Assembly (NCBI GenBank): GCA_021414085.1
Contig: JAIOPC010000005.1
Span: 1-64,000, forward strand
Length of the DNA: 64,000 bases
Direction: 5' to 3'
Source of the DNA: Actinomycetes bacterium
Lineage (GTDB): Bacteria > Actinomycetota > Acidimicrobiia > Acidimicrobiales > Ilumatobacteraceae
The notes below the pieces were generated by a model, which worked only from the letters and a program-made list of their open reading frames with translations, ran no database searches and was not told where the DNA came from. Below, one piece after another: positions 1 to 64,000 of the stretch. A program made the position numbers and the translations under genes. Position 1 is the stretch's first letter; the number at the start of each line of letters is the position of its first letter.

Positions 1-657
1 CTCGACGACGCCGCCGCTACCGAGTTCGAAAAAGCAGTCCGCAACGCCATCACCTGGGACGGCAACAGCGACACACGCACCCGACCAGAGGCCCAAGGCG
101 ACGCACTGTTCGATATCGCCGCCTTCTACAACAAGAACCACAACCGTCGCGGCACCGCACGCCACCTCCCCCACATCAGCCTCTCCGCCGACCTATCCAC
201 CCTGAACGCCGACCTACCACAAGCCACCAACGACGACGACCAACACTTGGTCAGCCCCGCCTGCACCGACACATACCTGTGCGACTGCTTCATCCACGTC
301 ATCTTGCGCGAAGCCGACGGCGCACCAGCCAGCTTCGGACGCGCCCGCTACACCGTGCCACGCAAACTATTCCGCCAGATCGCCGCCCGCGACGGCGGCT
401 GCCGCTTCCCCGGCTGCAACCGCCACGTCCGCTACACCGAAGCACACCACATCATCTGGTGGCGACCACCCCACTACGGCACCACCGACTACTGGAACCT
501 CGTGCTCTTATGCAGCCGCCACCACCACATCGTCCACCAACAACGACTCGACCTCAAACTGCTGCCCAACGGACAACTCGACGTCACATGGCGCGACGGC
601 CGACAACGAAGCAGCCAACCCCGCGGCGCACCACCACAATGGAAACCGCCCGTCTGA
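1..657 (+). CDS. DUF222/HNH endonuclease domain protein (13E12 repeat family), 5' truncated
   Basis: The frame is open from base 1, so the N-terminus lies outside the window. What remains (about 218 residues) is the end of a DUF222-type region followed by an HNH nuclease domain. The zinc/HNH signature is visible as CRFPGC, then EAHHIIWW, then WNLVLLCSRHHHIVH, with the usual order Cys-x4-Cys, His-His, Asn and Cys-x2-His. Such ORFs occur in many copies in actinobacterial genomes; their job is not established. An internal ATG at 247 opens a shorter ORF, but it falls inside the conserved region and is not the real start. The codon choice is rich in C- and A-ending codons (CCA, ACA, CGA), unlike the genes that follow, which fits a mobile or repeated ORF family. 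Confidence 0.85.
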   Translation, partial: LDDAAATEFEKAVRNAITWDGNSDTRTRPEAQGDALFDIAAFYNKNHNRRGTARHLPHISLSADLSTLNADLPQATNDDDQHLVSPACTDTYLCDCFIHVILREADGAPASFGRARYTVPRKLFRQIAARDGGCRFPGCNRHVRYTEAHHIIWWRPPHYGTTDYWNLVLLCSRHHHIVHQQRLDLKLLPNGQLDVTWRDGRQRSSQPRGAPPQWKPPV

Positions 658-660
658 GTT

Positions 661-1152
661 TTAGATGTCCCAGTCTTCAACGGGGTTGTCTTGCACCAGG
701 TGCTCGACCACCCGTGCGTTGACGGCATCAACCAGCACCAACCCGCGACGCCGCGGTGGTTCTTCGGCGGAGTAGATCAGCACGCGCCATGTCGGCCGGC
801 TGCGCAGCCCACGCCACACCTGCTGCGCCGACGCATGCCCGACTGCGAAGCCGACGGCGCCTTGCGCGGCCACCAATGCCTGCTTCTCGTCGACCTGCAT
901 CCGCCAGCCCGACGTCAGCGAGTACACGCCTACGACGGCAAGCAGCAGCGCCGCCCACAAGAAGCCCTCGTTGATAAGCGGCGACGATTCGTTCCACGCA
1001 AACCAGGCCCCAACTAGCAGCGCGGCGACGCCTAGGTACAGCACTCCGGGCTTACGACGACGGCTGTTGTCGGGGAACTCGTACGACTCGAGATGCGTCG
1101 TGACGTTGAGGTTGTCGGGCAACTCGTCGCGTACTTCGTCTTCGTCAGCCAT
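661..1152 (-). CDS. Small membrane protein with two transmembrane helices, function unknown
   Basis: This encodes 163 residues. An acidic N-terminus of about 33 residues is followed by two hydrophobic helices (about residues 36-53 and 63-80) and a soluble C-terminal half of mixed composition. I recognise no catalytic motif. It lies 27 nt downstream of ruvB on the same strand, so it may be the last gene of the ruvCAB transcript. Its 3' end meets the HNH ORF tail to tail with 3 nt between the stop codons. Confidence 0.7.
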   Translation of the reverse strand: MADEDEVRDELPDNLNVTTHLESYEFPDNSRRRKPGVLYLGVAALLVGAWFAWNESSPLINEGFLWAALLLAVVGVYSLTSGWRMQVDEKQALVAAQGAVGFAVGHASAQQVWRGLRSRPTWRVLIYSAEEPPRRRGLVLVDAVNARVVEHLVQDNPVEDWDI

Positions 1153-1179
1153 CGACGGTGAGGCTACTGGCGCCCGACC

Positions 1180-2205
1180 TCAATCGAAGAGTGCCGGTGG
1201 TCTGGCCGTCGTGGGCACGGCCATACCGATGTGTGCGTACGCGGCGGGCATTGCGATCCGGCCGCGTGGGGTACGCGCCAGCATGCCCTGTTGGATGAGG
1301 AACGGCTCGTACATGTCTTCCACAGTCTCGGGCTGCTCGCCGACGCTGATCGCCAGCGTGCTGAGCCCAACCGGGCCGCCAGCAAACTGCTGGCAAATCG
1401 CATTGAGGATGGCACGGTCGACCTTGTCGAGCCCGATCTCGTCGACGCCGAACACCCGCAGGCCCTCACGCGCCGTTTCCTCAGAGATCGTGCCGTCGCC
1501 ACGCACTTCCGAGAAGTCGCGCACACGGCGCAGCAGTCGGTTAGCGATGCGGGGCGTGCCACGCGAGCGGCGAGCAATCTCCCACGCGCCCTCCGGAGAA
1601 ATCTGCACGTGCAGAATGCCGGCGGCGCGGCGAACGATCGCCTCCAGCTCGTCGGCCGCGTAGTAATCGAGTCGCGCCACCAAACCAAAGCGATCGCGCA
1701 GCGGGCCGGTGATCATTCCGGTACGAGTGGTTGCGCCGACCAGCGTGAACGGCGGCAGCGTGAGGCGAATGCTTGAGGCTGCGGGACCCTTGCCCACGAC
1801 GATGTCGAGCTGGAAGTCCTCCATCGCTGGATACAAGATCTCTTCGACCGCGCGCGACAGGCGGTGAATCTCGTCGATGAAGAGAACGTCGCCTTCTTCC
1901 AGCTTGGTAAGAATCGCGGCGAGGTCGCCGGCACGCTCGAGCGCAGGGCCGGAGGTGATGTGCAGGTGCACGCCCATCTCGACCGCGACGATGCCGGCCA
2001 TCGAGGTCTTGCCCAGCCCGGGAGGGCCAGCCATCAGCAAGTGATCGGCAGGCTGACCGCGCTTCTTGGCCGCCTCGAGCACGATCGAAAGGTGCTCTTT
2101 CAGCTCGCGCTGGCCGACGAACTCGCTGAGCCGTCGCGGCCGCAGCCCGACTTCGTCGAGTTCCTCGTCGGCGACGGGGCTCGGTTCTAGGAACTCGTCA
2201 CGCAC
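1180..2205 (-). CDS. ruvB: Holliday junction branch-migration ATPase RuvB
   Basis: RuvB is the hexameric AAA+ motor that, with RuvA, drives branch migration of Holliday junctions in recombinational repair. The 341-residue length is standard. Visible signatures are the RuvB N-terminus [11 protein letters not shown], Walker A GPPGLGKT (about residue 61), Walker [11 protein letters not shown], the sensor segment GATTRTG, and the C-terminal winged-helix DNA-binding domain with RTPRGR. The start overlaps the ruvA stop by 8 nt, so the two are translationally coupled. Gene order ruvC-ruvA-ruvB is the standard actinobacterial arrangement. Confidence 0.98.
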
Positions 2206-2809
2206 GCTTGGCCCCCAACACCTTCAAAGCATCGCGCAGCAAGGTGCTGGCATCGCCGTCGCCCGGCAGGTCGCGCAAGGCCTCGCGAATCTCTTCCGGT
2301 GCATACCCCAACCCGGTGAGTGCCTCGCGCACATCGCCGACCACAGAATTCTTCGGGCCCCCAGCGCCAACCGAGACCGGGTCGAGCATCGGCAGATTGA
2401 GGCGGTTACGCAGTTCGATCAGCAGCCGCTCGGCGGTCTTCTTGCCGACACCAGGCACCAGCGTGAGTGCGCCGAGGTCGCTGGACGCGACGATGTCGAC
2501 CAACACGCTGGGCGAATGCGTGCCCAGAATCGCGAGTGCGAGCGCGGGGCCGATGCCATGCGTAGCGATCAGCACCTGGAACGTGGCGCGTTCGTCGCGG
2601 TGCATGAAACCGAACAGCGTCTGCACGTCTTCGCGGATGTGATGATGGACGTAGAGAAACGCGGCCGAACCGGGCTCGAGCTCCGCGAGCGTGCGCGGCG
2701 TGACGAAGACCAGATAGCCAACGCCGCCGACCTCGATGAGCACGCACGATTCGTCGCGCGCTGTGTTTGGAGTTCGCTCCAGAACCGTGCCGCGCAGACT
2801 GCCGATCAT
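2198..2809 (-). CDS. ruvA: Holliday junction DNA helicase subunit RuvA
   Basis: RuvA (203 residues) binds the four-way junction and loads RuvB. It begins [11 protein letters not shown], the normal RuvA start, and contains the OB-fold domain, the helix-hairpin-helix segments ([14 protein letters not shown] and [17 protein letters not shown]), and the C-terminal domain III that contacts RuvB. The frame stays open upstream to 3022, but that part overlaps ruvC and lacks RuvA homology, so I take the ATG at 2809. The start overlaps the ruvC stop as ATGA. Confidence 0.97.
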
Positions 2810-3327
2810 CGCCGCATCGCCGCCTGCACGCTGCGCCGCATGGGCGCGACAGCTAGGTAGCACAGCGCCAGCGCGGCCGCGTCGGCGGCATCGGCGGGCT
2901 GCGGTGGCGCCGCCAGCCCGAGGCGCGCCTGCACCATTTTCTGCACCTGCTTCTTGTCGGCGCCGCCCCAGCCAGCGACACAGTCCTTCACCTGGTTGGG
3001 CGTGAACTGCACCACTTCGCAACCATGCGCCGACGCTTCCGCCAGCGCGAGCCCGCTGGCCTGGCCGACGCTCATTGCGGTGCGTACGTTGGTTTGAAAG
3101 AAGACCTGTTCGACAGCAACTGCCGCGGGGCGAAACTCGACAAGCAGCGACACCAGCTCGCGCTGCAGCGCGGCCAGCCGTTGCGGCAGTGGATCGGTGG
3201 CTGGCGTGCGAATGACGCCGAGCGCAATGGCGCGCACAGCATGGCCAGTTGCCTGCAGCACGGCGTAGCCGCAGCGCGTCAGGCCGGGGTCGATCCCCAA
3301 AACGGCACTCTCGTCGCGCACGAACAC
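2806..3327 (-). CDS. ruvC: Crossover junction endodeoxyribonuclease RuvC
   Basis: RuvC resolves Holliday junctions by paired nicking. The RNase H-like core is clear: LGIDPGLTRCGYAV holds the first catalytic Asp, AVEQVFF the catalytic Glu, and PADAADAAALALCY the C-terminal Asp pair. The frame is open far upstream, but the family starts just before LGIDPG. Two in-frame GTG codons, at 3327 and 3321, fit; I list the outer one (173 residues), and neither has an obvious ribosome binding site. It is the first gene of the ruvCAB unit and is divergent from the lipoprotein gene at 3396. I see no LexA-type box in the divergent region. Confidence 0.93.
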   Translation of the reverse strand: MFVRDESAVLGIDPGLTRCGYAVLQATGHAVRAIALGVIRTPATDPLPQRLAALQRELVSLLVEFRPAAVAVEQVFFQTNVRTAMSVGQASGLALAEASAHGCEVVQFTPNQVKDCVAGWGGADKKQVQKMVQARLGLAAPPQPADAADAAALALCYLAVAPMRRSVQAAMRR

Positions 3328-3395
3328 GTGTACGAGGCTAGCGGATCGGCCGCAACGACCTGCGGACCACCGAGCGGCTGTGGCATCGTGGTCGA

Positions 3396-5420
3396 ATGCG
3401 TCGCCCCGTCTCCTTGTTTGTTGCTGCCCTGCTCGTACTTGTGGCCGGGGGGTGCAGTTCTGATGATGGGACCAACGCCGACTCCACGGTCTCGGATGCC
3501 AGCGCAGCAACCACCACGACTGCGCCGCAGGACGCGATCTTGGAAGAAGCGCTGACCTGCGATCCGCTCGACGAGCGCGCGTGCTTGCTGCCCTGGCCGA
3601 ATGATGCATTCACCCGGCCCGACGCGACCACGGCAACCGGTCGTCGGCTCGACATTCATGCGGAGAGCACCCCGGTCAACGAGCAGGGTGTGCCGATCGA
3701 TGTGACCGATCAGAACTGGGCCGACGGCTTCTCCCCCGGCTCGGCGATTCTTACGTTCGTGCCCGGCCTCGACGTCGTAGCGACCGGCATCGCCCCCAGC
3801 ACCGACGTCGGGGCCTCGTTGAATCCGGATGCGCCAGTGGTCGTGCTCGACACGACGACCGGCGAGCGAGTGCCCTACTGGGGCGAGCTCGATGCACAGG
3901 CGCCCGTCGGCGAACAACTGTTGATGATCCATCCGGCAACCAGCCTTCCCGAAGGTCACCATTTCGTCGTCGGCATGCGCAACCTGCGCGACAGCAGCGG
4001 CACCGTCATCGCGCGCGGCCCGGCATTTCAAGCAGCGATCGATGGCAACCCCGAGCCGCTGGAGCGCGCCCGCGCATTTCGCGAGCTGTTGGCGCCGTTG
4101 ACTTCCGACGGAATCGCCACCGACGACCTGTACTTGGCGTGGGACTTCACCGTGGCGAGCAGCGACACGCTCGCGGGTCGGGTGCTGCACATGCGCGAAC
4201 TCGCCTACAACGAACTCGACGACGACGGTGCGCCGGCATTCACCATCACCTCCGTGACTGAAGCAGGAAACGTGCGCACGATCGATGGCACCTACCTGGT
4301 GCCGAACTTCCTTACCGGCGACGGTGCACCGGGTAGCACGTTCACGCTCGACGCCGATGGCATGCCGCAACGCAACACCGAGCAACCCGACTTTGTCGCC
4401 GACTTCCATTGCGTGCTGCCACTCGCTGCCGCCGCGCCGGTCCCTGGGATCGTGTACGGGCACGGATTGCTCGGCACGCGTATGGAAGTAGACGCGCTTG
4501 CGTTTGTGGCCGAGAACGGCGAACTTGCTGCCTGCGCCACCGACGAGATCGGCATGAGCACTCCCGACGTTCCCAACCTTGCCAACATCCTCTCCGATCT
4601 TTCGCTCTTCAACCAGCAGGCCGATCGGTTGCAGCAGGGTTTGCTCAATCAACAGTTCCTCGGACGGCTGATGAACTCGTCCGCTGGCTTCACGCATTCA
4701 ACTGCCTTCCAAAACTTCGCCGGCGCACCATTACTGCTCAACGACGCAACCGCGTTCGTCGGCAACAGCCAGGGTGGAGTGATGGGCGGCGCCAACAGCG
4801 CGATCAGCAGCGAGTGGTCGCGAGTCGTGCTGGGCGTTCCTGGCATCAACTACTCGGTGCTACTGCATCGCTCGTCGCAATGGCCGACGTTCCAGGCGAT
4901 TTCCGATGCCGCGTACACCGACTCCGTCGACCGCGTGCTGGGATTGCAACTGATCCAACTGCTGTGGGATCGCGGCGAGAACGACGGGTATGCGCAGCAC
5001 CTCACCGACAACCCGTACCCCGGCATCGAGCCCAAGAGCGTGCTGCTGATTGAAGCGTTTGGCGATCATCAGGTCGCGAATGTCGCGACCGAAGTCTTGG
5101 CGCGCACGATTGGCGCAGCCGTACGCGAGCCGGCACTGCTTGATGGGCGCAGCAACGACGTCGATCCGCAGTGGGGTATCACTCCCTTCGACGCCGCGAA
5201 CCCGGCCAAGGCGCTGTTGATGGTGTGGGACTACGGCACCCCTGCCCCACCGCCCGTGAACCTGCCGCCACATCCACCGGAGTACGGCGACGACCCGCAC
5301 AACGGCGGTTCCCGCGAACCGCTCGTGCTGCAGCAAGCGATCGCATTCCTACTCACCGGCGAGATCGTCGATGTGTGCTCCGGCAGCGCGTGCACCAGCA
5401 ACGCGCTGTCACCCTTCTAG
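3396..5420 (+). CDS. Large secreted lipoprotein with an alpha/beta-hydrolase (lipase-like) fold
   Basis: This encodes 674 residues. A signal peptide ends in a lipobox (LVAGGC, Cys about 20), followed by a Ser/Thr-rich tether. A conserved N-terminal block reads LLPWPNDAFTRPD. The hydrolase part has a GHGLLGTRME segment (about 355) that could form the oxyanion site and a nucleophile elbow GNSQGG (about 456-461, Ser 458). An Asp in FGDHQ (about 557) and a His in DDPHNGG (about 634) could complete a triad. The tail carries a likely disulfide (VCSGSAC). Substrate unknown; an extracellular lipase or esterase is the most reasonable guess. It interrupts the minus-strand yebC/ruv neighbourhood, and its stop overlaps the convergent peroxiredoxin stop by 3 nt. 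Confidence 0.75.
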   Translation: MRRPVSLFVAALLVLVAGGCSSDDGTNADSTVSDASAATTTTAPQDAILEEALTCDPLDERACLLPWPNDAFTRPDATTATGRRLDIHAESTPVNEQGVPIDVTDQNWADGFSPGSAILTFVPGLDVVATGIAPSTDVGASLNPDAPVVVLDTTTGERVPYWGELDAQAPVGEQLLMIHPATSLPEGHHFVVGMRNLRDSSGTVIARGPAFQAAIDGNPEPLERARAFRELLAPLTSDGIATDDLYLAWDFTVASSDTLAGRVLHMRELAYNELDDDGAPAFTITSVTEAGNVRTIDGTYLVPNFLTGDGAPGSTFTLDADGMPQRNTEQPDFVADFHCVLPLAAAAPVPGIVYGHGLLGTRMEVDALAFVAENGELAACATDEIGMSTPDVPNLANILSDLSLFNQQADRLQQGLLNQQFLGRLMNSSAGFTHSTAFQNFAGAPLLLNDATAFVGNSQGGVMGGANSAISSEWSRVVLGVPGINYSVLLHRSSQWPTFQAISDAAYTDSVDRVLGLQLIQLLWDRGENDGYAQHLTDNPYPGIEPKSVLLIEAFGDHQVANVATEVLARTIGAAVREPALLDGRSNDVDPQWGITPFDAANPAKALLMVWDYGTPAPPPVNLPPHPPEYGDDPHNGGSREPLVLQQAIAFLLTGEIVDVCSGSACTSNALSPF

Positions 5421-5872
5421 CGCGGTAGGCCCAGCAACACGTCGACCAACTCGCCTACCGGACGGAAGGTCAGCCCGGCAATCGCTCGATGCGAGTATCG
5501 GACGATGCCACTGCGGTCGATAACGAAGATGCTGCGCCGCTGAAAGCCGAGCGGACCCAACGTGCCATACGCGGCCGCAACCGCCTTGTCGACATCCGCG
5601 AGCAGTGGGAACTGAAAGCCGTGCTCGGCAGCGAACTTCTCGTGACTTTCGATGCCCTGTGGCGAGATCGCGAGTACCTGAGCGTTCATCGCAGAGAATT
5701 GTGAGAGGTCGTCGTTGTAGGTGTTGAGCTGACGCGTACACACCGGACTGTCGTCGCCCGGATAGAACACCAACACCACCGGGTGACCGAGGTAGTCGCC
5801 GAGCGAAACGTTCTTGCCACCGGTGGCCCGCAGCGTGAACGCCGGGGCAACATCGCCGATCGCGACGCTCAT
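5417..5872 (-). CDS. Peroxiredoxin (AhpC/TSA, BCP-like), 1-Cys type
   Basis: A thiol peroxidase of 151 residues that reduces H2O2 or organic peroxides. The active-site stretch is VVLVFYPGDDSPVCTRQ with the peroxidatic cysteine at residue 45. The second cysteine five residues on, typical of BCP/PrxQ, is absent (TRQLN), and there is no other Cys, so recycling must use an external thiol. The frame extends upstream into yebC, but the family starts at MSVAIGDVAPAF, giving the ATG at 5872. That start overlaps the yebC stop as ATGA, so the two genes are coupled. Confidence 0.93.
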   Translation of the reverse strand: MSVAIGDVAPAFTLRATGGKNVSLGDYLGHPVVLVFYPGDDSPVCTRQLNTYNDDLSQFSAMNAQVLAISPQGIESHEKFAAEHGFQFPLLADVDKAVAAAYGTLGPLGFQRRSIFVIDRSGIVRYSHRAIAGLTFRPVGELVDVLLGLPR

Positions 5873-6618
5873 TCGCCGACCAACTCCATCAACGACTCGC
5901 TGATGTCGAAGTTGCTGTACACGTCCTGCACATCGTCGAGCTCTTCTAATGCGTCGACGATCTTCAGAATTGCGCGCGCGTCGGCAAGGTCGGAGACCTC
6001 GATCGTCAGGCTCGAGACCATCGTGCTTTCGGCCGAGCCGACTTCCAGACCCGCGGCCTGCAGTGCGTCGCGCACTTCGAACACAATCGACGGGTCGCAC
6101 GTGATGTGCCACGCGCCTTCCCCGTCGGCCGTGATGTCGTCGGCACCAGCATCCAAGGCCGCCAGCATGACCGCGTCTTCGTCGCTGCTCTGCAGCAGCA
6201 AGACACCCTTACGACTGAACTGCCATCCCACGGCACCCGGCTCGGCCAGCGAGCCACCGAGCTTGCTGAAGATGTTGCGCACGTCGGAGGCCGTGCGATT
6301 GCGATTGTCGGTGAGCACGTCGATCAGGATCGCAACACCGCCCGGCGCGTAACCCTCGTAGGTGAATGCTTCATAGTTGCCGCCGTCGGTGAGGCCGGCG
6401 CCACGCTTGACCGCACGATCGATCGCGTCGTTGGTCATCTGCGCGCCCTTCGCCTTCAAGACGATGTTGCGCAAGGAGGCATTCGACGAGACGTCGGCGC
6501 CGCCTTCGCGAGCAGCAACTTCCAGCTGACGGGCGATCTTGTTGAAGACCTTGGCACGCGCCTTGTCGGCCGCGCCCTTCTTGTGTTTGATCGTTGCCCA
6601 TTTGGAATGGCCCGACAT
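5869..6618 (-). CDS. yebC: YebC/PmpR family protein (translation or transcription regulator)
   Basis: This is a full-length 249-residue YebC-family protein. The hallmark N-terminus MSGHSKWATIKHKKGA.D is present, followed by the conserved YEGYAPGGVAILIDVLTDN block and the acidic C-terminal domains. Family members act on transcription or relieve ribosome stalling (TACO1/YebC). Actinobacterial genomes usually keep it between pdxT and ruvC, and here it follows pdxT on the same strand by 6 nt. The peroxiredoxin gene overlaps its stop. Confidence 0.96.
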   Translation of the reverse strand: MSGHSKWATIKHKKGAADKARAKVFNKIARQLEVAAREGGADVSSNASLRNIVLKAKGAQMTNDAIDRAVKRGAGLTDGGNYEAFTYEGYAPGGVAILIDVLTDNRNRTASDVRNIFSKLGGSLAEPGAVGWQFSRKGVLLLQSSDEDAVMLAALDAGADDITADGEGAWHITCDPSIVFEVRDALQAAGLEVGSAESTMVSSLTIEVSDLADARAILKIVDALEELDDVQDVYSNFDISESLMELVGE

Positions 6619-6624
6619 GATCCG

Positions 6625-7203
6625 TCAGCTCCCTATCAATTCGCAGAACATTGCGTGTAGTCGATTGTCGGCGGTCAGTTCGGGGTGGAACGACGCAACC
6701 ATCACGTGACCTTGCAGCGCCAGTACCGGCACACCATCGTGACTGGCCACGACGTTCACTCCCGCGCCAACGGCCACCACTTTAGGGGCACGGATGAACA
6801 CCGCATGAAACGGCGCAACGAATCCATCGACATCGATGTCGGTTTCGAAGCTGTCGACCTGACGGCCGTATCCGTTGCGCTGCACGGTGATGTCGATTGC
6901 TCCGAAACTGCGCTGGTCGGGTCGCCCGTCCAAGACATCGGTAGCGAGCAGGATCATTCCTGCACAGGTGCCGAACACTGGCATCCCGTCGCTGAGGCGA
7001 CCTTTCAGCTCGTCGAACAACCCCGATGTCTCGAGTAGTCGCGACATCGTCGTGCTTTCACCGCCGGGCATGATCAGTGCGTCGACAGCGGCGAGGTCGC
7101 TGGGTGTTCGAACTTGCGCCGTCTCGACACCAAGCCCCGCGAGGGTCAGCTCATGCGCGGCAAACGCGCCTTGCAGCGCGAGAACTCCAACACGGGCCTT
7201 CAC
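6625..7203 (-). CDS. pdxT: Pyridoxal 5'-phosphate synthase glutaminase subunit PdxT
   Basis: PdxT is the class I glutamine amidotransferase that hands ammonia to PdxS for de novo PLP synthesis. The 192 residues match family length. Visible are the start GVLALQGAF, the PGGEST motif (about 47-52), the nucleophile in PVFGTCAGMILLA (Cys 80), and the catalytic His-Glu near the end (ASFHPELT). It lies 18 nt downstream of pdxS. Confidence 0.97.
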   Translation of the reverse strand: MKARVGVLALQGAFAAHELTLAGLGVETAQVRTPSDLAAVDALIMPGGESTTMSRLLETSGLFDELKGRLSDGMPVFGTCAGMILLATDVLDGRPDQRSFGAIDITVQRNGYGRQVDSFETDIDVDGFVAPFHAVFIRAPKVVAVGAGVNVVASHDGVPVLALQGHVMVASFHPELTADNRLHAMFCELIGS

Positions 7204-7221
7204 CTGGGGGCTCCATCGATC

Positions 7222-8106
7222 TCACCAGCCGCGTTCGGCGTAGCGCTGGTTGATCTCGTCCATCCCGATGCCGGTCATCGGTGCACCAAGACCGCGACTG
7301 ACCTTGGCGAGAATGTCGGCGTCGCGGAAGTGAGTCGTCGCCTCCACAATCGCCTTTGCACGCGGCGAGGGATCGTCGCTCTTGAAGATGCCCGAGCCGA
7401 CAAACACGGCTTCGGCACCGAGTTGCATCGCAAGGGCCGCGTCGGCCGGTGTCGCAATGCCACCCGCGCAGAACAGCGGCACTTGCAGCCAGCCGGTTTC
7501 GGCGATCTCTTGCACCAACGGCAGCGGTGCTTGCAGTTGCTTGGCCCACTGAAATAGCTCGGCGGAATCGGCCTGCGTGATCTTGCGGATGTCGCCGATG
7601 ATGTTGCGCAGGTGGCGCACGGCTTCGACGATGTTGCCGGTGCCGGCTTCACCCTTGCTACGGATCAGGCAGGCACCCTCGCTGATACGACGCAACGCCT
7701 CGCCCAGGTTGGTGGCGCCACAAACGAACGGCACGGTGAATGCGTACTTGTCGATGTGATGCGTCTCGTCGGCGGGCGTCAGCACTTCGCTCTCGTCGAC
7801 ATAGTCGACCCCGAGCGCCTGAAGGATCTGCGCCTCCACGAAGTGGCCGATACGCGCCTTGGCCATCACCGGAATGGTGACCATGGCCTTGATGCCTTCG
7901 ATCATTTCCGGGTCGCTCATGCGGGCCACGCCGCCGTCGCGACGGATGTCGGCGGGCACTCGCTCGAGTGCCATAACCGCGCAGGCACCAGCGTCTTCGG
8001 CGATTTTGGCCTGCTCGGGCGTGACGACGTCCATGATGACGCCGCCCTTCAGCATTTCTGCGAGGCCGCGCTTGACCTGAACCGTGCCTTTGACATTTGC
8101 AGTCAT
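7222..8106 (-). CDS. pdxS: Pyridoxal 5'-phosphate synthase subunit PdxS
   Basis: PdxS is the (beta/alpha)8 synthase that condenses ribose 5-phosphate, glyceraldehyde 3-phosphate and PdxT-derived ammonia into PLP. The 294-residue protein carries the family signatures [47 protein letters not shown] and [14 protein letters not shown]. It is the first gene of the pdxS-pdxT-yebC-prx run; its promoter should lie in 8107-8196, where I see no convincing riboswitch or operator. Confidence 0.98.
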
Positions 8107-8196
8107 GGCTTCAGCGTATCGCTTGGGTCGAATCGGGGCAGCAGTCAGTGACTGGTGGCGGCGCTACCCCGCTGCCGGCACCTAAACGGCCAGAAC

Positions 8197-9276
8197 TTAA
8201 ACGGCAACAGTGAACGTGTCGACCTCTGGCAACTCGACCCACGTGTTGCCAGGCGTCAGCGCGATTGGCTGGCCGTTGGTGTCGGTGAGCACGATCGGTG
8301 ACAGCCGGTCGGGCCGGCTCCACGTGCCGCGCACGAGAACGCCGCCGGTGAACACCAACACGTCCCAGAAGCCGGTGGTGATCGCTTGCGGACTTCCTGC
8401 AGCCGACGGCTTAGGGAAGTACTCAACGACCATCACGATCACGTTCGCGCTGCTGATCTGCCCCGTCGCCGCGTCGAGGTGCGGCTCGCCCTCGGTTGTG
8501 CGCAGGTAACGACCAGTGGCTGCGTCGAAGCGCCAGCCCACATCCAAACCATCCATCACCAGGTCGACGCCCGCCGCTGCTTCGCCGACGGCCGCAACAC
8601 CGGCGGCGAGATAGGTGAATTGCTGCGGCGGTGGTGCCGCGCCTGCCGGCGCCAACGTCCACAGCATGGATGTCTGCGCGTAGAGGTTGTGCGGGCTGCC
8701 GCGCTCCTTGCTGCGGTAGAACCCGCCCGGCCCGTAGACCTCGTTGTGCTGCGCACTGAGATCGACGAAGTCACTCGCTTCGATTGCCTTCGTCACGCCA
8801 CGGTTCCCGCCGCTCCAAACGAACAGTGGATGGTTCAACGAACCGAGCAAGTCGATGTCTTGCGCGCGACCCGACCGAATTGGACCAACCGGATCCGAGC
8901 CCTGGCTCTGGAAGACAGCGGCGAAACGCGTTTGTGCTTCGACGATTTCTTCGAACACGATGTCGGCCTCGTTGAGGCCGCTTTGTGGGCGCGCACGCGA
9001 GTGGTTGTCGATCTTGACGACCAGCGCCGGTCGCGCCGCCGCAGCCTCGTCGGTGATTGGCAAACCAGTGAGCGGGTACACCGGAACCGGAGCAACAGTT
9101 GTTGGCGGTGCAGTTTCCGCGACAGTTGTTGGCGGCACAGTTGTGGTGGTGGGTCGCGACGATTCGGTGGTTGCAGACAGGGCAGAAGTCGCCGACGAGT
9201 CGTTGCTGCTGCTGCAGCCGACGATGCTCGCCACGAACCCGACAAGAATTGCGAGGCGAAGCGTGCGGTTTCTCAC
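8197..9276 (-). CDS. DUF3048 lipoprotein, copy 1
   Basis: A 359-residue secreted lipoprotein. A signal peptide ends at the lipobox SIVGC, followed by a long Thr/Pro tether and then the DUF3048 core: PLTGLPITDEAAAARPALVV, then RPQSGLNEADIVFEE, then DPVGPIRSGRAQDI, with a C-terminal GTWSRPD.LSPI and LTPGNTWVELP. I place the start at the GTG at 9276 because its G is also the last base of the upstream stop (TAGTG) and the signal peptide begins there; the frame stays open further upstream without sense. Function unknown. It is a close paralogue of the next gene and transcribed with it. Confidence 0.88.
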   Translation of the reverse strand: MRNRTLRLAILVGFVASIVGCSSSNDSSATSALSATTESSRPTTTTVPPTTVAETAPPTTVAPVPVYPLTGLPITDEAAAARPALVVKIDNHSRARPQSGLNEADIVFEEIVEAQTRFAAVFQSQGSDPVGPIRSGRAQDIDLLGSLNHPLFVWSGGNRGVTKAIEASDFVDLSAQHNEVYGPGGFYRSKERGSPHNLYAQTSMLWTLAPAGAAPPPQQFTYLAAGVAAVGEAAAGVDLVMDGLDVGWRFDAATGRYLRTTEGEPHLDAATGQISSANVIVMVVEYFPKPSAAGSPQAITTGFWDVLVFTGGVLVRGTWSRPDRLSPIVLTDTNGQPIALTPGNTWVELPEVDTFTVAV

Positions 9277-10334
9277 TACGGCACCGCCGTGAACGTGCCC
9301 ACGCGGGCGAGTTCGACCCAAGTGCGTCCGGGCGTAAGTCCGATTGGACCATTCGGTCCGGTGAGCTGAATCGGGGAGAACCGATCAGCGCGGGTCCAGA
9401 CTCCGCGAACCAAGGCTCCGTCGCTGAACACCCACACGTCTCCAAATCCGATCGTGTCGGCGATCGGGCTACGAGCGTCGGTGATGCTGGAAGGGTAATC
9501 AACCGTCATCACGATGATGTTGCGGGTACTGACCTGTTCCCCCGATGCATCGAGGTGCGGCTCCGCGTCGTTTGTGCGCAGATAGTTGCCGCTCGCTGCA
9601 TCGAAACGCCAGCCGACGAGCAGCCCCTCTAGGTAAAGGTCGACACCACTCGACGCGTCGCCGACCAAGGCTTGACCTTCAGCGCGGTACAGAAACTGCT
9701 GCGCTGGCGGGCCAGCTTCCGCTGGCGCCAAGGTCCACAACTGCGAGGTCGTTGCGTATTCATTGAACGGCTCGGCGCGAGTGTCGTCGCGGAAGAATCC
9801 ACCATCGGTAAACACCGAGTTGTTCAGCGCGCTGAGGTCGACAAAGTCGCTCGCTTCAATTGCAGCCGTAACCGAAGGGTTACCGCCGCTGTAAACGAAC
9901 AACGGCTGGTTCAGCGACCCAAGCAAGTCGACGTCGGTCTCGCGGGCCGACCGGATGGGGCCGACCGGATCGGAGCCATGGCTCTGGAAGACCGCCGCAA
10001 AGCGGGTCTGCGCTTCGATGATCTGCTCGAACACGATGTCGGCGGCATTGAGACCCGCCTGTGGCCGCGCGTTCGCATCGTTGTCGATCTTGACCACCAA
10101 TGCCGGACGCGCCGCCGCTGCCGCATCGGTGATTGGCAACCCGGTGAGGGGGTAAACAGTTCCTGGTTCGGCCGGAGCGAGCGTGACGGTCGGAGCCGTG
10201 GTGCCCCCCGGTGACGGAGCCGACGTTGCAACGCCATCGCCCACGGTGTCGTCGCTCTTGCCAGCGTCGTTGCTACAACCGAACAGCGCAGCGGGCAAGA
10301 CCGCAAGGAAGGCCAATCGAGTAAGTCGTTTCAT
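9276..10334 (-). CDS. DUF3048 lipoprotein, copy 2
   Basis: A 352-residue lipoprotein with signal peptide and lipobox ALFGC, a Ser/Thr-rich linker and the same DUF3048 core as its neighbour (PLTGLPITDAAAAARPALVV, RPQAGLNAADIVFEQ, DPVGPIRSARETDV, LTPGRTWVELA). By eye the two cores are alike along their whole length, so this is a tandem duplication. The ATG at 10334 overlaps the htpX stop as ATGA, and the stop shares one base with the start of copy 1. Context suggests co-expression with htpX and lemA in envelope maintenance, which is inference. Confidence 0.88.
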   Translation of the reverse strand: MKRLTRLAFLAVLPAALFGCSNDAGKSDDTVGDGVATSAPSPGGTTAPTVTLAPAEPGTVYPLTGLPITDAAAAARPALVVKIDNDANARPQAGLNAADIVFEQIIEAQTRFAAVFQSHGSDPVGPIRSARETDVDLLGSLNQPLFVYSGGNPSVTAAIEASDFVDLSALNNSVFTDGGFFRDDTRAEPFNEYATTSQLWTLAPAEAGPPAQQFLYRAEGQALVGDASSGVDLYLEGLLVGWRFDAASGNYLRTNDAEPHLDASGEQVSTRNIIVMTVDYPSSITDARSPIADTIGFGDVWVFSDGALVRGVWTRADRFSPIQLTGPNGPIGLTPGRTWVELARVGTFTAVP

Positions 10335-11233
10335 AGTTCCCTCAGTAATGCGATCCGCTCTTGCAGCGGCGGGTGAGTATCGAACATCTTGTTCCAGCGG
10401 CCCATCTTGCCGCCGTCGCCAACACCCGACATGGGTTGCTCGATCCACAGGTGAGCAGTCGCCGTCGTGGCCGCGTGTGTGACGGTGACGTCGTCGCGCA
10501 GCTTTTCGAGCGCCGAGATCAGCCCTGGTGGGTAGCGGGTCATCTGGCACGCCGACACATCGGCGAGTGTCTCGCGCTTGCGACTGACGGCAGCTTGCAT
10601 CGCTTTCGCGATGATCGGCGCGAAGATCAGCAGCACCAGCCCGATGATCGCCAACGGGTTGCCGCTATCACGATCTCCGTCACGACTCACGCGGCCGCCG
10701 TTCCACCACATCATGCGGATGGCGATGTTGGTGAGCAGCGCGATCGCACCGACGAGCGTCACCGCCAGTGTGCTGACGAGGATGTCGTAGTTGCGAATAT
10801 GCGAGAGCTCGTGGGCGAGCACACCTTCTAGTTCGACGCGGTTCAGCTTCTCCAACAATCCGGTCGTCACCGCGATTGCGGCGTGCTTCGGGTCGCGACC
10901 AGTCGCGAATGCATTCGGTGCCGGGTCGTCGACCAGGTACACGCGCGGCTTGGGAAGGCCGCTCGCGATACACAAACCCTCGACCAGGTTGTGCAGGCGT
11001 TGGTATTGCACCGGGTCGGCGGGATAAGCGCGACTGACGGCGAGCGCGATCTTGTCGGCTTTCCAGTACGACACCATCGCCATTCCGCCGGAGAAGATCA
11101 GCGCCACGATGGTGCCGATTAACCCGTTGCCGATGTACAACCCAAATGCCGCGCCGACCGCGCCAAGCACGACACAGAAGCCGGCGATGAGCGCGACGCT
11201 ACGTCGCTTGTTGGACCTGATCAGTTCGAACAT
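10331..11233 (-). CDS. htpX: M48 family membrane zinc metalloprotease HtpX
   Basis: HtpX is an inner-membrane protease of envelope protein quality control. The 300-residue protein has two N-terminal membrane helices (about 15-55), the zinc motif HELSH inside GVLAHELSHIRNYDI, two more helices, and the downstream Glu in SRKRETLADVSACQ. The C-terminal MFDTHPPLQERI is typical. It directly follows lemA, a common pairing. Confidence 0.95.
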   Translation of the reverse strand: MFELIRSNKRRSVALIAGFCVVLGAVGAAFGLYIGNGLIGTIVALIFSGGMAMVSYWKADKIALAVSRAYPADPVQYQRLHNLVEGLCIASGLPKPRVYLVDDPAPNAFATGRDPKHAAIAVTTGLLEKLNRVELEGVLAHELSHIRNYDILVSTLAVTLVGAIALLTNIAIRMMWWNGGRVSRDGDRDSGNPLAIIGLVLLIFAPIIAKAMQAAVSRKRETLADVSACQMTRYPPGLISALEKLRDDVTVTHAATTATAHLWIEQPMSGVGDGGKMGRWNKMFDTHPPLQERIALLREL

Positions 11234-11240
11234 TGGCGGT

Positions 11241-11792
11241 TCAGAACTGAACCTTGGGCACCTCGCGGGAGGCCTCGTCGGTCTCGAAGTAATCGCGCTT
11301 CTCGAACCTGAGGATGCTGGCGAAGATCACCGCGGGGAAGGCCAAGCGCTTGTTGTTGTAGCTGAGAACGCTGTCGTTGTAGAACTGGCGCGAGTAGGCG
11401 ACGCGGCCCTCGGTGGCGGTCAGCTCTTCCTGCAATGCGAGGAAGTTCTGGTTGGCCTTGAGATCCGGGTATGCCTCGCTGAGTGCGAACAGGTTCTTCA
11501 GGGCACCGGTCAAGATGTTGTCGGCGGCGGCCTGGCCAGCAGGCGTGCCCGGCGCGGCGATTGCCGCGTTGCGGGCATTGATGACGGCTTCCAGCGTGCT
11601 CTTCTCGTGAGCGGCGTAGCCCTTCACGGTTTCGATCAGGTTGGGAATGAGATCGATGCGACGCTTCAACTGCACGTCGATCTGCGACCAGGCGTTGTCG
11701 ACCTGGTTGCGGCTGCGGATAAGACCGTTGTAAACGGCGATGACGTACAGCACCACAACGGCTGCAATTCCGAGGATGATCCAAAGTGTCAT
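11241..11792 (-). CDS. lemA: LemA family protein
   Basis: A 183-residue LemA protein: one N-terminal membrane anchor (about residues 3-22), then a helical domain with the family signatures NQVDNAWSQIDVQLKRRIDLIPNL (split here across the anchor-proximal helix) and YNDSVLSYNNKRLAFPAVIFA. The role is unclear in bacteria; the gene is often linked to htpX or to TPM-domain genes. It sits 7 nt upstream of htpX on the same strand. Confidence 0.94.
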   Translation of the reverse strand: MTLWIILGIAAVVVLYVIAVYNGLIRSRNQVDNAWSQIDVQLKRRIDLIPNLIETVKGYAAHEKSTLEAVINARNAAIAAPGTPAGQAAADNILTGALKNLFALSEAYPDLKANQNFLALQEELTATEGRVAYSRQFYNDSVLSYNNKRLAFPAVIFASILRFEKRDYFETDEASREVPKVQF

Positions 11793-11833
11793 GCGAACTC
11801 CAAGAGGTTTCGGGCGCCGCCAACGGGGCGCAG

Positions 11834-13060
11834 TTACTGGGCCAGCATACGGCCGAGACGACTACTAGCACGGGCAGCCCGGCGCGGGCCGGGCGTCACC
11901 AGCCGCTTCGCCATGAACGGCCAAGCGGATACCGACCGGGTGCCAGTGGTGTGCGGCAGCGCCACCTTGCGATAGATGTCGGCGTAACGCTGGGCCAGGG
12001 TGCGCATCGAGAAGTCGTCCGCGCGGGTGGCGCCAGCCTTCACCAATCGATCGGCAAGCGCTTGGTCCGAAAGCGCCCGCTGCAGCGCGCCTGCGAGCGC
12101 ATGTGCGTCGCCGGGGGCGACCAGCAGCGAGTCGACATCGTCGGTAGCGACGTTGCGGTAACCGTCGAGTGCGCTGGCGACGATGCAGGTGCCCGCGGCC
12201 ATCGCCTCGATCAGCACGACACCGAACGACTCGCCGTGCAGCGAAGGCGCGCAGAAAACGTCGGCGCCCTTCAGGCGTGCAATCTTCTCCTCGTCCGACA
12301 GCCGGCCCAGCCATTCGATGCGCTTATCGCCAGCTGATTGCAGCCGCAGCCGTTCGGTGTCGGGCCCATTGCTCGCGATCCACAACCGCACGTCCTTGCC
12401 ACCGATTTGCCCAACCTCGCTCATCGCCGCCAGCAGTACGTCGAGGCCCTTGCGTTCCTCGTGCCGACCGCAGAAGAAAACAGTCGGCCCGTCGGTGGGG
12501 AACGCTTGTGCGTTGCGGTAGTCGTCGAGTTCGACCCCGTTGAACAGAATCTCGTAATCGGCCGGGATATAGGCATTGACCAGGGCTGCTGCATCCTTCG
12601 ACACCGCCACTCGGTGCGCCAGGTTCGCCGCCGCCGGCTTGATGTAGTTCTTCAGGTGTTTGTAGCTGGCGCTCTCACCAGCCGCATGAAATGTGCCCAC
12701 GACCGGCGCCGGGTGCAGCAAGATCGCTGTCATCGACGGCCCGGGCGTAAACGGTTCGTGGAGGTGCAATACGTCGAACTGCTCCTCGTAAAGAACCCGC
12801 GTCGTGCGCAGCATGCACGAAGGGTCCGGCGCGAGCGGCGCCACCGAGCCGTTGGCCGATGTCGGCAGGCTGTTACCCAGCGGCGTGACGAACGTGGCTG
12901 GCGGCGGTCCGTCACACGGGCCGAGCACTCGTACCTCTATACCCATGCGGCGCAGCTCGCGGGCAAGGCCCATTACCTGCGCCTGCACTCCCCCGGGCAC
13001 CGACAAGCTGTAGGGACTGACCATTCCAACCCGCAAGACGCGTTCGCCGGTGGTCGCCAC
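11834..13060 (-). CDS. pimA: GT4 glycosyltransferase, PimA-like phosphatidylinositol mannosyltransferase
   Basis: PimA transfers mannose from GDP-mannose to phosphatidylinositol, starting PIM and lipoglycan synthesis at the cytoplasmic membrane face. The N-terminal Rossmann domain shows GMVSPYSLSVPGGVQAQV, and the C-terminal domain has FCGRHEERKGLDVL and the EX7E nucleotide-sugar motif in GESFGVVLIEAMAAGT. Proximity to pdxS/pdxT/yebC/ruv matches the mycobacterial pimA neighbourhood. The long open frame up to 13477 overlaps the divergent ars gene and is not real. I list the GTG at 13060; TTG 13036 and ATG 13024 are equally possible. Substrate assignment rests on family and neighbourhood. Confidence 0.82.
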   Translation of the reverse strand: MATTGERVLRVGMVSPYSLSVPGGVQAQVMGLARELRRMGIEVRVLGPCDGPPPATFVTPLGNSLPTSANGSVAPLAPDPSCMLRTTRVLYEEQFDVLHLHEPFTPGPSMTAILLHPAPVVGTFHAAGESASYKHLKNYIKPAAANLAHRVAVSKDAAALVNAYIPADYEILFNGVELDDYRNAQAFPTDGPTVFFCGRHEERKGLDVLLAAMSEVGQIGGKDVRLWIASNGPDTERLRLQSAGDKRIEWLGRLSDEEKIARLKGADVFCAPSLHGESFGVVLIEAMAAGTCIVASALDGYRNVATDDVDSLLVAPGDAHALAGALQRALSDQALADRLVKAGATRADDFSMRTLAQRYADIYRKVALPHTTGTRSVSAWPFMAKRLVTPGPRRAARASSRLGRMLAQ

Positions 13061-13108
13061 CCGGCGCACGCTATCCGGGCGTGGCAAGCGTCGGGTCGGC
13101 AAGTCAGC

Positions 13109-13136
13109 ATCAATAATTAGCTCAACGTTGATTGAG
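13109..13136. promoter_or_regulatory. Putative ArsR-type operator of the ars operon
   Basis: The pimA-ars divergent region holds nested dyads: ATCAA (13109-13113) facing TTGAT (13128-13132), the 10-bp palindrome TCAACGTTGA (13122-13131), and CTCAA/TTGAG (13121-13136). AT-rich ATCAA/TTGAT half-sites are common in ArsR-family operators. A -10-like GATTAT follows at 13138-13143, about 10 nt before the ATG at 13154. Binding by the ArsR-ArsC fusion is inference. Confidence 0.5.
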
Positions 13137-13153
13137 TGATTATCGTGGCGCGA

Positions 13154-13849
13154 ATGCGCAACCCAATCGGCAACACCGACGACATCAGCACCCGCGCTGC
13201 AATGCACGCGGCGCTTGGTGACCCGGTGCGGCTCGCCCTCGTGGATGAGCTGGCGGTCAGCGATCGGTCGCCCACCGAGCTGGCAGATCGGCTCGGCATC
13301 GCGTCGAATCTGCTCGCACACCACCTCACTGTGCTGGAGGACGTCGGCTTGATCATCCGGTTCGTGTCGGCGGGTGACGGTCGCCGTAAGTACGTGCGGC
13401 TCGTGCGCGAACCGATGGCGCGACTTGAGATTCGTGGCCAGTTCCCGACCGGTCGTGTCCTGTTCCTGTGCACCCATAACTCGGCTCGCTCACAGCTAGC
13501 GGCCGCATTGTGGACAGCACGCACCGGCCGCTCGGCAGAGTCGGCGGGCACTCATCCCGCGCGCCAGGTGCATCGCGGGGCGCTGGCCGCCGCCAAGCGA
13601 GCCGGCTTGCGGCTCGGCGAGCGCGTACCGCAGTTAGTCGGCGAGATCGCGTCGGGCACACAGGTCGTCACGGTCTGCGATCGGGCACATGAGGAGCTCA
13701 ATCCGGCCCCTAGTTGGTGGCACTGGTCGCTTCCCGACCCGGTTGAGGCCGGCACCAGTGCCGCCTTCGACGAGGTCCTCGCTGACCTCGACACGCGCAT
13801 CGCAACCCTCATCTCGCACTCCTCTGAACCGCAAGGGACATCACGATGA
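13154..13849 (+). CDS. ArsR-ArsC fusion: HTH regulator plus arsenate reductase (LMW-PTP fold)
   Basis: The 231-residue product joins an ArsR winged helix (about 12-95, recognition region [24 protein letters not shown]) to a low-molecular-weight phosphatase-type arsenate reductase (about 100-225). The P-loop is CTHNSARS (Cys 106, Arg 112), and the acid is probably Asp in SLPDPVE. A second Cys is at 175; a third, as in thioredoxin-linked ArsC, is missing. The ArsR half has no Cys, so the usual arsenite site is absent. In-frame GTGs at 13136 and 13145 lie in the operator/-10 region, so I prefer the ATG at 13154. It is the first of four overlapping ars genes (ATGA with the next). Confidence 0.9.
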
Positions 13850-14874
13850 CCACTCGAATCGGTATCAACGGTTTCGGTCGCATGGGGCGACTTGCTGTAC
13901 GCGCGCTGCGACAACAACCCGACCTGCAACTCGTCCACGTCAACGAGCACAAAGGCGGCGTCGCGACAGCTGCGCACCTGGTTGAGTTCGACACGGTGCA
14001 TGGTCGCTACCAGGGCACGGTCGCAGTCGACGGCGCCAACCTGGTGATCGACGGGTCACGGGTCTCGTTCTCCGAACACACAACCCCCGGAGCGGTGCCG
14101 TGGGATGAAGTCGGCGTCGATGTGGTCATCGAGGCCACCGGCAAGTTCCGCACCAACGAACTGCTCGAGCCGTACTTCGACCGCGGCGTGCGCAAGGTAG
14201 TGGTGGCTGCTCCGGTGAAGAGCGCGGGCGCGATGAACGTCGTGATGGGCTGCAACGATCACCTCTACGACCCGGACGTCCATCGCATCATCACCGCTGC
14301 CTCGTGCACGACCAACTGTCTTGCGCCGGTCGTGAAGGTATTGCAGGAAGCGATCGGGATCGAACGCGGTGCGATCACCACGATGCACGATGTCACCAAC
14401 ACTCAGGTGGTGGTCGACGCACCGCACAAGGATCTACGTCGGGCCCGCTCCGCGCTGAACTCGCTGATTCCCACCTCGACTGGTTCGGCGACCGCGATCA
14501 CGCTGATCTACCCCGAGCTCGCCGGAAAGCTGAACGGAATCGCGGTACGGGTGCCGCTGTTGAACGCATCCCTGACCGACGCGGTGTTCACGCTCAGCCG
14601 CGACGTAACCGTCTACGAGATCAACAACTTGCTGCGCACCGCGGCCGAAGGCCCGCTCGCGGGCATCCTCGGCTTCGAGGACCGACCATTGGTGTCGGCC
14701 GACTACACCAACGACACGCGCTCGGGCATCGTCGACGGACCATCCACGATGGTTATCGACGGTCGCATGGTCAAGGTTCTGATCTGGTACGACAACGAGT
14801 ACGGCTACGCGTTCCGGATGGTCGAACTCACCGCCAAGGTCGCGGCGGCACTCGACGCGCGGGCCAAAGCGTGA
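13846..14874 (+). CDS. ArsJ-associated glyceraldehyde-3-phosphate dehydrogenase
   Basis: A 342-residue GAPDH with the NAD-binding start [11 protein letters not shown] and catalytic [14 protein letters not shown] (Cys and the downstream His in [10 protein letters not shown]). The cofactor loop reads [17 protein letters not shown], where glycolytic enzymes have NDPF-type sequence; this variant marks the GAPDHs encoded beside arsJ. In that pathway the enzyme uses arsenate in place of phosphate to form 1-arseno-3-phosphoglycerate, which ArsJ exports. The ATG overlaps the arsR-arsC stop, and the stop overlaps the arsJ start. A housekeeping role is unlikely given this operon context. Confidence 0.93.
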
Positions 14875-16109
14875 AGCTGCGCAACTACATCCTGGTCACG
14901 TTCGGCTATTGGACGTTCACACTCACCGACGGCGCGTTGCGCATGCTGGTGCTGCTGCACTTCAACGAGCTCGGCTACTCGCCGGTTGCGATCGCGTTCT
15001 TGTTCCTTGCCTACGAGTTCATGGGCATCCTCACCAACCTGCTCGGCGGTTGGGTTGGTGCCAGGCGTGGCCTAAACCGCACGCTGGTCGCTGGCCTCGG
15101 CTTACAGATCGTCGCCTTGATCGCGCTCACCTTCGAACAGCCCAGTTGGGAGCAGTGGTTCGCCGTTGCCTTCGTGATGGCGGCACAGGCACTGTCGGGC
15201 ATCGCCAAGGACCTCACCAAGATGAGTTCCAAAAGCGCCGTCAAGACAGTTGCCGGCGACGGCGACGGCGCGCTGTTCCGGCTCGTCGCGATCCTCACCG
15301 GATCGAAGAACGCACTCAAGGGAGTCGGGTTCTTCCTCGGCGCCGCGTTGTTGTCGTGGATCGGCTACGACGACGCGTTGTGGACAATGGCCGGGGCGCT
15401 CGCGGTGAGCGTGATCGTGCTGCTGATCTTCTTGAACGAAGACATCGGCAAGGCGAAGAAGAAGCCCGCGCTGCGATCGATTCTTTCGAAGTCAGAGTCC
15501 ATCAACAGGCTCTCTGCAGCGCGGTTCTTCCTGTTCGGTTCGCGCGACATTTGGTTTGTCGTCGCGTTACCCGTCTTTCTGGCCGACGAACTCGGCTGGT
15601 CGCACGCGGGGGTCGGTGGCTTTCTGGCAACGTGGGTGATCGGCTACGGGGTCGTCCAGTCGTTCGCACCGCGCATCCTTGCCCGCGGCGGCGCGCCTGT
15701 CGACGAGATCAAAGCGGCGCGCCGATGGGCATTGATCCTCGGTGGTGTGACGGGAGTGATCGCACTCGGCGTCGGGTTCGACGTGGCCAGGACCGCCGCC
15801 GTTGTCGGTGGCCTCATCGTGTTCGGAGTGGTGTTCGCGATGAACTCGTCGCTGCACTCGTATCTGATCCTCGCTTACTCCGACGACGACCGGGTTGCGC
15901 TCGATGTCGGCTTCTACTATTCGGCTAACGCGGCTGGTCGCCTCGTGGGCACGCTGCTGTCGGGCGTGCTGTATCTGTGGGGCGGCCTCGATCTCGCCCT
16001 GTGGGGATCGGCTGCGTTCGTTGCGCTTGCATGGCTCCTCACGCTTCGCCTGCCACCGCTGCCCGAGAACGTGTCAGTGTCGCTCGCGTCGGTCGCGGGT
16101 GCAGACTGA
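14871..16109 (+). CDS. arsJ: Organoarsenical efflux MFS transporter ArsJ
   Basis: A 412-residue major-facilitator protein with about 10-12 membrane helices. Its N-terminus ([24 protein letters not shown]) and the segment [16 protein letters not shown] are typical of ArsJ, which exports 1-arseno-3-phosphoglycerate. The GTG at 14871 overlaps the GAPDH stop (GTGA), which fixes the start; the frame upstream is shadow sequence. The gene order arsR/C-gap-arsJ is the known functional unit for arsenate resistance through an organoarsenical. Confidence 0.94.
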
Positions 16110-16114
16110 CACCG

Positions 16115-17158
16115 ATGAATGAGCGATTGTCGACCCTCGATCGACTGCTCCCGGTGTGGATCGGGTTGGCGATGGTCGGCGGGATCATCCTCGGCCGTGG
16201 GTTCCCAGACTTGAACGACCAGTTGGAGAAGGTGAAGATCGACACGGTGTCGCTGCCCATCGCGATCGGATTGTTCGCGATGATGTACCCGGTTCTTGCC
16301 AAAGTGAAGTACCGCTCGGTCGGCACGGTCGTGGCCGACCGTCGCTCACTAGTGATGTCGTTAGTCCTCAACTGGATCATCGGACCAGCCGTGATGTTCG
16401 CGCTCGCCTGGTTGCTGCTGCCCGATCTGCCCGAGTACCGAACGGGCTTGATCATCGTCGGCCTTGCCCGCTGCATCGCGATGGTGCTGATCTGGAACGA
16501 CCTCGCCCGCGGCAACCGTGAGCTGGCAGCCGTGCTCGTTGCCATCAACTCGTTGTTCCAGATCGTCGCCTACTCGCTGCTCGGATGGTTCTACCTCGAC
16601 CTGCTGCCCGGTTGGCTCGGCCTGGACAGCAAGGGCATCAACGTCACGGTCTGGGCGATCGCCAAGTCCGTACTCATCTTCCTCGGCGTGCCACTACTCG
16701 CGGGTTTCTTCACTCGCACATACCTTGAGCGCGCGAAGGGAAGCGACTGGTACGAGAACACCTTCCTTCCCAAGATTGGGCCGATCGCTCTCTACGGCCT
16801 GCTGTACACCATCGTCATCTTGTTCGCCCTCCAGGGCGATCAGATCACCAATCGACCACTCGACGTCGCCCGCATCGCTCTCCCGTTGCTCGCCTACTTC
16901 GCGATCATGTGGTTCGGCAGCTTCTTCACGGGCATCCGCATGCGAATCCCCTACGACCGCAACGCCTCGATCGCGTTCACCGCTGCCGGCAACAACTTCG
17001 AGCTCGCCATCGCCGTCGCCATCGGCGTGTTCGGCGTGTCCTCCGGACAAGCCCTCGCTGGTGTGGTTGGGCCACTGATCGAGGTTCCCGTACTCGTCGG
17101 ACTCGTGTACGTGTCGCTTTGGGCGCAGCGGCGGTTCTATCCGCTGCCCACCCCGTAA
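16115..17158 (+). CDS. acr3: Arsenite efflux permease Acr3
   Basis: Acr3 is the BART-superfamily arsenite/H+ antiporter. The 347-residue protein has about ten membrane helices, the conserved functional cysteine in GLARCIAMVLIWNDLA, the NSLFQIVAYS segment and the late motif FTAAGNNFELAIAVAIG. The ATG at 16115, 5 nt after the arsJ stop, gives the normal N-terminus (LSTLDRLLPVWIGLAM). It exports arsenite made by the ArsC half of the operon's first gene, complementing the GAPDH-ArsJ route. Confidence 0.96.
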   Translation: MNERLSTLDRLLPVWIGLAMVGGIILGRGFPDLNDQLEKVKIDTVSLPIAIGLFAMMYPVLAKVKYRSVGTVVADRRSLVMSLVLNWIIGPAVMFALAWLLLPDLPEYRTGLIIVGLARCIAMVLIWNDLARGNRELAAVLVAINSLFQIVAYSLLGWFYLDLLPGWLGLDSKGINVTVWAIAKSVLIFLGVPLLAGFFTRTYLERAKGSDWYENTFLPKIGPIALYGLLYTIVILFALQGDQITNRPLDVARIALPLLAYFAIMWFGSFFTGIRMRIPYDRNASIAFTAAGNNFELAIAVAIGVFGVSSGQALAGVVGPLIEVPVLVGLVYVSLWAQRRFYPLPTP

Positions 17159-17245
17159 CGAGTTCAGGCGCCGCGCTCGCACGGCTGGCGCACCCTGCGA
17201 GACTCTTGGAACCAGGCCGGGGTTTCGGGCGTCTGAACAATTGCC

Positions 17246-17259
17246 TGCCGGGCCCGGCA
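17246..17259. promoter_or_regulatory. Perfect 14-bp palindrome at the head of the MoxR/VWA operon
   Basis: TGCCGGGCCCGGCA is perfectly self-complementary and ends 1 nt before the Shine-Dalgarno of the first gene of the seven-gene operon. It could be a dimeric-protein operator or an RNA hairpin that restricts ribosome entry. A looser GTTCAG/CTGAAC pair (17162-17167 and 17233-17238) brackets the rest of the 113-nt gap after acr3; no clear rho-independent terminator is present there. Confidence 0.45.
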
Positions 17260-17260
17260 T

Positions 17261-17266
17261 AGGTGA
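17261..17266 (+). promoter_or_regulatory. Shine-Dalgarno that fixes the start at 17272
   Basis: AGGTGA lies 5 nt upstream of the ATG at 17272. The alternative GTG at 17263 is inside this site, so the ATG is the better start. Confidence 0.6.
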
Positions 17267-17271
17267 AGAGC

Positions 17272-19371
17272 ATGTGGAGCCAACCGTTGACCGACTTCCC
17301 CCAATCGATCGTGCGCCGCACGTCATTGCTGCCGCTCGTCGCCATTGCCTTAGCAGTCGCTGGAACCAACATCGCGTCATCGCCCGCGCGTGCTGCGGGC
17401 GAAACCACGCTGACCGTCACGGCCGGAATCGGCGACGGTTGGCACGATCCGGGCGATCATGTCGTCGTCACCGCGACCGTCACAACCGATGAGCTCGTCG
17501 ACGGCCACATTGATGTCGTGTCGTCATCGGGTGCCGTCGTCACGCGCGAGATTCAGGTGGCCGGCGGAACGACCAAGGCGTTCTCGCTCGTAGCACCGAC
17601 CGGTTTCGACTTAGCACCGATCACCGTCAACCTTTATCGCGGCAACGAATTGGTGTCCAAGAAGTCACTCACCCTGCGGCTTGCCGACGCGGTTGAGTTG
17701 GTCGGTGTGCTTCCGGCACTCGTTGCTCGCGCCGGCGACTTGCCCGACCAGGTGAAAGTCGCCACCGGCGGCAGTGCGGTGCTGACCGAACTGTCGGTCG
17801 AACAAATGTCGCTCGGCTCGGCTGCCTTGGAAGCATTCGACTCGATCGCAGCAACCGCTGCAGATGTCCGCTCTCTGCAACCCGCACAACTCGCGGCGCT
17901 GCTCGGATGGTTGAACCGTGGCGGGCGATTGCTGCTTGACGATGCCGGCGACCTCTCGGCCTTGCCCGAAGAATGGCGACCTGGCAACGCTGGCTACGCA
18001 CTCGCCGGGCGCGGCGAGGTACGGCTGATCGACGGCAAAGGCAGTAACAACCAATGGGCCGCGGTGATCGAACCGAGCGGCTCGTCCACCAACGACAACG
18101 CCAACTTCTTCGGCTCGAACGAAAACGTTGGGCTCACCCAGCAAGACCTAGCGCTGCGTGCTGGCGTGAAGCAACCATCACTCGTTCCATTGCTCGTGCC
18201 GTTGGTCGCATACACGGTCATTGTCTCCGTCGTCCTCTACTTCGTGTTGCGCGCCACGCGCCGCATGACGCTTGCCTGGGTCGCTATTCCCGCGCTCGCG
18301 TCGGTTACAGCGCTGGGTGTCTTCGTGTACGGACAGCAGTGGCGCGCCGTGGGCAAGCCCGCGGCGGCGACATTCATCGAGTCGTACCCCGGCGGTGCCG
18401 ATGCGTACTCGAGCGTGCTCACCTTCAGTCGCGACGGCGGCACCAGCACCATCCACCTCCCCGCCGGATGGCAAAGCGACAGCGAGGTGACGCAGTACTT
18501 CTTTGGCCCAAGTGGCATTTCTCCGCGGTTGACATCATCAGCGACCGACACTGAAGTGCAGGTGCGCCTCGAACCCGGGCAGGTCACGACCGCCAACGTG
18601 CTCGGACCCACTTCCGAGGCCGGCCTGTTGGCAACGGCCTCCGTGCGCGACGACGAAGTCGTAGGAACCGTGACGAACCACGGCACGATCACGCTGTATC
18701 AAGTCGCGGTGTTCGGGCCCGGTGGCGTTGACGACATCGGAACGCTCGCGCCCGGGGCAAGTGCCGACTTTGCGATCGACGCTGATCCGTTACCAGCCGG
18801 CTTCACACGCGTCGATCGAGTGTGGAAGGGCACCGCAAACCCGAACGCCACCGACGACGAAATCGCCGAGCTTGGAATCTGGACCAATGCTGGCTTTGGG
18901 CGCTCGATGTATCCGTCGGCACTGGTTCGCGCCGCGGGCTGGACGACCGAACTGGGCAACGGGCTCGACGTCACCGGTGGCTTCACCAGCACCACCGTGG
19001 TGACCAGCCTCGCCCCGATCCGCCCGACCAGTGGCCCCATCCCCGCCGCAACTATCCGGGCGACGCTCGCGCGCACACCATTCGGGATGTTTGGCAACGG
19101 CCTCGGCGACACGATCTACCGATACGTACTGCCCCCCGACGCACCGCTCGGGCAGGGCATCGTCTTTGAGATTCCCGCCGGTCTCACGGCCGTGGACCTT
19201 TGGAACGGCAGCGGCTGGGTGAATCAGGATGGCGATCGACGTGGACGCGTCGTAGTGGAGCCTGCGATGCGGGCCGACGGCGTGATTCTCGTCCGCTTCA
19301 ACAGCGCGGACGGTTTCTTCGGTGACCAGATTCCCGAGGTTCGCGGCATCGAGCCTGGAGAGTTCGCATGA
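17272..19371 (+). CDS. Exported membrane protein with GATase-like segment; first gene of the MoxR/VWA operon
   Basis: This encodes 699 residues of no named family. A signal peptide (about 15-42, ending SSPARA) leads into a beta-rich domain. Next is a segment resembling glutamine-amidotransferase-like folds found in Bat-type proteins (about 140-230, including ALLGWLNRGGRLLLDDAG), then two membrane helices (about 304-326 and 332-350) and a large C-terminal extracytoplasmic beta domain. No catalytic Cys is visible in the GATase-like part, so it is probably structural. The last 4 nt overlap the ABC ATPase start. Context suggests an envelope protein served by the ABC transporter and MoxR ATPase. 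Confidence 0.75.
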   Translation: MWSQPLTDFPQSIVRRTSLLPLVAIALAVAGTNIASSPARAAGETTLTVTAGIGDGWHDPGDHVVVTATVTTDELVDGHIDVVSSSGAVVTREIQVAGGTTKAFSLVAPTGFDLAPITVNLYRGNELVSKKSLTLRLADAVELVGVLPALVARAGDLPDQVKVATGGSAVLTELSVEQMSLGSAALEAFDSIAATAADVRSLQPAQLAALLGWLNRGGRLLLDDAGDLSALPEEWRPGNAGYALAGRGEVRLIDGKGSNNQWAAVIEPSGSSTNDNANFFGSNENVGLTQQDLALRAGVKQPSLVPLLVPLVAYTVIVSVVLYFVLRATRRMTLAWVAIPALASVTALGVFVYGQQWRAVGKPAAATFIESYPGGADAYSSVLTFSRDGGTSTIHLPAGWQSDSEVTQYFFGPSGISPRLTSSATDTEVQVRLEPGQVTTANVLGPTSEAGLLATASVRDDEVVGTVTNHGTITLYQVAVFGPGGVDDIGTLAPGASADFAIDADPLPAGFTRVDRVWKGTANPNATDDEIAELGIWTNAGFGRSMYPSALVRAAGWTTELGNGLDVTGGFTSTTVVTSLAPIRPTSGPIPAATIRATLARTPFGMFGNGLGDTIYRYVLPPDAPLGQGIVFEIPAGLTAVDLWNGSGWVNQDGDRRGRVVVEPAMRADGVILVRFNSADGFFGDQIPEVRGIEPGEFA

Positions 19372-20321
19372 CGAGCACCACCGACACCACGACGATTGAG
19401 ATCCTGCCGACTGAACCGACAGACACGACAGAGACCACCGCCGCGGATGCGTCCGTTGCGGTACGCGCGACGCAACTGAGCAAGCGCTACGGCAATCTAC
19501 TGGCGGTCAATGGTCTCGACCTCACGGTGCCGCGCGGTTCGATCTTTGGTTTGATCGGCCCCAACGGCGCTGGCAAAAGCACGACCTTCGCCATGATGTC
19601 GAGCTTGCTACTGCCGACCAGCGGGCGCATCGTGGTGATGGGCGCCGACCCTTCACGCAAACCGCGCACGGTTCGGCGGCGGATGGGTTACATGCCCGAC
19701 AACCTCGGCGTCTACGACAACTTGCGCGTCGATGAATACCTCGAGTTCTTTGCAGCTTCGTATGGCATCGCCCGGACCGAATGGACCGATCTCGTTGACG
19801 GCCTGCTGGAACTCGTCGACTTGTCGGTAAAGCGCACGGCGATGGTCAACTCGCTCTCGCGGGGCATGAAGCAACGCCTCAGCCTCGCTCGCGCACTGGT
19901 TCACGATCCGGAACTGTTGGTACTCGACGAGCCCGCCAGCGGACTCGACCCGCGCGCTCGCGTCGAGCTGCGCGAGTTGTTGAAGACGCTGAACGGCATG
20001 GGTAAGACGATCATCATCTCGTCGCACATTCTTTCGGAGTTGGAAGAAATGTGTACCGATGTCGCAATCATGGAGGCGGGCAAACTGCTCGCCGCCGGTC
20101 CGCCGCGTCAGATCCTCGAACGGCTCGGCGGCGCACGCAACGTACGCGTTCGTTTCGCCAACGGAGCGAGCGAGGCGTTCAGCGTTGCCGACGACGCCGA
20201 GCAGTCGGCGCTGTTGCGTCGCCTGGTCGTCGAGGAGGGCCGCGACGTTGTCGAATTCGTCGAGGAGTCGGGCGGGCTCGAGCAACTGTTCATGTCGCTC
20301 ACCGAAGGAATCGTCCAATGA
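19368..20321 (+). CDS. ABC transporter ATP-binding protein (ABC-2/NatA-like)
   Basis: A 317-residue ABC ATPase with an unusually Thr/Glu-rich N-terminal tail of about 30 residues. Motifs: Walker A GPNGAGKST (about 64-72), signature LSRGMKQRLSLARAL, Walker B LLVLDEPASGLDP, and H-loop IISSHILSELEE. It powers the permease encoded next. Start and stop both overlap neighbouring genes (ATGA), so it is firmly in the operon. Substrate unknown; NatA/GldA-like exporters are the nearest type by motif. Confidence 0.93.
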   Translation: MTSTTDTTTIEILPTEPTDTTETTAADASVAVRATQLSKRYGNLLAVNGLDLTVPRGSIFGLIGPNGAGKSTTFAMMSSLLLPTSGRIVVMGADPSRKPRTVRRRMGYMPDNLGVYDNLRVDEYLEFFAASYGIARTEWTDLVDGLLELVDLSVKRTAMVNSLSRGMKQRLSLARALVHDPELLVLDEPASGLDPRARVELRELLKTLNGMGKTIIISSHILSELEEMCTDVAIMEAGKLLAAGPPRQILERLGGARNVRVRFANGASEAFSVADDAEQSALLRRLVVEEGRDVVEFVEESGGLEQLFMSLTEGIVQ

Positions 20322-21274
20322 TGATGAACCCAGTCCTCAGTCGCGAATTGCGCGAGCGCATGCGTACCGGCCGCGCGTTCGTCGTGGTCGGCATCTTTCT
20401 GTCGCTGCTCACGCTGACCGCGTACCTCGTCTACCAGGGCTCCACCACTACGGGCGACATCTCCGCCGACCTGGCGCGCCAAACGCGCCTCGGCCGCGAC
20501 CTGTACGAGTGGGTGCTGTTCGTGATGCTCGCGCTCGTGCTGTTCTTCGTGCCCGCGCTGACTGCCGGCGCGATTGCCGGCGAACGCGAGCGGCAAACGC
20601 TGCTGCCATTGCAAGTGACGTTGCTGCGCCCGCGCAGCATTCTGGTTGGCAAGGTGCTTGCTGGCAGCAGTTTCATGTTGTTGCTGCTGTTCGCCTCGCT
20701 GCCGGTGATGATGGTGGCGTACCTGCTCGGCGGCATTCGCCCGCTCGATGGGCTCAAGGGCGTCGGCATCATCTGCGTGATCGCCATCTTGCTCACGCTG
20801 ATGGTCACTGCCCTCAGCGCGCTCACTCGCCGCGTGCAGACCGCAACGCTGTTGGCGTACGGATTTACTGCGCTGCTGGTGCTGCTCGGACCATTGCTCT
20901 ATCTCACGATGAGTGTTGCCGATGGCAGCGAAGGCAACGACGTCGAGAACCCTCCGGCGCTGCTACTGGCGTTGAACCCGATCACCATCGTCGCGGATGC
21001 TGCGGCAGGCGACAACACGTCGAACAGTGGCTTCTCATCCAACAACCCGTTGGAATGGGCGCGCTCCGGAGTCATTAAGGCGAAGTCACTCAACGACGAC
21101 TCGTGGTTTGCATGGTTCCCCGACGACAACTTCCGCGCGCAGTTCCGGGTCGAAGGAAAAGACGACGGCTTCCCCGCGTGGGCACTGGGTGTTGTCGGTC
21201 TTGCCGATCTCGCCGCACTCCTTTCTTTCCTTGCAGTCCGCCGACTGCGTACCCCTGCGGAGACTGAACGATGA
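20318..21274 (+). CDS. ABC-2 type permease subunit
   Basis: A 318-residue membrane protein with about six helices: one near residues 20-42, then a cluster from about 65 to 200, and a last one near the C-terminus. A 70-residue non-membrane loop precedes the last helix. The motif AGAIAGERERQTLLPLQVTLLRPRSILVGK is typical of ABC-2 permeases (NatB/GldF type). Three consecutive ATG codons start at 20318; the first overlaps the ATPase stop. Pairs with the preceding ATPase. Confidence 0.88.
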   Translation: MMMNPVLSRELRERMRTGRAFVVVGIFLSLLTLTAYLVYQGSTTTGDISADLARQTRLGRDLYEWVLFVMLALVLFFVPALTAGAIAGERERQTLLPLQVTLLRPRSILVGKVLAGSSFMLLLLFASLPVMMVAYLLGGIRPLDGLKGVGIICVIAILLTLMVTALSALTRRVQTATLLAYGFTALLVLLGPLLYLTMSVADGSEGNDVENPPALLLALNPITIVADAAAGDNTSNSGFSSNNPLEWARSGVIKAKSLNDDSWFAWFPDDNFRAQFRVEGKDDGFPAWALGVVGLADLAALLSFLAVRRLRTPAETER

Positions 21275-22863
21275 ACCGAACTGTCAATCCTCTCCTGAAC
21301 GCGATTCGTCGGCGACTGCGTTTGGCGTGGGCGGTTGCCACGTTGCAGGTTGTCGCGCCGCTCGTTGCGCTGGCAGCCCTGGCGATGGTCGTCGCCGGCC
21401 GCATGTTCGACCTTCCGGCAAGCGACGTGGCTGCGTTGTGGATGGTCGCCGGAGTTGTTGTGTTGGTCGCTGGCTACGCGGTGCTCTGCAAGGTCCCCGA
21501 AATGGTCGTGGCGCGTGCCGCTGATCGCGGCCTCGCGACGCGCGACGCCTTCGCCACGTCGTTGGAACTTGCGGACCAATCCGATGACGACTTTGCGCAG
21601 CGTGTGCAAGTGCGCGCTCAGGAACTGGCCGCCGTGTCGACACCAAAGGATGCCGTGCCGTTGCGCTGGCGTCGGCGGCCCACCGCGGTCGCGATGCTGG
21701 TCGCGCCCGCGGCGATCGTGCTGGCGCTGATTGCCAACCCGCAAGATGCGTTGCGCGAGGATCGCGCACGCGATGCCGCCGCCATCGAAGCGACCGCCGA
21801 CGTGCTGCGCAGCGAAGCCGAGCGAATCGCTCAGCAGCCCGAAGGAGCCGACGCCGCCGCGCGCCTCGAGCAGCTGGCCGCCGATCTCGAGAAGACCGAC
21901 TCGCTCGACAAGGCGCAAGAACTACTCGACGAAGCTGCCGCCGAGTTGCGTGAGCAAGTAGGCGACGATCTCTTGGCCAAGAAGGCCGCGACGGAAGGAC
22001 TGCAACGCAGCCTCGAGAACTCGCCGCTACCTGGAACGAGTACTCAGGAGGCGGCCGAGCAAACAGTGCAGCAGCAACTCGATGCGTTGGCCGACGAGTT
22101 GCCGAGCATGACCGATGCCGAGCGTGCAGCAGCTGCCGAGCGGTTGGACGATTTGGCAGCGACCCAGGAAGCGGGCGACCCGGCGACGGCCGAGGCGCTG
22201 CGCCAAGCCGCGCAAGCGTTACGCGAGGGCGACGTGGCGGGCGCGCAGGCGCGCCTCGGCGAAGCGGGCCAGGCCAACGCCGAGGCGTCAAGCCAAGCCG
22301 CGCAACAAACCGCGGCGAGCGACGCCGCACAATCAGCAGCGAACGCTGGCAAGCAACTGTCCAACTCAGGCACCGGCCAATCTGCGGGGCAGGGTCAGGG
22401 TCAGGGTCAGGGTCAGGGTCAAGGTCAAGGACAAGGACAAGGACAAGGCTCCGGTACGGGTTCGGGTTCGGGGCAACAGGGCTCCGGCGGCGCGGGCGGC
22501 AATCCCTCGGGCAGCGTCGGCGGTGGCAGTGGCTCGCCTGGCAACGGTGGCCAAGGTGGCCAGGGAACCGGCGCCGGACACACCAACGGCAGCGGCGGCC
22601 CCGACCTCGACACGATCTACGACCCGGCGCACGGCACCGGCGGCGAAACCGGATCGGTGGGCGGCGGTACCGGAACCGGCGAGGGTGGCACGGTCGGCAC
22701 GACGAACGGACAGACCAACAGCGGGTCGTCGCAGGTGCCGGTCAGCGATGTGCTCGACGCGTACTCACGCCAGGCGACTGACGCGATGAACAACCCATCG
22801 GTGCCGCCCGCTATACGAGCATTGGTGCTTGCGTACTTCAACCAACTGCAGGGAGCGAAGTAA
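21271..22863 (+). CDS. Membrane-anchored coiled-coil protein with Gly-Gln tandem repeat, function unknown
   Basis: This encodes 530 residues. Two N-terminal membrane helices (about 20-40 and 50-72) and a third near 140-155 anchor a long Ala/Glu/Gln-rich, probably coiled-coil region (about 165-360). A low-complexity stretch of alternating Gly and Gln (about 371-392), then Gly/Ser/Thr-rich sequence, leads to a short ordered C-terminus (VSDVLDAYSRQATDAMNNPSVPPAIRALVLAYFNQL split by the repeat region). The architecture recalls DUF4175-type proteins next to MoxR genes, but I do not claim membership. Start overlaps the permease stop, and the TAA stop shares its last base with the MoxR ATG. Confidence 0.75.
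   Translation: MNRTVNPLLNAIRRRLRLAWAVATLQVVAPLVALAALAMVVAGRMFDLPASDVAALWMVAGVVVLVAGYAVLCKVPEMVVARAADRGLATRDAFATSLELADQSDDDFAQRVQVRAQELAAVSTPKDAVPLRWRRRPTAVAMLVAPAAIVLALIANPQDALREDRARDAAAIEATADVLRSEAERIAQQPEGADAAARLEQLAADLEKTDSLDKAQELLDEAAAELREQVGDDLLAKKAATEGLQRSLENSPLPGTSTQEAAEQTVQQQLDALADELPSMTDAERAAAAERLDDLAATQEAGDPATAEALRQAAQALREGDVAGAQARLGEAGQANAEASSQAAQQTAASDAAQSAANAGKQLSNSGTGQSAGQGQGQGQGQGQGQGQGQGQGSGTGSGSGQQGSGGAGGNPSGSVGGGSGSPGNGGQGGQGTGAGHTNGSGGPDLDTIYDPAHGTGGETGSVGGGTGTGEGGTVGTTNGQTNSGSSQVPVSDVLDAYSRQATDAMNNPSVPPAIRALVLAYFNQLQGAK
22386..22447 (+). repeat. Hexanucleotide tandem repeat encoding Gly-Gln
   Basis: About ten in-frame units of CAGGGT, drifting to CAAGGT and CAAGGA, encode the Gly-Gln run. 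The 6-nt period keeps the frame whatever the copy number, so slippage would only change linker length. Confidence 0.85.
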
Positions 22864-23879
22864 TGGCTCAACAACTTCCAACAATCTCGCCCGAGCGCTA
22901 CGCCGAACTCGCCGAACAGATTGAGCGCGAGGTCGGCAAGGTCATCGTCGGCCAAGACCAGCTCGTGCGCACGATCGTCACCTGTCTGCTTGCCGAAGGG
23001 CACGCGCTGCTCGAGGGTGTGCCCGGACTCGGAAAGACGATGCTGCTGAAGGCGCTCTCGCAAGCGGTCGATCTGCCATTCAGTCGTGTGCAATTCACGC
23101 CCGACCTAATGCCAGCAGACATCGTCGGCACACAGGTGCTCGAAGAAGACGACCGCGGCCACAAGACATTCCAGTTCCGCGAAGGGCCGGTGTTCGCCAG
23201 CTTTGTGCTCGCGGACGAAGTCAACCGCGCGACACCCAAGACGCAATCAGCGTTGCTCGAAGCAATGCAGGAACGCAGCGTGACCACAGGCGGTATCACT
23301 CGCCCGCTGCCGCGCCCGTTTCTTGTGATGGCGACGCAGAACCCATTGGAGATGGAAGGCACATACCCGCTGCCGGAAGCGCAGCTCGACCGCTTCCTGT
23401 TGAAGGCGCAGGTTCCATTCCCGAGCGCGGAAGACTTGGTAACGGTGCTCGAACGCACCACCGGCACCCAGTCGGTGACGTTGCACTCGGTCGCCGATGC
23501 TCCGACGTTGCTGGCGATGATCGAACTCACCCGGCAGGTTCCGATTGCGAGCCACGTACTGCGGCACGCCGTCGACCTCGTCGTGGCAACACATCCCGAC
23601 GCCGCCACGGCGCCCGACCTTGTTCGTCGCTATGTGCGCTTCGGCGCGTCACCGCGCGGCGCGCAAGCGATGGTTTTGGCCGGCAAGGTGACGGCACTGC
23701 TTGACGGGCGGCCCAATGTGTCGATCGCCGACATTCGCGAAGTCGCCGTCGCCGCGCTGCGCCACCGCATGGTCGTCGGCTACGAGGCGACCGCCGACAA
23801 CGTTGACGCTGCACAACTCGTCGATGCATTGCTGGCCGCCGTTGAGGCACCGACAGCGGGGATGCGCGGCGCCCCGTGA
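22863..23879 (+). CDS. MoxR family AAA+ ATPase
   Basis: A 338-residue MoxR ATPase: Walker A GVPGLGKT (about 54-61), FTPDLMPADIVGTQV, Walker B FVLADEVNRATPKTQSALLEAMQER, sensor 1 MATQNPLEMEGTYPLPEAQLDRFL and the C-terminal helical domain with FGASPRGAQAM. MoxR proteins act as chaperone-like ATPases with DUF58 and VWA partners, which are the next two genes. The start shares a base with the previous stop, and the stop overlaps the DUF58 GTG. Confidence 0.96.
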   Translation: MAQQLPTISPERYAELAEQIEREVGKVIVGQDQLVRTIVTCLLAEGHALLEGVPGLGKTMLLKALSQAVDLPFSRVQFTPDLMPADIVGTQVLEEDDRGHKTFQFREGPVFASFVLADEVNRATPKTQSALLEAMQERSVTTGGITRPLPRPFLVMATQNPLEMEGTYPLPEAQLDRFLLKAQVPFPSAEDLVTVLERTTGTQSVTLHSVADAPTLLAMIELTRQVPIASHVLRHAVDLVVATHPDAATAPDLVRRYVRFGASPRGAQAMVLAGKVTALLDGRPNVSIADIREVAVAALRHRMVVGYEATADNVDAAQLVDALLAAVEAPTAGMRGAP

Positions 23880-24739
23880 GCGAACTGCTCGATCCGCAAT
23901 TGCTGACGCAACTCGAGCGCTTGCAGATGCGCACGCGTCGTCGGCTGGCGGGTCGCTTCGCCGGCGAGCACCGCAGCACGCGTTTCGGTAATTCACTCGA
24001 CTTCGCCGACCAGCGCGAGTATTTCCCCGGCGACGACTACCGCCGCATCGACTATGCGCTGTACGCCCGCACTGGCCAATTGTTCGTCAAATTGTTCGAA
24101 GCCGAGGACGACCTCAGCGTGCGGATCCTTCTCGACGTCTCGGCATCCATGGGCCACGAAGGCAAGCTCGATCAAGCCAAGCGCCTCGCTGCCGCGGTCG
24201 GGTTCCTCGCGCTCACCCGCCGCGATGTGGTCACGTTGCATCTGGAGCCGGCGGTGCGCCCACCACAGCGCTTCACCGGTCGTCACGCGGTGACCGCGTT
24301 GTTCCGCGTCTTGGAGTCACTGCAACCCGCGGGAGAAACCGATTTGCGCTCTGCCGCCGGAGATCTCTTGGCGCGCCCCGGACCTGCGGGAGTGACGGTC
24401 GTGATCAGCGATCTGCTCACCCCGTCATGGGAGCCAGCTATCGACCGGTTGCCGGCGCGTGGTGGCGAGGTCACCGTCCTGCACGTGCTCGCGAAAGAGG
24501 AGATTTCGCCGACCATCATCGGCGACCTCGACGTGATCGATGCCGAGTCCGGCGAGCGAGTTCCCGTCAGCCTCAGCCACGACAGCATCAAGAGCTACCG
24601 CGAAGTAGTCGATCGGTGGTTGGTTGAGGCCGCGGCGCGTTGTCGTCGGCGTGGCGCCAACTATCAGCAGGTGCTCGCCGACGATCCGATCGCGGACGTC
24701 GTGTTGAAGGGCTGGCGCGTCCAAGGAGTCGTTCGGTGA
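23876..24739 (+). CDS. DUF58 domain protein (VWA-related MoxR partner)
   Basis: This is a 287-residue cytosolic protein with the DUF58 core. The conserved RSTRFGNSLDFADQREYFPGDDYRRIDY region (given here only by its position, about 40-60) is followed by LFVKLFEAEDDLSVRILLDVSASM, where DVSAS is a MIDAS-type DxSxS. The membrane helices found in longer DUF58 proteins are absent. The GTG start overlaps the MoxR stop (GTGA). DUF58 proteins usually work with MoxR as an adaptor or effector. Confidence 0.94.
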   Translation: MSELLDPQLLTQLERLQMRTRRRLAGRFAGEHRSTRFGNSLDFADQREYFPGDDYRRIDYALYARTGQLFVKLFEAEDDLSVRILLDVSASMGHEGKLDQAKRLAAAVGFLALTRRDVVTLHLEPAVRPPQRFTGRHAVTALFRVLESLQPAGETDLRSAAGDLLARPGPAGVTVVISDLLTPSWEPAIDRLPARGGEVTVLHVLAKEEISPTIIGDLDVIDAESGERVPVSLSHDSIKSYREVVDRWLVEAAARCRRRGANYQQVLADDPIADVVLKGWRVQGVVR

Positions 24740-24752
24740 TCGGAGCCCGTAA

Positions 24753-27700
24753 GTGACCCTGGCGAATCCGGCTGGCTTGGCGTTGCTGGGCCTGACCATT
24801 CCGATCGTGTTGCTGCACATTCTGCGCCCGCGCCGGCAGTCGGTGACCGTCAGCAGTACGTTCCTGTGGCGCGCACTCGAACGCCCGGTCAGCAGTGCGT
24901 CGCCCTGGCAGAAGCTGCGCTGGAGCGCGCTGCTGATCGCACAACTGCTCGCGGTCGCGCTGCTCGCGCTCGCCGTCGCGCGCCCGGTGCGCTTGGAGGC
25001 CGCCGAGCTCAGCGAGCACACCGTGTTCATCATCGATGCCTCGGGTTCGATGGGCGCTCTCGACGGCAACCCTGATCGACTGCACGCGGCCATCGATCGC
25101 GCGATTTCGCTGCGCGACGAGTTGCCCAGCGGCGGCATCGCCTCGATCGTGATTGCAAGTGATCATCCACGGGTAGTGCTGACCACCAGCGACGACGAGG
25201 ACGAATTCGCCGATGCGTTGCGCACGATTGAAACGACCGCCGGCCACCCCGATTTCGCCGGAGCATTCAGCCTGGCGGAGAGCCTCGACACCAGCAGTGC
25301 CGAGATCGGTTTCGTGCTGATCAGCGACGGCGGCTTGAACGACGACGAAGAGAAGTTGCTGCCTCCCAATACTCGCTACAAACGAATCGGAGAAGAGAAC
25401 ACAAACCGCGGCGTCGTTCGGGTGGATGTCGAGCCGCGCGGCAGCGGACTGCACGCACGTGTCACGGTGCGCAACTTTGGCGACACAGCCGTGACGCAAA
25501 CCGTCCGCATTGATGTCGACGGCACCACCGCCAGCGAGCAAGCGATCAATATTGGCGCGCGTAGCAGCACCGTGGTCGAAGCCGACCTGCCACCGGGGCA
25601 ACGCGTCGAGGCGTACCTCGATGCCAGCCTGGCGGCGACGGACCTGCTACCTGCCGACGATGTCGGGGTCGCCGTCGGCGCGTCGCGACCCGATCTCAAG
25701 GTGCTCATTGCTGGCGACGCGCGCTTTTGGCAAGAGCTGTTCACCTCAATGGCCGGCGTGGAGACAAGCGTCGTCGAGGTAGCCGCTGGCGCGGTGGGCC
25801 CCGATGGCGATGGCTACGACATCGTGGTGTACGCCGGTGTTGCAGTACCGCTAGAACCCAAGGCCGCGTTCTTGGCGGTTGCTTCACCGGGCGGCGTCGC
25901 CGGCGTGACTCCGACCGGAGTGGTGGAGACACCAGTCGTCACGCTCCTACGCACCGACGATCCCTTGCTTGCCGATGTTGACCTGACGCAAGTGGCGATC
26001 GCCCAAGCAATGCGCGTTGAAGCAGGCGCCGGCGTGGAAGTGCTGGTCGCAGGCGAGAACGCTCCCCTGTTGCTACGCGGCGAGCAGGCGGGCCAACGGT
26101 TCGCGTTTCTCACCTTCGCGCTTGGCGACAGCAACCTGCCTTTGCAAGTGGCGTTTCCGATTCTGGGCGACCGGCTGCTGACCGAACTGAGCAACACGGC
26201 ACTCTCGACTGCCGCTCTGGAAGTCGGCGCGTCGCTGCCGATCGACCCATCGACCGCGGGCGAAGCGGTCGGGCCAGACGGTCTGTCGCGATCGTTCGCG
26301 GTCGGCGACCTGGCACTCAAGGCCAGTAAGCCCGGCTTCTGGCTGATCCAAGTTGAGGGCGAGAAGGATCGCCTGATAGCCGTCAACCCTTCGGCTATCG
26401 AGAGCGACATCTCACCGCGCGACACGCTGGTGCCGCCGGTCGACGACACGGCTCGTCAGGTCACTCCCGCGCGCACCGAGCACTCCATGCTCGCCTGGGT
26501 ACTCGTGCCTCTACTGGCACTACTTGCACTTGAGGCCTGGCTCGCGTGGCGGCGCCTCGGCGTCAGCCGTCGGCAATGGACAATTGCGGTTGGCGCGCGC
26601 ATCGCCGTTGCGGCGCTCTTGCTTGGCGCGTTGTTGGCTCCAACGATTCGCCGCAGCAGCGATCGCGTCGCGACGGTGTTCGTTCTCGACGGTTCGGCCT
26701 CGCTTGGGCCGAGCGGGGACGCCGCGGCGTTGTTGTGGTTGCAACAGGCACTGCAAGCACGGCCCGACAATGCGTTAAGCGCCGTCGTCGTGTTTGGCGG
26801 AGACGCGCGCCTGGATCGGGTGCTGGAGCAATCATCAACGTTCGAAGGCGCGGCGGTGGTCATCGACGACAGCGCCACCGACATCGCCACTGCGCTGCGC
26901 CTTGGTGGCGCGGTGTTGCCGTCAGATGCCAAGCGCCGAGTCGTCGTCATCAGCGATGGTCGGGTTACCAACGGCGATGCGATCGAGGAAGCGCAGCGGT
27001 TGGCGGGCGACGACATTCAGATCGATGTGCACACCATCGACGAGAGTGTCGGTGCCGACGCCGCGGTGCTGAGCATCGACGTGCCGCGATTGGCCCGCGT
27101 CGGCGACGAGATCACGATCAAGGTCAACGTGGTCGCGACCCAAGACGGTCGAGCAACCGTTGTGCTGCGTCGAGACGGAACCGACGTTGGCACGCAAACC
27201 GTCGATCTGGTAGCGGGCACCAACGTGGTGACCTTCCTCGACAACGCCGGCGACACACCAGCCGCGGTGTTGCGCTACCAAGCCATCGTCTCCAGCGTCG
27301 ACGACGCGCAGCCGAAGAACGACGCGGCATTCGCGGCAGTTCCGGTGGATGGCCCGGCACAAGTGCTGATCGTGGAAGGAAGCGGCGGTGAGGCCGACAC
27401 GCTGAGCGCCGCGCTGCGGGCCGGTGGTGTTGCGACCGTCGTCGTCGGCCCCGCTGAACTGCCTGACGTGCAGCAACTCGCCAGTTACGCGGGCGTAGTG
27501 CTGGTCGACGTGCCGGCAACCTCACTCACCGGCGAGCAGATCGAAGCACTCACGATCGCCGTGCGCGATCTCGGACGTGGCCTGGTGACCATCGGAGGCA
27601 CTCGCAGCTACGGCGTTGGGGGCTATCGCGAATCGCCGTTGTCGGATCTGTTGCCCGTCGACAGCGAGATCCTCGACCCGAAGCGACGCAAGACAGTGGC

Positions 27701-29315
27701 CGAGGTGCTGTCGATCGACACATCTGGTTCGATGGCCAACTGCCACTGCGATGAAGGCGTCATGAACCCGAACGTCGTTGGTGGCGGAGTCAACAAAACC
27801 GACATCTCGCGCGCTGCGGCAGAACGCACCATCGAGGCACTGACGCAGAACGACCAGGTCGGCGTGATGGCCTGGACCGCGGGCACAGACTGGGTGATCG
27901 ATCTACAAACGTTGCCGTCGCAGGACGTCATCGACGAAGGCCTTGGTCGGTTGCAGCCCAATGGCAACACCAACCTGTTGGTCGCGCTCGACGAACCGGC
28001 TGAGGCGTTGTTGAACAGCAATGCCGAACTAAAGCACATCATCGTGTTCACCGACGGCTTTACCGATGTGAAGTTGATTGATCAGCTCGCCGAGCGCGCC
28101 GCCACGTTGTACAACGAGAGCGGCATCACGATCAGCGTGCTCGCCACCGGCGAAGGTGCTGCGCCGTCGCTGGAGAAGATCGCGGTCGCGGGCCACGGCC
28201 GCTATTACCCCGGCACCAACTTGGCCGACGTGCCCCAGATCATGGCGGAGGAAGCCGTCATCGCCAGCCGCGACTTCATCAACGAAGGCTCTTTCCTGCC
28301 AGAGGTGACGTCGAATGATCCTGTGGTCGCTCCCTTAACGGCGTCGCCTGAGCTGCTCGGCTACGTGGCCACCACCGCCAAGCCGGAAGCGAGCACGCTG
28401 CTGCGCATCGGCCCCGACCGCGATCCGCTGTTAGCTACGTGGCAGTCGGGCCTGGGCCGTTCGACAAGCTGGACCAGCGATGCCAGCGACGTGTGGTCGC
28501 AGCAGTGGGCGGGCTGGGATGGCTACGTCGACTTCTGGAGTCGAGTGGTGAAGAGCACGTTCCAGCAGGGCGATACCGCGGGCGCCGCGCAAGCGCAGAT
28601 TGCTGACGGGCAGATGACGATCAGCGTCGAGAGCGGCAGCAACTTCCCCGACGGCGCGATCGCCGTGGCGACGGTGGCGGGTCCCGATGGCCAGCGCTAT
28701 GAAGTGCCTCTGAACCGAGTGGGCGCCGATCGCTTCGAAGCGCAGTTGCCCGCGGTCCGCACCGGCACTTACGCGGTCGGCGTCAACGTCACTCACGATG
28801 GTGAAACGGTGCTGGCCGCGAGCACGTTGGCCAACGAGAGTTACCCACCTGAGTATGCACTGGGCGAATCCGACGCGGCGCTGATGGACGGGCTTTCCAC
28901 CGCCACCGATGGGCGCGGCGAGATTGAGCCGTCTCAGGCGTGGGACACGACCGGCTTGAAAGCGGGCTTCCGCAACCTGGCGCTCGCGGGACCGTTCCTG
29001 TTGCTCGCCGCCTTGCTGTGGCCGCTGGCTGTTGCGTTGTCGCGATTGTCGATGCGCGGTGCGACGCTCGCAGGTGCTGCGGCGGGAATGGCTACTGCTC
29101 GGCGTCGAGTACGCGCAGCCATGCCGCGACTGAACGCCGATCCGCATCACGCACCCGCGCCGACCACCGCCCGAACACCAGTCAGCAAGCCATCGAGCAG
29201 GCCAACCGGTAAGCCACCAGCGAAACAAGCCGGTAAGCAAACGGCAGCGGTTAACGAGTTGCTGGCGGCGAAACGGGCTCGGCGCGGCGACGACGAAGGC
29301 TCCAGTGCGGACTAA
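24753..29315 (+). CDS. Giant membrane protein with three VWA-like domains and a GATase-like segment
   Basis: This encodes 1520 residues, apparently two Bat-like proteins in one chain. The N-terminus is BatA-like (NPAGLALLGLTIPIVLLHILRPRR split by a membrane helix), with a second helix at about 58-78. VWA 1 has DASGSM (about 94). After a beta region, two helices (about 580-600 and 612-632) precede VWA 2 with DGSAS (about 646). A GATase-like segment (about 870-960, LGRGLVTIGGTRSYGVGGYRESPL) leads to VWA 3 with DTSGSM (about 989) followed by an odd CHC insertion. A final helix (about 1407-1430) ends in a basic, Pro/Lys-rich tail. All three sites keep DxSxS, so metal binding is plausible. GTG start with GGAG 7 nt upstream. 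Confidence 0.85.
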   Translation: MTLANPAGLALLGLTIPIVLLHILRPRRQSVTVSSTFLWRALERPVSSASPWQKLRWSALLIAQLLAVALLALAVARPVRLEAAELSEHTVFIIDASGSMGALDGNPDRLHAAIDRAISLRDELPSGGIASIVIASDHPRVVLTTSDDEDEFADALRTIETTAGHPDFAGAFSLAESLDTSSAEIGFVLISDGGLNDDEEKLLPPNTRYKRIGEENTNRGVVRVDVEPRGSGLHARVTVRNFGDTAVTQTVRIDVDGTTASEQAINIGARSSTVVEADLPPGQRVEAYLDASLAATDLLPADDVGVAVGASRPDLKVLIAGDARFWQELFTSMAGVETSVVEVAAGAVGPDGDGYDIVVYAGVAVPLEPKAAFLAVASPGGVAGVTPTGVVETPVVTLLRTDDPLLADVDLTQVAIAQAMRVEAGAGVEVLVAGENAPLLLRGEQAGQRFAFLTFALGDSNLPLQVAFPILGDRLLTELSNTALSTAALEVGASLPIDPSTAGEAVGPDGLSRSFAVGDLALKASKPGFWLIQVEGEKDRLIAVNPSAIESDISPRDTLVPPVDDTARQVTPARTEHSMLAWVLVPLLALLALEAWLAWRRLGVSRRQWTIAVGARIAVAALLLGALLAPTIRRSSDRVATVFVLDGSASLGPSGDAAALLWLQQALQARPDNALSAVVVFGGDARLDRVLEQSSTFEGAAVVIDDSATDIATALRLGGAVLPSDAKRRVVVISDGRVTNGDAIEEAQRLAGDDIQIDVHTIDESVGADAAVLSIDVPRLARVGDEITIKVNVVATQDGRATVVLRRDGTDVGTQTVDLVAGTNVVTFLDNAGDTPAAVLRYQAIVSSVDDAQPKNDAAFAAVPVDGPAQVLIVEGSGGEADTLSAALRAGGVATVVVGPAELPDVQQLASYAGVVLVDVPATSLTGEQIEALTIAVRDLGRGLVTIGGTRSYGVGGYRESPLSDLLPVDSEILDPKRRKTVAEVLSIDTSGSMANCHCDEGVMNPNVVGGGVNKTDISRAAAERTIEALTQNDQVGVMAWTAGTDWVIDLQTLPSQDVIDEGLGRLQPNGNTNLLVALDEPAEALLNSNAELKHIIVFTDGFTDVKLIDQLAERAATLYNESGITISVLATGEGAAPSLEKIAVAGHGRYYPGTNLADVPQIMAEEAVIASRDFINEGSFLPEVTSNDPVVAPLTASPELLGYVATTAKPEASTLLRIGPDRDPLLATWQSGLGRSTSWTSDASDVWSQQWAGWDGYVDFWSRVVKSTFQQGDTAGAAQAQIADGQMTISVESGSNFPDGAIAVATVAGPDGQRYEVPLNRVGADRFEAQLPAVRTGTYAVGVNVTHDGETVLAASTLANESYPPEYALGESDAALMDGLSTATDGRGEIEPSQAWDTTGLKAGFRNLALAGPFLLLAALLWPLAVALSRLSMRGATLAGAAAGMATARRRVRAAMPRLNADPHHAPAPTTARTPVSKPSSRPTGKPPAKQAGKQTAAVNELLAAKRARRGDDEGSSAD

Positions 29316-30759
29316 GCGCGCCGATCGCCGTCAGCAGCGCGCCAAGCCAGACCAGCCACATCAGCGGACGCTGGCGAACGGTCACACGCACCGTGCCCAA
29401 GTCGTTGGCGTCGAGCAACGTGATCTGCACATCGCGCCACGGTCGCGACACGATGGCCGTCTCGGCCAGCACTCCCCCACGCTCCGGATAAGCAACGAGG
29501 GCCGGTCGCATTGTCCAACCGTTGACTTCGAGTGTCGCCACCACTTGCGACACGTCGGCGCGTGGACCAGGCTCGACATCGACACCAGTGTTGACGACGT
29601 GCAATCCTGCGGCCTCGGTCGCCTCACCGGCAGCAAGCGTGATTGTCTCGTGACGATCAAACGTGCTCGCTGCGATGCCGATCAGCAACACGAGCGCGCC
29701 GAGGTGAACAAGCCGCGACCGGCGCAATCGCAATCGCCACGCGAGAAACGGCACGGCGACGAAAGCAAGCGGGCCAACCGTGCGCGAGAAGAACTCTCCT
29801 CGCACCGCCGCCGGACGCGAGCGGACCACGTCGATGAGCACGGGGGCAAACGTCCCGAGCGCAACAATCGCAAACACCGCTGCCCCGATCAACGCCGCGT
29901 TTGTACGCTGCCGCGCGCTATCCGTGCGGGAGCGTACAAACGCGATCGGTCGCGCGAGCCGGGTGAGGACGATCACCGCCGCGATGCTCAGCGCGAGTAG
30001 CGCCCAGCCAACACTGGCTTGCTCGGCGAAGCTGTGCACCGAGGGAACGGAGCCGGATCGGACGAGTGGGGCGCCGGCCAACACGGCGACCCAGGCAAGC
30101 ATCGCCATTCGCGGGCGTGCCGGAAGGTGCAATGCGATCAGCGCGCCGAGCCAGACGAGCAGCGATGTGTTCTCCACTGGATCCCACGCCCAATACCCGC
30201 CCCAACCTTGCTCGACGTAACTCCACAGCCCGCCGAGCGCCATTGCCAACGTCACGATCGCAAGCGTCCGCCGCAGCCACGCCATCGCGTCGCGACCGTC
30301 CAGCGCGACGAGCGCGGCCGCGAACGCGCACCCGAAGCCGGCGTAGAGCAACGGCGGGTGAATCGCCATCGCCGGATGTTCCAGGATCGGCGTCAGCCCA
30401 AAGCCGCGTACGGCCGGCGCGTCGAGCCGACCAAACGGACTGGCGAACACGACATTGATCGCGAGCAGCCCACCAACCATCGCCGTCGCATACCAACCGA
30501 CCGTCGCGCACCGCGCACTTCGCAGCGCAATGCACGCGACCAGTCCGACGATGGCGACAAACAGCAGCAACGAACCCTCGCTGCCACCCCACACACCAGC
30601 GAGCCGGTAGTACCACGGCGCATCGCGTCGGCTCTGTTCGGCGACGTAGCGCCACTGCAATTCGATGCCGAGAAACGCGAACGCCAAACGACCGACTGCC
30701 AACCACACGACAGCGGTGACCGCCCACAACGTATTGCGGGCGACTGTCGGTGAATGCAC
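29251..30759 (-). CDS. ccmF: CcmF-like cytochrome c haem lyase, short form
   Basis: CcmF is the membrane haem-handling and ligation subunit of system I cytochrome c maturation. This 502-residue polytopic protein has the early RLAGVWGGSEGSLLLF, the periplasmic His region HPAMAIHPPLLY, the WWD-type motif WGGYWAWDPVENTSLLVWL, and a C-terminal region matching CcmF (DVQITLLDANDL, then RPLMWLVWLGALLTAIG). It is shorter than the roughly 650 residues of enterobacterial CcmF, mostly in the C-terminal half. No ccmE, ccmG or ccmH is nearby. Its last 65 nt overlap the 3' end of the giant VWA gene on the other strand. Confidence 0.87.
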   Translation of the reverse strand: MHSPTVARNTLWAVTAVVWLAVGRLAFAFLGIELQWRYVAEQSRRDAPWYYRLAGVWGGSEGSLLLFVAIVGLVACIALRSARCATVGWYATAMVGGLLAINVVFASPFGRLDAPAVRGFGLTPILEHPAMAIHPPLLYAGFGCAFAAALVALDGRDAMAWLRRTLAIVTLAMALGGLWSYVEQGWGGYWAWDPVENTSLLVWLGALIALHLPARPRMAMLAWVAVLAGAPLVRSGSVPSVHSFAEQASVGWALLALSIAAVIVLTRLARPIAFVRSRTDSARQRTNAALIGAAVFAIVALGTFAPVLIDVVRSRPAAVRGEFFSRTVGPLAFVAVPFLAWRLRLRRSRLVHLGALVLLIGIAASTFDRHETITLAAGEATEAAGLHVVNTGVDVEPGPRADVSQVVATLEVNGWTMRPALVAYPERGGVLAETAIVSRPWRDVQITLLDANDLGTVRVTVRQRPLMWLVWLGALLTAIGALSPHWSLRRRRAEPVSPPATR

Positions 30760-30829
30760 CCGCTCAGTCTTGTACGGACACGTCCAATTCGGCAGTCAGA
30801 CCTTCTAGCCTGACCCAACCCGTGCACCG

Positions 30830-30834
30830 AGGAG
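30830..30834 (+). promoter_or_regulatory. Shine-Dalgarno supporting a GTG start at 30839
   Basis: AGGAG precedes the GTG by 4 nt; no better start with a site is present nearby. Confidence 0.6.
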
Positions 30835-30838
30835 AGAA

Positions 30839-32062
30839 GTGAAGCCAGTCGAGAAGTCGTCCAAGCTTGCCAATGTCGGTTACGACATCCGAGGTCCGGT
30901 GCTCGATCGCGCGCGCGAGATGGAAGAAGAAGGGCAGCAGATCATCAAGCTGAACATCGGCAACCTCGCCGCGTTCGGCCTCGAGCCGCCCGACGAGATC
31001 GTGCAGGACATGATCCGTAACCTGCCGCACAGCGCCGGGTACACGGATTCCAAGGGTCTGTTCGCGCCGCGCAAGGCGGTCGTGCACTACACGCAGGAAA
31101 AGAAGATCGCTGGCGTAGCAGTCGACGACGTGTACCTCGGCAACGGTGCGTCCGAACTGATCGTGATGGCCTTGAACGGGCTGCTCGACGACGGCGACGA
31201 AGTGCTGGTGCCCGCACCTGACTACCCGCTGTGGACCGCCGCCGTATCGCTATCGGGCGGACGTCCCGTGCACTACATCTGCGACGAGCAGGCTGATTGG
31301 TGCCCCGACATCGATGACATCCGCAGCAAGATCACGAATCGCACAAAGGGCCTCGTGGTCATCAACCCGAACAATCCGACCGGTGCCCTTTATCCGCAGG
31401 AACTGCTACAGCAGATCGTGCAGGTTGCCCGCGAGCACCAGTTGATCGTGTTCGCCGACGAGATCTACGACAAGACCCTGTACGACGGCAACACGCACAC
31501 CAGCATCGCATCGCTGGCCGAAGACGTCTTGTTCGTCACCTTCAACGGCCTCTCCAAGAACTACCGCTCGTGTGGATACCGCGCCGGATGGATGGTTGTC
31601 TCCGGCGAAAAGCAACATGCCAAGGGATACATCGAGGGCCTCGACATGCTGGCGTCTATGCGCTTGTGTTCGAATACACCTGGACAGCTGGCGATCCAGA
31701 CCGCGCTCGGCGGCCACCAAAGCATCGATGATCTCGTCGCGCCGACCGGGCGGTTGTGCCGCCAACGCGACTTGGCCTACGAGACACTGAATCAGATTCC
31801 GGGCGTGTCGGTGGTGAAGCCGAAAGCTGCGCTGTATCTGTTCCCGCGGCTCGATCCAAAGGTGTACCCGATCAGCGACGATCAGCAATTCGCGTTCGAG
31901 TTGTTGGAGCAAGAGAAGCTGTTGATCGTGCAAGGCACCGGCTTCAACTGGCCGACCCCTGATCACTTCCGCCTGGTGTTCTTACCGAACACCGACGATC
32001 TGGGCGAAGCGCTGATGCGCATCGAACGCTTCCTCGGCAGCTACCGCAACCGTCACGCCTGA
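30839..32062 (+). CDS. PLP-dependent aminotransferase, AlaA-like
   Basis: A 407-residue fold-type I aminotransferase. It shows LNIGNLAAFGLEPPDEI, GYTDSKGLFAPRKAV, GNGASELI, PDYPLWTAAVSLSGG, NPNNPTGALYP, DEIYDKTLYDG and the Schiff-base lysine in FNGLSKNYRSCGYRAGW. These match the alanine-synthesising AlaA/Aat family (pyruvate plus glutamate to alanine), although aspartate transaminase activity cannot be excluded. It stands alone, divergent from the CcmF-like gene across 79 nt, with its own ribosome binding site. Confidence 0.92.
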   Translation: MKPVEKSSKLANVGYDIRGPVLDRAREMEEEGQQIIKLNIGNLAAFGLEPPDEIVQDMIRNLPHSAGYTDSKGLFAPRKAVVHYTQEKKIAGVAVDDVYLGNGASELIVMALNGLLDDGDEVLVPAPDYPLWTAAVSLSGGRPVHYICDEQADWCPDIDDIRSKITNRTKGLVVINPNNPTGALYPQELLQQIVQVAREHQLIVFADEIYDKTLYDGNTHTSIASLAEDVLFVTFNGLSKNYRSCGYRAGWMVVSGEKQHAKGYIEGLDMLASMRLCSNTPGQLAIQTALGGHQSIDDLVAPTGRLCRQRDLAYETLNQIPGVSVVKPKAALYLFPRLDPKVYPISDDQQFAFELLEQEKLLIVQGTGFNWPTPDHFRLVFLPNTDDLGEALMRIERFLGSYRNRHA

Positions 32063-32075
32063 CCCGACCCCGGGG

Positions 32076-32540
32076 TCAGCAACAACGGCCAGCAGCCGCG
32101 GGCTCGAGTTCGGGCGAGTTCGAAACGGCTTCGTCGGTCGCGCAGCACACGCCCGCCGCAGACTCGTGCATCACTTCTGCAGGCGCGAGCACCGTATAGA
32201 TCTCGAAGTCGTGCAAGCTGCCATCCACCCAGAACTTGTCTTGCAGCGCATAGCAACAGGTGGTCTCGCCTTCGGCGCTGGTCTTCAACCCTGCGGCGTG
32301 CACACGAGCGAGTTCAGATGCGACCTCATCAGTCGACTCGACTTCGACGCCCAGGTGGTTGATCGAACCGGGCTCGGCGTCGTGGTTCTGCAACAGCACC
32401 AACTTGAGCGGCGGGTTAGCGATCGCGAAGTTGGCGTAGCCAGGCTTCAGCTTGGCGGGGGTGGTGCCGAACAAACGGCTGTAGTGCTCGATCGCGGCTT
32501 CCAGGTCGGTGACGTTGAGGGCGAGTTGCAGGCGGGACAT
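32076..32540 (-). CDS. ArsI/CadI family dioxygenase-fold arsenic or cadmium resistance protein
   Basis: A 154-residue vicinal-oxygen-chelate protein. It starts SRLQLALNVTDLEAAIEHY and has PGYANFAIANPPLKLVLL, INHLGVEV and the vicinal Cys pair in ETTCCYALQDKFWV (Cys 95-96), which in ArsI binds the trivalent organoarsenical whose C-As bond is cleaved. His 62 and Glu 113 fit metal ligands, but the first ligand His is Gln 5, as in CadI-type members, so lyase activity is uncertain. Two further CC pairs (131-132 and 153-154) extend the C-terminus. It is divergent from its own arsR across a palindrome. Confidence 0.88.
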   Translation of the reverse strand: MSRLQLALNVTDLEAAIEHYSRLFGTTPAKLKPGYANFAIANPPLKLVLLQNHDAEPGSINHLGVEVESTDEVASELARVHAAGLKTSAEGETTCCYALQDKFWVDGSLHDFEIYTVLAPAEVMHESAAGVCCATDEAVSNSPELEPAAAGRCC

Positions 32541-32578
32541 GTGTGACTCCTTAACGAGTGTGGTCTATATTGATCAGT

Positions 32579-32604
32579 GTCGATACGATATCAATCATAT
32601 CGAC
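32579..32604. promoter_or_regulatory. Putative ArsR operator between arsI/cadI and arsR
   Basis: A 26-bp imperfect palindrome reads GTCGATAcGAT, ATCA, ATCAtATCGAC: 11-bp arms with one mismatch. It sits in the AT-rich divergent region, with an additional ATTGAT just upstream (32569-32574). This is the expected place for an autoregulatory ArsR site. Confidence 0.65.
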
Positions 32605-32633
32605 AGTTGTCAATGTGTTCAGATCAGAATTCT

Positions 32634-32639
32634 GGAGGA
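32634..32639 (+). promoter_or_regulatory. Shine-Dalgarno fixing arsR start at 32645
   Basis: GGAGGA lies 5 nt upstream of the ATG at 32645. The upstream in-frame ATG (32558) would translate the operator and is rejected. Confidence 0.75.
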
Positions 32640-32644
32640 CTCTC

Positions 32645-32989
32645 ATGGCACGAACTGCGCAGGCATCGGCACCAGTCGTTACCGGCTGCTGCGGCGCCCC
32701 GGGCGACAAGGCGCTGACAGCCAAGCAAGCCGACTCGCTCGCTCATTCGTTCGCGGCGCTGGCCGATCCGGTTCGCCTGCGCCTGCTGTCACTGATCGCC
32801 ACGAGTGCCGACGGCGAGGTGTGCGCATGCACGATGGTCGACACACTCGGAAAGAGCCAGCCGACGGTGAGCCATCACTTAAAGGTCTTGCGCGAGGCCG
32901 GGTTGGTGACGTCCGACAAACGCGGCATCTGGATGTGGTACCGGGCAGTGCCCGAACGCGTCGCGGAATTGCGTGCCGCACTCGGTTAG
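32645..32989 (+). CDS. arsR: ArsR family metalloregulator
   Basis: A 114-residue winged-helix repressor: FAALADPVRLRLLSLIA, recognition helix SQPTVSHHLKVLREAGLV and the beta wing SDKRGIWMWYR. Candidate arsenite ligands are the N-terminal Cys 15-Cys 16 (TGCCGAP) and the CxC at 60-62 (EVCACTM), a combination resembling the corynebacterial ArsR site. It probably represses itself and the divergent ArsI/CadI gene. Its stop is at 32989, overlapping the convergent thioredoxin-like gene end by 4 nt. Confidence 0.93.
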   Translation: MARTAQASAPVVTGCCGAPGDKALTAKQADSLAHSFAALADPVRLRLLSLIATSADGEVCACTMVDTLGKSQPTVSHHLKVLREAGLVTSDKRGIWMWYRAVPERVAELRAALG

Positions 32990-33690
32990 AAGAGGCGCTG
33001 CGTGAGCTGCTTGCGGTAGCCCGCGGTGCGCGGGTCGTCGGGGCCCATTAGCTCCAAGATGTCGACGAACTGTTGCCGAACGGCTTCGTCGTCTTTCACC
33101 TTGTCGAGCAGCGCGGTCAGCGTGGCATCGTGGTCGTCGTCGGGCGCCAGGCGCGTGCGCGCTTTGGCCGCGACCTTTCGGGTGCGGTCGGTTTCTGCGA
33201 TGCGGCCCAGGAACTGCAGTGCCTGCTCGTTCTCGCCGCGGGCGACGAGCAACTCGGCGAGACCGACGATTGCGTCTTCGTTGCCCGGCTCGAGTTCGAG
33301 CACGGCCCGGAACGAGCCCTCGGTTCCTTCGGCAAGCAACGCAGCAACAGTCAGTTCACCTTCGCTAGGCAGCAAAGAGTCGACGAACGCCTTGACGACA
33401 TGCTCGGGTTGGGCACCGACGAAGCCGTTAACCACTTCGCCGTTGCGCAGCGCGTACACCGCCGGAATCGACTGCACCTGAAACGCTTGCGAGATCGCAG
33501 GGTTCTGATCGGTGTCGACTTTCGCCAGCACGACCTTGCCGGCGGTTGCGTCGGTGACTTTCTCGATGATCGGCCCGAGCGTGCGACATGGCCCGCACCA
33601 CGGTGCCCAAAGATCAACGACGACCGGGACCTGGAACGATCGGTCGATCACTTCCGCTTGGAAGGTTGCATCGGTGACATCGAGAGCCAT
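32986..33690 (-). CDS. Thioredoxin-TPR protein, CnoX/YbbN-like co-chaperone
   Basis: The 234-residue product joins an N-terminal thioredoxin domain with the intact active site WCGPC (about 32-36) to a C-terminal TPR-like helical region (about 115-234, SFRAVLELEPGNEDAIVGLAELL). This is the layout of CnoX (YbbN), a redox chaperone that hands substrates to GroEL or DnaK. Many CnoX proteins have lost the CxxC; here it is kept, so oxidoreductase activity is likely. Divergent from the PAC2 gene across 82 nt. Confidence 0.92.
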   Translation of the reverse strand: MALDVTDATFQAEVIDRSFQVPVVVDLWAPWCGPCRTLGPIIEKVTDATAGKVVLAKVDTDQNPAISQAFQVQSIPAVYALRNGEVVNGFVGAQPEHVVKAFVDSLLPSEGELTVAALLAEGTEGSFRAVLELEPGNEDAIVGLAELLVARGENEQALQFLGRIAETDRTRKVAAKARTRLAPDDDHDATLTALLDKVKDDEAVRQQFVDILELMGPDDPRTAGYRKQLTQRLF

Positions 33691-33772
33691 GACCCCACGA
33701 TATCGGCGGAACGTTTACGACGACCGATGACGGCACACCACTAACCCTTACGACAGATACCGTACGGCAGCA

Positions 33773-34642
33773 ATGAGCTACGAGCTGCACCAAGAACTGC
33801 CCGCGCTCGACCAACCAGTTCTGGTCGTACACCTCACCGGTTGGATCGACGCCAGCGGCGCCGGCGCTGCCGCGCTCGCGGCAATCGACGACGAGTGCGA
33901 GACATCGTTGTTAGCGACGTTCGACGGCGACGCGTACATCGACTATCGAGCACGGCGACCAACGATGGAGCTTCGCGATGGTGTCAACACGAAGTTGGTG
34001 TGGGACGAGATTCAGCTTCGTGTCGGACACGACCCAAACAAGCAGGCCGTGCTCACCCTGGTCGGTCCCGAGCCGGACTCGCGCTGGCGCGAGTTCGCCA
34101 GGGTGGTCACTGAGCTCGCAGGGCACTTGGGCGTGCGGCAGATGGTCGCACTTGGCGCCTATCCATACGCCACACCCCACACTCGCCCACCGCGCCTCTC
34201 CAGCAGCTCGCCATCGGCGGAAGTGCTGGCCAACCTTCCTTACCTAAAGAATTCGGTCGACGTGCCCGCCGGAATGAGTTCGGTGCTCGAGCACGCGTTG
34301 TCCGATGCTGGCGTTGCTTCGCTCGGTATGTGGGTGCAAGTGCCGCACTACGTCAGTGCGATGAGCTACCCGGCTGCAACCGTCGCGTTGCTGCAGGGTT
34401 TGCACGAGGTCACGGGCATCACAGTCTCCGCCGCCGAGGCGGTGCATGAGGCCGAGATTCAACGCCACCGCATCGACAAGTTGGTCGCCGCCAACGACGA
34501 ACACGGCACGATGGTGGCGAACCTAGAAGCGCTGTACGACCAAGCGGGCGAACAGACAATGTCGTTGGGCGACGCGCAACTCCCTAGCGGCGACGACCTT
34601 GCCGCGGAGTTCGAGCGCTTCCTGCGCGAACAAGAGAACTGA
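33773..34642 (+). CDS. PAC2 (proteasome assembly chaperone 2-like) family protein
   Basis: A 289-residue PAC2-family protein. Features are VLVVHLTGWIDASGAGAAAL, the FDGDAYIDYRARRPTMEL block, LVGPEPDSRWREF and a C-terminal helical tail (AEIQRHRIDKLVAANDEHGTMVANLEALYD split around 225-255). Actinobacteria with proteasomes usually carry PAC2 homologues, but a link to proteasome assembly is unproven. No proteasome gene is in this window. The stop is 4 nt from the convergent lipoprotein gene. Confidence 0.9.
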   Translation: MSYELHQELPALDQPVLVVHLTGWIDASGAGAAALAAIDDECETSLLATFDGDAYIDYRARRPTMELRDGVNTKLVWDEIQLRVGHDPNKQAVLTLVGPEPDSRWREFARVVTELAGHLGVRQMVALGAYPYATPHTRPPRLSSSSPSAEVLANLPYLKNSVDVPAGMSSVLEHALSDAGVASLGMWVQVPHYVSAMSYPAATVALLQGLHEVTGITVSAAEAVHEAEIQRHRIDKLVAANDEHGTMVANLEALYDQAGEQTMSLGDAQLPSGDDLAAEFERFLREQEN

Positions 34643-34646
34643 CTGC

Positions 34647-35666
34647 TCAGAACTGCAGCAGGTTCTCCTGGCGAAGGAAGAGGTCGTGGGAGATACCCGG
34701 GTTCAGCGACGTGAGGGTGGCAATCATCAGCGATCCCTCTGCGTGAATGTCCGTGGCGGTCAGCACTTCCGACCACGGGCTGCCGGCCAACGAGACGCCG
34801 GATTCAACCTGCGTGCGAAAGGCAGCGACAGCCGCGCTTGCTGCTGCGGCATCCGAGTAACTCAGCGCGATGGTGAGCGTCGAGGTTTCACCACTGAACG
34901 CTTCGCCGAGACCAGCGAAGGCCCAGCCCTCCCCGCCCCACGGCGGCACCAGTTCTGCGGTAACCACGGACGCCGCGTCGAGCACGCCCGCCACCGCGGC
35001 GTACGCCGCGTCGTCGGCGAGCGATGGACCCGCGTCGCTGGCTGCTGCAATGCACGCATCGACCAGCGCGCGGCCGCGACTCCAGTACAGCAAGTCTCCG
35101 TCGACGGCAATCCGTAGCGGCTCGCCAAGTCTGCGGACCGCGGACACAGCACCGAAGTCGACATCGTCGTCGGCTCCCAACGACATGTACGTCACCCCGT
35201 CGATCGACTCCTCTTCCAGCGCGTCGCCGCCGGGTGACGACCGCAGTCCGCTCTCTAGGTCGCCAGCGTCGAAGCTTCCAACGAGCGCGGTGACCTGGTC
35301 GGGCTGCGACCCAAAATCCAAGAACGCCTCAATCTCGCGGGTGTCGAAGCCGGTGAACTCTGCGAACTCGGGCTCCAGGATTCCTCCGCTGATCGCGCGC
35401 GGCAAACTCAACGAGTTGGATGTGCCCTCCATCAGCAACGCGACATCGTCCTCAAACGAGCCAGGGTTGTCGCCGCCACGCGCTCGCTCGAGATTCCCGT
35501 ACACGATTGGCTGGCTGCGATTGGCCTCGTTGTCCGCGACAACGCCGAGCAAACCAAGCACGCTGCGCGTCGCTTCGCTCGACGAACCGCTTCCGCCACT
35601 CTTGTCGTCGCCACCGCAGCCAACTGCCACAGCCGCCAGGGCTGTAACCATCAATATCCGTCGCAT
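34647..35666 (-). CDS. Lipoprotein of unknown function
   Basis: A 339-residue protein with a short signal peptide and lipobox AVGCGGD (Cys 17), a Gly/Ser-rich tether and a mature domain of alternating helices and strands, including repeated patterns such as FTGFDTREIEAFLDFG and DGDLLYWSRGRALVDA. I do not recognise the family. It begins 5 nt after the stop of the secreted protein encoded upstream on the same strand, so the two probably form a cell-envelope pair. Confidence 0.75.
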   Translation of the reverse strand: MRRILMVTALAAVAVGCGGDDKSGGSGSSSEATRSVLGLLGVVADNEANRSQPIVYGNLERARGGDNPGSFEDDVALLMEGTSNSLSLPRAISGGILEPEFAEFTGFDTREIEAFLDFGSQPDQVTALVGSFDAGDLESGLRSSPGGDALEEESIDGVTYMSLGADDDVDFGAVSAVRRLGEPLRIAVDGDLLYWSRGRALVDACIAAASDAGPSLADDAAYAAVAGVLDAASVVTAELVPPWGGEGWAFAGLGEAFSGETSTLTIALSYSDAAAASAAVAAFRTQVESGVSLAGSPWSEVLTATDIHAEGSLMIATLTSLNPGISHDLFLRQENLLQF

Positions 35667-35671
35667 GTCAG

Positions 35672-36832
35672 TCAGTTACCCATGTTCGGAATCGGAGCGT
35701 AAAAACCGGTGATGTCGATGATGACGTGGGTAGAACCCGATTGGTCGCCGCCCCAGATCTTGATCGTGCGGTTTGATGCAATAGCAACGACCGCCGCGTT
35801 GGCGAGGTCGCTGGTTCCGTTGAAGTTGATGACTGAGGTGGTGAACGAGCCGGCGTCACCCGCCGTCACTGCGAGGAAGTTTGGCCCCGTGGTGCCCGAC
35901 ACGGTGATGTTGTAAGCGACCGCTGTCGCACCGGCAGGCACGACATCGAGCGCATTGACGGCGCCCGCTCCATCATGTCCGTCCTTGATGCTGACGACCT
36001 TGTTGGTGTTGGGGGCCAGCAGCCCACTGCTCGCGTACGCGGGGTTACGCGAGTCGAACACTCGCGCCGGTGGGATTGGATAGAAGACCGTGCCGGTTGC
36101 CGCGGCAGTTGCTGGCACTTGGTACAGCACCTCCACGCCACAGATGACGTGGTCGGCAAGGGCGGCATTCGTCATGGTGATGTGCACGCTGTGGAAGCGA
36201 TGCGTGGTGGGAAAGAAACCAAAGCTTCCCGTGATCTCACCCAGGTTGTCGGCACTTGCCAGCACGAACTCGCCGCTTGCCGTGGACGTAGAAAAGGAAG
36301 TGACAGTGGACTCGGTTCGAGTCACGACGCCGAAAGAAGAGTTGAGATCCGAGCGAAACAAAGAGATGGTCATGTCCCCCGCGTCGGAATCCTCGCCGAA
36401 GGCGATGATCTGTTTGATGCGGGCACCGTCGGGCAACTCGATAGGCGCGGTCACTTCGGTGCCGGAGCCAGCCGACCCCGACGACGGATAGAAGCAGGAA
36501 TAGCCAGATCGAAAGGTGACGAGGTCGGCGTCGAGACCCGAATCCTGGGAAGGGGTGAATCCGGTTCCCGGAATGAACTTCGTCAGAATGGTCGGGTCGT
36601 AGTTGCTGCTACCGGTGACGATCGGAGCGAAGCCTTCGCCACCGCCCGCAGCCGGCGCCGGCGCTTCCGGGCCCTCATCGACGTAGGGAATGCCCGGCAC
36701 CGCCGGGTCGGCGGGCGGGCCACCCTCGCCCTCGCCAGCAAGCGACGCCGTCGCCCAACCGCCAAAGGCGGCGACGGTAACCATCACCGCAACGGTGATC
36801 TTTGAGTATCGGCTGCTGATGATGAATCCCAC
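35672..36832 (-). CDS. Secreted beta-rich protein with an actinobacterial surface-domain C-terminus
   Basis: The 386-residue product starts at the GTG at 36832, which has GGGAGG 6 nt upstream and begins a clean signal peptide (KITVAVMVTVAAFGG, cleavage near ASLAGE). The longer frame to 36970 overlaps the divergent gene. The N-terminal half resembles a jelly-roll-like domain with a Cys pair. The C-terminal half (about 255-386) is the domain often seen in actinobacterial exoproteins: PARVFDSRNP, GATAVAYNITVSGTTGPNFLAV, then a final HVIIDITGFYAP. A likely role is cell-surface or matrix binding; no enzyme motif is seen. Confidence 0.8.
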   Translation of the reverse strand: MGFIISSRYSKITVAVMVTVAAFGGWATASLAGEGEGGPPADPAVPGIPYVDEGPEAPAPAAGGGEGFAPIVTGSSNYDPTILTKFIPGTGFTPSQDSGLDADLVTFRSGYSCFYPSSGSAGSGTEVTAPIELPDGARIKQIIAFGEDSDAGDMTISLFRSDLNSSFGVVTRTESTVTSFSTSTASGEFVLASADNLGEITGSFGFFPTTHRFHSVHITMTNAALADHVICGVEVLYQVPATAAATGTVFYPIPPARVFDSRNPAYASSGLLAPNTNKVVSIKDGHDGAGAVNALDVVPAGATAVAYNITVSGTTGPNFLAVTAGDAGSFTTSVINFNGTSDLANAAVVAIASNRTIKIWGGDQSGSTHVIIDITGFYAPIPNMGN

Positions 36833-36838
36833 GTCTGG

Positions 36839-36844
36839 CCTCCC
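36839..36844 (-). promoter_or_regulatory. Shine-Dalgarno deciding the GTG start at 36832
   Basis: On the minus strand GGGAGG lies 6 nt before the GTG at 36832, which is also where the signal peptide begins. Confidence 0.7.
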
Positions 36845-36914
36845 GCTGCGAACGACCCCACGTAGGATCGATGATCGACGGATCATATTGCACGAGCGAG
36901 AGAGTGACGATGCG

Positions 36915-37934
36915 ATGAAAGTTGACGGGGGCATCAATGGCAACCTGCGCAATGCAGGCGAGCAGGCCAAGGAACTAGAGGCGGCTGGCTACAGCGGCGC
37001 CTGGTCGTTCGAGACGGCGCACGATCCGTTCTTGCCACTGCTGCTGGCGGCGGAACACACAGAGACGCTCGAGATCGGCACGTCGATCGCGGTTGCGTTC
37101 GCGCGCAACCCGATGACGCTGGCGCAGATCGCATGGGACCTGCAGGCGTACTCGAAGGGGCGCTTCGTGCTCGGCCTCGGCAGTCAGATCAAGCCGCACA
37201 TCACCAAGCGCTTCAGCATGGAATGGAGCCACCCTGCTGCGCGTATGCGCGAGATGATCCTCGCCATTCGCGCGATCTGGGACACGTGGGAGAACGGCAC
37301 TCCGCTTGCGTTTCGTGGCGAGTTCTACACGCACACGCTGATGACGCCGTTCTTCTCGCCCGACCGTGCCGATCTTGCGGGCTTTGGGGTGCCGAAGATC
37401 TTTCTCGCTGGCGTCGGTGAGTTGATGACTGAAACCGCGGGCGAGGTGTGCGACGGGTTCATCTGTCACGGCTTTACCACCGAGCGCTACCTGCGCGAGG
37501 TCACGCTGCCGGCGCTCGCGCGCGGTCGCGCGAAGGCAGGCAAGACGATGGAGGGCTTCGAAATCGCTGGGCCTAGTTTCGTGGTCACCGGCAACGACGC
37601 GAAGGAGAAGGCGGCCGCCGACAGCGGCACGCGCCAGCAGATCGCGTTCTACGGATCGACACCTTCATATAAGGGCGTGCTCGAACTGCACGGTTGGAAC
37701 GGATTGCACGAGGAACTGAACGCGCTCTCCAAGAAGGGCGGCTGGGCCGAGATGGGCACACTCATCACCGACGAGATCCTGAATACGTTCGCAGTTGTAG
37801 GAGAGCCCGAAGAGATCGCTCCGGAGTTGCACCGCCGCTACGGCGACGTCATCAATCGCATCAGCTTCTACGCGCCGTACAAGGCCGACCCCGCACGCTG
37901 GTCCAAGGTGCTCGCAGCCCTCAAGTCCGCCTGA
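36915..37934 (+). CDS. LLM class F420-dependent oxidoreductase
   Basis: A 339-residue luciferase-like (beta/alpha)8 enzyme. It shows AKELEAAGYSGAWSFETAHDPFLPL, IEIGTSIAVAF-type sequence, NPMTLAQIAWDLQAYSKGRFVLGLG and a C-terminal region ending in AALKSA. The NPM..A....DL..S.GR..LGLG signature is typical of F420-dependent actinobacterial members such as TIGR03617-type proteins. Substrate unknown. The ATG at 36915 is chosen because it gives the normal start (KVDGGI); the frame upstream overlaps the divergent signal peptide. Confidence 0.9.
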   Translation: MKVDGGINGNLRNAGEQAKELEAAGYSGAWSFETAHDPFLPLLLAAEHTETLEIGTSIAVAFARNPMTLAQIAWDLQAYSKGRFVLGLGSQIKPHITKRFSMEWSHPAARMREMILAIRAIWDTWENGTPLAFRGEFYTHTLMTPFFSPDRADLAGFGVPKIFLAGVGELMTETAGEVCDGFICHGFTTERYLREVTLPALARGRAKAGKTMEGFEIAGPSFVVTGNDAKEKAAADSGTRQQIAFYGSTPSYKGVLELHGWNGLHEELNALSKKGGWAEMGTLITDEILNTFAVVGEPEEIAPELHRRYGDVINRISFYAPYKADPARWSKVLAALKSA

Positions 37935-37939
37935 CCACA

Positions 37940-37958
37940 CCCCCACTGCGGGGGGTTT
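37940..37958 (+). terminator. Possible rho-independent terminator of the LLM gene
   Basis: CCCCC, loop ACTGC, GGGGG, then GTTT: a 5-bp GC stem with a very short T run, 6 nt after the LLM stop. Confidence 0.4.
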
Positions 37959-37968
37959 GCTGCACCCT

Positions 37969-38021
37969 GGGGTTTCGTGCCCGCAAGCGTGCACGAAACC
38001 CCCCGAGTGCACGAAACCCCC
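37969..38021. repeat. Inverted plus direct repeats that allow two competing hairpins
   Basis: GGGGTTTCGTGC (37969-37980) is the exact complement of GCACGAAACCCC, which occurs twice in tandem (37991-38002 and 38009-38020, period 18). The left arm can pair with either copy, giving alternative 12-bp hairpins with loops of 10 or 28 nt. There is no T run. It lies between the LLM gene and the LexA-type box. Confidence 0.75.
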
Positions 38022-38032
38022 GACAGGAGATA

Positions 38033-38044
38033 GAACGTTCGTTC
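38033..38044 (+). promoter_or_regulatory. LexA (SOS) box candidate at the helicase promoter
   Basis: GAACGTTCGTTC fits the Gram-positive/actinobacterial LexA consensus GAAC-N4-GTTC, followed by the preferred G. A -10-like TATGGT follows at 38047-38052 and the ATG is at 38059, so a repressor here would cover the promoter and the transcript may be leaderless. Confidence 0.65.
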
Positions 38045-38058
38045 GGTATGGTTGCCGG

Positions 38059-40641
38059 ATGAGCGTTGATCGGGGTCCCGCGCTGCTGGGGCGGAACGCA
38101 ATTGTGGCTCCCGGGCAGGCCGCGCCGCCGGCTTGGGCGGACGCAGCAAGAGTCGTGATCGAGATGCCGGCTGCCGGACTCGTCGAGCAGCTTCGCGACG
38201 CAGCGCTCGTTCGTGCCGGGATGGTGTATGAAGTGTCCCCAACGGTTGACCCTCTGGTGCAAGAGCCGTTCCGAAGCGACCTCGCCCTGCACACAGTCGG
38301 TCCACGCGTGCGCTTCAACCGCGAGCTGTTGCAGCATCTTGTGTACGCCAACTCGGTCGATTGTCGCGGCGGCACGGCCTGGCCGCTGAAAGACCGCGCG
38401 ATCGCACTCGGCGCGAAACCCGTCAGCGATGGCGTCGGCGACATCCAGCTCCGCGACGGCACGCGTGCGTGGCTCGATGGTGGCCCGACGCGCTTCACGC
38501 CGGCAGTCGACGGTGTAGCCGTACTTCACCGCGTTGCCATCGAGCACGGCTCACTGCGAACACCAATCAGCAACGACTCCAGCGCCGATCTCGCGCACGA
38601 CCAACTGGAAGCGGTAACCCACGATGGTGGTGCGGCGCGCATCATCGCCCCGGCCGGTTCGGGCAAGACGCGCGTGCTCACCGAACGCGCGCGCCACTTG
38701 GTGCAGCAATGGCAACTGCCGCCGTCGGCGGTGACGTTGATCGCGTTCAACAAGCGCGCGCAAGAAGAGATCGCCGCCCGCACCACCGACCTGCCCGGAT
38801 TGCAAGTACGCACGCTCAACGCAATCGCACTCGCCATCATCAACGGCTCTTCGCCGTTCGCCAAGCAACCGCAGCGGCTCGCGACGATCGACGAGCCCGA
38901 GGTTCGGCGGCTGATCGGCAAGCTGGTCAAGTTCCCGCGCGTACGTAACGCCGACCCAGTCGCAACATGGATCGAAGCGTTGTCGCTCGCTCGTCTCGGC
39001 CTGGTCGATCCGGCGAAGGTGGAGTCGCGCTACGACGGTGAGGTCGACGGTTTCGCCGACGCCTACGCCCGCTACCGCGAGACACTCGCTCGCCAAGGCC
39101 AGGTCGACTTCGACGAACAGATTGTGCGCGCCATCGAGTTGCTGCTGCGCGATCCCGAAGCCCGCGCCGCCGCGCAACGGTCGTGCCGACTACTGCTCGT
39201 CGACGAATTCCAAGACCTCACGCCTGCGCACGTGCTGCTCGTGCGTCTGCTCGCTGGCCCCGATGCCGCCGTGTTCGGTGTCGGCGACGACGACCAGACG
39301 ATCTACGGCTACAACGGCGCCGACCCAGCGTGGCTGATCGAATTCGGCGACATGTTTCCTGGGGCCGGTGCACACCCGCTGGAGGTCAACTACCGCTGCC
39401 CCGCCGGTGTCGTGCGCGCCGCCGACACCCTGCTGCGCCACAACCGGCGCCGTGTTGCGAAGGTCATTCGCGCGCAGCACACCGATCGCGATGGATTTAT
39501 GGTCGCCCCATCAACCGGCAACTCGGTGGCGCTCACGCTGCAGGCGGTACAGACCGCGATCGCCGCTGGGTCGCTGCCACAAGACATCGCTGTGCTCACC
39601 AGAGTCAACTCGTTGCAGGCGCCAGTGCAAGTCGCGCTGCGCAGCGCAAGCATTCCGACCACCGGCGGCGTTGGCAGCGAATTCCTCGAACGCACTGCCG
39701 TACGCGCAACGCTGGCGTGGCTGCGGCTGGCGCGAGCCACCGGCGAGTTCTCGGCCGCCGACGTTGGTGAAGCGCTGCGTCGGCCGTCGCGCCCGCTGCA
39801 CCCGCGCATTGCGGGCTGGGTCGGCGAGCAGACATCGCTGGTCGGTCTGCGGCGCCTCGCCACGCGGATCACAACGGAGAAGGACTCCATCACGGTCGAT
39901 CAGTTCGCGGCCGACATCGACAAGTTGCAGCAGTTGGTCCGCAGCGGCGGCACCACCGAACAGCTGCTATCGACAGTGCGCGATTCGTTCGGGCTCGCAT
40001 CGAGCATCGCCAAGCTCGACGCTCATCGCCACGGCATGAACCGGACTGCGCAGAACGACGACCTGACCGCACTCGCACAACTCGCGGCATTGCAGCCGGA
40101 CCCGAAGGCCTTCGAGCCTTGGTTGCGAACCGCGCTCGCGGCACGATCGGATGCCGAGGGCGTCACACTCGCGACCGTGCATCGCGTAAAGGGCCAAGAG
40201 TGGCCGTTTGTCGTCGTGCATCACGCGGACGCCGACCAGTTTCCACACCGTCTCGCCGACGATGTCGAGGAGGAGCGTCGGCTCTTCCATGTCGCGATCA
40301 CACGCGCCTCTCGCGATGTCTTGGTGGTGCCATCGGATAAGCCGTCGCCCTTCATCAGCGACTGCAGTACCGAGCCGAGCGCGAAGGTGGAACCACCGCC
40401 GGCGGCCAAGGTCGCAAGAACGGCCGACACTCCCCTGTTCGAGGAACTCCGCGCGCTGCGCACGGTTCTCGCGGCCGGCAAACCAGCCTTCATTGTGTTC
40501 GCCGACTCGGTGCTGCGCGACATTGCCGCTGCGCGGCCGGCGTCGCTCGATCAACTCGCCGCGATCAAGGGGCTCGGGCCAACGAAGCTGCAGCAGTACG
40601 GCGCCGCGATTCTGGAAGCCGTCGCGGCCAGTAAGAACTAG
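38059..40641 (+). CDS. UvrD2-like superfamily I DNA helicase with HRDC domain and extra N-terminal domain
   Basis: The product is an 860-residue UvrD/PcrA-type 3'-5' helicase. An unrecognised N-terminal domain (about 1-175) precedes the helicase core: DQLEAVTHD and Walker A APAGSGKT (about 197), Walker B LLVDEFQDLTPAH (about 378), GDDDQTIYGYNGADP (about 415), NYRCP, and VHRVKGQEWPFVVV (about 705). The C-terminus (about 785-860, LFEELRALR to ALDQLAAIKGLGPTKLQQYG-like sequence) is an HRDC domain, as in mycobacterial UvrD2, which otherwise lacks the N-terminal part. ATG at 38059 is preferred over the longer frame because the promoter and LexA-type box end just before it. Likely role: DNA repair under SOS control. 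Confidence 0.9.
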   Translation: MSVDRGPALLGRNAIVAPGQAAPPAWADAARVVIEMPAAGLVEQLRDAALVRAGMVYEVSPTVDPLVQEPFRSDLALHTVGPRVRFNRELLQHLVYANSVDCRGGTAWPLKDRAIALGAKPVSDGVGDIQLRDGTRAWLDGGPTRFTPAVDGVAVLHRVAIEHGSLRTPISNDSSADLAHDQLEAVTHDGGAARIIAPAGSGKTRVLTERARHLVQQWQLPPSAVTLIAFNKRAQEEIAARTTDLPGLQVRTLNAIALAIINGSSPFAKQPQRLATIDEPEVRRLIGKLVKFPRVRNADPVATWIEALSLARLGLVDPAKVESRYDGEVDGFADAYARYRETLARQGQVDFDEQIVRAIELLLRDPEARAAAQRSCRLLLVDEFQDLTPAHVLLVRLLAGPDAAVFGVGDDDQTIYGYNGADPAWLIEFGDMFPGAGAHPLEVNYRCPAGVVRAADTLLRHNRRRVAKVIRAQHTDRDGFMVAPSTGNSVALTLQAVQTAIAAGSLPQDIAVLTRVNSLQAPVQVALRSASIPTTGGVGSEFLERTAVRATLAWLRLARATGEFSAADVGEALRRPSRPLHPRIAGWVGEQTSLVGLRRLATRITTEKDSITVDQFAADIDKLQQLVRSGGTTEQLLSTVRDSFGLASSIAKLDAHRHGMNRTAQNDDLTALAQLAALQPDPKAFEPWLRTALAARSDAEGVTLATVHRVKGQEWPFVVVHHADADQFPHRLADDVEEERRLFHVAITRASRDVLVVPSDKPSPFISDCSTEPSAKVEPPPAAKVARTADTPLFEELRALRTVLAAGKPAFIVFADSVLRDIAAARPASLDQLAAIKGLGPTKLQQYGAAILEAVAASKN

Positions 40642-40645
40642 CCCG

Positions 40646-41689
<1,044 letters not shown>

Positions 41690-41711
41690 CACCTGAAGGA
41701 TGCCAGAAATT

Positions 41712-41726
41712 GAGTATCCAGTACTC
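41712..41726. promoter_or_regulatory. Small inverted repeat in a divergent promoter region
   Basis: GAGTA-N5-TACTC lies in the 101-nt gap between the HDAC-like gene and the lipoprotein gene. It could be an operator half-site pair; nothing else supports it. Confidence 0.25.
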
Positions 41727-41790
41727 ATGCCGAGACGACCGAAAACCGTCACGATGAGCCAGCACGCCAGCCCATCCACGAAAGGCAACC

Positions 41791-42492
41791 ATGAAAGGCA
41801 AGCAAGTGAAGCTTTCGCAGCGCATCGGTAGGAGAATCAAACTCGCAGGTTTCGTCCTGCCCATCACGCTCGTCTCCTGTGGCAACGACGACGCCGCGCT
41901 ACCTGGGCAAACCGCTACGCCGGCCGTCACTGTGCCAGGAGCGACGGCACCGGCGGTCCCCGACACGGTTGCGAGTTCGTCCGGGAGCGTCGCGGCCGAT
42001 GACTCCTGCCACGTCGACATCACGGGCGACGTGACCGCATCGTTCGACTCGCCCGGCGGCTTCTCCAACATCAGTTATGGCCCGTGGGTACCCAACACGA
42101 GCGGCACGGTGATGGGTATCGCGCTCGACGACACCTTCTTCATCATGAATTGTCAAGGACCCGACGACCAGTTGGTGACGATCAGCCTCGGCCTCGATCA
42201 GCACCTGCCGATGGCTCCCGCAACCTTTCCGATCCGCAAGGCCGACAACATCTTTGGTGGTTACGACTCAAACCCGCCAGTGATTCAGGTGTCGCCGTAC
42301 ATCGGTTCCGGTGACTTCTTCTGGGCCGTTTCGGCCGACAGTGTGTTCACGATCACCGAGTTCGATGCCGAGCACATCGCTGGCAATTTCCAGTTCTACG
42401 TCAGCGAAGCCAAGAACGACATCGTGACGGACTCGCTGCCAGCCAAGACGGCTGTGATTACGGGAACGTTCAACCTCAAGAACCCGAACTAA
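41791..42492 (+). CDS. Lipoprotein of unknown function
   Basis: This encodes 233 residues. A basic N-terminus, a hydrophobic stretch and a lipobox-like LVSC (Cys 30) indicate a lipoprotein, followed by a Pro/Thr/Val-rich tether to about residue 70 and a compact beta-rich domain with two Cys (DSCHVDITGDV and FIMNCQG) that could form a disulfide. I do not recognise the family. It is convergent with the fatty-acyl-AMP ligase. Confidence 0.72.
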   Translation: MKGKQVKLSQRIGRRIKLAGFVLPITLVSCGNDDAALPGQTATPAVTVPGATAPAVPDTVASSSGSVAADDSCHVDITGDVTASFDSPGGFSNISYGPWVPNTSGTVMGIALDDTFFIMNCQGPDDQLVTISLGLDQHLPMAPATFPIRKADNIFGGYDSNPPVIQVSPYIGSGDFFWAVSADSVFTITEFDAEHIAGNFQFYVSEAKNDIVTDSLPAKTAVITGTFNLKNPN

Positions 42493-42508
42493 CCGCCAAC
42501 GCCGGCGG
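42493..42508. terminator. Possible bidirectional terminator hairpin
   Basis: CCGCC-N6-GGCGG fills the 18-nt space between two convergent genes. The stem is short and has no T run, so this is weak. Confidence 0.3.
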
Positions 42509-42510
42509 CG

Positions 42511-44226
42511 CTAAACCAGTTCGAGTTCTTCGGCCAGATACAGCTCACGGCACTTGGCACGCTGCAGCTTGCCCGACGAGGTCTTGGGCAACGTGCCGGC
42601 CTTTACCAAGATCACGTCGCGCGGTGGCAGACCGCAAACATCGATTGTGCGCTGGTGTATGTCGTGGCGCGCCGTGTCGAGGTCGTCGGCGGCGAGGAGT
42701 GCGGGTCGCACCTCTGCGACAACGACCACGCTCTCCTTGCCCTTGTAACCCTCAACGCCAAACGAGATGACGTTGCCAGCGCGCACGCCATCGACCTGTG
42801 CAACGGTTCGCTCGATGTCCTCCGGAAACACGTTGCGGCCGCCAACGATGATTACGTCCTTGATCCGACCGCACAACACCAACTCACCATCGACGATGTA
42901 CGCCAAGTCGCCCGTACATAGCCAACCATCGCGGAACAGCGCGGCCGTCGCATCCGGGCGCTTGTAGTAGCCGGGCGTCACCGAGGTGCCACGCAGCAGT
43001 AACTCGCCGACATGCCGCTCGGGAAGTTCCTCGTAGGTATCTGGGTGAACGACCTTCAACTCCAGCCCGGGCACGGCCTTGCCGAGCAACGGCAGCCTGC
43101 GCACATCAAGGTCCTCCGACGCATCGCTGAGCAGCAGCGGCTTGGCGACGCGCTCGCGCTCGAGGAACTCGCGGTCGACCGAGTCGACGACCATGCCACG
43201 GTGGCGTTTCGGGAAGGCTCCGCCGATCGCAACCTCGGCCATACCGAATGCGGGAAACACGCTGCCCGCCTTGAACCCGAACGGTTCAGCGGCGCGCACG
43301 AATGCCTCCACGGCGTTCGGATCGACCGGCTCGGCACCGCTGAGCGCCATCGTCAACTGCGACAGGTCGAGACCCTCCATCCGGCCCAACGCCCGAGTGG
43401 CGAGCACCCACGCGAAGTTCGGACCTGCCGTCGCCGTGCCGCCCCAATCGCTGATCCACTGCATCCAGTTTCCTGGCTTGGCCAAAAAGTCCTGCGGCGC
43501 GGCCTGCACGAGCTGCACGCCACGCGTCATGGGCAAGGCAAGAAACCCGACCAACCCCATGTCGTGATACAGCGGCAACCAGCTGACCATCACTTCGTCG
43601 AGCGTCAATTCCGCCGCTGCGCAGCTGGCATCGAGGTTGGCGCGCAGCACGCGGTCGGGGATCATCACGCCCTTGGGCTCGCTGGTGGAGCCGCTCGTGT
43701 ATTGCAAGATCACCAGGCGCTCGGCGTCGTGATTGGGGCGCACCCACCGGTCGGCGTTCGGAACGCCCGCGCCACCCGGCAGCACCGCCGCCATCGGCTC
43801 GATCGGCGGATCGTTCGGGCCGGCCTCGTACAGCGCTGCCAGCATCTCGTCGATCAGAATCAACTTCGCGTCGCCGTGCTGAATGCGCGCCCGCGTGCTT
43901 TCGACGAAGGCATCGAGCGAACCCATCCGCATCGGAAGCGGCAACACCATGCTGGCCATACCAGCCAGCCAGCAGCCCTGAACAATCGTCATCAACGACC
44001 GCGACGTCGGCCCCAGGATGGCGACGTGATCACCAGGCACCAATCCGCGCGCCTGCAGCGCCGCAGCGACGACGCGTGCCTCTTCGTGGATCTGCGCCCA
44101 CGGCACGAATGAATCGCCCTCGGCAGCGGGCGCCACGCTGTGGCCGACAAAGCGCACTCCGGTCGGCCGGTCGGCGGCTGCGATCAGTCGGTCGATGATC
44201 GAATCTGTGTCGGCACTCACTGGCAT
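42511..44226 (-). CDS. Fatty-acyl-AMP ligase (FadD32-like adenylating enzyme)
   Basis: A 571-residue ANL-superfamily enzyme: ATP-binding LQYTSGSTSEPKGVMIP (about 175-190), the FAAL-type VSWLPLYHDMGLVGFLALPM, AFGMAEVAIGG, YIVDGELVLCGRIKDVIIVGGRNVFPEDIE and the C-terminal Lys in LPKTSSGKLQRAKCRELY. The WLPLYHDMGL motif and the overall pattern favour acyl-AMP ligases that load acyl carrier proteins over acyl-CoA synthetases. No polyketide synthase or ACP gene is adjacent, so the partner is elsewhere. Start is MPVSAD at 44226; the frame further upstream overlaps leuS. Confidence 0.9.
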   Translation of the reverse strand: MPVSADTDSIIDRLIAAADRPTGVRFVGHSVAPAAEGDSFVPWAQIHEEARVVAAALQARGLVPGDHVAILGPTSRSLMTIVQGCWLAGMASMVLPLPMRMGSLDAFVESTRARIQHGDAKLILIDEMLAALYEAGPNDPPIEPMAAVLPGGAGVPNADRWVRPNHDAERLVILQYTSGSTSEPKGVMIPDRVLRANLDASCAAAELTLDEVMVSWLPLYHDMGLVGFLALPMTRGVQLVQAAPQDFLAKPGNWMQWISDWGGTATAGPNFAWVLATRALGRMEGLDLSQLTMALSGAEPVDPNAVEAFVRAAEPFGFKAGSVFPAFGMAEVAIGGAFPKRHRGMVVDSVDREFLERERVAKPLLLSDASEDLDVRRLPLLGKAVPGLELKVVHPDTYEELPERHVGELLLRGTSVTPGYYKRPDATAALFRDGWLCTGDLAYIVDGELVLCGRIKDVIIVGGRNVFPEDIERTVAQVDGVRAGNVISFGVEGYKGKESVVVVAEVRPALLAADDLDTARHDIHQRTIDVCGLPPRDVILVKAGTLPKTSSGKLQRAKCRELYLAEELELV

Positions 44227-44282
44227 ACGGCAACGGTAATGCCCCGCCCTCAAGCCACCCTCACCCGTAGAATCTGCAAACC

Positions 44283-47120
44283 ATGGAAGCCACCGCACGC
44301 CCCGACCCCGACAGCGACACACCCGCGCATCGGTACTCGGGCGTGCTCGCGCAGGAAATCGAGGCGCGCTGGCACGATCGATGGGACACCGAGGGCACGT
44401 TCAACACCCCGAACCCGGTTGGTCCGTTGGCCGATGCCTCGGGCTTCGCCACGCGCCCGAAGAAATTCATCCTCGACATGTTCCCCTATCCCAGCGGCGA
44501 GGGGCTGCACGTCGGCCACCCGTTGGGCTTTATCGGCACCGACATGTACGCGCGCTACATGCGCATGACCGGTCACAACGTGCTGTACACGATGGGCTTC
44601 GACGCGTTCGGTTTGCCGGCAGAGCAGTTCGCCGTGCAGAGCGGCCAGCACCCGGCGCTGACGACCGCGAAGAACGTCGAGACCTATCGTCGCCAGCTGC
44701 GCCGCCTGGGGCTGAGCCACGATCGCCGGCGCAGCATCGCCACCACCGACCCCGGCTACTACCGCTGGACGCAATGGATCTTTCTGCAGGTCTTCAACTC
44801 TTGGTTCGATCCCGAGCGCAAGGTTGCGCGGCGCATCGACGAGTTGATCGCCGAGTTCGATGCGGGCACGCGCGTGGCAACGACCGGCGACTGGAAAACG
44901 ATGTCGGCCAGCGAGCGTCGCCAGGAGCTCGACAAGTGGCGCCTGGCGTACGTCAGCGATGCGCCGGTGAATTGGTGCCCCGGGTTGGGCACCGTCGTTG
45001 CAAACGAGGAAGTCACCGCCGACGGGCGCAGCGACCGCGGCAACTTCCCGGTGTTCAAGCGCAACATGCGCCAATGGATGATGCGCATCACCACTTTTGC
45101 CGATCGACTGATCGACGATCTTGATTTGCTCGAATGGAGCGACGCGATCAAGGCGATGCAGCGCAACTGGATTGGCCGCAGTGAAGGCGCGACCGTTCAT
45201 TTCGCGATTGCCGAGAACATCAGCGAGCGCATCACGGTCTTCACGACGCGCCCCGACACGCTGTTTGGTGCGACGTTCATGGTGCTGGCGCCCGAGCATC
45301 CGCTCGTCGACCAACTGACTACGCCTGCACAGGCGGACGCGGTCGCCGCGTACCGACGCGAGGCCGAGGCTAAGAAAGACTTCGATCGCCAAGACGCTGG
45401 CCGCGAGAAGACCGGTGTGTTTACCGGTTCGCACGCGGTTAACCCGTTGAGCGGCGAGCAGATCCCGGTGTGGATCGCTGACTATGTGCTGATGGGGTAC
45501 GGCACCGGCGCCATCATGGCGGTGCCGTGTGGCGATCAGCGCGACTTCGAGTTCGCCCGCAAGTACAAGTTGCCGATCACCGCGATCCAGCAACCACCAG
45601 ATCGATCACTCGACACGGCGACGTGGCCCGACGCGTTCGTCGGCGATGCGCCGTACGTGAACAGCGACAATGGCTCATTGAACCTTGGTGCGGTCACGAA
45701 CATCAATGAGGGCGTGCGCCTGACCAACGAGTGGCTGGCCAAGAACGGCCACGGCGAGGCCACCATCACGTACAAGCTGCGCGACTGGTTGTTTAGTCGT
45801 CAGCGCTACTGGGGCGAACCGTTTCCGATCGTGTACGACGCCGACGGCAATCCGCACTCGCTACCCGATTCCGTGTTACCGGTCGCACTCCCCGACACCG
45901 ACCAGTTCTCGCCACGGCTGTTCGACCCCGACGACGCGATGAGCAATCCCGAGAGTCCGCTGGATCGTTTGCCGGAGTGGGTCAACGTCACGCTCGACCT
46001 CGGCGACGGCATGCAGCCGTACCGGCGCGACACCAACGTGATGCCGCAGTGGGCCGGCAGTTGCTGGTACGAACTGCGCTACATCGACCCGACCAACGAG
46101 AACGACTTCGTCGACCCCGCCAACGAGGCGTACTGGATGGGGCCGCAGGGTAAGAACGCGGATGGCACACAACATCCCGGTGGCGTCGATCTGTATGTCG
46201 GCGGTGTCGAGCACGCGGTGCTGCACTTGCTGTACGCGCGCTTCTGGCACAAGGTGCTGTTCGATCTCGGCTATGTGAGCTCGCTCGAGCCTTATCACCG
46301 GCTGTTCAACCAGGGCTACATCCTGGCGGCCGCCTATCAGGATGACCGCGGCATGTACGTCGACGCGTTGGGCGTCGAGGACCGTGGGGGTACGCAGTAC
46401 TACGACGGCAAACCGGTCAAGCGCGAGTACGGAAAGATGGGCAAGAGCCTGAAGAACGCCGTTGCGCCCGACGACATGTGCGCGCAATACGGCGCCGACA
46501 CGCTGCGCCTCTACCTGATGAGCATGGGTCCGCTGGATGCATCGCGGCCGTGGGAGAGCAAAGACGTCGTCGGTGTACATCGATTCTTGCAACGGCTGTG
46601 GCGCAACATCGTCGACGAAGACAGCGGCGAGCTGCGGCTGCTGGCCGCGCCCGCCGACGACGAGACGCTGCGCGTCGTGCATCGCACGATCGCATCGGTG
46701 CGTGAAGAGCTCGACCATCTGCGCTTTAACACGGCGATCGCCAAGTTGATCGAGTGCAACAACCACCTGACCAAGTTGGGTGGGTGCCCTGCCGATGTCG
46801 CCGACATCGTCGTGAAGTTGGTCGCACCATTGGCACCGCACGTCGCGGAAGAGCTGTGGGCGAAACTCGGCCACAGCGATTCCATCACTTACGAATCGTT
46901 CCCGGTGGCCGATCCAGCGATGTTGGTCACCGACACGATCGAGTATCCGGTGCAGGTCAATGGCAAGGTGCGAGCGCGAATCACGGTCGCCTCCGATGCC
47001 GACTCGACAACGGTTCAAGCAGCGGCGATGGCCGACGAGAAGGTTCAGGCTTCGTTGGCCGGAGCCACGCCCAGCAAGGTGATCGTCATCCCCGGCCGCA
47101 TGGTCAACATCGTCCTGTAG
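44283..47120 (+). CDS. leuS: Leucyl-tRNA synthetase
   Basis: LeuRS charges tRNA-Leu. The 945-residue class Ia enzyme shows the HIGH-type [17 protein letters not shown] (about 67-84), the large CP1 editing domain ([22 protein letters not shown], then [17 protein letters not shown]), and the KMSKS loop as KMGKS (about 718-722). The C-terminal tRNA-binding extension ends [13 protein letters not shown]. The bacterial-type CP1 placement and length are normal. Divergent from the acyl-AMP ligase gene across 56 nt. Confidence 0.98.
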
Positions 47121-47136
47121 CACGCACGTTGCGCGG

Positions 47137-47658
47137 CTAACGGCGACGAATCTGCCCGATAACCGTCAACACGACAAAGAAGCCGACCACGGTTGCCAAG
47201 ATGATGACCTGCATTCGACGACTGCCGAATGCTCGCCGTTCCGCCAGCGCGTTCGGGTTGATGACGGCCACCCCTTGCGGCGAAAGCAATTGGTTGTACT
47301 TCCGCCATGCCGCGATGTCGGTTGCGATCGCCACAAAGTTCATGAAGAACGAGATGACGCCCCACCAACCCGTGACCAGCGTCCGCAACAAGAAGCGGCG
47401 GGCTTGCTGGGCGCCATGTTCCCGACACAGCAAAGCCTTCGAACGAGTCGTCTGGCGGACAAACAACATGCCTAACTCGCGACGTAGAGGGAGCGCCAGC
47501 GCGGGAACTCGCGAGCACACCACGCACTTCGGCTCGCCAAAGCCGAAGGATTCTCGAAGCACGGACGTGATGTCCGTTTGCGGTCGCCCGACAGGTCCGC
47601 GCTCCGCCGGGCGGGCTGGGGGAAGGGAGGGCATATAGCTGGCCTGAGTCGATTCCAT
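47137..47658 (-). CDS. Actinobacterial membrane protein with zinc-ribbon-like cysteines
   Basis: About 173 residues. After a Pro-rich N-terminus, two cysteine sites (KCVVCSRVPA and ALLCREHG) look like a split zinc ribbon. They are followed by GWWGVISFFMNFVAIATDI, a linker RKYNQLLSPQG and a C-terminal membrane helix (QVIILATVVGFFVVLTVIG). The Cys pairs plus GWWG.xSFF followed by L.PP/PQG layout matches a common actinobacterial family of unknown role. The ATG at 47658 is the first in the good region; a TTG at 47700 is possible. It is convergent with leuS. Confidence 0.7.
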   Translation of the reverse strand: MESTQASYMPSLPPARPAERGPVGRPQTDITSVLRESFGFGEPKCVVCSRVPALALPLRRELGMLFVRQTTRSKALLCREHGAQQARRFLLRTLVTGWWGVISFFMNFVAIATDIAAWRKYNQLLSPQGVAVINPNALAERRAFGSRRMQVIILATVVGFFVVLTVIGQIRRR

Positions 47659-47751
47659 GTAGGAAACAATCGGCAACGCCTTGCCACCCTTAAGGAGCAA
47701 TGCATAGTTCAGCTACGTGACTCTCACCACCCTATAGCCGGATCAATCATT

Positions 47752-47768
47752 GGGGTATAGTAATCCCC
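47752..47768 (+). promoter_or_regulatory. Leaderless-type promoter and dyad of the toxin-antitoxin pair
   Basis: GGGG TATAGTAAT CCCC ends at the base before the antitoxin ATG. TATAGT (47756-47761) is a good -10, spaced 7 nt from the ATG, so the mRNA would start at or next to the start codon, with no Shine-Dalgarno. The flanking GGGG/CCCC dyad could be the autoregulatory operator. Confidence 0.5.
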
Positions 47769-48008
47769 ATGGCAAGTACGACTACCATCGCAATTTCGCC
47801 AGAAGCTCGGGATGCGCTGCGCGGTCTCGCCGCGGAACGTGGTGACACCATGGACTCGCTGATCAAGCGACTGCTGCGCGCTGAACAGGCGCGTCGACTG
47901 GGGGCAGCCCTTGCCGAGCGGCGCTCGCAAATGACTACCGACCAACTCGACTCCGAGCGGGCCCTACTTGCCGGCTCAGCAATAGCGGCGACGCATGCGC
48001 GCCGGTGA
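47769..48008 (+). CDS. Antitoxin, ribbon-helix-helix type (MazE-like)
   Basis: A 79-residue protein with an N-terminal RHH-like segment (TTTIAISPEARDALRGLAAERGDTMDSLIKRLL, positions 4-36) and a charged C-terminal tail that would wrap the toxin. It precedes and overlaps the MazF-like gene by 14 nt, the usual antitoxin-first arrangement. It is expected to repress its own promoter. Confidence 0.82.
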   Translation: MASTTTIAISPEARDALRGLAAERGDTMDSLIKRLLRAEQARRLGAALAERRSQMTTDQLDSERALLAGSAIAATHARR

Positions 48009-48306
48009 GATCGCAGTCATCGACTTCGGAGTCCCGATCGGCAGCACACCGGCCCTCGTCCGGCCGGCAGTAATCATCACTGCGCAACCCACTCTTGACG
48101 AATTCGACCAGACCTTTCAGGTTGTGCCGATCACACGCACTGTTCGTCAGTGGCCAAGCGATGTGACCACCGATCGCGGCTACGCGCAGTGTCACCTCGT
48201 GACGACGGTCGACCGCATGCAAGTGGTGGAGCTCACTGCCGAGAACGTCGGAGCGGTGACCCTCACCCAGATCCGAGAAATTGTGTCGATCCTTTTGGGG
48301 CTCTGA
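47995..48306 (+). CDS. MazF/PemK family toxin (endoribonuclease)
   Basis: A 103-residue PemK/MazF-like protein. It has the start AGEIAVIDFG, the RPAVIITAQP segment (Arg-Pro and the following strands form the RNA-binding face), VVPITRTVR, HLVTTVDRMQVVEL and the terminal EIVSILLGL. MazF toxins cut mRNA or tRNA at short sequences. Divergence from the canonical motif GDV is modest (GEIAVIDFG). The short intergenic position between unrelated genes fits a movable type II module. Confidence 0.85.
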   Translation: MRAGEIAVIDFGVPIGSTPALVRPAVIITAQPTLDEFDQTFQVVPITRTVRQWPSDVTTDRGYAQCHLVTTVDRMQVVELTAENVGAVTLTQIREIVSILLGL

Positions 48307-48317
48307 GCCCGCTGACC

Positions 48318-49628
48318 TTAGGTCTCCAGCAGCAGCGACTTTTGAACCTTGCCCATTGCGTTGCGCGGCAATTCGTCGACGAAGCGGATCTCGCGTGGGC
48401 GCTTATGAACGGAGAGCGAATCGGCGACATGCGCGATCAGCGTCGATTCGTCGACCGAAGCGTTGACCACCACGAAGGCAACTACTCGCTGGCCGAGGTC
48501 GTCGTCGGCCACTCCAACTACGGCTGCTTCGCTCACCGCCGGGTGACTCAGCAACGACGTCTCGACTTCGCCGGCGCCGACCTTGTACCCGCCAGTCTTA
48601 ACTATGTCGATCGACGTGCGCCCGACAATGCGATGGAAACCGCCTTCGTCAATGACCGCCGTGTCGCCCGTTCGGAACCATTCGCCGTCGAAGGACGCCG
48701 ATGTCGCGGCCGGTTGGTTGAGGTAACAGTCGAACATCGTGCTCCCCGCGATGCACAACTCGCCCATCGTTTCGCCGTCGTGCGGCAGATCTGTGCCGGA
48801 ATCATCGATCAACCGCGACCGCACGCCGTTGATCGGTACTCCGACCCAACCCGCCCGCCGCTCACCATCGGCGCGTGTGCTGATCGTGATCAGCGTCTCG
48901 GTCATGCCATAGCGCTCGACCGGTGCGTGGCCGGTGAGCGCGCGTAGCGACTCGAACACCGGAACTGGCAACGGTGCGCTCCCCGAAACCAGGAGGCGCG
49001 CGGCCGCCAACTCGCGTGCGGCAGAGGACTCGGCGCACACGCGGGACCACACGGTGGGCACGCCGAAGTACAACGAGCCGCGCGCTGCCGCATAGGCGGA
49101 CGGAGTCGGCTTGCCCGTGTGGACCAAGCTGCAGCCGACGCGCAACGCGCCCAGCACTCCAAGCACGAGCCCATGCACGTGGAACAGCGGCAGCCCGTGC
49201 ACAAGTACGTCGTCAGCGGTCCACCCCCACGCGTCGGCGAGTCCGTCGATCCCCGCGTTGATTGCTCGCCGCGACAACATCACACCCTTCGGCGCCCCGG
49301 TTGTGCCCGAGGTGTACATGATCAGCGCCGGCGCCGACTCGTCCGGTTCGGGCAGTCGTACCGCATTCGGGCCACCCCGTCCTGGCAAAGGCAGCGCACC
49401 CGAGTCGCGCAGCATGTGTCCCCGCTCGGTCGGGCCCGCATCGGGGGGAACCGGAACCACGGCGACGCCAGCGGCCATCCCCGCCATCACCGCGACGACA
49501 GTGTCGAGCGTCGGTGTGGCGTCGATCGCAACGGGTCCGCAACCGACCAGCCGAACGGCAAGGGCATGCGCTCGGTCGTCGAGGTCGTCGCGGGAGATTG
49601 ATTCGCCCGCGATGGAGATAGTCGTCAC
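48318..49628 (-). CDS. Malonyl/methylmalonyl-CoA synthetase-like ligase (MatB/ACSF3 type)
   Basis: A 436-residue ANL enzyme: IMYTSGTTGAPKGVMLSRRA (ATP loop), HGLPLFHVHGLVLGVLGALRVG, YGMTETLITIST, and the MatB-like hinge GRTSIDIVKTGGYKVGAGEVE, ending with the catalytic Lys in NAMGKVQKSLLLE. It is about 60-70 residues shorter at the N-terminus than typical MatB. The GTG at 49628 overlaps the TetR stop (GTGA), fixing the start. The likely reaction is CoA activation of malonate or methylmalonate; substrate not certain. Confidence 0.85.
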   Translation of the reverse strand: MTTISIAGESISRDDLDDRAHALAVRLVGCGPVAIDATPTLDTVVAVMAGMAAGVAVVPVPPDAGPTERGHMLRDSGALPLPGRGGPNAVRLPEPDESAPALIMYTSGTTGAPKGVMLSRRAINAGIDGLADAWGWTADDVLVHGLPLFHVHGLVLGVLGALRVGCSLVHTGKPTPSAYAAARGSLYFGVPTVWSRVCAESSAARELAAARLLVSGSAPLPVPVFESLRALTGHAPVERYGMTETLITISTRADGERRAGWVGVPINGVRSRLIDDSGTDLPHDGETMGELCIAGSTMFDCYLNQPAATSASFDGEWFRTGDTAVIDEGGFHRIVGRTSIDIVKTGGYKVGAGEVETSLLSHPAVSEAAVVGVADDDLGQRVVAFVVVNASVDESTLIAHVADSLSVHKRPREIRFVDELPRNAMGKVQKSLLLET

Positions 49629-50218
49629 GACCGCGCTTCCGCAATCGTGCGGTCTAGTCGCTTTAAGAAGTCCTCCATCGCCTTCGTCAGACGCTGCCGA
49701 TCGCCGGTCGCGAAAAGGTCCATCACCAAGCCAGTGAACGTCGCCTTGGCCAACGACCCTTCCGAAACGGCACGAGCGCGCGGCACTCCCTCCCGCTCGA
49801 GGCGCTGCTCGACGTCGTGGCGCCACACACCGATCTGATCGGCGCGCACATCACCGGCCAGACCGGTGACGCTGGCATCGAGCGTCGCCGCCTCGTAGTT
49901 CAGCCGCACAAGGGCGAGGTTCGCAGGTGATTCGTTCATCCACTTCCACCAGCGGCGATACATCGCGACCTGGGTCATGCGCGGCGTGCGCGCCAACCAA
50001 CACTCCTGCACGGCCAACTGCTGCTCGATCCCGCGAGCGACCGCTGCTGTCAGCAACTCCTCCTTGGAGCCGAAGTGATGCACAAGGCGATTGATGCTGA
50101 CATCCAGAGTCGCCGCCATCGGCCGCAGTGTCGCCTGCGCCAGTCCATGTTGCGCCAGATACTGGACTATCCGATCGAGCAATTCCTGACGACGCTCGAG
50201 ATCGGGTGTCCTCGCCAC
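49625..50218 (-). CDS. TetR family transcriptional regulator
   Basis: A 197-residue TetR regulator: N-terminal helix-turn-helix (RRQELLDRIVQYLAQHGLAQATLRPMAATLDVSINRLVHHFGSKEELL, positions 8-55) and a helical ligand domain (LLTAAVARGIEQQL onward). It starts 20 nt after hutI stops and overlaps the MatB-like gene, so it is co-transcribed with one or both. It may control the ligase, the hut operon, or be autonomous. Confidence 0.9.
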   Translation of the reverse strand: MARTPDLERRQELLDRIVQYLAQHGLAQATLRPMAATLDVSINRLVHHFGSKEELLTAAVARGIEQQLAVQECWLARTPRMTQVAMYRRWWKWMNESPANLALVRLNYEAATLDASVTGLAGDVRADQIGVWRHDVEQRLEREGVPRARAVSEGSLAKATFTGLVMDLFATGDRQRLTKAMEDFLKRLDRTIAEARS

Positions 50219-50238
50219 GGCCGCACGCTAACTGGTCG

Positions 50239-51411
50239 CTACACAGAAGGCGCGACGACAGTCACGCCCGCCTCAATCACGCTGTGAATCAGCGGCACAC
50301 CGGGGCGATAGATCAGGTGCCTGTATGAGGGCGCGTCCAAAATCACCAGGTCGGCGCGCTTACCGGCAGCGATCACACCAACATCGCTGCGCCGCAATGC
50401 GCGCGCACCGCCCAGAGTCGCCGCCATCAGCGCCTCTTCCGCAGTCATGCGCAGGTCGCGTACGGCAAGAGCAATACAGAACGACATTGAGGTGGTGTAG
50501 CTGCTCCCGGGATTGCAGTTCGTCGCCAGCGCGACGTTGACACCGGCATCGATCGCCCGACGCGCGTCGGGATACGGCTGCCGTGTGCTGAAGTCGGTGG
50601 CCGGCAGAAAGGTCGCGATCGTGTCGCTGGCCGCCAGCGCGGCGATGTCGGCATCGGTGAGGAATGTGCAGTGGTCGGCGGAGGCACAACCCATCTCGAC
50701 CGCGAGCTGCACACCGGGACCGGGGCCGAGTTGGTTCGCGTGTAGTCGAGCGCCGAGCCCTGCGGCCTTGCCTGCAGCTAGCACGGCGCGGCACTGATCG
50801 GCATCGAACGCACCAACCTCGCAGAACGCGTCGATCCAGCGCGAGTGTGGCGCGGCGGCGGCGAGCATGTCGGTGCATACGTGGTGCACGTAGTCGTCCG
50901 TGCGATCGCCGAACTCGGCCGGCACCACATGCGCACCCAGGAATGTGGTGTCGTTACTGAATTGCTCGGCAACTTGCAGGCAACGTGTCTCATTAGCCGC
51001 GTCGAGGCCGTATCCCGACTTGATCTCGACCGTGGTGATACCGGCGCGGCGCGCCTCCTCGCGGCGGCCATTCGTCAGACCGGCCAAATCCGCGGTCGAC
51101 GCAGCACGCGTTGCAGCAACCGACGTTTGGATGCCACCAGCCGAATACGGCTGGCCAGCCATGCGTGCCGCGAACTCATCGCTGCGATCGCCAGCGAATA
51201 CGAGGTGTGTGTGACTATCTACAAAGCCGGGAATGACGCAGCGGTCGGACGCGTCGATGGTTTCGTCGGCAATCTGACCGGCAGGGCCAACGCTGACGAC
51301 GACGCCGCGGTCGAAAACAATCGAAGCGTCGCGGAGGATGCCGAGCGGCCCCTCCCCCAGTGCTCGGTCGTTGGTGACGAGCAGCCCAATGTTGTCGACG
51401 ACGACACTCAC
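50239..51411 (-). CDS. hutI: Imidazolonepropionase HutI
   Basis: HutI opens the imidazolone ring to give N-formimino-L-glutamate. The 390-residue metal-dependent amidohydrolase has the zinc motif [75 protein letters not shown] and [12 protein letters not shown]. The GTG start overlaps the hutF stop by 4 nt, so it is coupled to hutF. Confidence 0.95.
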
Positions 51412-52757
51412 GTGTCCATCAACTCCGTGATCGTCGCGTGCAGCTCGCGTGCAACATCAATGCGCACGTGACTGCCGTCGGCGACGACCACTTGGCCCGC
51501 TACGACCGAGTGATGCACATCAGCCGCGGCACCTGCAAACACCGCAGTCTCCAGTGCCGACGACGCCGGGCTCCCAGCGGTGCGCACGGTGTCGAGGCGC
51601 AGCGTGATGAAGTCAGCCAAGCGACCGGGTGCGAGTTCCCCAGCTTCGTCCCAGCCCAACGAACGTTGTCCATTCGCGCAGGTCGCCGTCAGCAGCGATG
51701 GAGCGTTGTGACTGCCACGAACCTGAGTCGCCAACCGTTCGTGCAACTCGATCCCGCGCGCCTCAACGAACAGGTCGACCACGGCCTGCGAGTCGCTGCC
51801 AACAGCCAGCCGTGCGCCTTCGTTGCGCAAAGCGAGCGCGGAGCCAATTCCATCGGCGAGGTCGCGCTCGGTTGTCGGGCACAGACAGACCGTGCATTGC
51901 GCGCGGCCGAGTTGCCCAAAGTCGGCACCGGCAAGATGTGTTGCATGCACAGCTGTAAACGACCTCTTGATCGCGCCGTGTTCACCGAGCAGTGCCGTTG
52001 GCGTCAGGCCGTACGCCGCGATGCACTGTTCGTTCTCGACCTGCTGCTCGGACACATGTGCGTGCAGCGGCAGCTTCCGCTCCGCCGCCCAGGCCGCAAC
52101 CTTTTCAATACTCGCCGCATCGACGGCGCGCACCGAGTGCACCGCGGCACCAGGTCGGCAGGTCGCCGACGTCAGTGCGCCGGCCGCGTCAGCGCGCACG
52201 CCCCAGGCGTCGACGTTGCCGTCGCTGAAACGTTGCTGCGCCTCGTTCAACTCACTATGGCCACTTGCGGCCAACCCGCCGTGCAAATAGCAGCAGTCGA
52301 GCAACGTGATCCGGATACCTGCCTCCGCCGCGGCGGCCGCGAGCGCGGCGCTCATCGCGTTCGGGTCGTTATAAGCCGCGCCACCGACGTCGTGGTGCAG
52401 ATAGTGGAACTCACCGACGGAGGTGATGCCCGCCAGCGCCATCTCGCCGTACACCGCACGGGCCAAACGGAAGTACGTATCGGGCTGCAGTTTGCTGGAC
52501 GCGGCGTACACAACTTCGCGCCACGTCCAGAACGATCCGCTGCCAACCTGCGTGCGGCCACGTAGGGCGCGATGGAATGCATGGCTGTGCGCGTTCGCGA
52601 GGCCGGGCAACGTCAGGCCGGCCAGCCGGGTCGCATCGCTCGGGCACTCCATGCCCCTTGTGACCGACGCAATGCGATCACCAGCAACGTCAATCAGAAC
52701 GCCAGCACTCGCTTGGTCGCCGCTCACCCATGCGAGTTCGCACCAGTAGCGAGCCAC
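51408..52757 (-). CDS. hutF: Formimidoylglutamate deiminase HutF
   Basis: HutF deiminates N-formimino-L-glutamate to N-formyl-L-glutamate plus ammonia. The 449-residue amidohydrolase shows [28 protein letters not shown]-type sequence ([16 protein letters not shown]), the [14 protein letters not shown] zinc His region, VHATHL and [17 protein letters not shown]. The GTG start at 52757 abuts the def stop with no gap. Its product still carries a formyl group that HutG removes in other bacteria; no hutG is present here. Confidence 0.94.
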
Positions 52758-53333
52758 TTACGAGCCAACCCGCTCGACGAACGCTGTGATTCGTTCGACG
52801 AAGGCCGCGCGGTGAAACCGTTCGAACTGATCCCACGTGGTCAAGCTGGTCGTGTCGTGAACCCGGTCGAGGAAAAGCAAACCATCGAGATGATCGCACT
52901 CGTGTTGAAACGTTCCCGACTTCAGCCCGCGCCAGATCTCGTCGTGCTCGCCCCCGTCGCGATCCCAGAAGCGCACGCGAACGTTGACGAAGCGCATCAC
53001 GTTGCCGCGCATGTTTGGCACGGAGAGGCAACCCTCGTTGATCTCGACCAACTCGTCGTCGAGCGGTTCGATCACAGGGTTGACCACCACCGTGAGCGGA
53101 ATCGGCGGCTTGTACGGATAGCGGGGGTTCTTGGTGACTTCGATGGTGGCGATACGCACTAGTTCGCCGATCTGTGGCGCCGCGATGCCTGCGCCGTTGG
53201 CGGCGTGCATCGTGTCGATCAGATCGTCGATCAGTTGCTGCATGGCGCCCGAAGCAAGTTCATCGCGCGTGATCTCGCGCGACCGTTCACGCAGCAAAGG
53301 GTTCCCGACGTGCAGAATCTCGCGGACAGCCAC
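52758..53333 (-). CDS. def: Peptide-deformylase family protein inside the hut operon
   Basis: A 191-residue iron/zinc deformylase with all three motifs: GAGIAAPQIG (47-56), EGCLS (100-104, metal Cys 102) and QHECDHLDG (143-151, metal His 144 and His 148, catalytic Glu 145). It starts 3 nt after hutU stops and ends directly against the hutF start, so it is embedded in the operon. Normally it removes N-formyl from nascent Met peptides. Here it may act on N-formylglutamate or formate-bearing peptides; that is inference. A second, housekeeping def elsewhere in the genome would be expected if it has been recruited. Confidence 0.9.
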   Translation of the reverse strand: MAVREILHVGNPLLRERSREITRDELASGAMQQLIDDLIDTMHAANGAGIAAPQIGELVRIATIEVTKNPRYPYKPPIPLTVVVNPVIEPLDDELVEINEGCLSVPNMRGNVMRFVNVRVRFWDRDGGEHDEIWRGLKSGTFQHECDHLDGLLFLDRVHDTTSLTTWDQFERFHRAAFVERITAFVERVGS

Positions 53334-53336
53334 GGC

Positions 53337-55007
53337 TCAACTCTCGCGCATGGGTAGTCGCACGCCTCGTTCGTCGGCGACGTCGATGGCCCGCTGATAC
53401 CCAGCGTCGGCGTGACGAATCACACCCATGCCCGGGTCGGTGGTCAGTACCCGCTCGAGCTTTTGCGCGGCCAGGTCGGTTCCATCCGCAAGGGCGACCA
53501 TGCCGGCATGAATGCTGCGTCCGATACCGACGCCGCCTCCGTGGTGGATGCTCACCCAGGTGGCCCCGCTCGACGTGTTGACCAACGCGTTCAGCAGCGG
53601 CCAGTCAGCGATCGCGTCGGAACCGTCGAGCATCGATTCCGTCTCGCGGTACGGCGACGCAACGGAGCCGCTATCGAGGTGGTCGCGCCCGATGACGATT
53701 GGCGCCTTCAACTCGCCGCGGCGCACCATCTCGTTGAAGCGCAAGCCGAGGCGGTGGCGTTCGCCGTAGCCGAGCCAACAGATGCGCGCTGGTAGACCTT
53801 GGAACGCAACCCGTTCGCTGGCCATCTTGATCCACCGGTGCAGGTGTGCATCGTCGGGAAACTCTTCCAGCACGGCACGGTCGGTGGCAGCGATGTCGGC
53901 CGGATCGCCACTGAGCGCGACCCAACGGAACGGCCCCTTGCCTTCGCAGAACAGCGGACGAATGTAAGCGGGCAGGAAGCCTGGATAATCGAAGGCACGC
54001 TCGAAGCCGCCCAGCTTGGCTTCAGTGCGCAGGCTGTTGCCGTAGTCGAAGACCTCGCTGCCCTTATCGAGGAAACCGACCATCGCCCTGCAGTGCGCAG
54101 CCATGCTCTCGCGACTGCGCCGAATCAACTCCTGCGGATTCGCCTTGGCCATCTCGGCGGTGGCTTCCGGCGTGAGATCGGCTGGCACATAACTCAACGG
54201 ATCGTGCGCGCTTGTCTGATCGGTGACGATGTCGGCCGGAAAATCCATCTCCAGCAGTCGCGGGAACAAGACCGCGGCGTTACCGACAAGCCCGACCGAG
54301 AGCGGACGCTTCTCGTCGCGCGCTCGAATGCAGCGCGCCACCGCATCGTCGAGTGAGTCGGCAACTTCATCGAGGTAGCGCGTCTCGACGCGGCGTTGCA
54401 CGCGCCAGGCATCGACATCGATACACAGCGCCACTCCATCGTTCATCGTCACCGATAGCGGCTGCGCGCCACCCATGCCACCCAGGCCAGCCGTCAAGGT
54501 GATGGTGCCCGCGAGCGTGCCGTTGTAACCAGGCTTGTTGAATTTGCGGCGGCCGATCTCGGCGAAACATTCGTAGGTGCCCTGCAGGATTCCCTGCGTG
54601 CCGATGTAGATCCACGAGCCGGCCGTCATCTGGCCGTACATCGTCAATCCCATCGCTTCGAGGCGGCGGAACTCGTCCCAATTCCCCCACTCGGGCACAA
54701 GGTTGCTGTTCGCCAACAACACGCGCGGTGCCCACTCGTGCGTGCGGAACACGCCAACCGGTTTCCCCGACTGCACCAACATCGTTTCGTCTGCCTTCAG
54801 CGTGGTGAGGGTGCGCGCCATCGCATCGAACGCGTCCCAACTGCGCGCGGCGCGGCCAGTGCCGCCGTAGACGACAAGGTCGTCGGGACGTTCAGCAACC
54901 TCTGGGTCGAGGTTGTTGTGCATCATGCGGTAGGCGGCCTCTTGCGGCCAACCGAGACAATTGAGATCCGTGCCGCGCGCGGCACGAACGGGGCGAGCAC
55001 CCAACAT
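53337..55007 (-). CDS. hutU: Urocanate hydratase HutU
   Basis: HutU adds water to urocanate with NAD+ as electrophile, giving imidazolonepropionate. The 556-residue protein has [39 protein letters not shown], the NAD-binding [31 protein letters not shown] and [11 protein letters not shown] near the end. The ATG at 55007 shares one base with the hutH stop (TGATG). The frame further upstream is shadow of hutH. Confidence 0.97.
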
Positions 55008-56605
55008 CAGAGGACCTCCATCGGACCAATTGCAGCTTCGACGGCATCGAGCACGATGCCGTCGGCGAGTAAGCGTTCGGCGGCACGTAAATCGGGCGAC
55101 AACCAACGATCGACAGTCGGGCCTGCCACCCGCGCGCGCAGCGCATGGACCGCTGCGGCAGTCGCCGGTGACGGCGAAAGTGGCCCGCGCAGGTCCAGTG
55201 CCGCAGCGGCGCACACGAGCTCAACCGCGAGCACACGACGCAGGTTGTCGACGGACCGCCGCAACTTGCGCGCCGCCGCCCATCCGTTGGAGACGTGGTC
55301 TTCTTGCATCGCGCTGGTCGGCATGCTCTGGACGCTGGCCGGCACGGCCAACCGCTGATTCTCCAACGCGATCGCAACTTGCGTGTAGTGCGCGATCATC
55401 ATGCCGCTGTTCACGCCGGCGTCGGGCGAAAGGAATGGCGGCAGCCCTTGCGAGCGAGCGACGTCGAGCATTCGATCGGTGCGCCGCTCGGCGATCGCCG
55501 ATACTTCGCTGGCTGCGATCGCAAGAAAGTCGCACACCATTGCCAACGGCGCACCATGAAAGTTGCCGCAACTCTCCACGCGGCCGTCGGGCAGGATCAT
55601 CGGGTTGTCAATCGCGGCGCGTAGTTCTCGCTCGGCAATCGTGCGCGCATACGCAACGGTGTCGAGCGCGGCACCGTGAACTTGCGGCGTGCACCGCAGC
55701 GAATAGGCATCCTGCACGCGCGTATCGCCCTCGCGATGGCTGGCAACGATCGCCGAGTCGGCGAGCAAGCGGGTGAGATTGCGGGCGCTGATGGCTTGGC
55801 CAACCTGCGGTCGCAGCGCCTGCAAATCGGCGGCGAAGGCGCGGTCGGTGCCGAGCAAACCTTCCACCGTCATCGCTGCCGTGACATCGGCGATTCGCAT
55901 CAGCGCGTTGAGGTCGTGCAATGCCAAACACAGCATGCCCAAGATGCCATCGGTGCCGTTGATCAGCGCCAGACCTTCCTTGGCGCGCAGCACGACCGGC
56001 TGCAGCCCGGCATCAGCGAAGGCCTGCGTCGTGGGTTGCCGCTCCCCCTCGCGGGTCCACACCTCGCCCTCGCCAATGAGCGCAAGCGCGCAATGACTCA
56101 ATGGAGCGAGGTCACCGCTCGCTCCCAGCGAACCGTGCTCGTACACGACCGGCGTGATGCCCGCGTTGAGCAGCGCTGTCTGCCGGTCGACCAGCTCCGG
56201 ACGAACTCCCGAGTACGCCAACGCCAGGCTGCGGGCGCGCAACAGCAACATCGCCCGTACCACGTCCGCCTCGATCGGGTCGCCCATCCCAGTCGCGTGC
56301 GACCGTACGAGTGCGACCTGCAACTCGGCAGTGCGATGCGCCGGAATCGCCTTGTCGGCGAGCGAACCGAACCCCGTGTTGACGCCATACACGGGCTCGT
56401 CGCCAGCGACAAAGCCATCGACCAGTGCGGCCGATGCTTGCATCGCGGCACGAGCCTTCACGCCTAGGTAGACACTGACGCCGCTGCGGGCGACACCTAC
56501 GACTTGGGCGAGCGTGACGCCGTCGCGGCCGAGTTCGACGGCCGGGGCAGCAGCTGGTGCTGCGCCCCGGCCACCAGTAGAACCTGAGTCAGAAGCTTGA
56601 TCCAT
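55007..56605 (-). CDS. hutH: Histidine ammonia-lyase HutH
   Basis: HutH removes ammonia from histidine to give urocanate. The protein of about 532 residues has the self-forming MIO prosthetic group motif in [15 protein letters not shown] (Ala-Ser-Gly 162-164), preceded by [13 protein letters not shown], and later [16 protein letters not shown] and [10 protein letters not shown]. The N-terminal 20 residues are Ala/Gly/Pro-rich and probably not conserved. The ATG at 56605 is listed; a GTG at 56626 is also open. It is the first gene of the hut operon. Confidence 0.95.
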
Positions 56606-56668
56606 CGGGGCATGAGCCTGCCACACCGCGACCGGTGTCCGCGAGAGCCTGGCTGCCCTGTCACCGCC

Positions 56669-57475
56669 TCAGTCGAGTGTCTCGCGCATTCTTTCGACGG
56701 CGAGCTGGATAAGCGCGGAGCGCTCCTCAGGTGTGAAGACGAAGTCAGTGGTGTGGACCTCGACGACGCCCCGCCCCGCTTGCACAAAGGCACAGGTGCA
56801 CGTGTCGGCGAAGGCAGTGTCGCCAAACTTCACCTCGCCCTCAAGGTGGAGCACCGCAACAGCGTCAGCCTCGATATCGAGCACGGGCGGCTCAACGCTC
56901 TCGTAGGTGGCACTGGTGACACCGATGGGCAGCGTCGGTACTGCGACCTCGTTGAACTTCGCCCAGCACTCGGCAAACGCCGGGGACTTCATCGCATCGA
57001 GCATGGCAGCAGCCTGTTCCTCAGTATCGAAGGCGACCACGTAGGTGAACACGAGGTCTTGCCCATTGCCTAGGGTCGCCGAGGCGCCGCTGCCGTGCTG
57101 TTTGCCGCCGGCGAAAACGATGTCGACGAACTCGGAACACTCGCCAACGGTGGCAGCCATTTCTGCGTCGTTCGGAAAGTGATACGTCGCTGCCATGAGT
57201 TCCCAGCCTGTTCCGAGGTCGGCCGGGGTCAACAGCGCCGCCCCGGCGGAACCCGCGGCGGGCGCGGTTGGTGCTGGCGTGTTCGCAGAGCTGTTGGCGG
57301 TCGTGCCGGACCCGGCGACGGCCGTGCCATCTGACGACTGCTTCGAATCGCCGCACGCTGCGAGCAGCAGCACTCCCACGGCTGCAACCGCGGCAGCGCG
57401 GCACTGCATACTCCAGCGTGAACTTGTTGAGTCGCTGCGCGACGTGGTGCGTTGTCTTGACATGGTGTGCTCCAT
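56669..57475 (-). CDS. Lipoprotein of unknown function
   Basis: A 268-residue protein with an Arg/Ser-rich N-terminus, signal peptide ending in lipobox LLAACGD (Cys about 41), an Ala/Thr/Pro tether and a domain with four Cys (GECSEF, AECWAKF, DTCTCAF) that could form disulfides. The pattern LLTPADLGTGWELM recalls the extracellular sensor domains of PknH-like or similar actinobacterial lipoproteins, but the match is loose. It is divergent from the sensor kinase gene and precedes the hut operon by 63 nt. Confidence 0.7.
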   Translation of the reverse strand: MEHTMSRQRTTSRSDSTSSRWSMQCRAAAVAAVGVLLLAACGDSKQSSDGTAVAGSGTTANSSANTPAPTAPAAGSAGAALLTPADLGTGWELMAATYHFPNDAEMAATVGECSEFVDIVFAGGKQHGSGASATLGNGQDLVFTYVVAFDTEEQAAAMLDAMKSPAFAECWAKFNEVAVPTLPIGVTSATYESVEPPVLDIEADAVAVLHLEGEVKFGDTAFADTCTCAFVQAGRGVVEVHTTDFVFTPEERSALIQLAVERMRETLD

Positions 57476-57525
57476 CTGGTCTCGTCGGATGGTCGACTGT
57501 CCACTATCAGCGCGGCGGGCGCATC

Positions 57526-57570
57526 AGGGTTAGCCCTAGTAGTGCGATAGCGCGTTAGGGGGTCAGCCCT
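57526..57570. promoter_or_regulatory. Two related dyads upstream of the sensor-kinase operon
   Basis: AGGG-TTAG-CCCT (57526-57537, perfect arms) and AGGG-GGTCAG-CCCT (57557-57570) share the AGGG/AGCCCT form, with centres about 32 nt apart (three helical turns). The second ends 1 nt before the ATG at 57572. They fit a regulator that binds two sites, perhaps the LuxR-type response regulator of the same operon. Confidence 0.45.
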
Positions 57571-57571
57571 C

Positions 57572-59383
57572 ATGTGCATTTACCCGACCCGCGCGAGACT
57601 ACGACTCGTGACCACCGCCAACCGCGCGCTGGCGGCCCGCGTAGCGGTGGCTGCGGGCGTCGCACTGGTGATCGCAGCAGCAGTGCTCCAGCGCCGCCAT
57701 TCCGCAGACCATTGGCCCTTCGATCCGTGGGGATTCGAGCAGCGGCTGACGTGGAGCCTGACCACCGTCGGCACCAGTACGACCGTGATCGCTGGCGCAT
57801 GGCTGTGGTGGCGACTCCCTCGGAACCCGACCGGTTGCTGGGTCGTGGTCTGCGGATCGGCGCAGGCGCTGACGACCGTCGGTGAAAACTGGCAGACGCA
57901 GTTCGGTGTGTGGTGCGCAGCCCTTGCGCCGACGATGGCCGTGGTAGCAAGCGTGTTGGCCGTGGTGCGCTGGCCAACGGCGCACCTCGAGAGACGGGCA
58001 CGCTCGCCATTCGCCGCGGCCCTTGCGGCCTATGTTGCGGTCTGCATCGTGAGCCAACTGCTGGGGACCGGGCTGTCGCGCTGGTCGGATGCGTCGCTCG
58101 TGCTACCGACGGCGATGAACGCGATCTCAGGCTCGCTGGTGCTGGTCGCTGGCGCTGCCATCACACGAGCCGTAGCGCCGGCCTTGCTGCTGGCGGTGAT
58201 GACACGTCGGATTCTCACGCTGCCTGTCGAAATGCGCCGGGAAGGTCGGCCGGTGTTGCTGGCCGTCGTCGTCCTCGCATTGTCCGAGCTCTGGATGTTC
58301 ATCGCGGATGGCCTGCTGGTGCCGCTGGGCACCCGTGAGCCATTGCCGAGCACTGTCGAGGCGCTTCGCGATGCCGTCGAGGCCACCCGCTTCGGAGCAA
58401 TCGCACTGCTGCTTGTCGTCTCCGAGGCGATGCGTCGTCGACGAGCATCCGCCGCCGGCGCGCACCCAGGCTTCATCGAGCTAGGACCGCTGGGTCCACC
58501 GATCGGTGCATCGACCGAGATTGCCAGGGTCCTCGGCGACGCGACAGCCGAACTGAACATCGCCGAGTCCGATCAGTCGTTTGTGCCATCCGAGCAGATC
58601 CGCGGGGCTGCGATGAAGGTCCTTCACCCCGATGGCCGATTGCTCGCGCTTGTCACGCACGACCCGCGGCTGGAAGTGACAGAGGCGGCCAACGCCGCCC
58701 TTGCAACAACGCTGGAACTGGCCCTAGTGCGACGCGCTCGACAAGTGGAGGCCGACCGCGCGAGCGCAAACCTGCACGCGATGCAGGTCGCGCTGGTTGA
58801 CGCGCAAGACCACGCACGCCGTGCGCTTGAACGCGACCTTCACGATGCGGTGCAACAGCGTTTGGTCGCGTTGACCTTGCAAGCCAGCCTGCTCGCCCGA
58901 CGCGAGACGACGGCTGGCCGGGCCGCAGATCTTCGCCAAGTGCTGCTTGACGGCATCGAGGAGTCGATTGAACTCGTTCATCAGGTCGTAGAGAGCGGTA
59001 CCCCTGCAGCCGTGTCGTCGGGCCTGGCCCGCGGGCTGAGGGTGCTCGCTGCCTCAACGCCGCTGCCAACCGAGTTAGAGGTCGTCGGCGATCTCGCAGG
59101 TGACGACCCTGCGTCGGCGCACTTGTGGTTCATCGCTGCCGAAGCCGTCGCCAACGCCCTCAAACACGCTCAGGCGCGACACCTTTGGTTGCGCTTGAAC
59201 GTCAACGAGGCCGCTGCGGAGCTCTCCGTCGCTGACGACGGTGTCGGCGGAGTGCTGTCCGTGCCCGCATCGATCCAGCTTCGGTCAGACGCGCTCGGCG
59301 CCGAAGCGACGACCCGCCCATCGGCGCAAGGCGGAACAACCATCGACGTCCAACTCGATCTCAGCCGTCGGGGAAACCTGTGA
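57572..59383 (+). CDS. Membrane sensor histidine kinase (HisKA_3 type)
   Basis: The product has about 603 residues. About seven or eight membrane helices (to about residue 290) precede a GAF-like or linker domain (about 330-390), the phosphoacceptor in RRALERDLHDAVQQRLVAL (His 424) and an HATPase with the N-box AEAVANALKH (about 523-531) and DDGVGG G-box. This is the NarL-type kinase class. The ATG at 57572 touches the second upstream dyad; GTG 57608 would also give a complete first helix. Its stop overlaps the next GTG (GTGA). Confidence 0.9.
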   Translation: MCIYPTRARLRLVTTANRALAARVAVAAGVALVIAAAVLQRRHSADHWPFDPWGFEQRLTWSLTTVGTSTTVIAGAWLWWRLPRNPTGCWVVVCGSAQALTTVGENWQTQFGVWCAALAPTMAVVASVLAVVRWPTAHLERRARSPFAAALAAYVAVCIVSQLLGTGLSRWSDASLVLPTAMNAISGSLVLVAGAAITRAVAPALLLAVMTRRILTLPVEMRREGRPVLLAVVVLALSELWMFIADGLLVPLGTREPLPSTVEALRDAVEATRFGAIALLLVVSEAMRRRRASAAGAHPGFIELGPLGPPIGASTEIARVLGDATAELNIAESDQSFVPSEQIRGAAMKVLHPDGRLLALVTHDPRLEVTEAANAALATTLELALVRRARQVEADRASANLHAMQVALVDAQDHARRALERDLHDAVQQRLVALTLQASLLARRETTAGRAADLRQVLLDGIEESIELVHQVVESGTPAAVSSGLARGLRVLAASTPLPTELEVVGDLAGDDPASAHLWFIAAEAVANALKHAQARHLWLRLNVNEAAAELSVADDGVGGVLSVPASIQLRSDALGAEATTRPSAQGGTTIDVQLDLSRRGNL

Positions 59384-61056
59384 AACCATCGTTGCGTTGG
59401 ATTGCGCCTACTGCGCTGGCGACTGGGTTGGTGGTCGCCATCGTGTGGGTCGCCAGAATGACGGTCCGCTCCGAGCACTTCAGCTTCGCGCAGTCGTCGT
59501 TCGATCATCTTCGTGTCACCGGGCTCGCCCTCGCCGTGGGCGTCGTTGCTCTGGCGCTCGCCTGCATTGTTGCTTCCCGGCGCGGCAAGGTCGCCTCTGT
59601 CAACGCGGTGTTGGTTGTCGGGCTGCTCGCTGTCCTCGGCTCGGGACGGCAAGCCGCGTTGCCTTCGGCGGTCACAGTCGCCGTTACTGCCGCATGGCTC
59701 GGAGTTGCCGCCGCCGGAGCAGCGTTTGTCGAAACCGCCTCGCGTCCCGCGCCGCAGTCGATACCACGTGCATGGTCGTACCTTTGCGCCGCACTGGTCG
59801 CCACTGCCCTACTCGCGGCGAGCGCTGACGCCGGTCGCGGACTCGGCGCGACGTTGGGCAGGCCTTCGTCTGCGACGGTAAGCGCTCCGACGCGATGCTT
59901 CTTGTCGGCGCACCTTGCCGCATGGATCTGCGTTGGTGTCCAAGCCGCGCTACGCCTGCGAACCTCTCGCCGATCAGCGGCCGGTGCCAGCCGCCTGTTG
60001 CTCGGGCGAGGCGCCATTGCTGTTGCCGCGGTGTGGTGGCTTGCTCTGGCCGCACAGCGAGCGATCCACTTGCTAGCGGTCCGTCACTACCGCGATGTCT
60101 TCCGCGGCGTGTATTCCCCGTGGGCTCTCATCGTCGGCGAGTACGTGCCGGTGGCCGCGACGGGTGCCCTCATCATGGCCGTTGGTTGGAATCAGGTGAT
60201 CAGCCCGCGGGTGCACAGGCTGCCAAGCAGCATCGTGCTGATTCCCGGAAGCGACCCGGTGGCCGTGCTGCGCAACAACCTTTCTTGGTGGACTGGCGAT
60301 CCGACTTTGACCCTCGTGTTCGCTGACCACGACGGCAGGTGGATCCACCCCGCAGACAGCTCAACGACTCCCCTTGAGTATCCGCGTGCCGCGACCGAGA
60401 TTCGGCGCGAGGGCCACGTCATCGGACAGATCGAGCACGACGTTGCCTTAACTAGAGCGCCGGAAGTGCTGCGCACTGCCGCCGAGCTCTCCGGTCTCGG
60501 CTTCGACACCAACCGCTTCGTGGCGATCAGTGAAGAACGATTGCGACGCAGTCAGCGCTTGAGCGAACGGTTACTCACGGCCGATATCGACAGCCGACGC
60601 GAAGTTGCGCAAGCGTTGTTCGACGGGCCAATCGCGCAGCTCCGTTCGGCAGCCGAAGCTCTGCGATTCGGCGCTGCCGTTGATGGCGTAGCCGATCAAC
60701 TGCGGTCCGCGACCACCAATGTGCGCGTGCTCTCTCACGGTGTCTACCCGCCCGAGTTGGAAGATGGTGGATTAGCCGCCGTGATGTCTGATCGCAATGG
60801 GGTGCCTCAGCGGCGGCTGTCTCCGGCGACGGAGATCACGGCGTTCCTCGCCGCTCACGACGACAACGCCGCATGGTTTGTCGATACCGGTGCAACGCTG
60901 GAAGTCCACCGCACACGTCCGCTCCCGGCTGGCTCGATCAGCGACCGAATCAACGTGCTGGGCGGCAGAATCGAAGAGCGCACTCTCGATGGTGACGGCA
61001 TCACGTCTCACGTCGCGATCATCCTGCACGTCGACCAAGAATCTCCCGGAAGCTGA
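59380..61056 (+). CDS. Degenerate histidine-kinase-like membrane protein
   Basis: A 558-residue protein with about seven membrane helices (to about 280), a linker, and a C-terminal region parallel to the preceding kinase: coiled SEERLRRSQRLSERL, then REVAQALFDGPIAQLRSAAEALRF (about 405), where active kinases have LHD; the phosphoacceptor His is Phe here. The dimer helix RVLSHGVYPPELEDGGLAAVM follows, but no N-box or G-box of an ATPase is visible. It is likely a non-catalytic partner or sensor. GTG start overlaps the kinase stop; the response regulator starts 3 nt later. Confidence 0.8.
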   Translation: MKPSLRWIAPTALATGLVVAIVWVARMTVRSEHFSFAQSSFDHLRVTGLALAVGVVALALACIVASRRGKVASVNAVLVVGLLAVLGSGRQAALPSAVTVAVTAAWLGVAAAGAAFVETASRPAPQSIPRAWSYLCAALVATALLAASADAGRGLGATLGRPSSATVSAPTRCFLSAHLAAWICVGVQAALRLRTSRRSAAGASRLLLGRGAIAVAAVWWLALAAQRAIHLLAVRHYRDVFRGVYSPWALIVGEYVPVAATGALIMAVGWNQVISPRVHRLPSSIVLIPGSDPVAVLRNNLSWWTGDPTLTLVFADHDGRWIHPADSSTTPLEYPRAATEIRREGHVIGQIEHDVALTRAPEVLRTAAELSGLGFDTNRFVAISEERLRRSQRLSERLLTADIDSRREVAQALFDGPIAQLRSAAEALRFGAAVDGVADQLRSATTNVRVLSHGVYPPELEDGGLAAVMSDRNGVPQRRLSPATEITAFLAAHDDNAAWFVDTGATLEVHRTRPLPAGSISDRINVLGGRIEERTLDGDGITSHVAIILHVDQESPGS

Positions 61057-61059
61057 ACG

Positions 61060-62190
61060 ATGCCTACCACCACAGTTCTCGTCATGCGGGCAAGCGACCA
61101 TCGAATCCGCACACGCGCGAGCCAACTGATTACGACACATGGAGGCACACTCGTCGACAGTGCCCACGCGACGAGTCTGGCGGAGCACTCAGTCGCCGCT
61201 GCGTTCCTGACAGCAACGGAGGCCGTCGCGGCTGCGATCGCAACAATGCAGATGCTTGATCTCGAGAGCCGACGCCTGGCGTCGGACACCCCGCCAACGC
61301 CGCCGCACTTCGGAATCGCTGCTGGTGACGTGCTCGACGACAACCATGGAAGCCATGCCAATGACCTCGCGAACGTGGTCACCGCAGCGGGCACTCTGGC
61401 CGCCGCCGCCGACGCCGGCGAGGTACTGGCTAGCGACACAGTTCGGCAGCTTGTCCCGACGCACGTGAACATCGAGTGGTCGGGCGAAGATGCGGCGCAA
61501 GGGTGGACCGCGCAATGGTCGCCGCTTCCCGATCGACCAATGATCACAGTGGTGGTCGCCGAAGATGCGGCACTCATCCGCGCTGGCCTTGTCGCGCTCC
61601 TCAAGGAGGACGGGTTTGATGTGCTGGCGGACGTGGGCGATCGGGCGGGTTTACTCGCCGCGACTCGACGACATCATCCGCAACTGGTCGTCACCGATGT
61701 CCGGATGCCACCTACACAGCGAGATGAAGGTCTCACCGCAGTCGCCGAACTCCGAGCGGAGCAGCCAAACCTCGCCGTGCTCGTCGTCAGCCAACACGTC
61801 GAGCCGGCAGCGGCTGCGCTGTTGCTCGACGGTCGCCCGGCCGGCGTCGGCTATCTGCTGAAGGAGCGAGTGAGCGACCTGGAGGACTTCATCGATGCCT
61901 GCCGAACGGTGACTGCCGGTGGAGTCGTGATAGATCCGCTCGTGACCGAACGGCTAGTTCATCGACGGGGTGATTCCGCGCTCGATCGCCTGACCGACCG
62001 CGAGCGGGAAGTTCTCGACCTCATGGCGCAGGGCCGCTCGAACGCTGCGATTGCCAACGCGGTGCATTGCTCGTCGAAAACGCTTGAAACACATGTGCGG
62101 TCCATTTTCACCAAGTTGGACCTCGCCGAGCACCCCAACGACCATCGCCGGGTTGCCGCGGTTGTGCACTACCTGCACCACCGCGGCTAG
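61060..62190 (+). CDS. Response regulator (NarL/LuxR type) with a degenerate cyclase-like N-terminal domain
   Basis: The 376-residue product has two parts. Residues 1-155 resemble a class III nucleotidyl cyclase fold: VLVMRASDHRIRTRA, TATEAVAAAIATMQML, FGIAAGDVLDD, ANVVTAAGTLAAAADAGEVLASDTVRQLV, ending WTAQWSPL. The metal-binding Asp residues are missing, so it is probably inactive. Residues 160-376 form a receiver (ITVVVAEDAALIRAG, phospho-Asp 213 in VVTDVRMPP, Lys in YLLKERV) and a LuxR DNA-binding domain (LTDREREVLDLMAQGRSNAAIA). The frame is continuous, so this is a fusion, not two genes. The ATG at 61541 could give a shorter regulator. Confidence 0.88.
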   Translation: MPTTTVLVMRASDHRIRTRASQLITTHGGTLVDSAHATSLAEHSVAAAFLTATEAVAAAIATMQMLDLESRRLASDTPPTPPHFGIAAGDVLDDNHGSHANDLANVVTAAGTLAAAADAGEVLASDTVRQLVPTHVNIEWSGEDAAQGWTAQWSPLPDRPMITVVVAEDAALIRAGLVALLKEDGFDVLADVGDRAGLLAATRRHHPQLVVTDVRMPPTQRDEGLTAVAELRAEQPNLAVLVVSQHVEPAAAALLLDGRPAGVGYLLKERVSDLEDFIDACRTVTAGGVVIDPLVTERLVHRRGDSALDRLTDREREVLDLMAQGRSNAAIANAVHCSSKTLETHVRSIFTKLDLAEHPNDHRRVAAVVHYLHHRG

Positions 62191-62215
62191 TTGCACGAAG
62201 CGCCCTCGGCGTGTC

Positions 62216-62947
62216 TCAGTCGAGCAAGGCCAACAGCGGCGTGTAGTCGGCGCGATCGAGTGGAACGAATCCTCTGATGCGCAGCGCCGCCCGCGCGTCG
62301 ACCAGCGTTGGGTCGGCGACCGCCGCTGCGAACGCTGCCCGCAACTCGGGCACTTTCGACGCGTGCTGCGCCGGCACGAAGATCGGAAGGCACGGGATGC
62401 GGGGGCCCTGGCCGATCACGCGCAGGCCGGCAACCGCGGCCGGTTCAAACTCTTCAAACAGACTGAACGACACGGCGTCGATGCACGCGACATGCGCACG
62501 ACCCGCAACCAGCGCACGACAGCTTTCGATATGGGCGCCGGTCACGAAGTTCTGCGGTTGACCGCCCCACACGTGCTGGAAGCTGATCCATCCCGACAAG
62601 CTCGAATGGTCGTTGACTGCCGCCATCGTGTTCGGATCGGCGCGCAGCTCATCCAACGAGCGGTCTGTCCCGGTCACGATGAGCGACCGATAGGTGCCGT
62701 TGTGCGAGTCGGGCACCGCATAGTCAAACGTGCCGACAACCGCGATCGACGGCGGTAGTTCCGCAACGAGCGGCCATCCGCAACACTGCGCGACCAACAG
62801 GCCAGGTTCGTGCCACACGCCGGGCGTCAGTTTGTTCCACTCCAACTCGGCGGGCCCCCAGCCCAAGTTCCGGCGAACGGCCGACCACAACCGGTTGGTC
62901 GCATCCCGCACTTGTAGGAATGGATACATCGCAAGCGATGCGATCAC
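62216..62947 (-). CDS. PhnD-like substrate-binding protein without signal peptide
   Basis: A 243-residue protein of the phosphate/phosphite/phosphonate-binding (PhnD-like) family: IASLAMYPFLQVRDATNRLWSAVR, EPGLLVAQCCGWPLV, TYRSLIVTGTD, NDHSSLSGWISFQHV, GAHIESCRALVAGRAHVACIDAVSF and AALRIRGFVPLD. The GTG at 62947 overlaps the desaturase stop (GTGA) and gives the standard fold start with no signal peptide or lipobox. It is not beside a permease or ATPase, so it is probably a cytoplasmic binding protein. Coupling to the desaturase suggests a shared pathway. Confidence 0.82.
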   Translation of the reverse strand: MIASLAMYPFLQVRDATNRLWSAVRRNLGWGPAELEWNKLTPGVWHEPGLLVAQCCGWPLVAELPPSIAVVGTFDYAVPDSHNGTYRSLIVTGTDRSLDELRADPNTMAAVNDHSSLSGWISFQHVWGGQPQNFVTGAHIESCRALVAGRAHVACIDAVSFSLFEEFEPAAVAGLRVIGQGPRIPCLPIFVPAQHASKVPELRAAFAAAVADPTLVDARAALRIRGFVPLDRADYTPLLALLD

Positions 62948-63918
62948 CGCAGACCACGAGCTCCATATGGCCGCGCCTCGGCCGACAGCGGATGGTCCGG
63001 CTGGCAAAACGGACGGAAGAAGTAGGTGCGGCACACTTCCAAATACCCACCCGGATACAAACCCGCGCCGCGCGCGGCCAGCTCATCGGCACCGATTTCC
63101 CGATGCATCGCCGGAATGCGATACCAGGCAAGGTCCTCCAGGGCGTGGTGAGTGTGGTGCAGGTTGTTGTTCAAGAACAGCAACGACATCACCGGCCCTG
63201 CTTTCACAACTGCCGAACGCGTTCCTTCGGGTACGGCGGCGTGTTCGAGGAACGAGCGCAACTGCGTGCAGGCCGCGCCACCGAGGCAAAACCCGAAGAT
63301 GTAGGTCCACGGCGACACGTTCAGCACTCCGAACAACAGCCAACCGAATGCGATCGAAGCGGCGATGTGCACCAGCCAAGGCTTCGCCAGCCCACCTTGG
63401 GGAGCCAGCCGGATCTCACGACGCCAGAAGCGGATGATTCCGCGAACGACGCCGATGGTCAGTCGTCCAGGAACGGTGCGCAGAAAGAGGAAGTAGCTAC
63501 GGCGCACGATGCCGGCCCTGTTCCACAACATCGGAGCGACATAGAACGACTCGGGATCGTCTTCAGGAAACGTGAGATCGGAACGGTGGTGCTTGATGTG
63601 CATCGCCTTGTAGCGCAGAAACGGCACCCAGAACGACAGCGGAATGAAACCGATCGCGGTGTTGACGGAGTTCCACGGCGTCGGGTGGCCGTGCAGCAAT
63701 TCGTGTCCCAACGACATCCACAATCCACCGAGGTAGATGTACGCCAGCGTCTCAAGTGGCCACGGAATTGAATCCTGAAAACCGATGACACAACCGAGCG
63801 CCGCGAAGAACGCGACGAGAAGGGCCACTGTCGGCCACTCGATTTGGTTGACATGAACTTTCGGCCGGTCCACCGCCGGCGCCGCTGCGCTCCCCATTAC
63901 TTTCTTCCTGCCTGCCAC
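62944..63918 (-). CDS. Membrane fatty-acid desaturase/hydroxylase family protein
   Basis: A 324-residue di-iron membrane enzyme. His boxes: GHELLHGH (71-78), HIKHH (107-111) and LHHTHH (253-258), separated by membrane segments. The spacing and the NNNLHHTHHALEDLAWYR-like third box (about 250-267) fit the fatty-acid desaturase superfamily. Substrate and position specificity unknown. The ATG at 63918 begins a basic N-terminus. Its stop overlaps the PhnD-like gene start, and the upstream region holds several related half-sites. Confidence 0.9.
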   Translation of the reverse strand: MAGRKKVMGSAAAPAVDRPKVHVNQIEWPTVALLVAFFAALGCVIGFQDSIPWPLETLAYIYLGGLWMSLGHELLHGHPTPWNSVNTAIGFIPLSFWVPFLRYKAMHIKHHRSDLTFPEDDPESFYVAPMLWNRAGIVRRSYFLFLRTVPGRLTIGVVRGIIRFWRREIRLAPQGGLAKPWLVHIAASIAFGWLLFGVLNVSPWTYIFGFCLGGAACTQLRSFLEHAAVPEGTRSAVVKAGPVMSLLFLNNNLHHTHHALEDLAWYRIPAMHREIGADELAARGAGLYPGGYLEVCRTYFFRPFCQPDHPLSAEARPYGARGLR

Positions 63919-63921
63919 ATT

Positions 63922-63964
63922 AGGAACGCGTGCCCGTTCCTGGTACGAACGTTACAGGAACGCG
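63922..63964. promoter_or_regulatory. Three half-sites (AGGAACGCG/CGTTCCTG) upstream of the desaturase operon
   Basis: AGGAACGCG (63922-63930), CGTTCCTG (63935-63942) and CAGGAACGCG (63955-63964) form two overlapping inverted repeats: GGAACG-N6-CGTTCC and GTTCCTG-N12-CAGGAAC (arms exact). They lie 4 to 46 nt upstream of the ATG, the place of a TetR-type operator or overlapping -10. Which protein binds is unknown. Confidence 0.55.
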
Positions 63965-64000
63965 ATCATTTCGCTCAGTATCCGCTACTGAAACGTCGCC
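63965..64000. other. Window edge, no gene assigned
   Basis: These last 36 bases contain no ORF that continues into the window and no site I can name. Confidence 0.6.

Follow-up and report, generated by a model that had tools for sequence, protein, structure and literature searches.

What removes the formyl group from N-formyl-L-glutamate in a histidine utilisation (hut) operon that has HutF and no recognisable HutG, and why does a gene of the peptide deformylase family (def) stand between the other hut genes? The operon lies in an Acidimicrobiia genome, in a window that is the whole 64,000-nucleotide stretch of DNA analysed here. We conclude that the def product, which has a predicted deformylase fold, probably substitutes for HutG by hydrolysing N-formyl-L-glutamate, a reaction we infer from gene content, linkage, phylogeny and residues.

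A deformylase gene within the hut operon

The features of the locus are as follows.

49625..50218, minus strand: TetR-type regulator 3' of hutI (PF00440), a candidate operon member only
50239..51411, minus strand: hutI, imidazolonepropionase (TIGR01224, 363.9 bits, cut-off 298.15)
51408..52757, minus strand: hutF, formimidoylglutamate deiminase, product N-formyl-L-glutamate (NF006681, 571 bits, cut-off 362; TIGR02022, 436.8 bits, cut-off 413.05)
52758..53333, minus strand: hut-linked def, 191 aa, proposed N-formyl-L-glutamate deformylase (PF01327, 149 bits; separate tree branch; HutF co-occurrence 26/26)
52899..52916, minus strand: codons G140-T141-F142-Q143-H144-E145 of the hut-linked def; the changed G140 and T141 adjoin metal-binding motif 3
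53106..53123, minus strand: codons R71-Y72-P73-Y74-K75-P76 of the hut-linked def, within a loop between two strands of the model; invariant in the 98 family rows
53337..55007, minus strand: hutU, urocanate hydratase (TIGR01228, 908.5 bits, cut-off 375)
55007..56605, minus strand: hutH, histidine ammonia-lyase (TIGR01225, 633.5 bits, cut-off 539.15; PF00221)

The first-pass annotation had read hutH, hutU, def, hutF and hutI in that order on one strand, and the order (all minus, coordinates checked), the spacings of -1, 3, 0 and -4 nt and the presence of all three deformylase motifs in the def protein (GAGIAAPQ, EGCLS and QHECDH) were all confirmed exactly; the hutU ATG and the hutH stop share 1 nt, and hutI overlaps hutF by 4 nt. 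Nine related loci likewise have a tetR match close to the cluster (L004-L008, L010, L011, L024 and L027). HutH, HutU, HutI and HutF all score above their NCBIfam cut-offs, giving a HutF-type histidine utilisation pathway with the exception of HutG. The hut-linked Def passes PF01327 (149 bits, cut-off 22.8) and TIGR00079 (112.5, cut-off 103.95); set beside the HutG family (FGase, PF05013), which it does not match, PF01327 is the only profile matched.

A profile search with PF05013 found no HutG-family gene in the assembly, which spans 3.2 Mb at a completeness rating of 97.3%. A second def is present on contig 9, where it adjoins fmt; the hut-linked def has no fmt neighbour. The fmt neighbourhood is the usual, though not universal, setting of the translation deformylase. 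The combination that had been named as contrary to a replacement of HutG, a hutG elsewhere in a genome with a single def, is therefore absent. The genome holds one arginase-fold (PF00491) match, which exceeds the agmatinase cut-off (201 bits, cut-off 174.3) and falls below that for formimidoylglutamase (180.1, cut-off 229.15), and a HutG disguised as a member of this other family was rejected on the curated agmatinase cut-off. Also rejected as HutG was an 800-base gene that separates hutU from def in part of the relatives; judged by eye, its translations resemble a PhyH-type dioxygenase.

Distribution and linkage in Acidimicrobiia

In a class sample of 198 genomes, with HutF counted at E <1e-95 and the hut-type Def family at 260 bits or more on profile A1 (G179 and G068, at about 145 bits, are not counted), HutF was present in 40 genomes and the Def family in 26, all of them among the 40 with HutF and none among the 158 without it (Fisher p about 1e-22, uncorrected for relatedness). 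These genomes with the Def family are spread over eight family-level groups, and the arrangement is no accident of one genome. Each of the 26 carries two or more PF01327 genes, and the other def adjoins fmt in the 15 where it was retrieved. A HutG-family match is missing from 34 of the 40 HutF genomes, and PF05013 is absent from 22 of the 26 with the Def family. It is matched in the remaining four (G019, G135, G050 and G139), most strongly in G019; the TIGR02017 comparison for these four covered G019, whose protein was rejected as a true HutG at 46.8 bits against a cut-off of 278.75.

The hut-type def lies inside the hut cluster in 24 of the 26 genomes, and in the other two (G133 and G098) it is on a different contig from hutF. 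Four orders occur among the 24 loci, namely H-U-def-F-I, U-F-def-I, U-F-I-def-H and a hutF-def pair, the last in L117 and L125, where hutF is the sole hut match within the 12-13 kb read. Among the best 80 of 121 relatives in a species-level genome collection, hut genes adjoin def in 52 loci, and the linkage is therefore more than chance would give; relatives outside hut clusters sit in differing gene surroundings. The gene caller used for the relatives' loci was a rough one that misses genes lying beneath long antisense frames (hutF and M20 in L105; hutF, hutI and M20 in L096; hutU in L127).

These data bear on the reading that the def is an ordinary second peptide deformylase, inserted in the operon by chance and acting on new proteins. 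It draws on the retained catalytic residues and the peptide deformylase models passed, on the occurrence of more than one deformylase in nearly half of bacterial genomes according to PMC12690207, on the unlinked relatives in other surroundings, and on the 19 of 158 class genomes without HutF that have two or three def genes, although none of these belongs to the hut-type family. However, it has to contend with the tie to HutF in 26 of 26 genomes, with a linkage that survives four gene orders and with the other def present in every family genome.

Fourteen HutF genomes lack the hut-type Def, and in six of them an M20 amidohydrolase stands beside hutF; none of the 24 hut-def loci has one. The missing step might also be carried out by another, unrecognised enzyme encoded elsewhere, the def being merely co-regulated. 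The search for alternative enzymes in the window's genome covered PF05013 and PF00491 only, and in eight of these 14 genomes the stretch read around hutF contains no adjacent Def or M20 gene; both points favour such an enzyme. We nevertheless hold it to be improbable, since the arginase-fold protein passes as an agmatinase and since the Def-HutF tie and the mutual exclusion of Def and M20 beside hutF would be left unexplained.

A separate branch and its Myxococcota members

The first-pass annotation had proposed a phylogenetic comparison with housekeeping deformylases, and in a tree of 137 of the 144 Def rows (short and identical rows were dropped) the hut-linked Def falls on a branch apart from the fmt-linked ones. 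This supported branch (100/97) separates 71 hut-linked rows, 27 unlinked rows, mainly from Myxococcota, and L152, one other Def on the same side, from all fmt-linked rows; the AU test does not reject a single hut clade (p-AU 0.62).

In a sample of 190 Myxococcota genomes (HutF at E <1e-60, family line at 260 bits), the Def family was found in 27, and eight further genomes at 201-234 bits were left out of the count. The 12 hutF regions read showed no family member close to hut genes. Of the 23 genomes that combine HutF with the Def family, 19 have a PF05013 match, which reaches at least 180 bits in 15, and the Def family therefore need not replace HutG there. HutF occurs in 23/27 genomes with the Def family versus 54/163 without it, and strong FGase likewise in 16/27 versus 40/163; because strong FGase follows the Def family as well, the Myxococcota were rejected as an independent case of replacement, and genome size may account for part of both associations. 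Two Myxococcota genomes have hutF-adjacent genes that scored 341.3 and 228.5 on TIGR02017, the second below the cut-off of 278.75.

An altered pocket and the proposed reaction

The family alignment comprises 98 rows (71 hut-linked and 27 unlinked), which show no variation at the 13 motif positions examined. Equally invariant are the six residues R71-Y72-P73-Y74-K75-P76, the family-specific Lys75 included, in the loop between strands 61-66 and 78-90 of the AlphaFold model. Thr141 is present in all 98 rows, Ala48 in 92 of the 98 and Asn99 in 67 of the 71 hut-linked rows. By alignment, E. coli Ile44, Glu87, Ile128 and Cys129 correspond to Ala48, Asn99, Gly140 and Thr141 of the hut-linked Def, and from the numbering offset we take Ile128 and Cys129 to lie in or beside the methionine pocket. 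The hydrophobic methionine (S1') pocket, with residues taken from PMC5071857 and mapped onto E. coli I44 and C129 through alignment plus the numbering offset, is not retained, I44 being replaced by Ala in 92/98 rows and C129 by Thr in 98/98.

The AlphaFold model has a predicted deformylase fold (mean pLDDT 94.9), and its best Foldseek match is 1sv2 chain B (TM-score 0.97 over the target, rmsd 1.0 Å, 43% identity). This peptide deformylase of Leptospira interrogans and the class I type b deformylases of Pseudomonas and Burkholderia share the fold, the three motifs and the enlarged loop with RYP. They differ from the hut-linked Def at positions 74-75 (G-T or D-A in place of Y-K), at 141 (Val in place of Thr) and at 140 (Ile or Arg in place of Gly), and the setting in a hut operon is the latter's own. 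The Leptospira loop that matches the Lys75 loop is reported in open and closed forms.

An ordinary deformylase merely caught in the operon, which the first-pass annotation had left as its second option, is thus unlikely, because the family occurs with HutF in all 26 genomes, keeps the pairing through four gene orders, has its own branch and carries pocket changes specific to it. A bifunctional enzyme, placed in the operon for N-formylglutamate and also deformylating nascent proteins, would agree with the unchanged catalytic motifs and Arg97 equivalent and with nearest solved structures that are peptide deformylases. We give it little credence, given the changed positions Ala48, Gly140 and Thr141 and the separate def beside fmt. 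Accessory deformylases with a proposed role in protection against inhibitors such as actinonin have been described (Vibrio Def2 and integron copies; PMC12690207) and are likewise second to an fmt-linked copy, with inhibitor resistance as the role described for the Def2 group; their signature is a Tyr replacing Arg97 (PMC12690207). Since the Arg97 equivalent is Arg in 98/98 family rows, and since protection would leave the HutF tie unexplained, we reject this explanation as highly improbable. Among the fmt-linked Defs of the class, Tyr stands at the Arg97 position in 16 of 32.

The proposal that def replaces HutG is thus supported by the missing hutG family, the second def beside fmt and the tie to HutF. 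HutH, HutU and HutI convert histidine to N-formimino-L-glutamate, from which HutF takes off the imino nitrogen as ammonia, giving N-formyl-L-glutamate; the hut-linked Def would then cleave the formyl group to yield glutamate and formate. Catalysis would be by the unchanged metal site (Cys102, His144 and His148) together with Glu145, the altered methionine pocket and the Lys75 loop may, judging from sequence, receive the glutamate side chain and free carboxylate, and translation-linked deformylation would be left to the second def. A counterpoint is that known deformylases bind the peptide carbonyl after formyl-methionine (PMC3101196), which is absent in free N-formylglutamate.

The reaction proposed for the hut-linked Def, directly after HutF, is that of HutG (FGase, PF05013, TIGR02017), a member of a different protein family. 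An M20 protein listed in the histidine subsystem of SEED as an 'alternative form of N-formylglutamate deformylase' (COG0624) is another non-HutG candidate, again of a different family; it and the M20 genes of our class are likened at the level of the M20 family, not the subfamily. For the M20 protein of Streptomyces avermitilis, Gerdes et al. 2011 (PMC3223725) list no deformylase activity as detected. The main text of PMC12690207 contains neither 'formylglutamate' nor 'Acidimicrob', and its single use of 'histidine' is in the title of a reference; a search of the full-text literature, which leaves subscription papers mostly outside, returned no paper linking peptide deformylase with formylglutamate, hut or histidine degradation.

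We lean towards a wider reading in which the Def branch marked by the YPYK loop and Thr141 has left translation and is now a dedicated N-formyl-L-glutamate deformylase, and the Myxococcota copies outside hut clusters may share this role or have other free N-formyl amino acids as substrates. The analysis names a concrete candidate for a step that is missing from histidine degradation in a class of environmental bacteria; in the sample of this class, 34 of 40 HutF genomes are without a HutG-family match and 26 of the 40 carry the hut-type Def. If the proposal is true, 'peptide deformylase' labels in hut operons give the wrong substrate, deformylase inhibitors might reach amino-acid metabolism too, and an enzyme family of translation would have been redirected to the breakdown of a free formyl amino acid, as a further solution alongside HutG and the disputed M20 enzyme.

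The hut operon and the deformylase genes of the genome

The first-pass annotation had read hutH, hutU, def, hutF and hutI in that order on one strand, and on re-checking the coordinates we found all five genes where it had placed them, the strand being the minus strand:

55007-56605, minus strand: hutH, above its curated NCBIfam cut-off
53337-55007, minus strand: hutU, above its curated NCBIfam cut-off
52758-53333, minus strand: def, full-length member of the peptide deformylase family
51408-52757, minus strand: hutF, above its curated NCBIfam cut-off
50239-51411, minus strand: hutI, above its curated NCBIfam cut-off

The spacings along the operon are a 1-nt overlap of hutH with hutU, a gap of 3 nt between hutU and def, no gap between def and hutF, and a 4-nt overlap of hutF with hutI. 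In the known pathway N-formyl-L-glutamate is the product expected of HutF and, since HutH, HutU, HutF and HutI all exceed their NCBIfam cut-offs, HutF is expected to make it here. Genes for a regulator of the TetR type and for an AMP-binding ligase come after hutI, at 48318-50218, and several close relatives have similar genes in the neighbourhood of the cluster.

Both genome searches that the annotation had proposed, for hutG and for a second def, were carried out. A profile search with PF05013, the HutG family, gave zero matches in the assembly, which is rated 97.3% complete, so that for this genome alone a hutG could have been missed. Two peptide deformylase (PF01327) genes are present, the hut-linked def and one on contig 9 that adjoins fmt, the usual site of the translation deformylase gene; the two proteins share about 32% identity. 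The only arginase-fold match in the genome failed the formimidoylglutamase model and passed the agmatinase model.

Linkage and co-occurrence with HutF

In a scan that took a single genome for each species, 121 relatives of Def were found, and among the best 80 loci, which were kept, hut genes adjoin the Def gene in 52 and are absent beside it in 28. The hut-linked loci are all Actinomycetota by title (a few bear species names implausible for metagenome bins), and the unlinked ones are Myxococcota or deltaproteobacterial, with the group not stated for L072.

Among 198 sampled genomes of the class to which the window belongs, Acidimicrobiia judging by the titles of relatives, HutF (TIGR02022, E < 1e-95; next best 3.4e-49) was present in 40 and the Def family (profile A1, at least 260 bits; next two genomes at about 145 bits) in 26, every one of them within the HutF set and none among the 158 genomes without HutF (Fisher p ~1e-22, relatedness not corrected for). 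These 26 are spread over eight family-level groups and all carry at least two PF01327 genes, the second def being next to fmt in all 15 retrieved. The Def family gene lies within the hut cluster in 24 of the 26, window included; in genome G133 the hutF contig stops just past hutI and Def is at base 314 of a different contig, and in G098 the two are on separate contigs, that of hutF only 6.7 kb long. Four gene orders were seen: H-U-def-F-I, U-F-def-I, U-F-I-def-H and hutF-def alone. In the last, other hut matches are absent from the stretch examined (loci L117 and L125; L126 is a short contig), and def stays with the gene for the enzyme that makes N-formylglutamate. Loci L003, L007, L025 and L037 have an extra gene of roughly 210-300 codons between hutU and def (L007 5213-6004, L003 368-1282), by eye a putative PhyH-type iron/oxoglutarate dioxygenase.

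Phylogeny and the predicted pocket

Comparison with housekeeping deformylases, also proposed earlier, set the hut-linked proteins apart: in a tree of 137 Def proteins, a supported branch (100/97) separates every fmt-linked row from the 71 rows that are hut-linked, the 27 that are unlinked (Myxococcota, except a few whose group is not stated) and L152, the long-branched Def of genome G179. The hut rows are split in the tree; constraining them to one clade gave a higher likelihood, and a single clade was not rejected (p-AU 0.62).

The deformylase motifs noted in the first pass are indeed kept, the 13 motif positions examined being conserved in all 98 family rows. At ligand-binding positions taken from known deformylases, as given in PMC3101196, PMC5071857 and PMC12690207, E. 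coli Ile44 is replaced by Ala in 92/98 rows and Cys129 by Thr in 98/98, and Ile128, the neighbour of Cys129, by Gly (83/98) or Cys (12/98). The Glu87 position tells the two groups apart, with Asn in 67/71 hut-linked rows and Tyr or Phe in 26/27 unlinked ones. The enlarged loop reads RYPYKP in all 98 rows, whereas the aligned solved deformylases have RYPGTP or RYPDAP, and position 135 is Arg in 68/71 hut-linked rows and Asp in 28/32 fmt-linked rows. We infer from these residue changes a pocket that would suit glutamate and its free carboxylate. The AlphaFold model of the window Def is confident (mean pLDDT 94.9), and its closest structure is a Leptospira deformylase. In the fmt-linked Def of the class sample, the Arg97 position is Tyr in 16/32 rows, a residue described in PMC12690207 as reducing actinonin binding.

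HutF genomes without Def, and the Myxococcota copies

The Def family is absent from 14 of the 40 HutF genomes of the class, and in six of these (G187, G150, G146, G159, G182 and G014) an M20 amidohydrolase directly adjoins hutF, the loci being L089, L093, L096, L098, L099 and L105. All four scanned of the six M20 proteins take the NCBIfam name allantoate amidohydrolase (PRK09290.1-4). No M20 match was found in any hut-def locus examined, and across the 40 genomes the slot next to hutF is taken by either Def or M20 but in no genome by the two together; eight have neither in the stretch read, with hutF of G107 cut by the contig end. A COG0624 gene formerly stood in SEED as an alternative form of N-formylglutamate deformylase; for the Streptomyces avermitilis protein that was tested, Gerdes et al. 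record no activity (PMC3223725). L090 (4995-6044) and L112 (5454-6503), relatives without Def, have a 349-codon gene between hutI and hutF.

PF05013 matches occur in 14/198 class genomes, including four of the 26 with the Def family and two of the 14 HutF genomes without it (G146 and G150, both with M20). Of the four, the G019 match is the strongest and scores 46.8 on the HutG model TIGR02017, far under the cut-off of 278.75; on this model hutF-adjoining genes reach 341.3 in one Myxococcota genome and 228.5, again below the cut-off, in another.

Evidence against a replacement of HutG comes from Myxococcota, where the family (at least 260 bits) is found in 27/190 genomes, eight more at 201-234 bits being left out of this count. 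HutF is commoner with the family (23/27 vs 54/163 without), and strong HutG-family matches likewise (16/27 vs 40/163); 19 of the 23 genomes with both HutF and the family have PF05013 matches, 15 of them strong. In the 12 hutF regions read in family-bearing genomes, no other hut gene or def was matched. The Myxococcota copies may have another function or work alongside HutG.

For the hut-linked Def, the prediction that it hydrolyses N-formylglutamate in HutG's place is supported by this comparative evidence, and we regard it as a putative N-formylglutamate deformylase. Among the papers searched in full text, none was found that links a peptide deformylase with N-formylglutamate, and the term formylglutamate is absent from the main text of a 2025 survey of accessory deformylases (PMC12690207). 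The fold and the pathway slot are both known; what is new is the proposed pairing of the peptide deformylase fold with the N-formylglutamate step.
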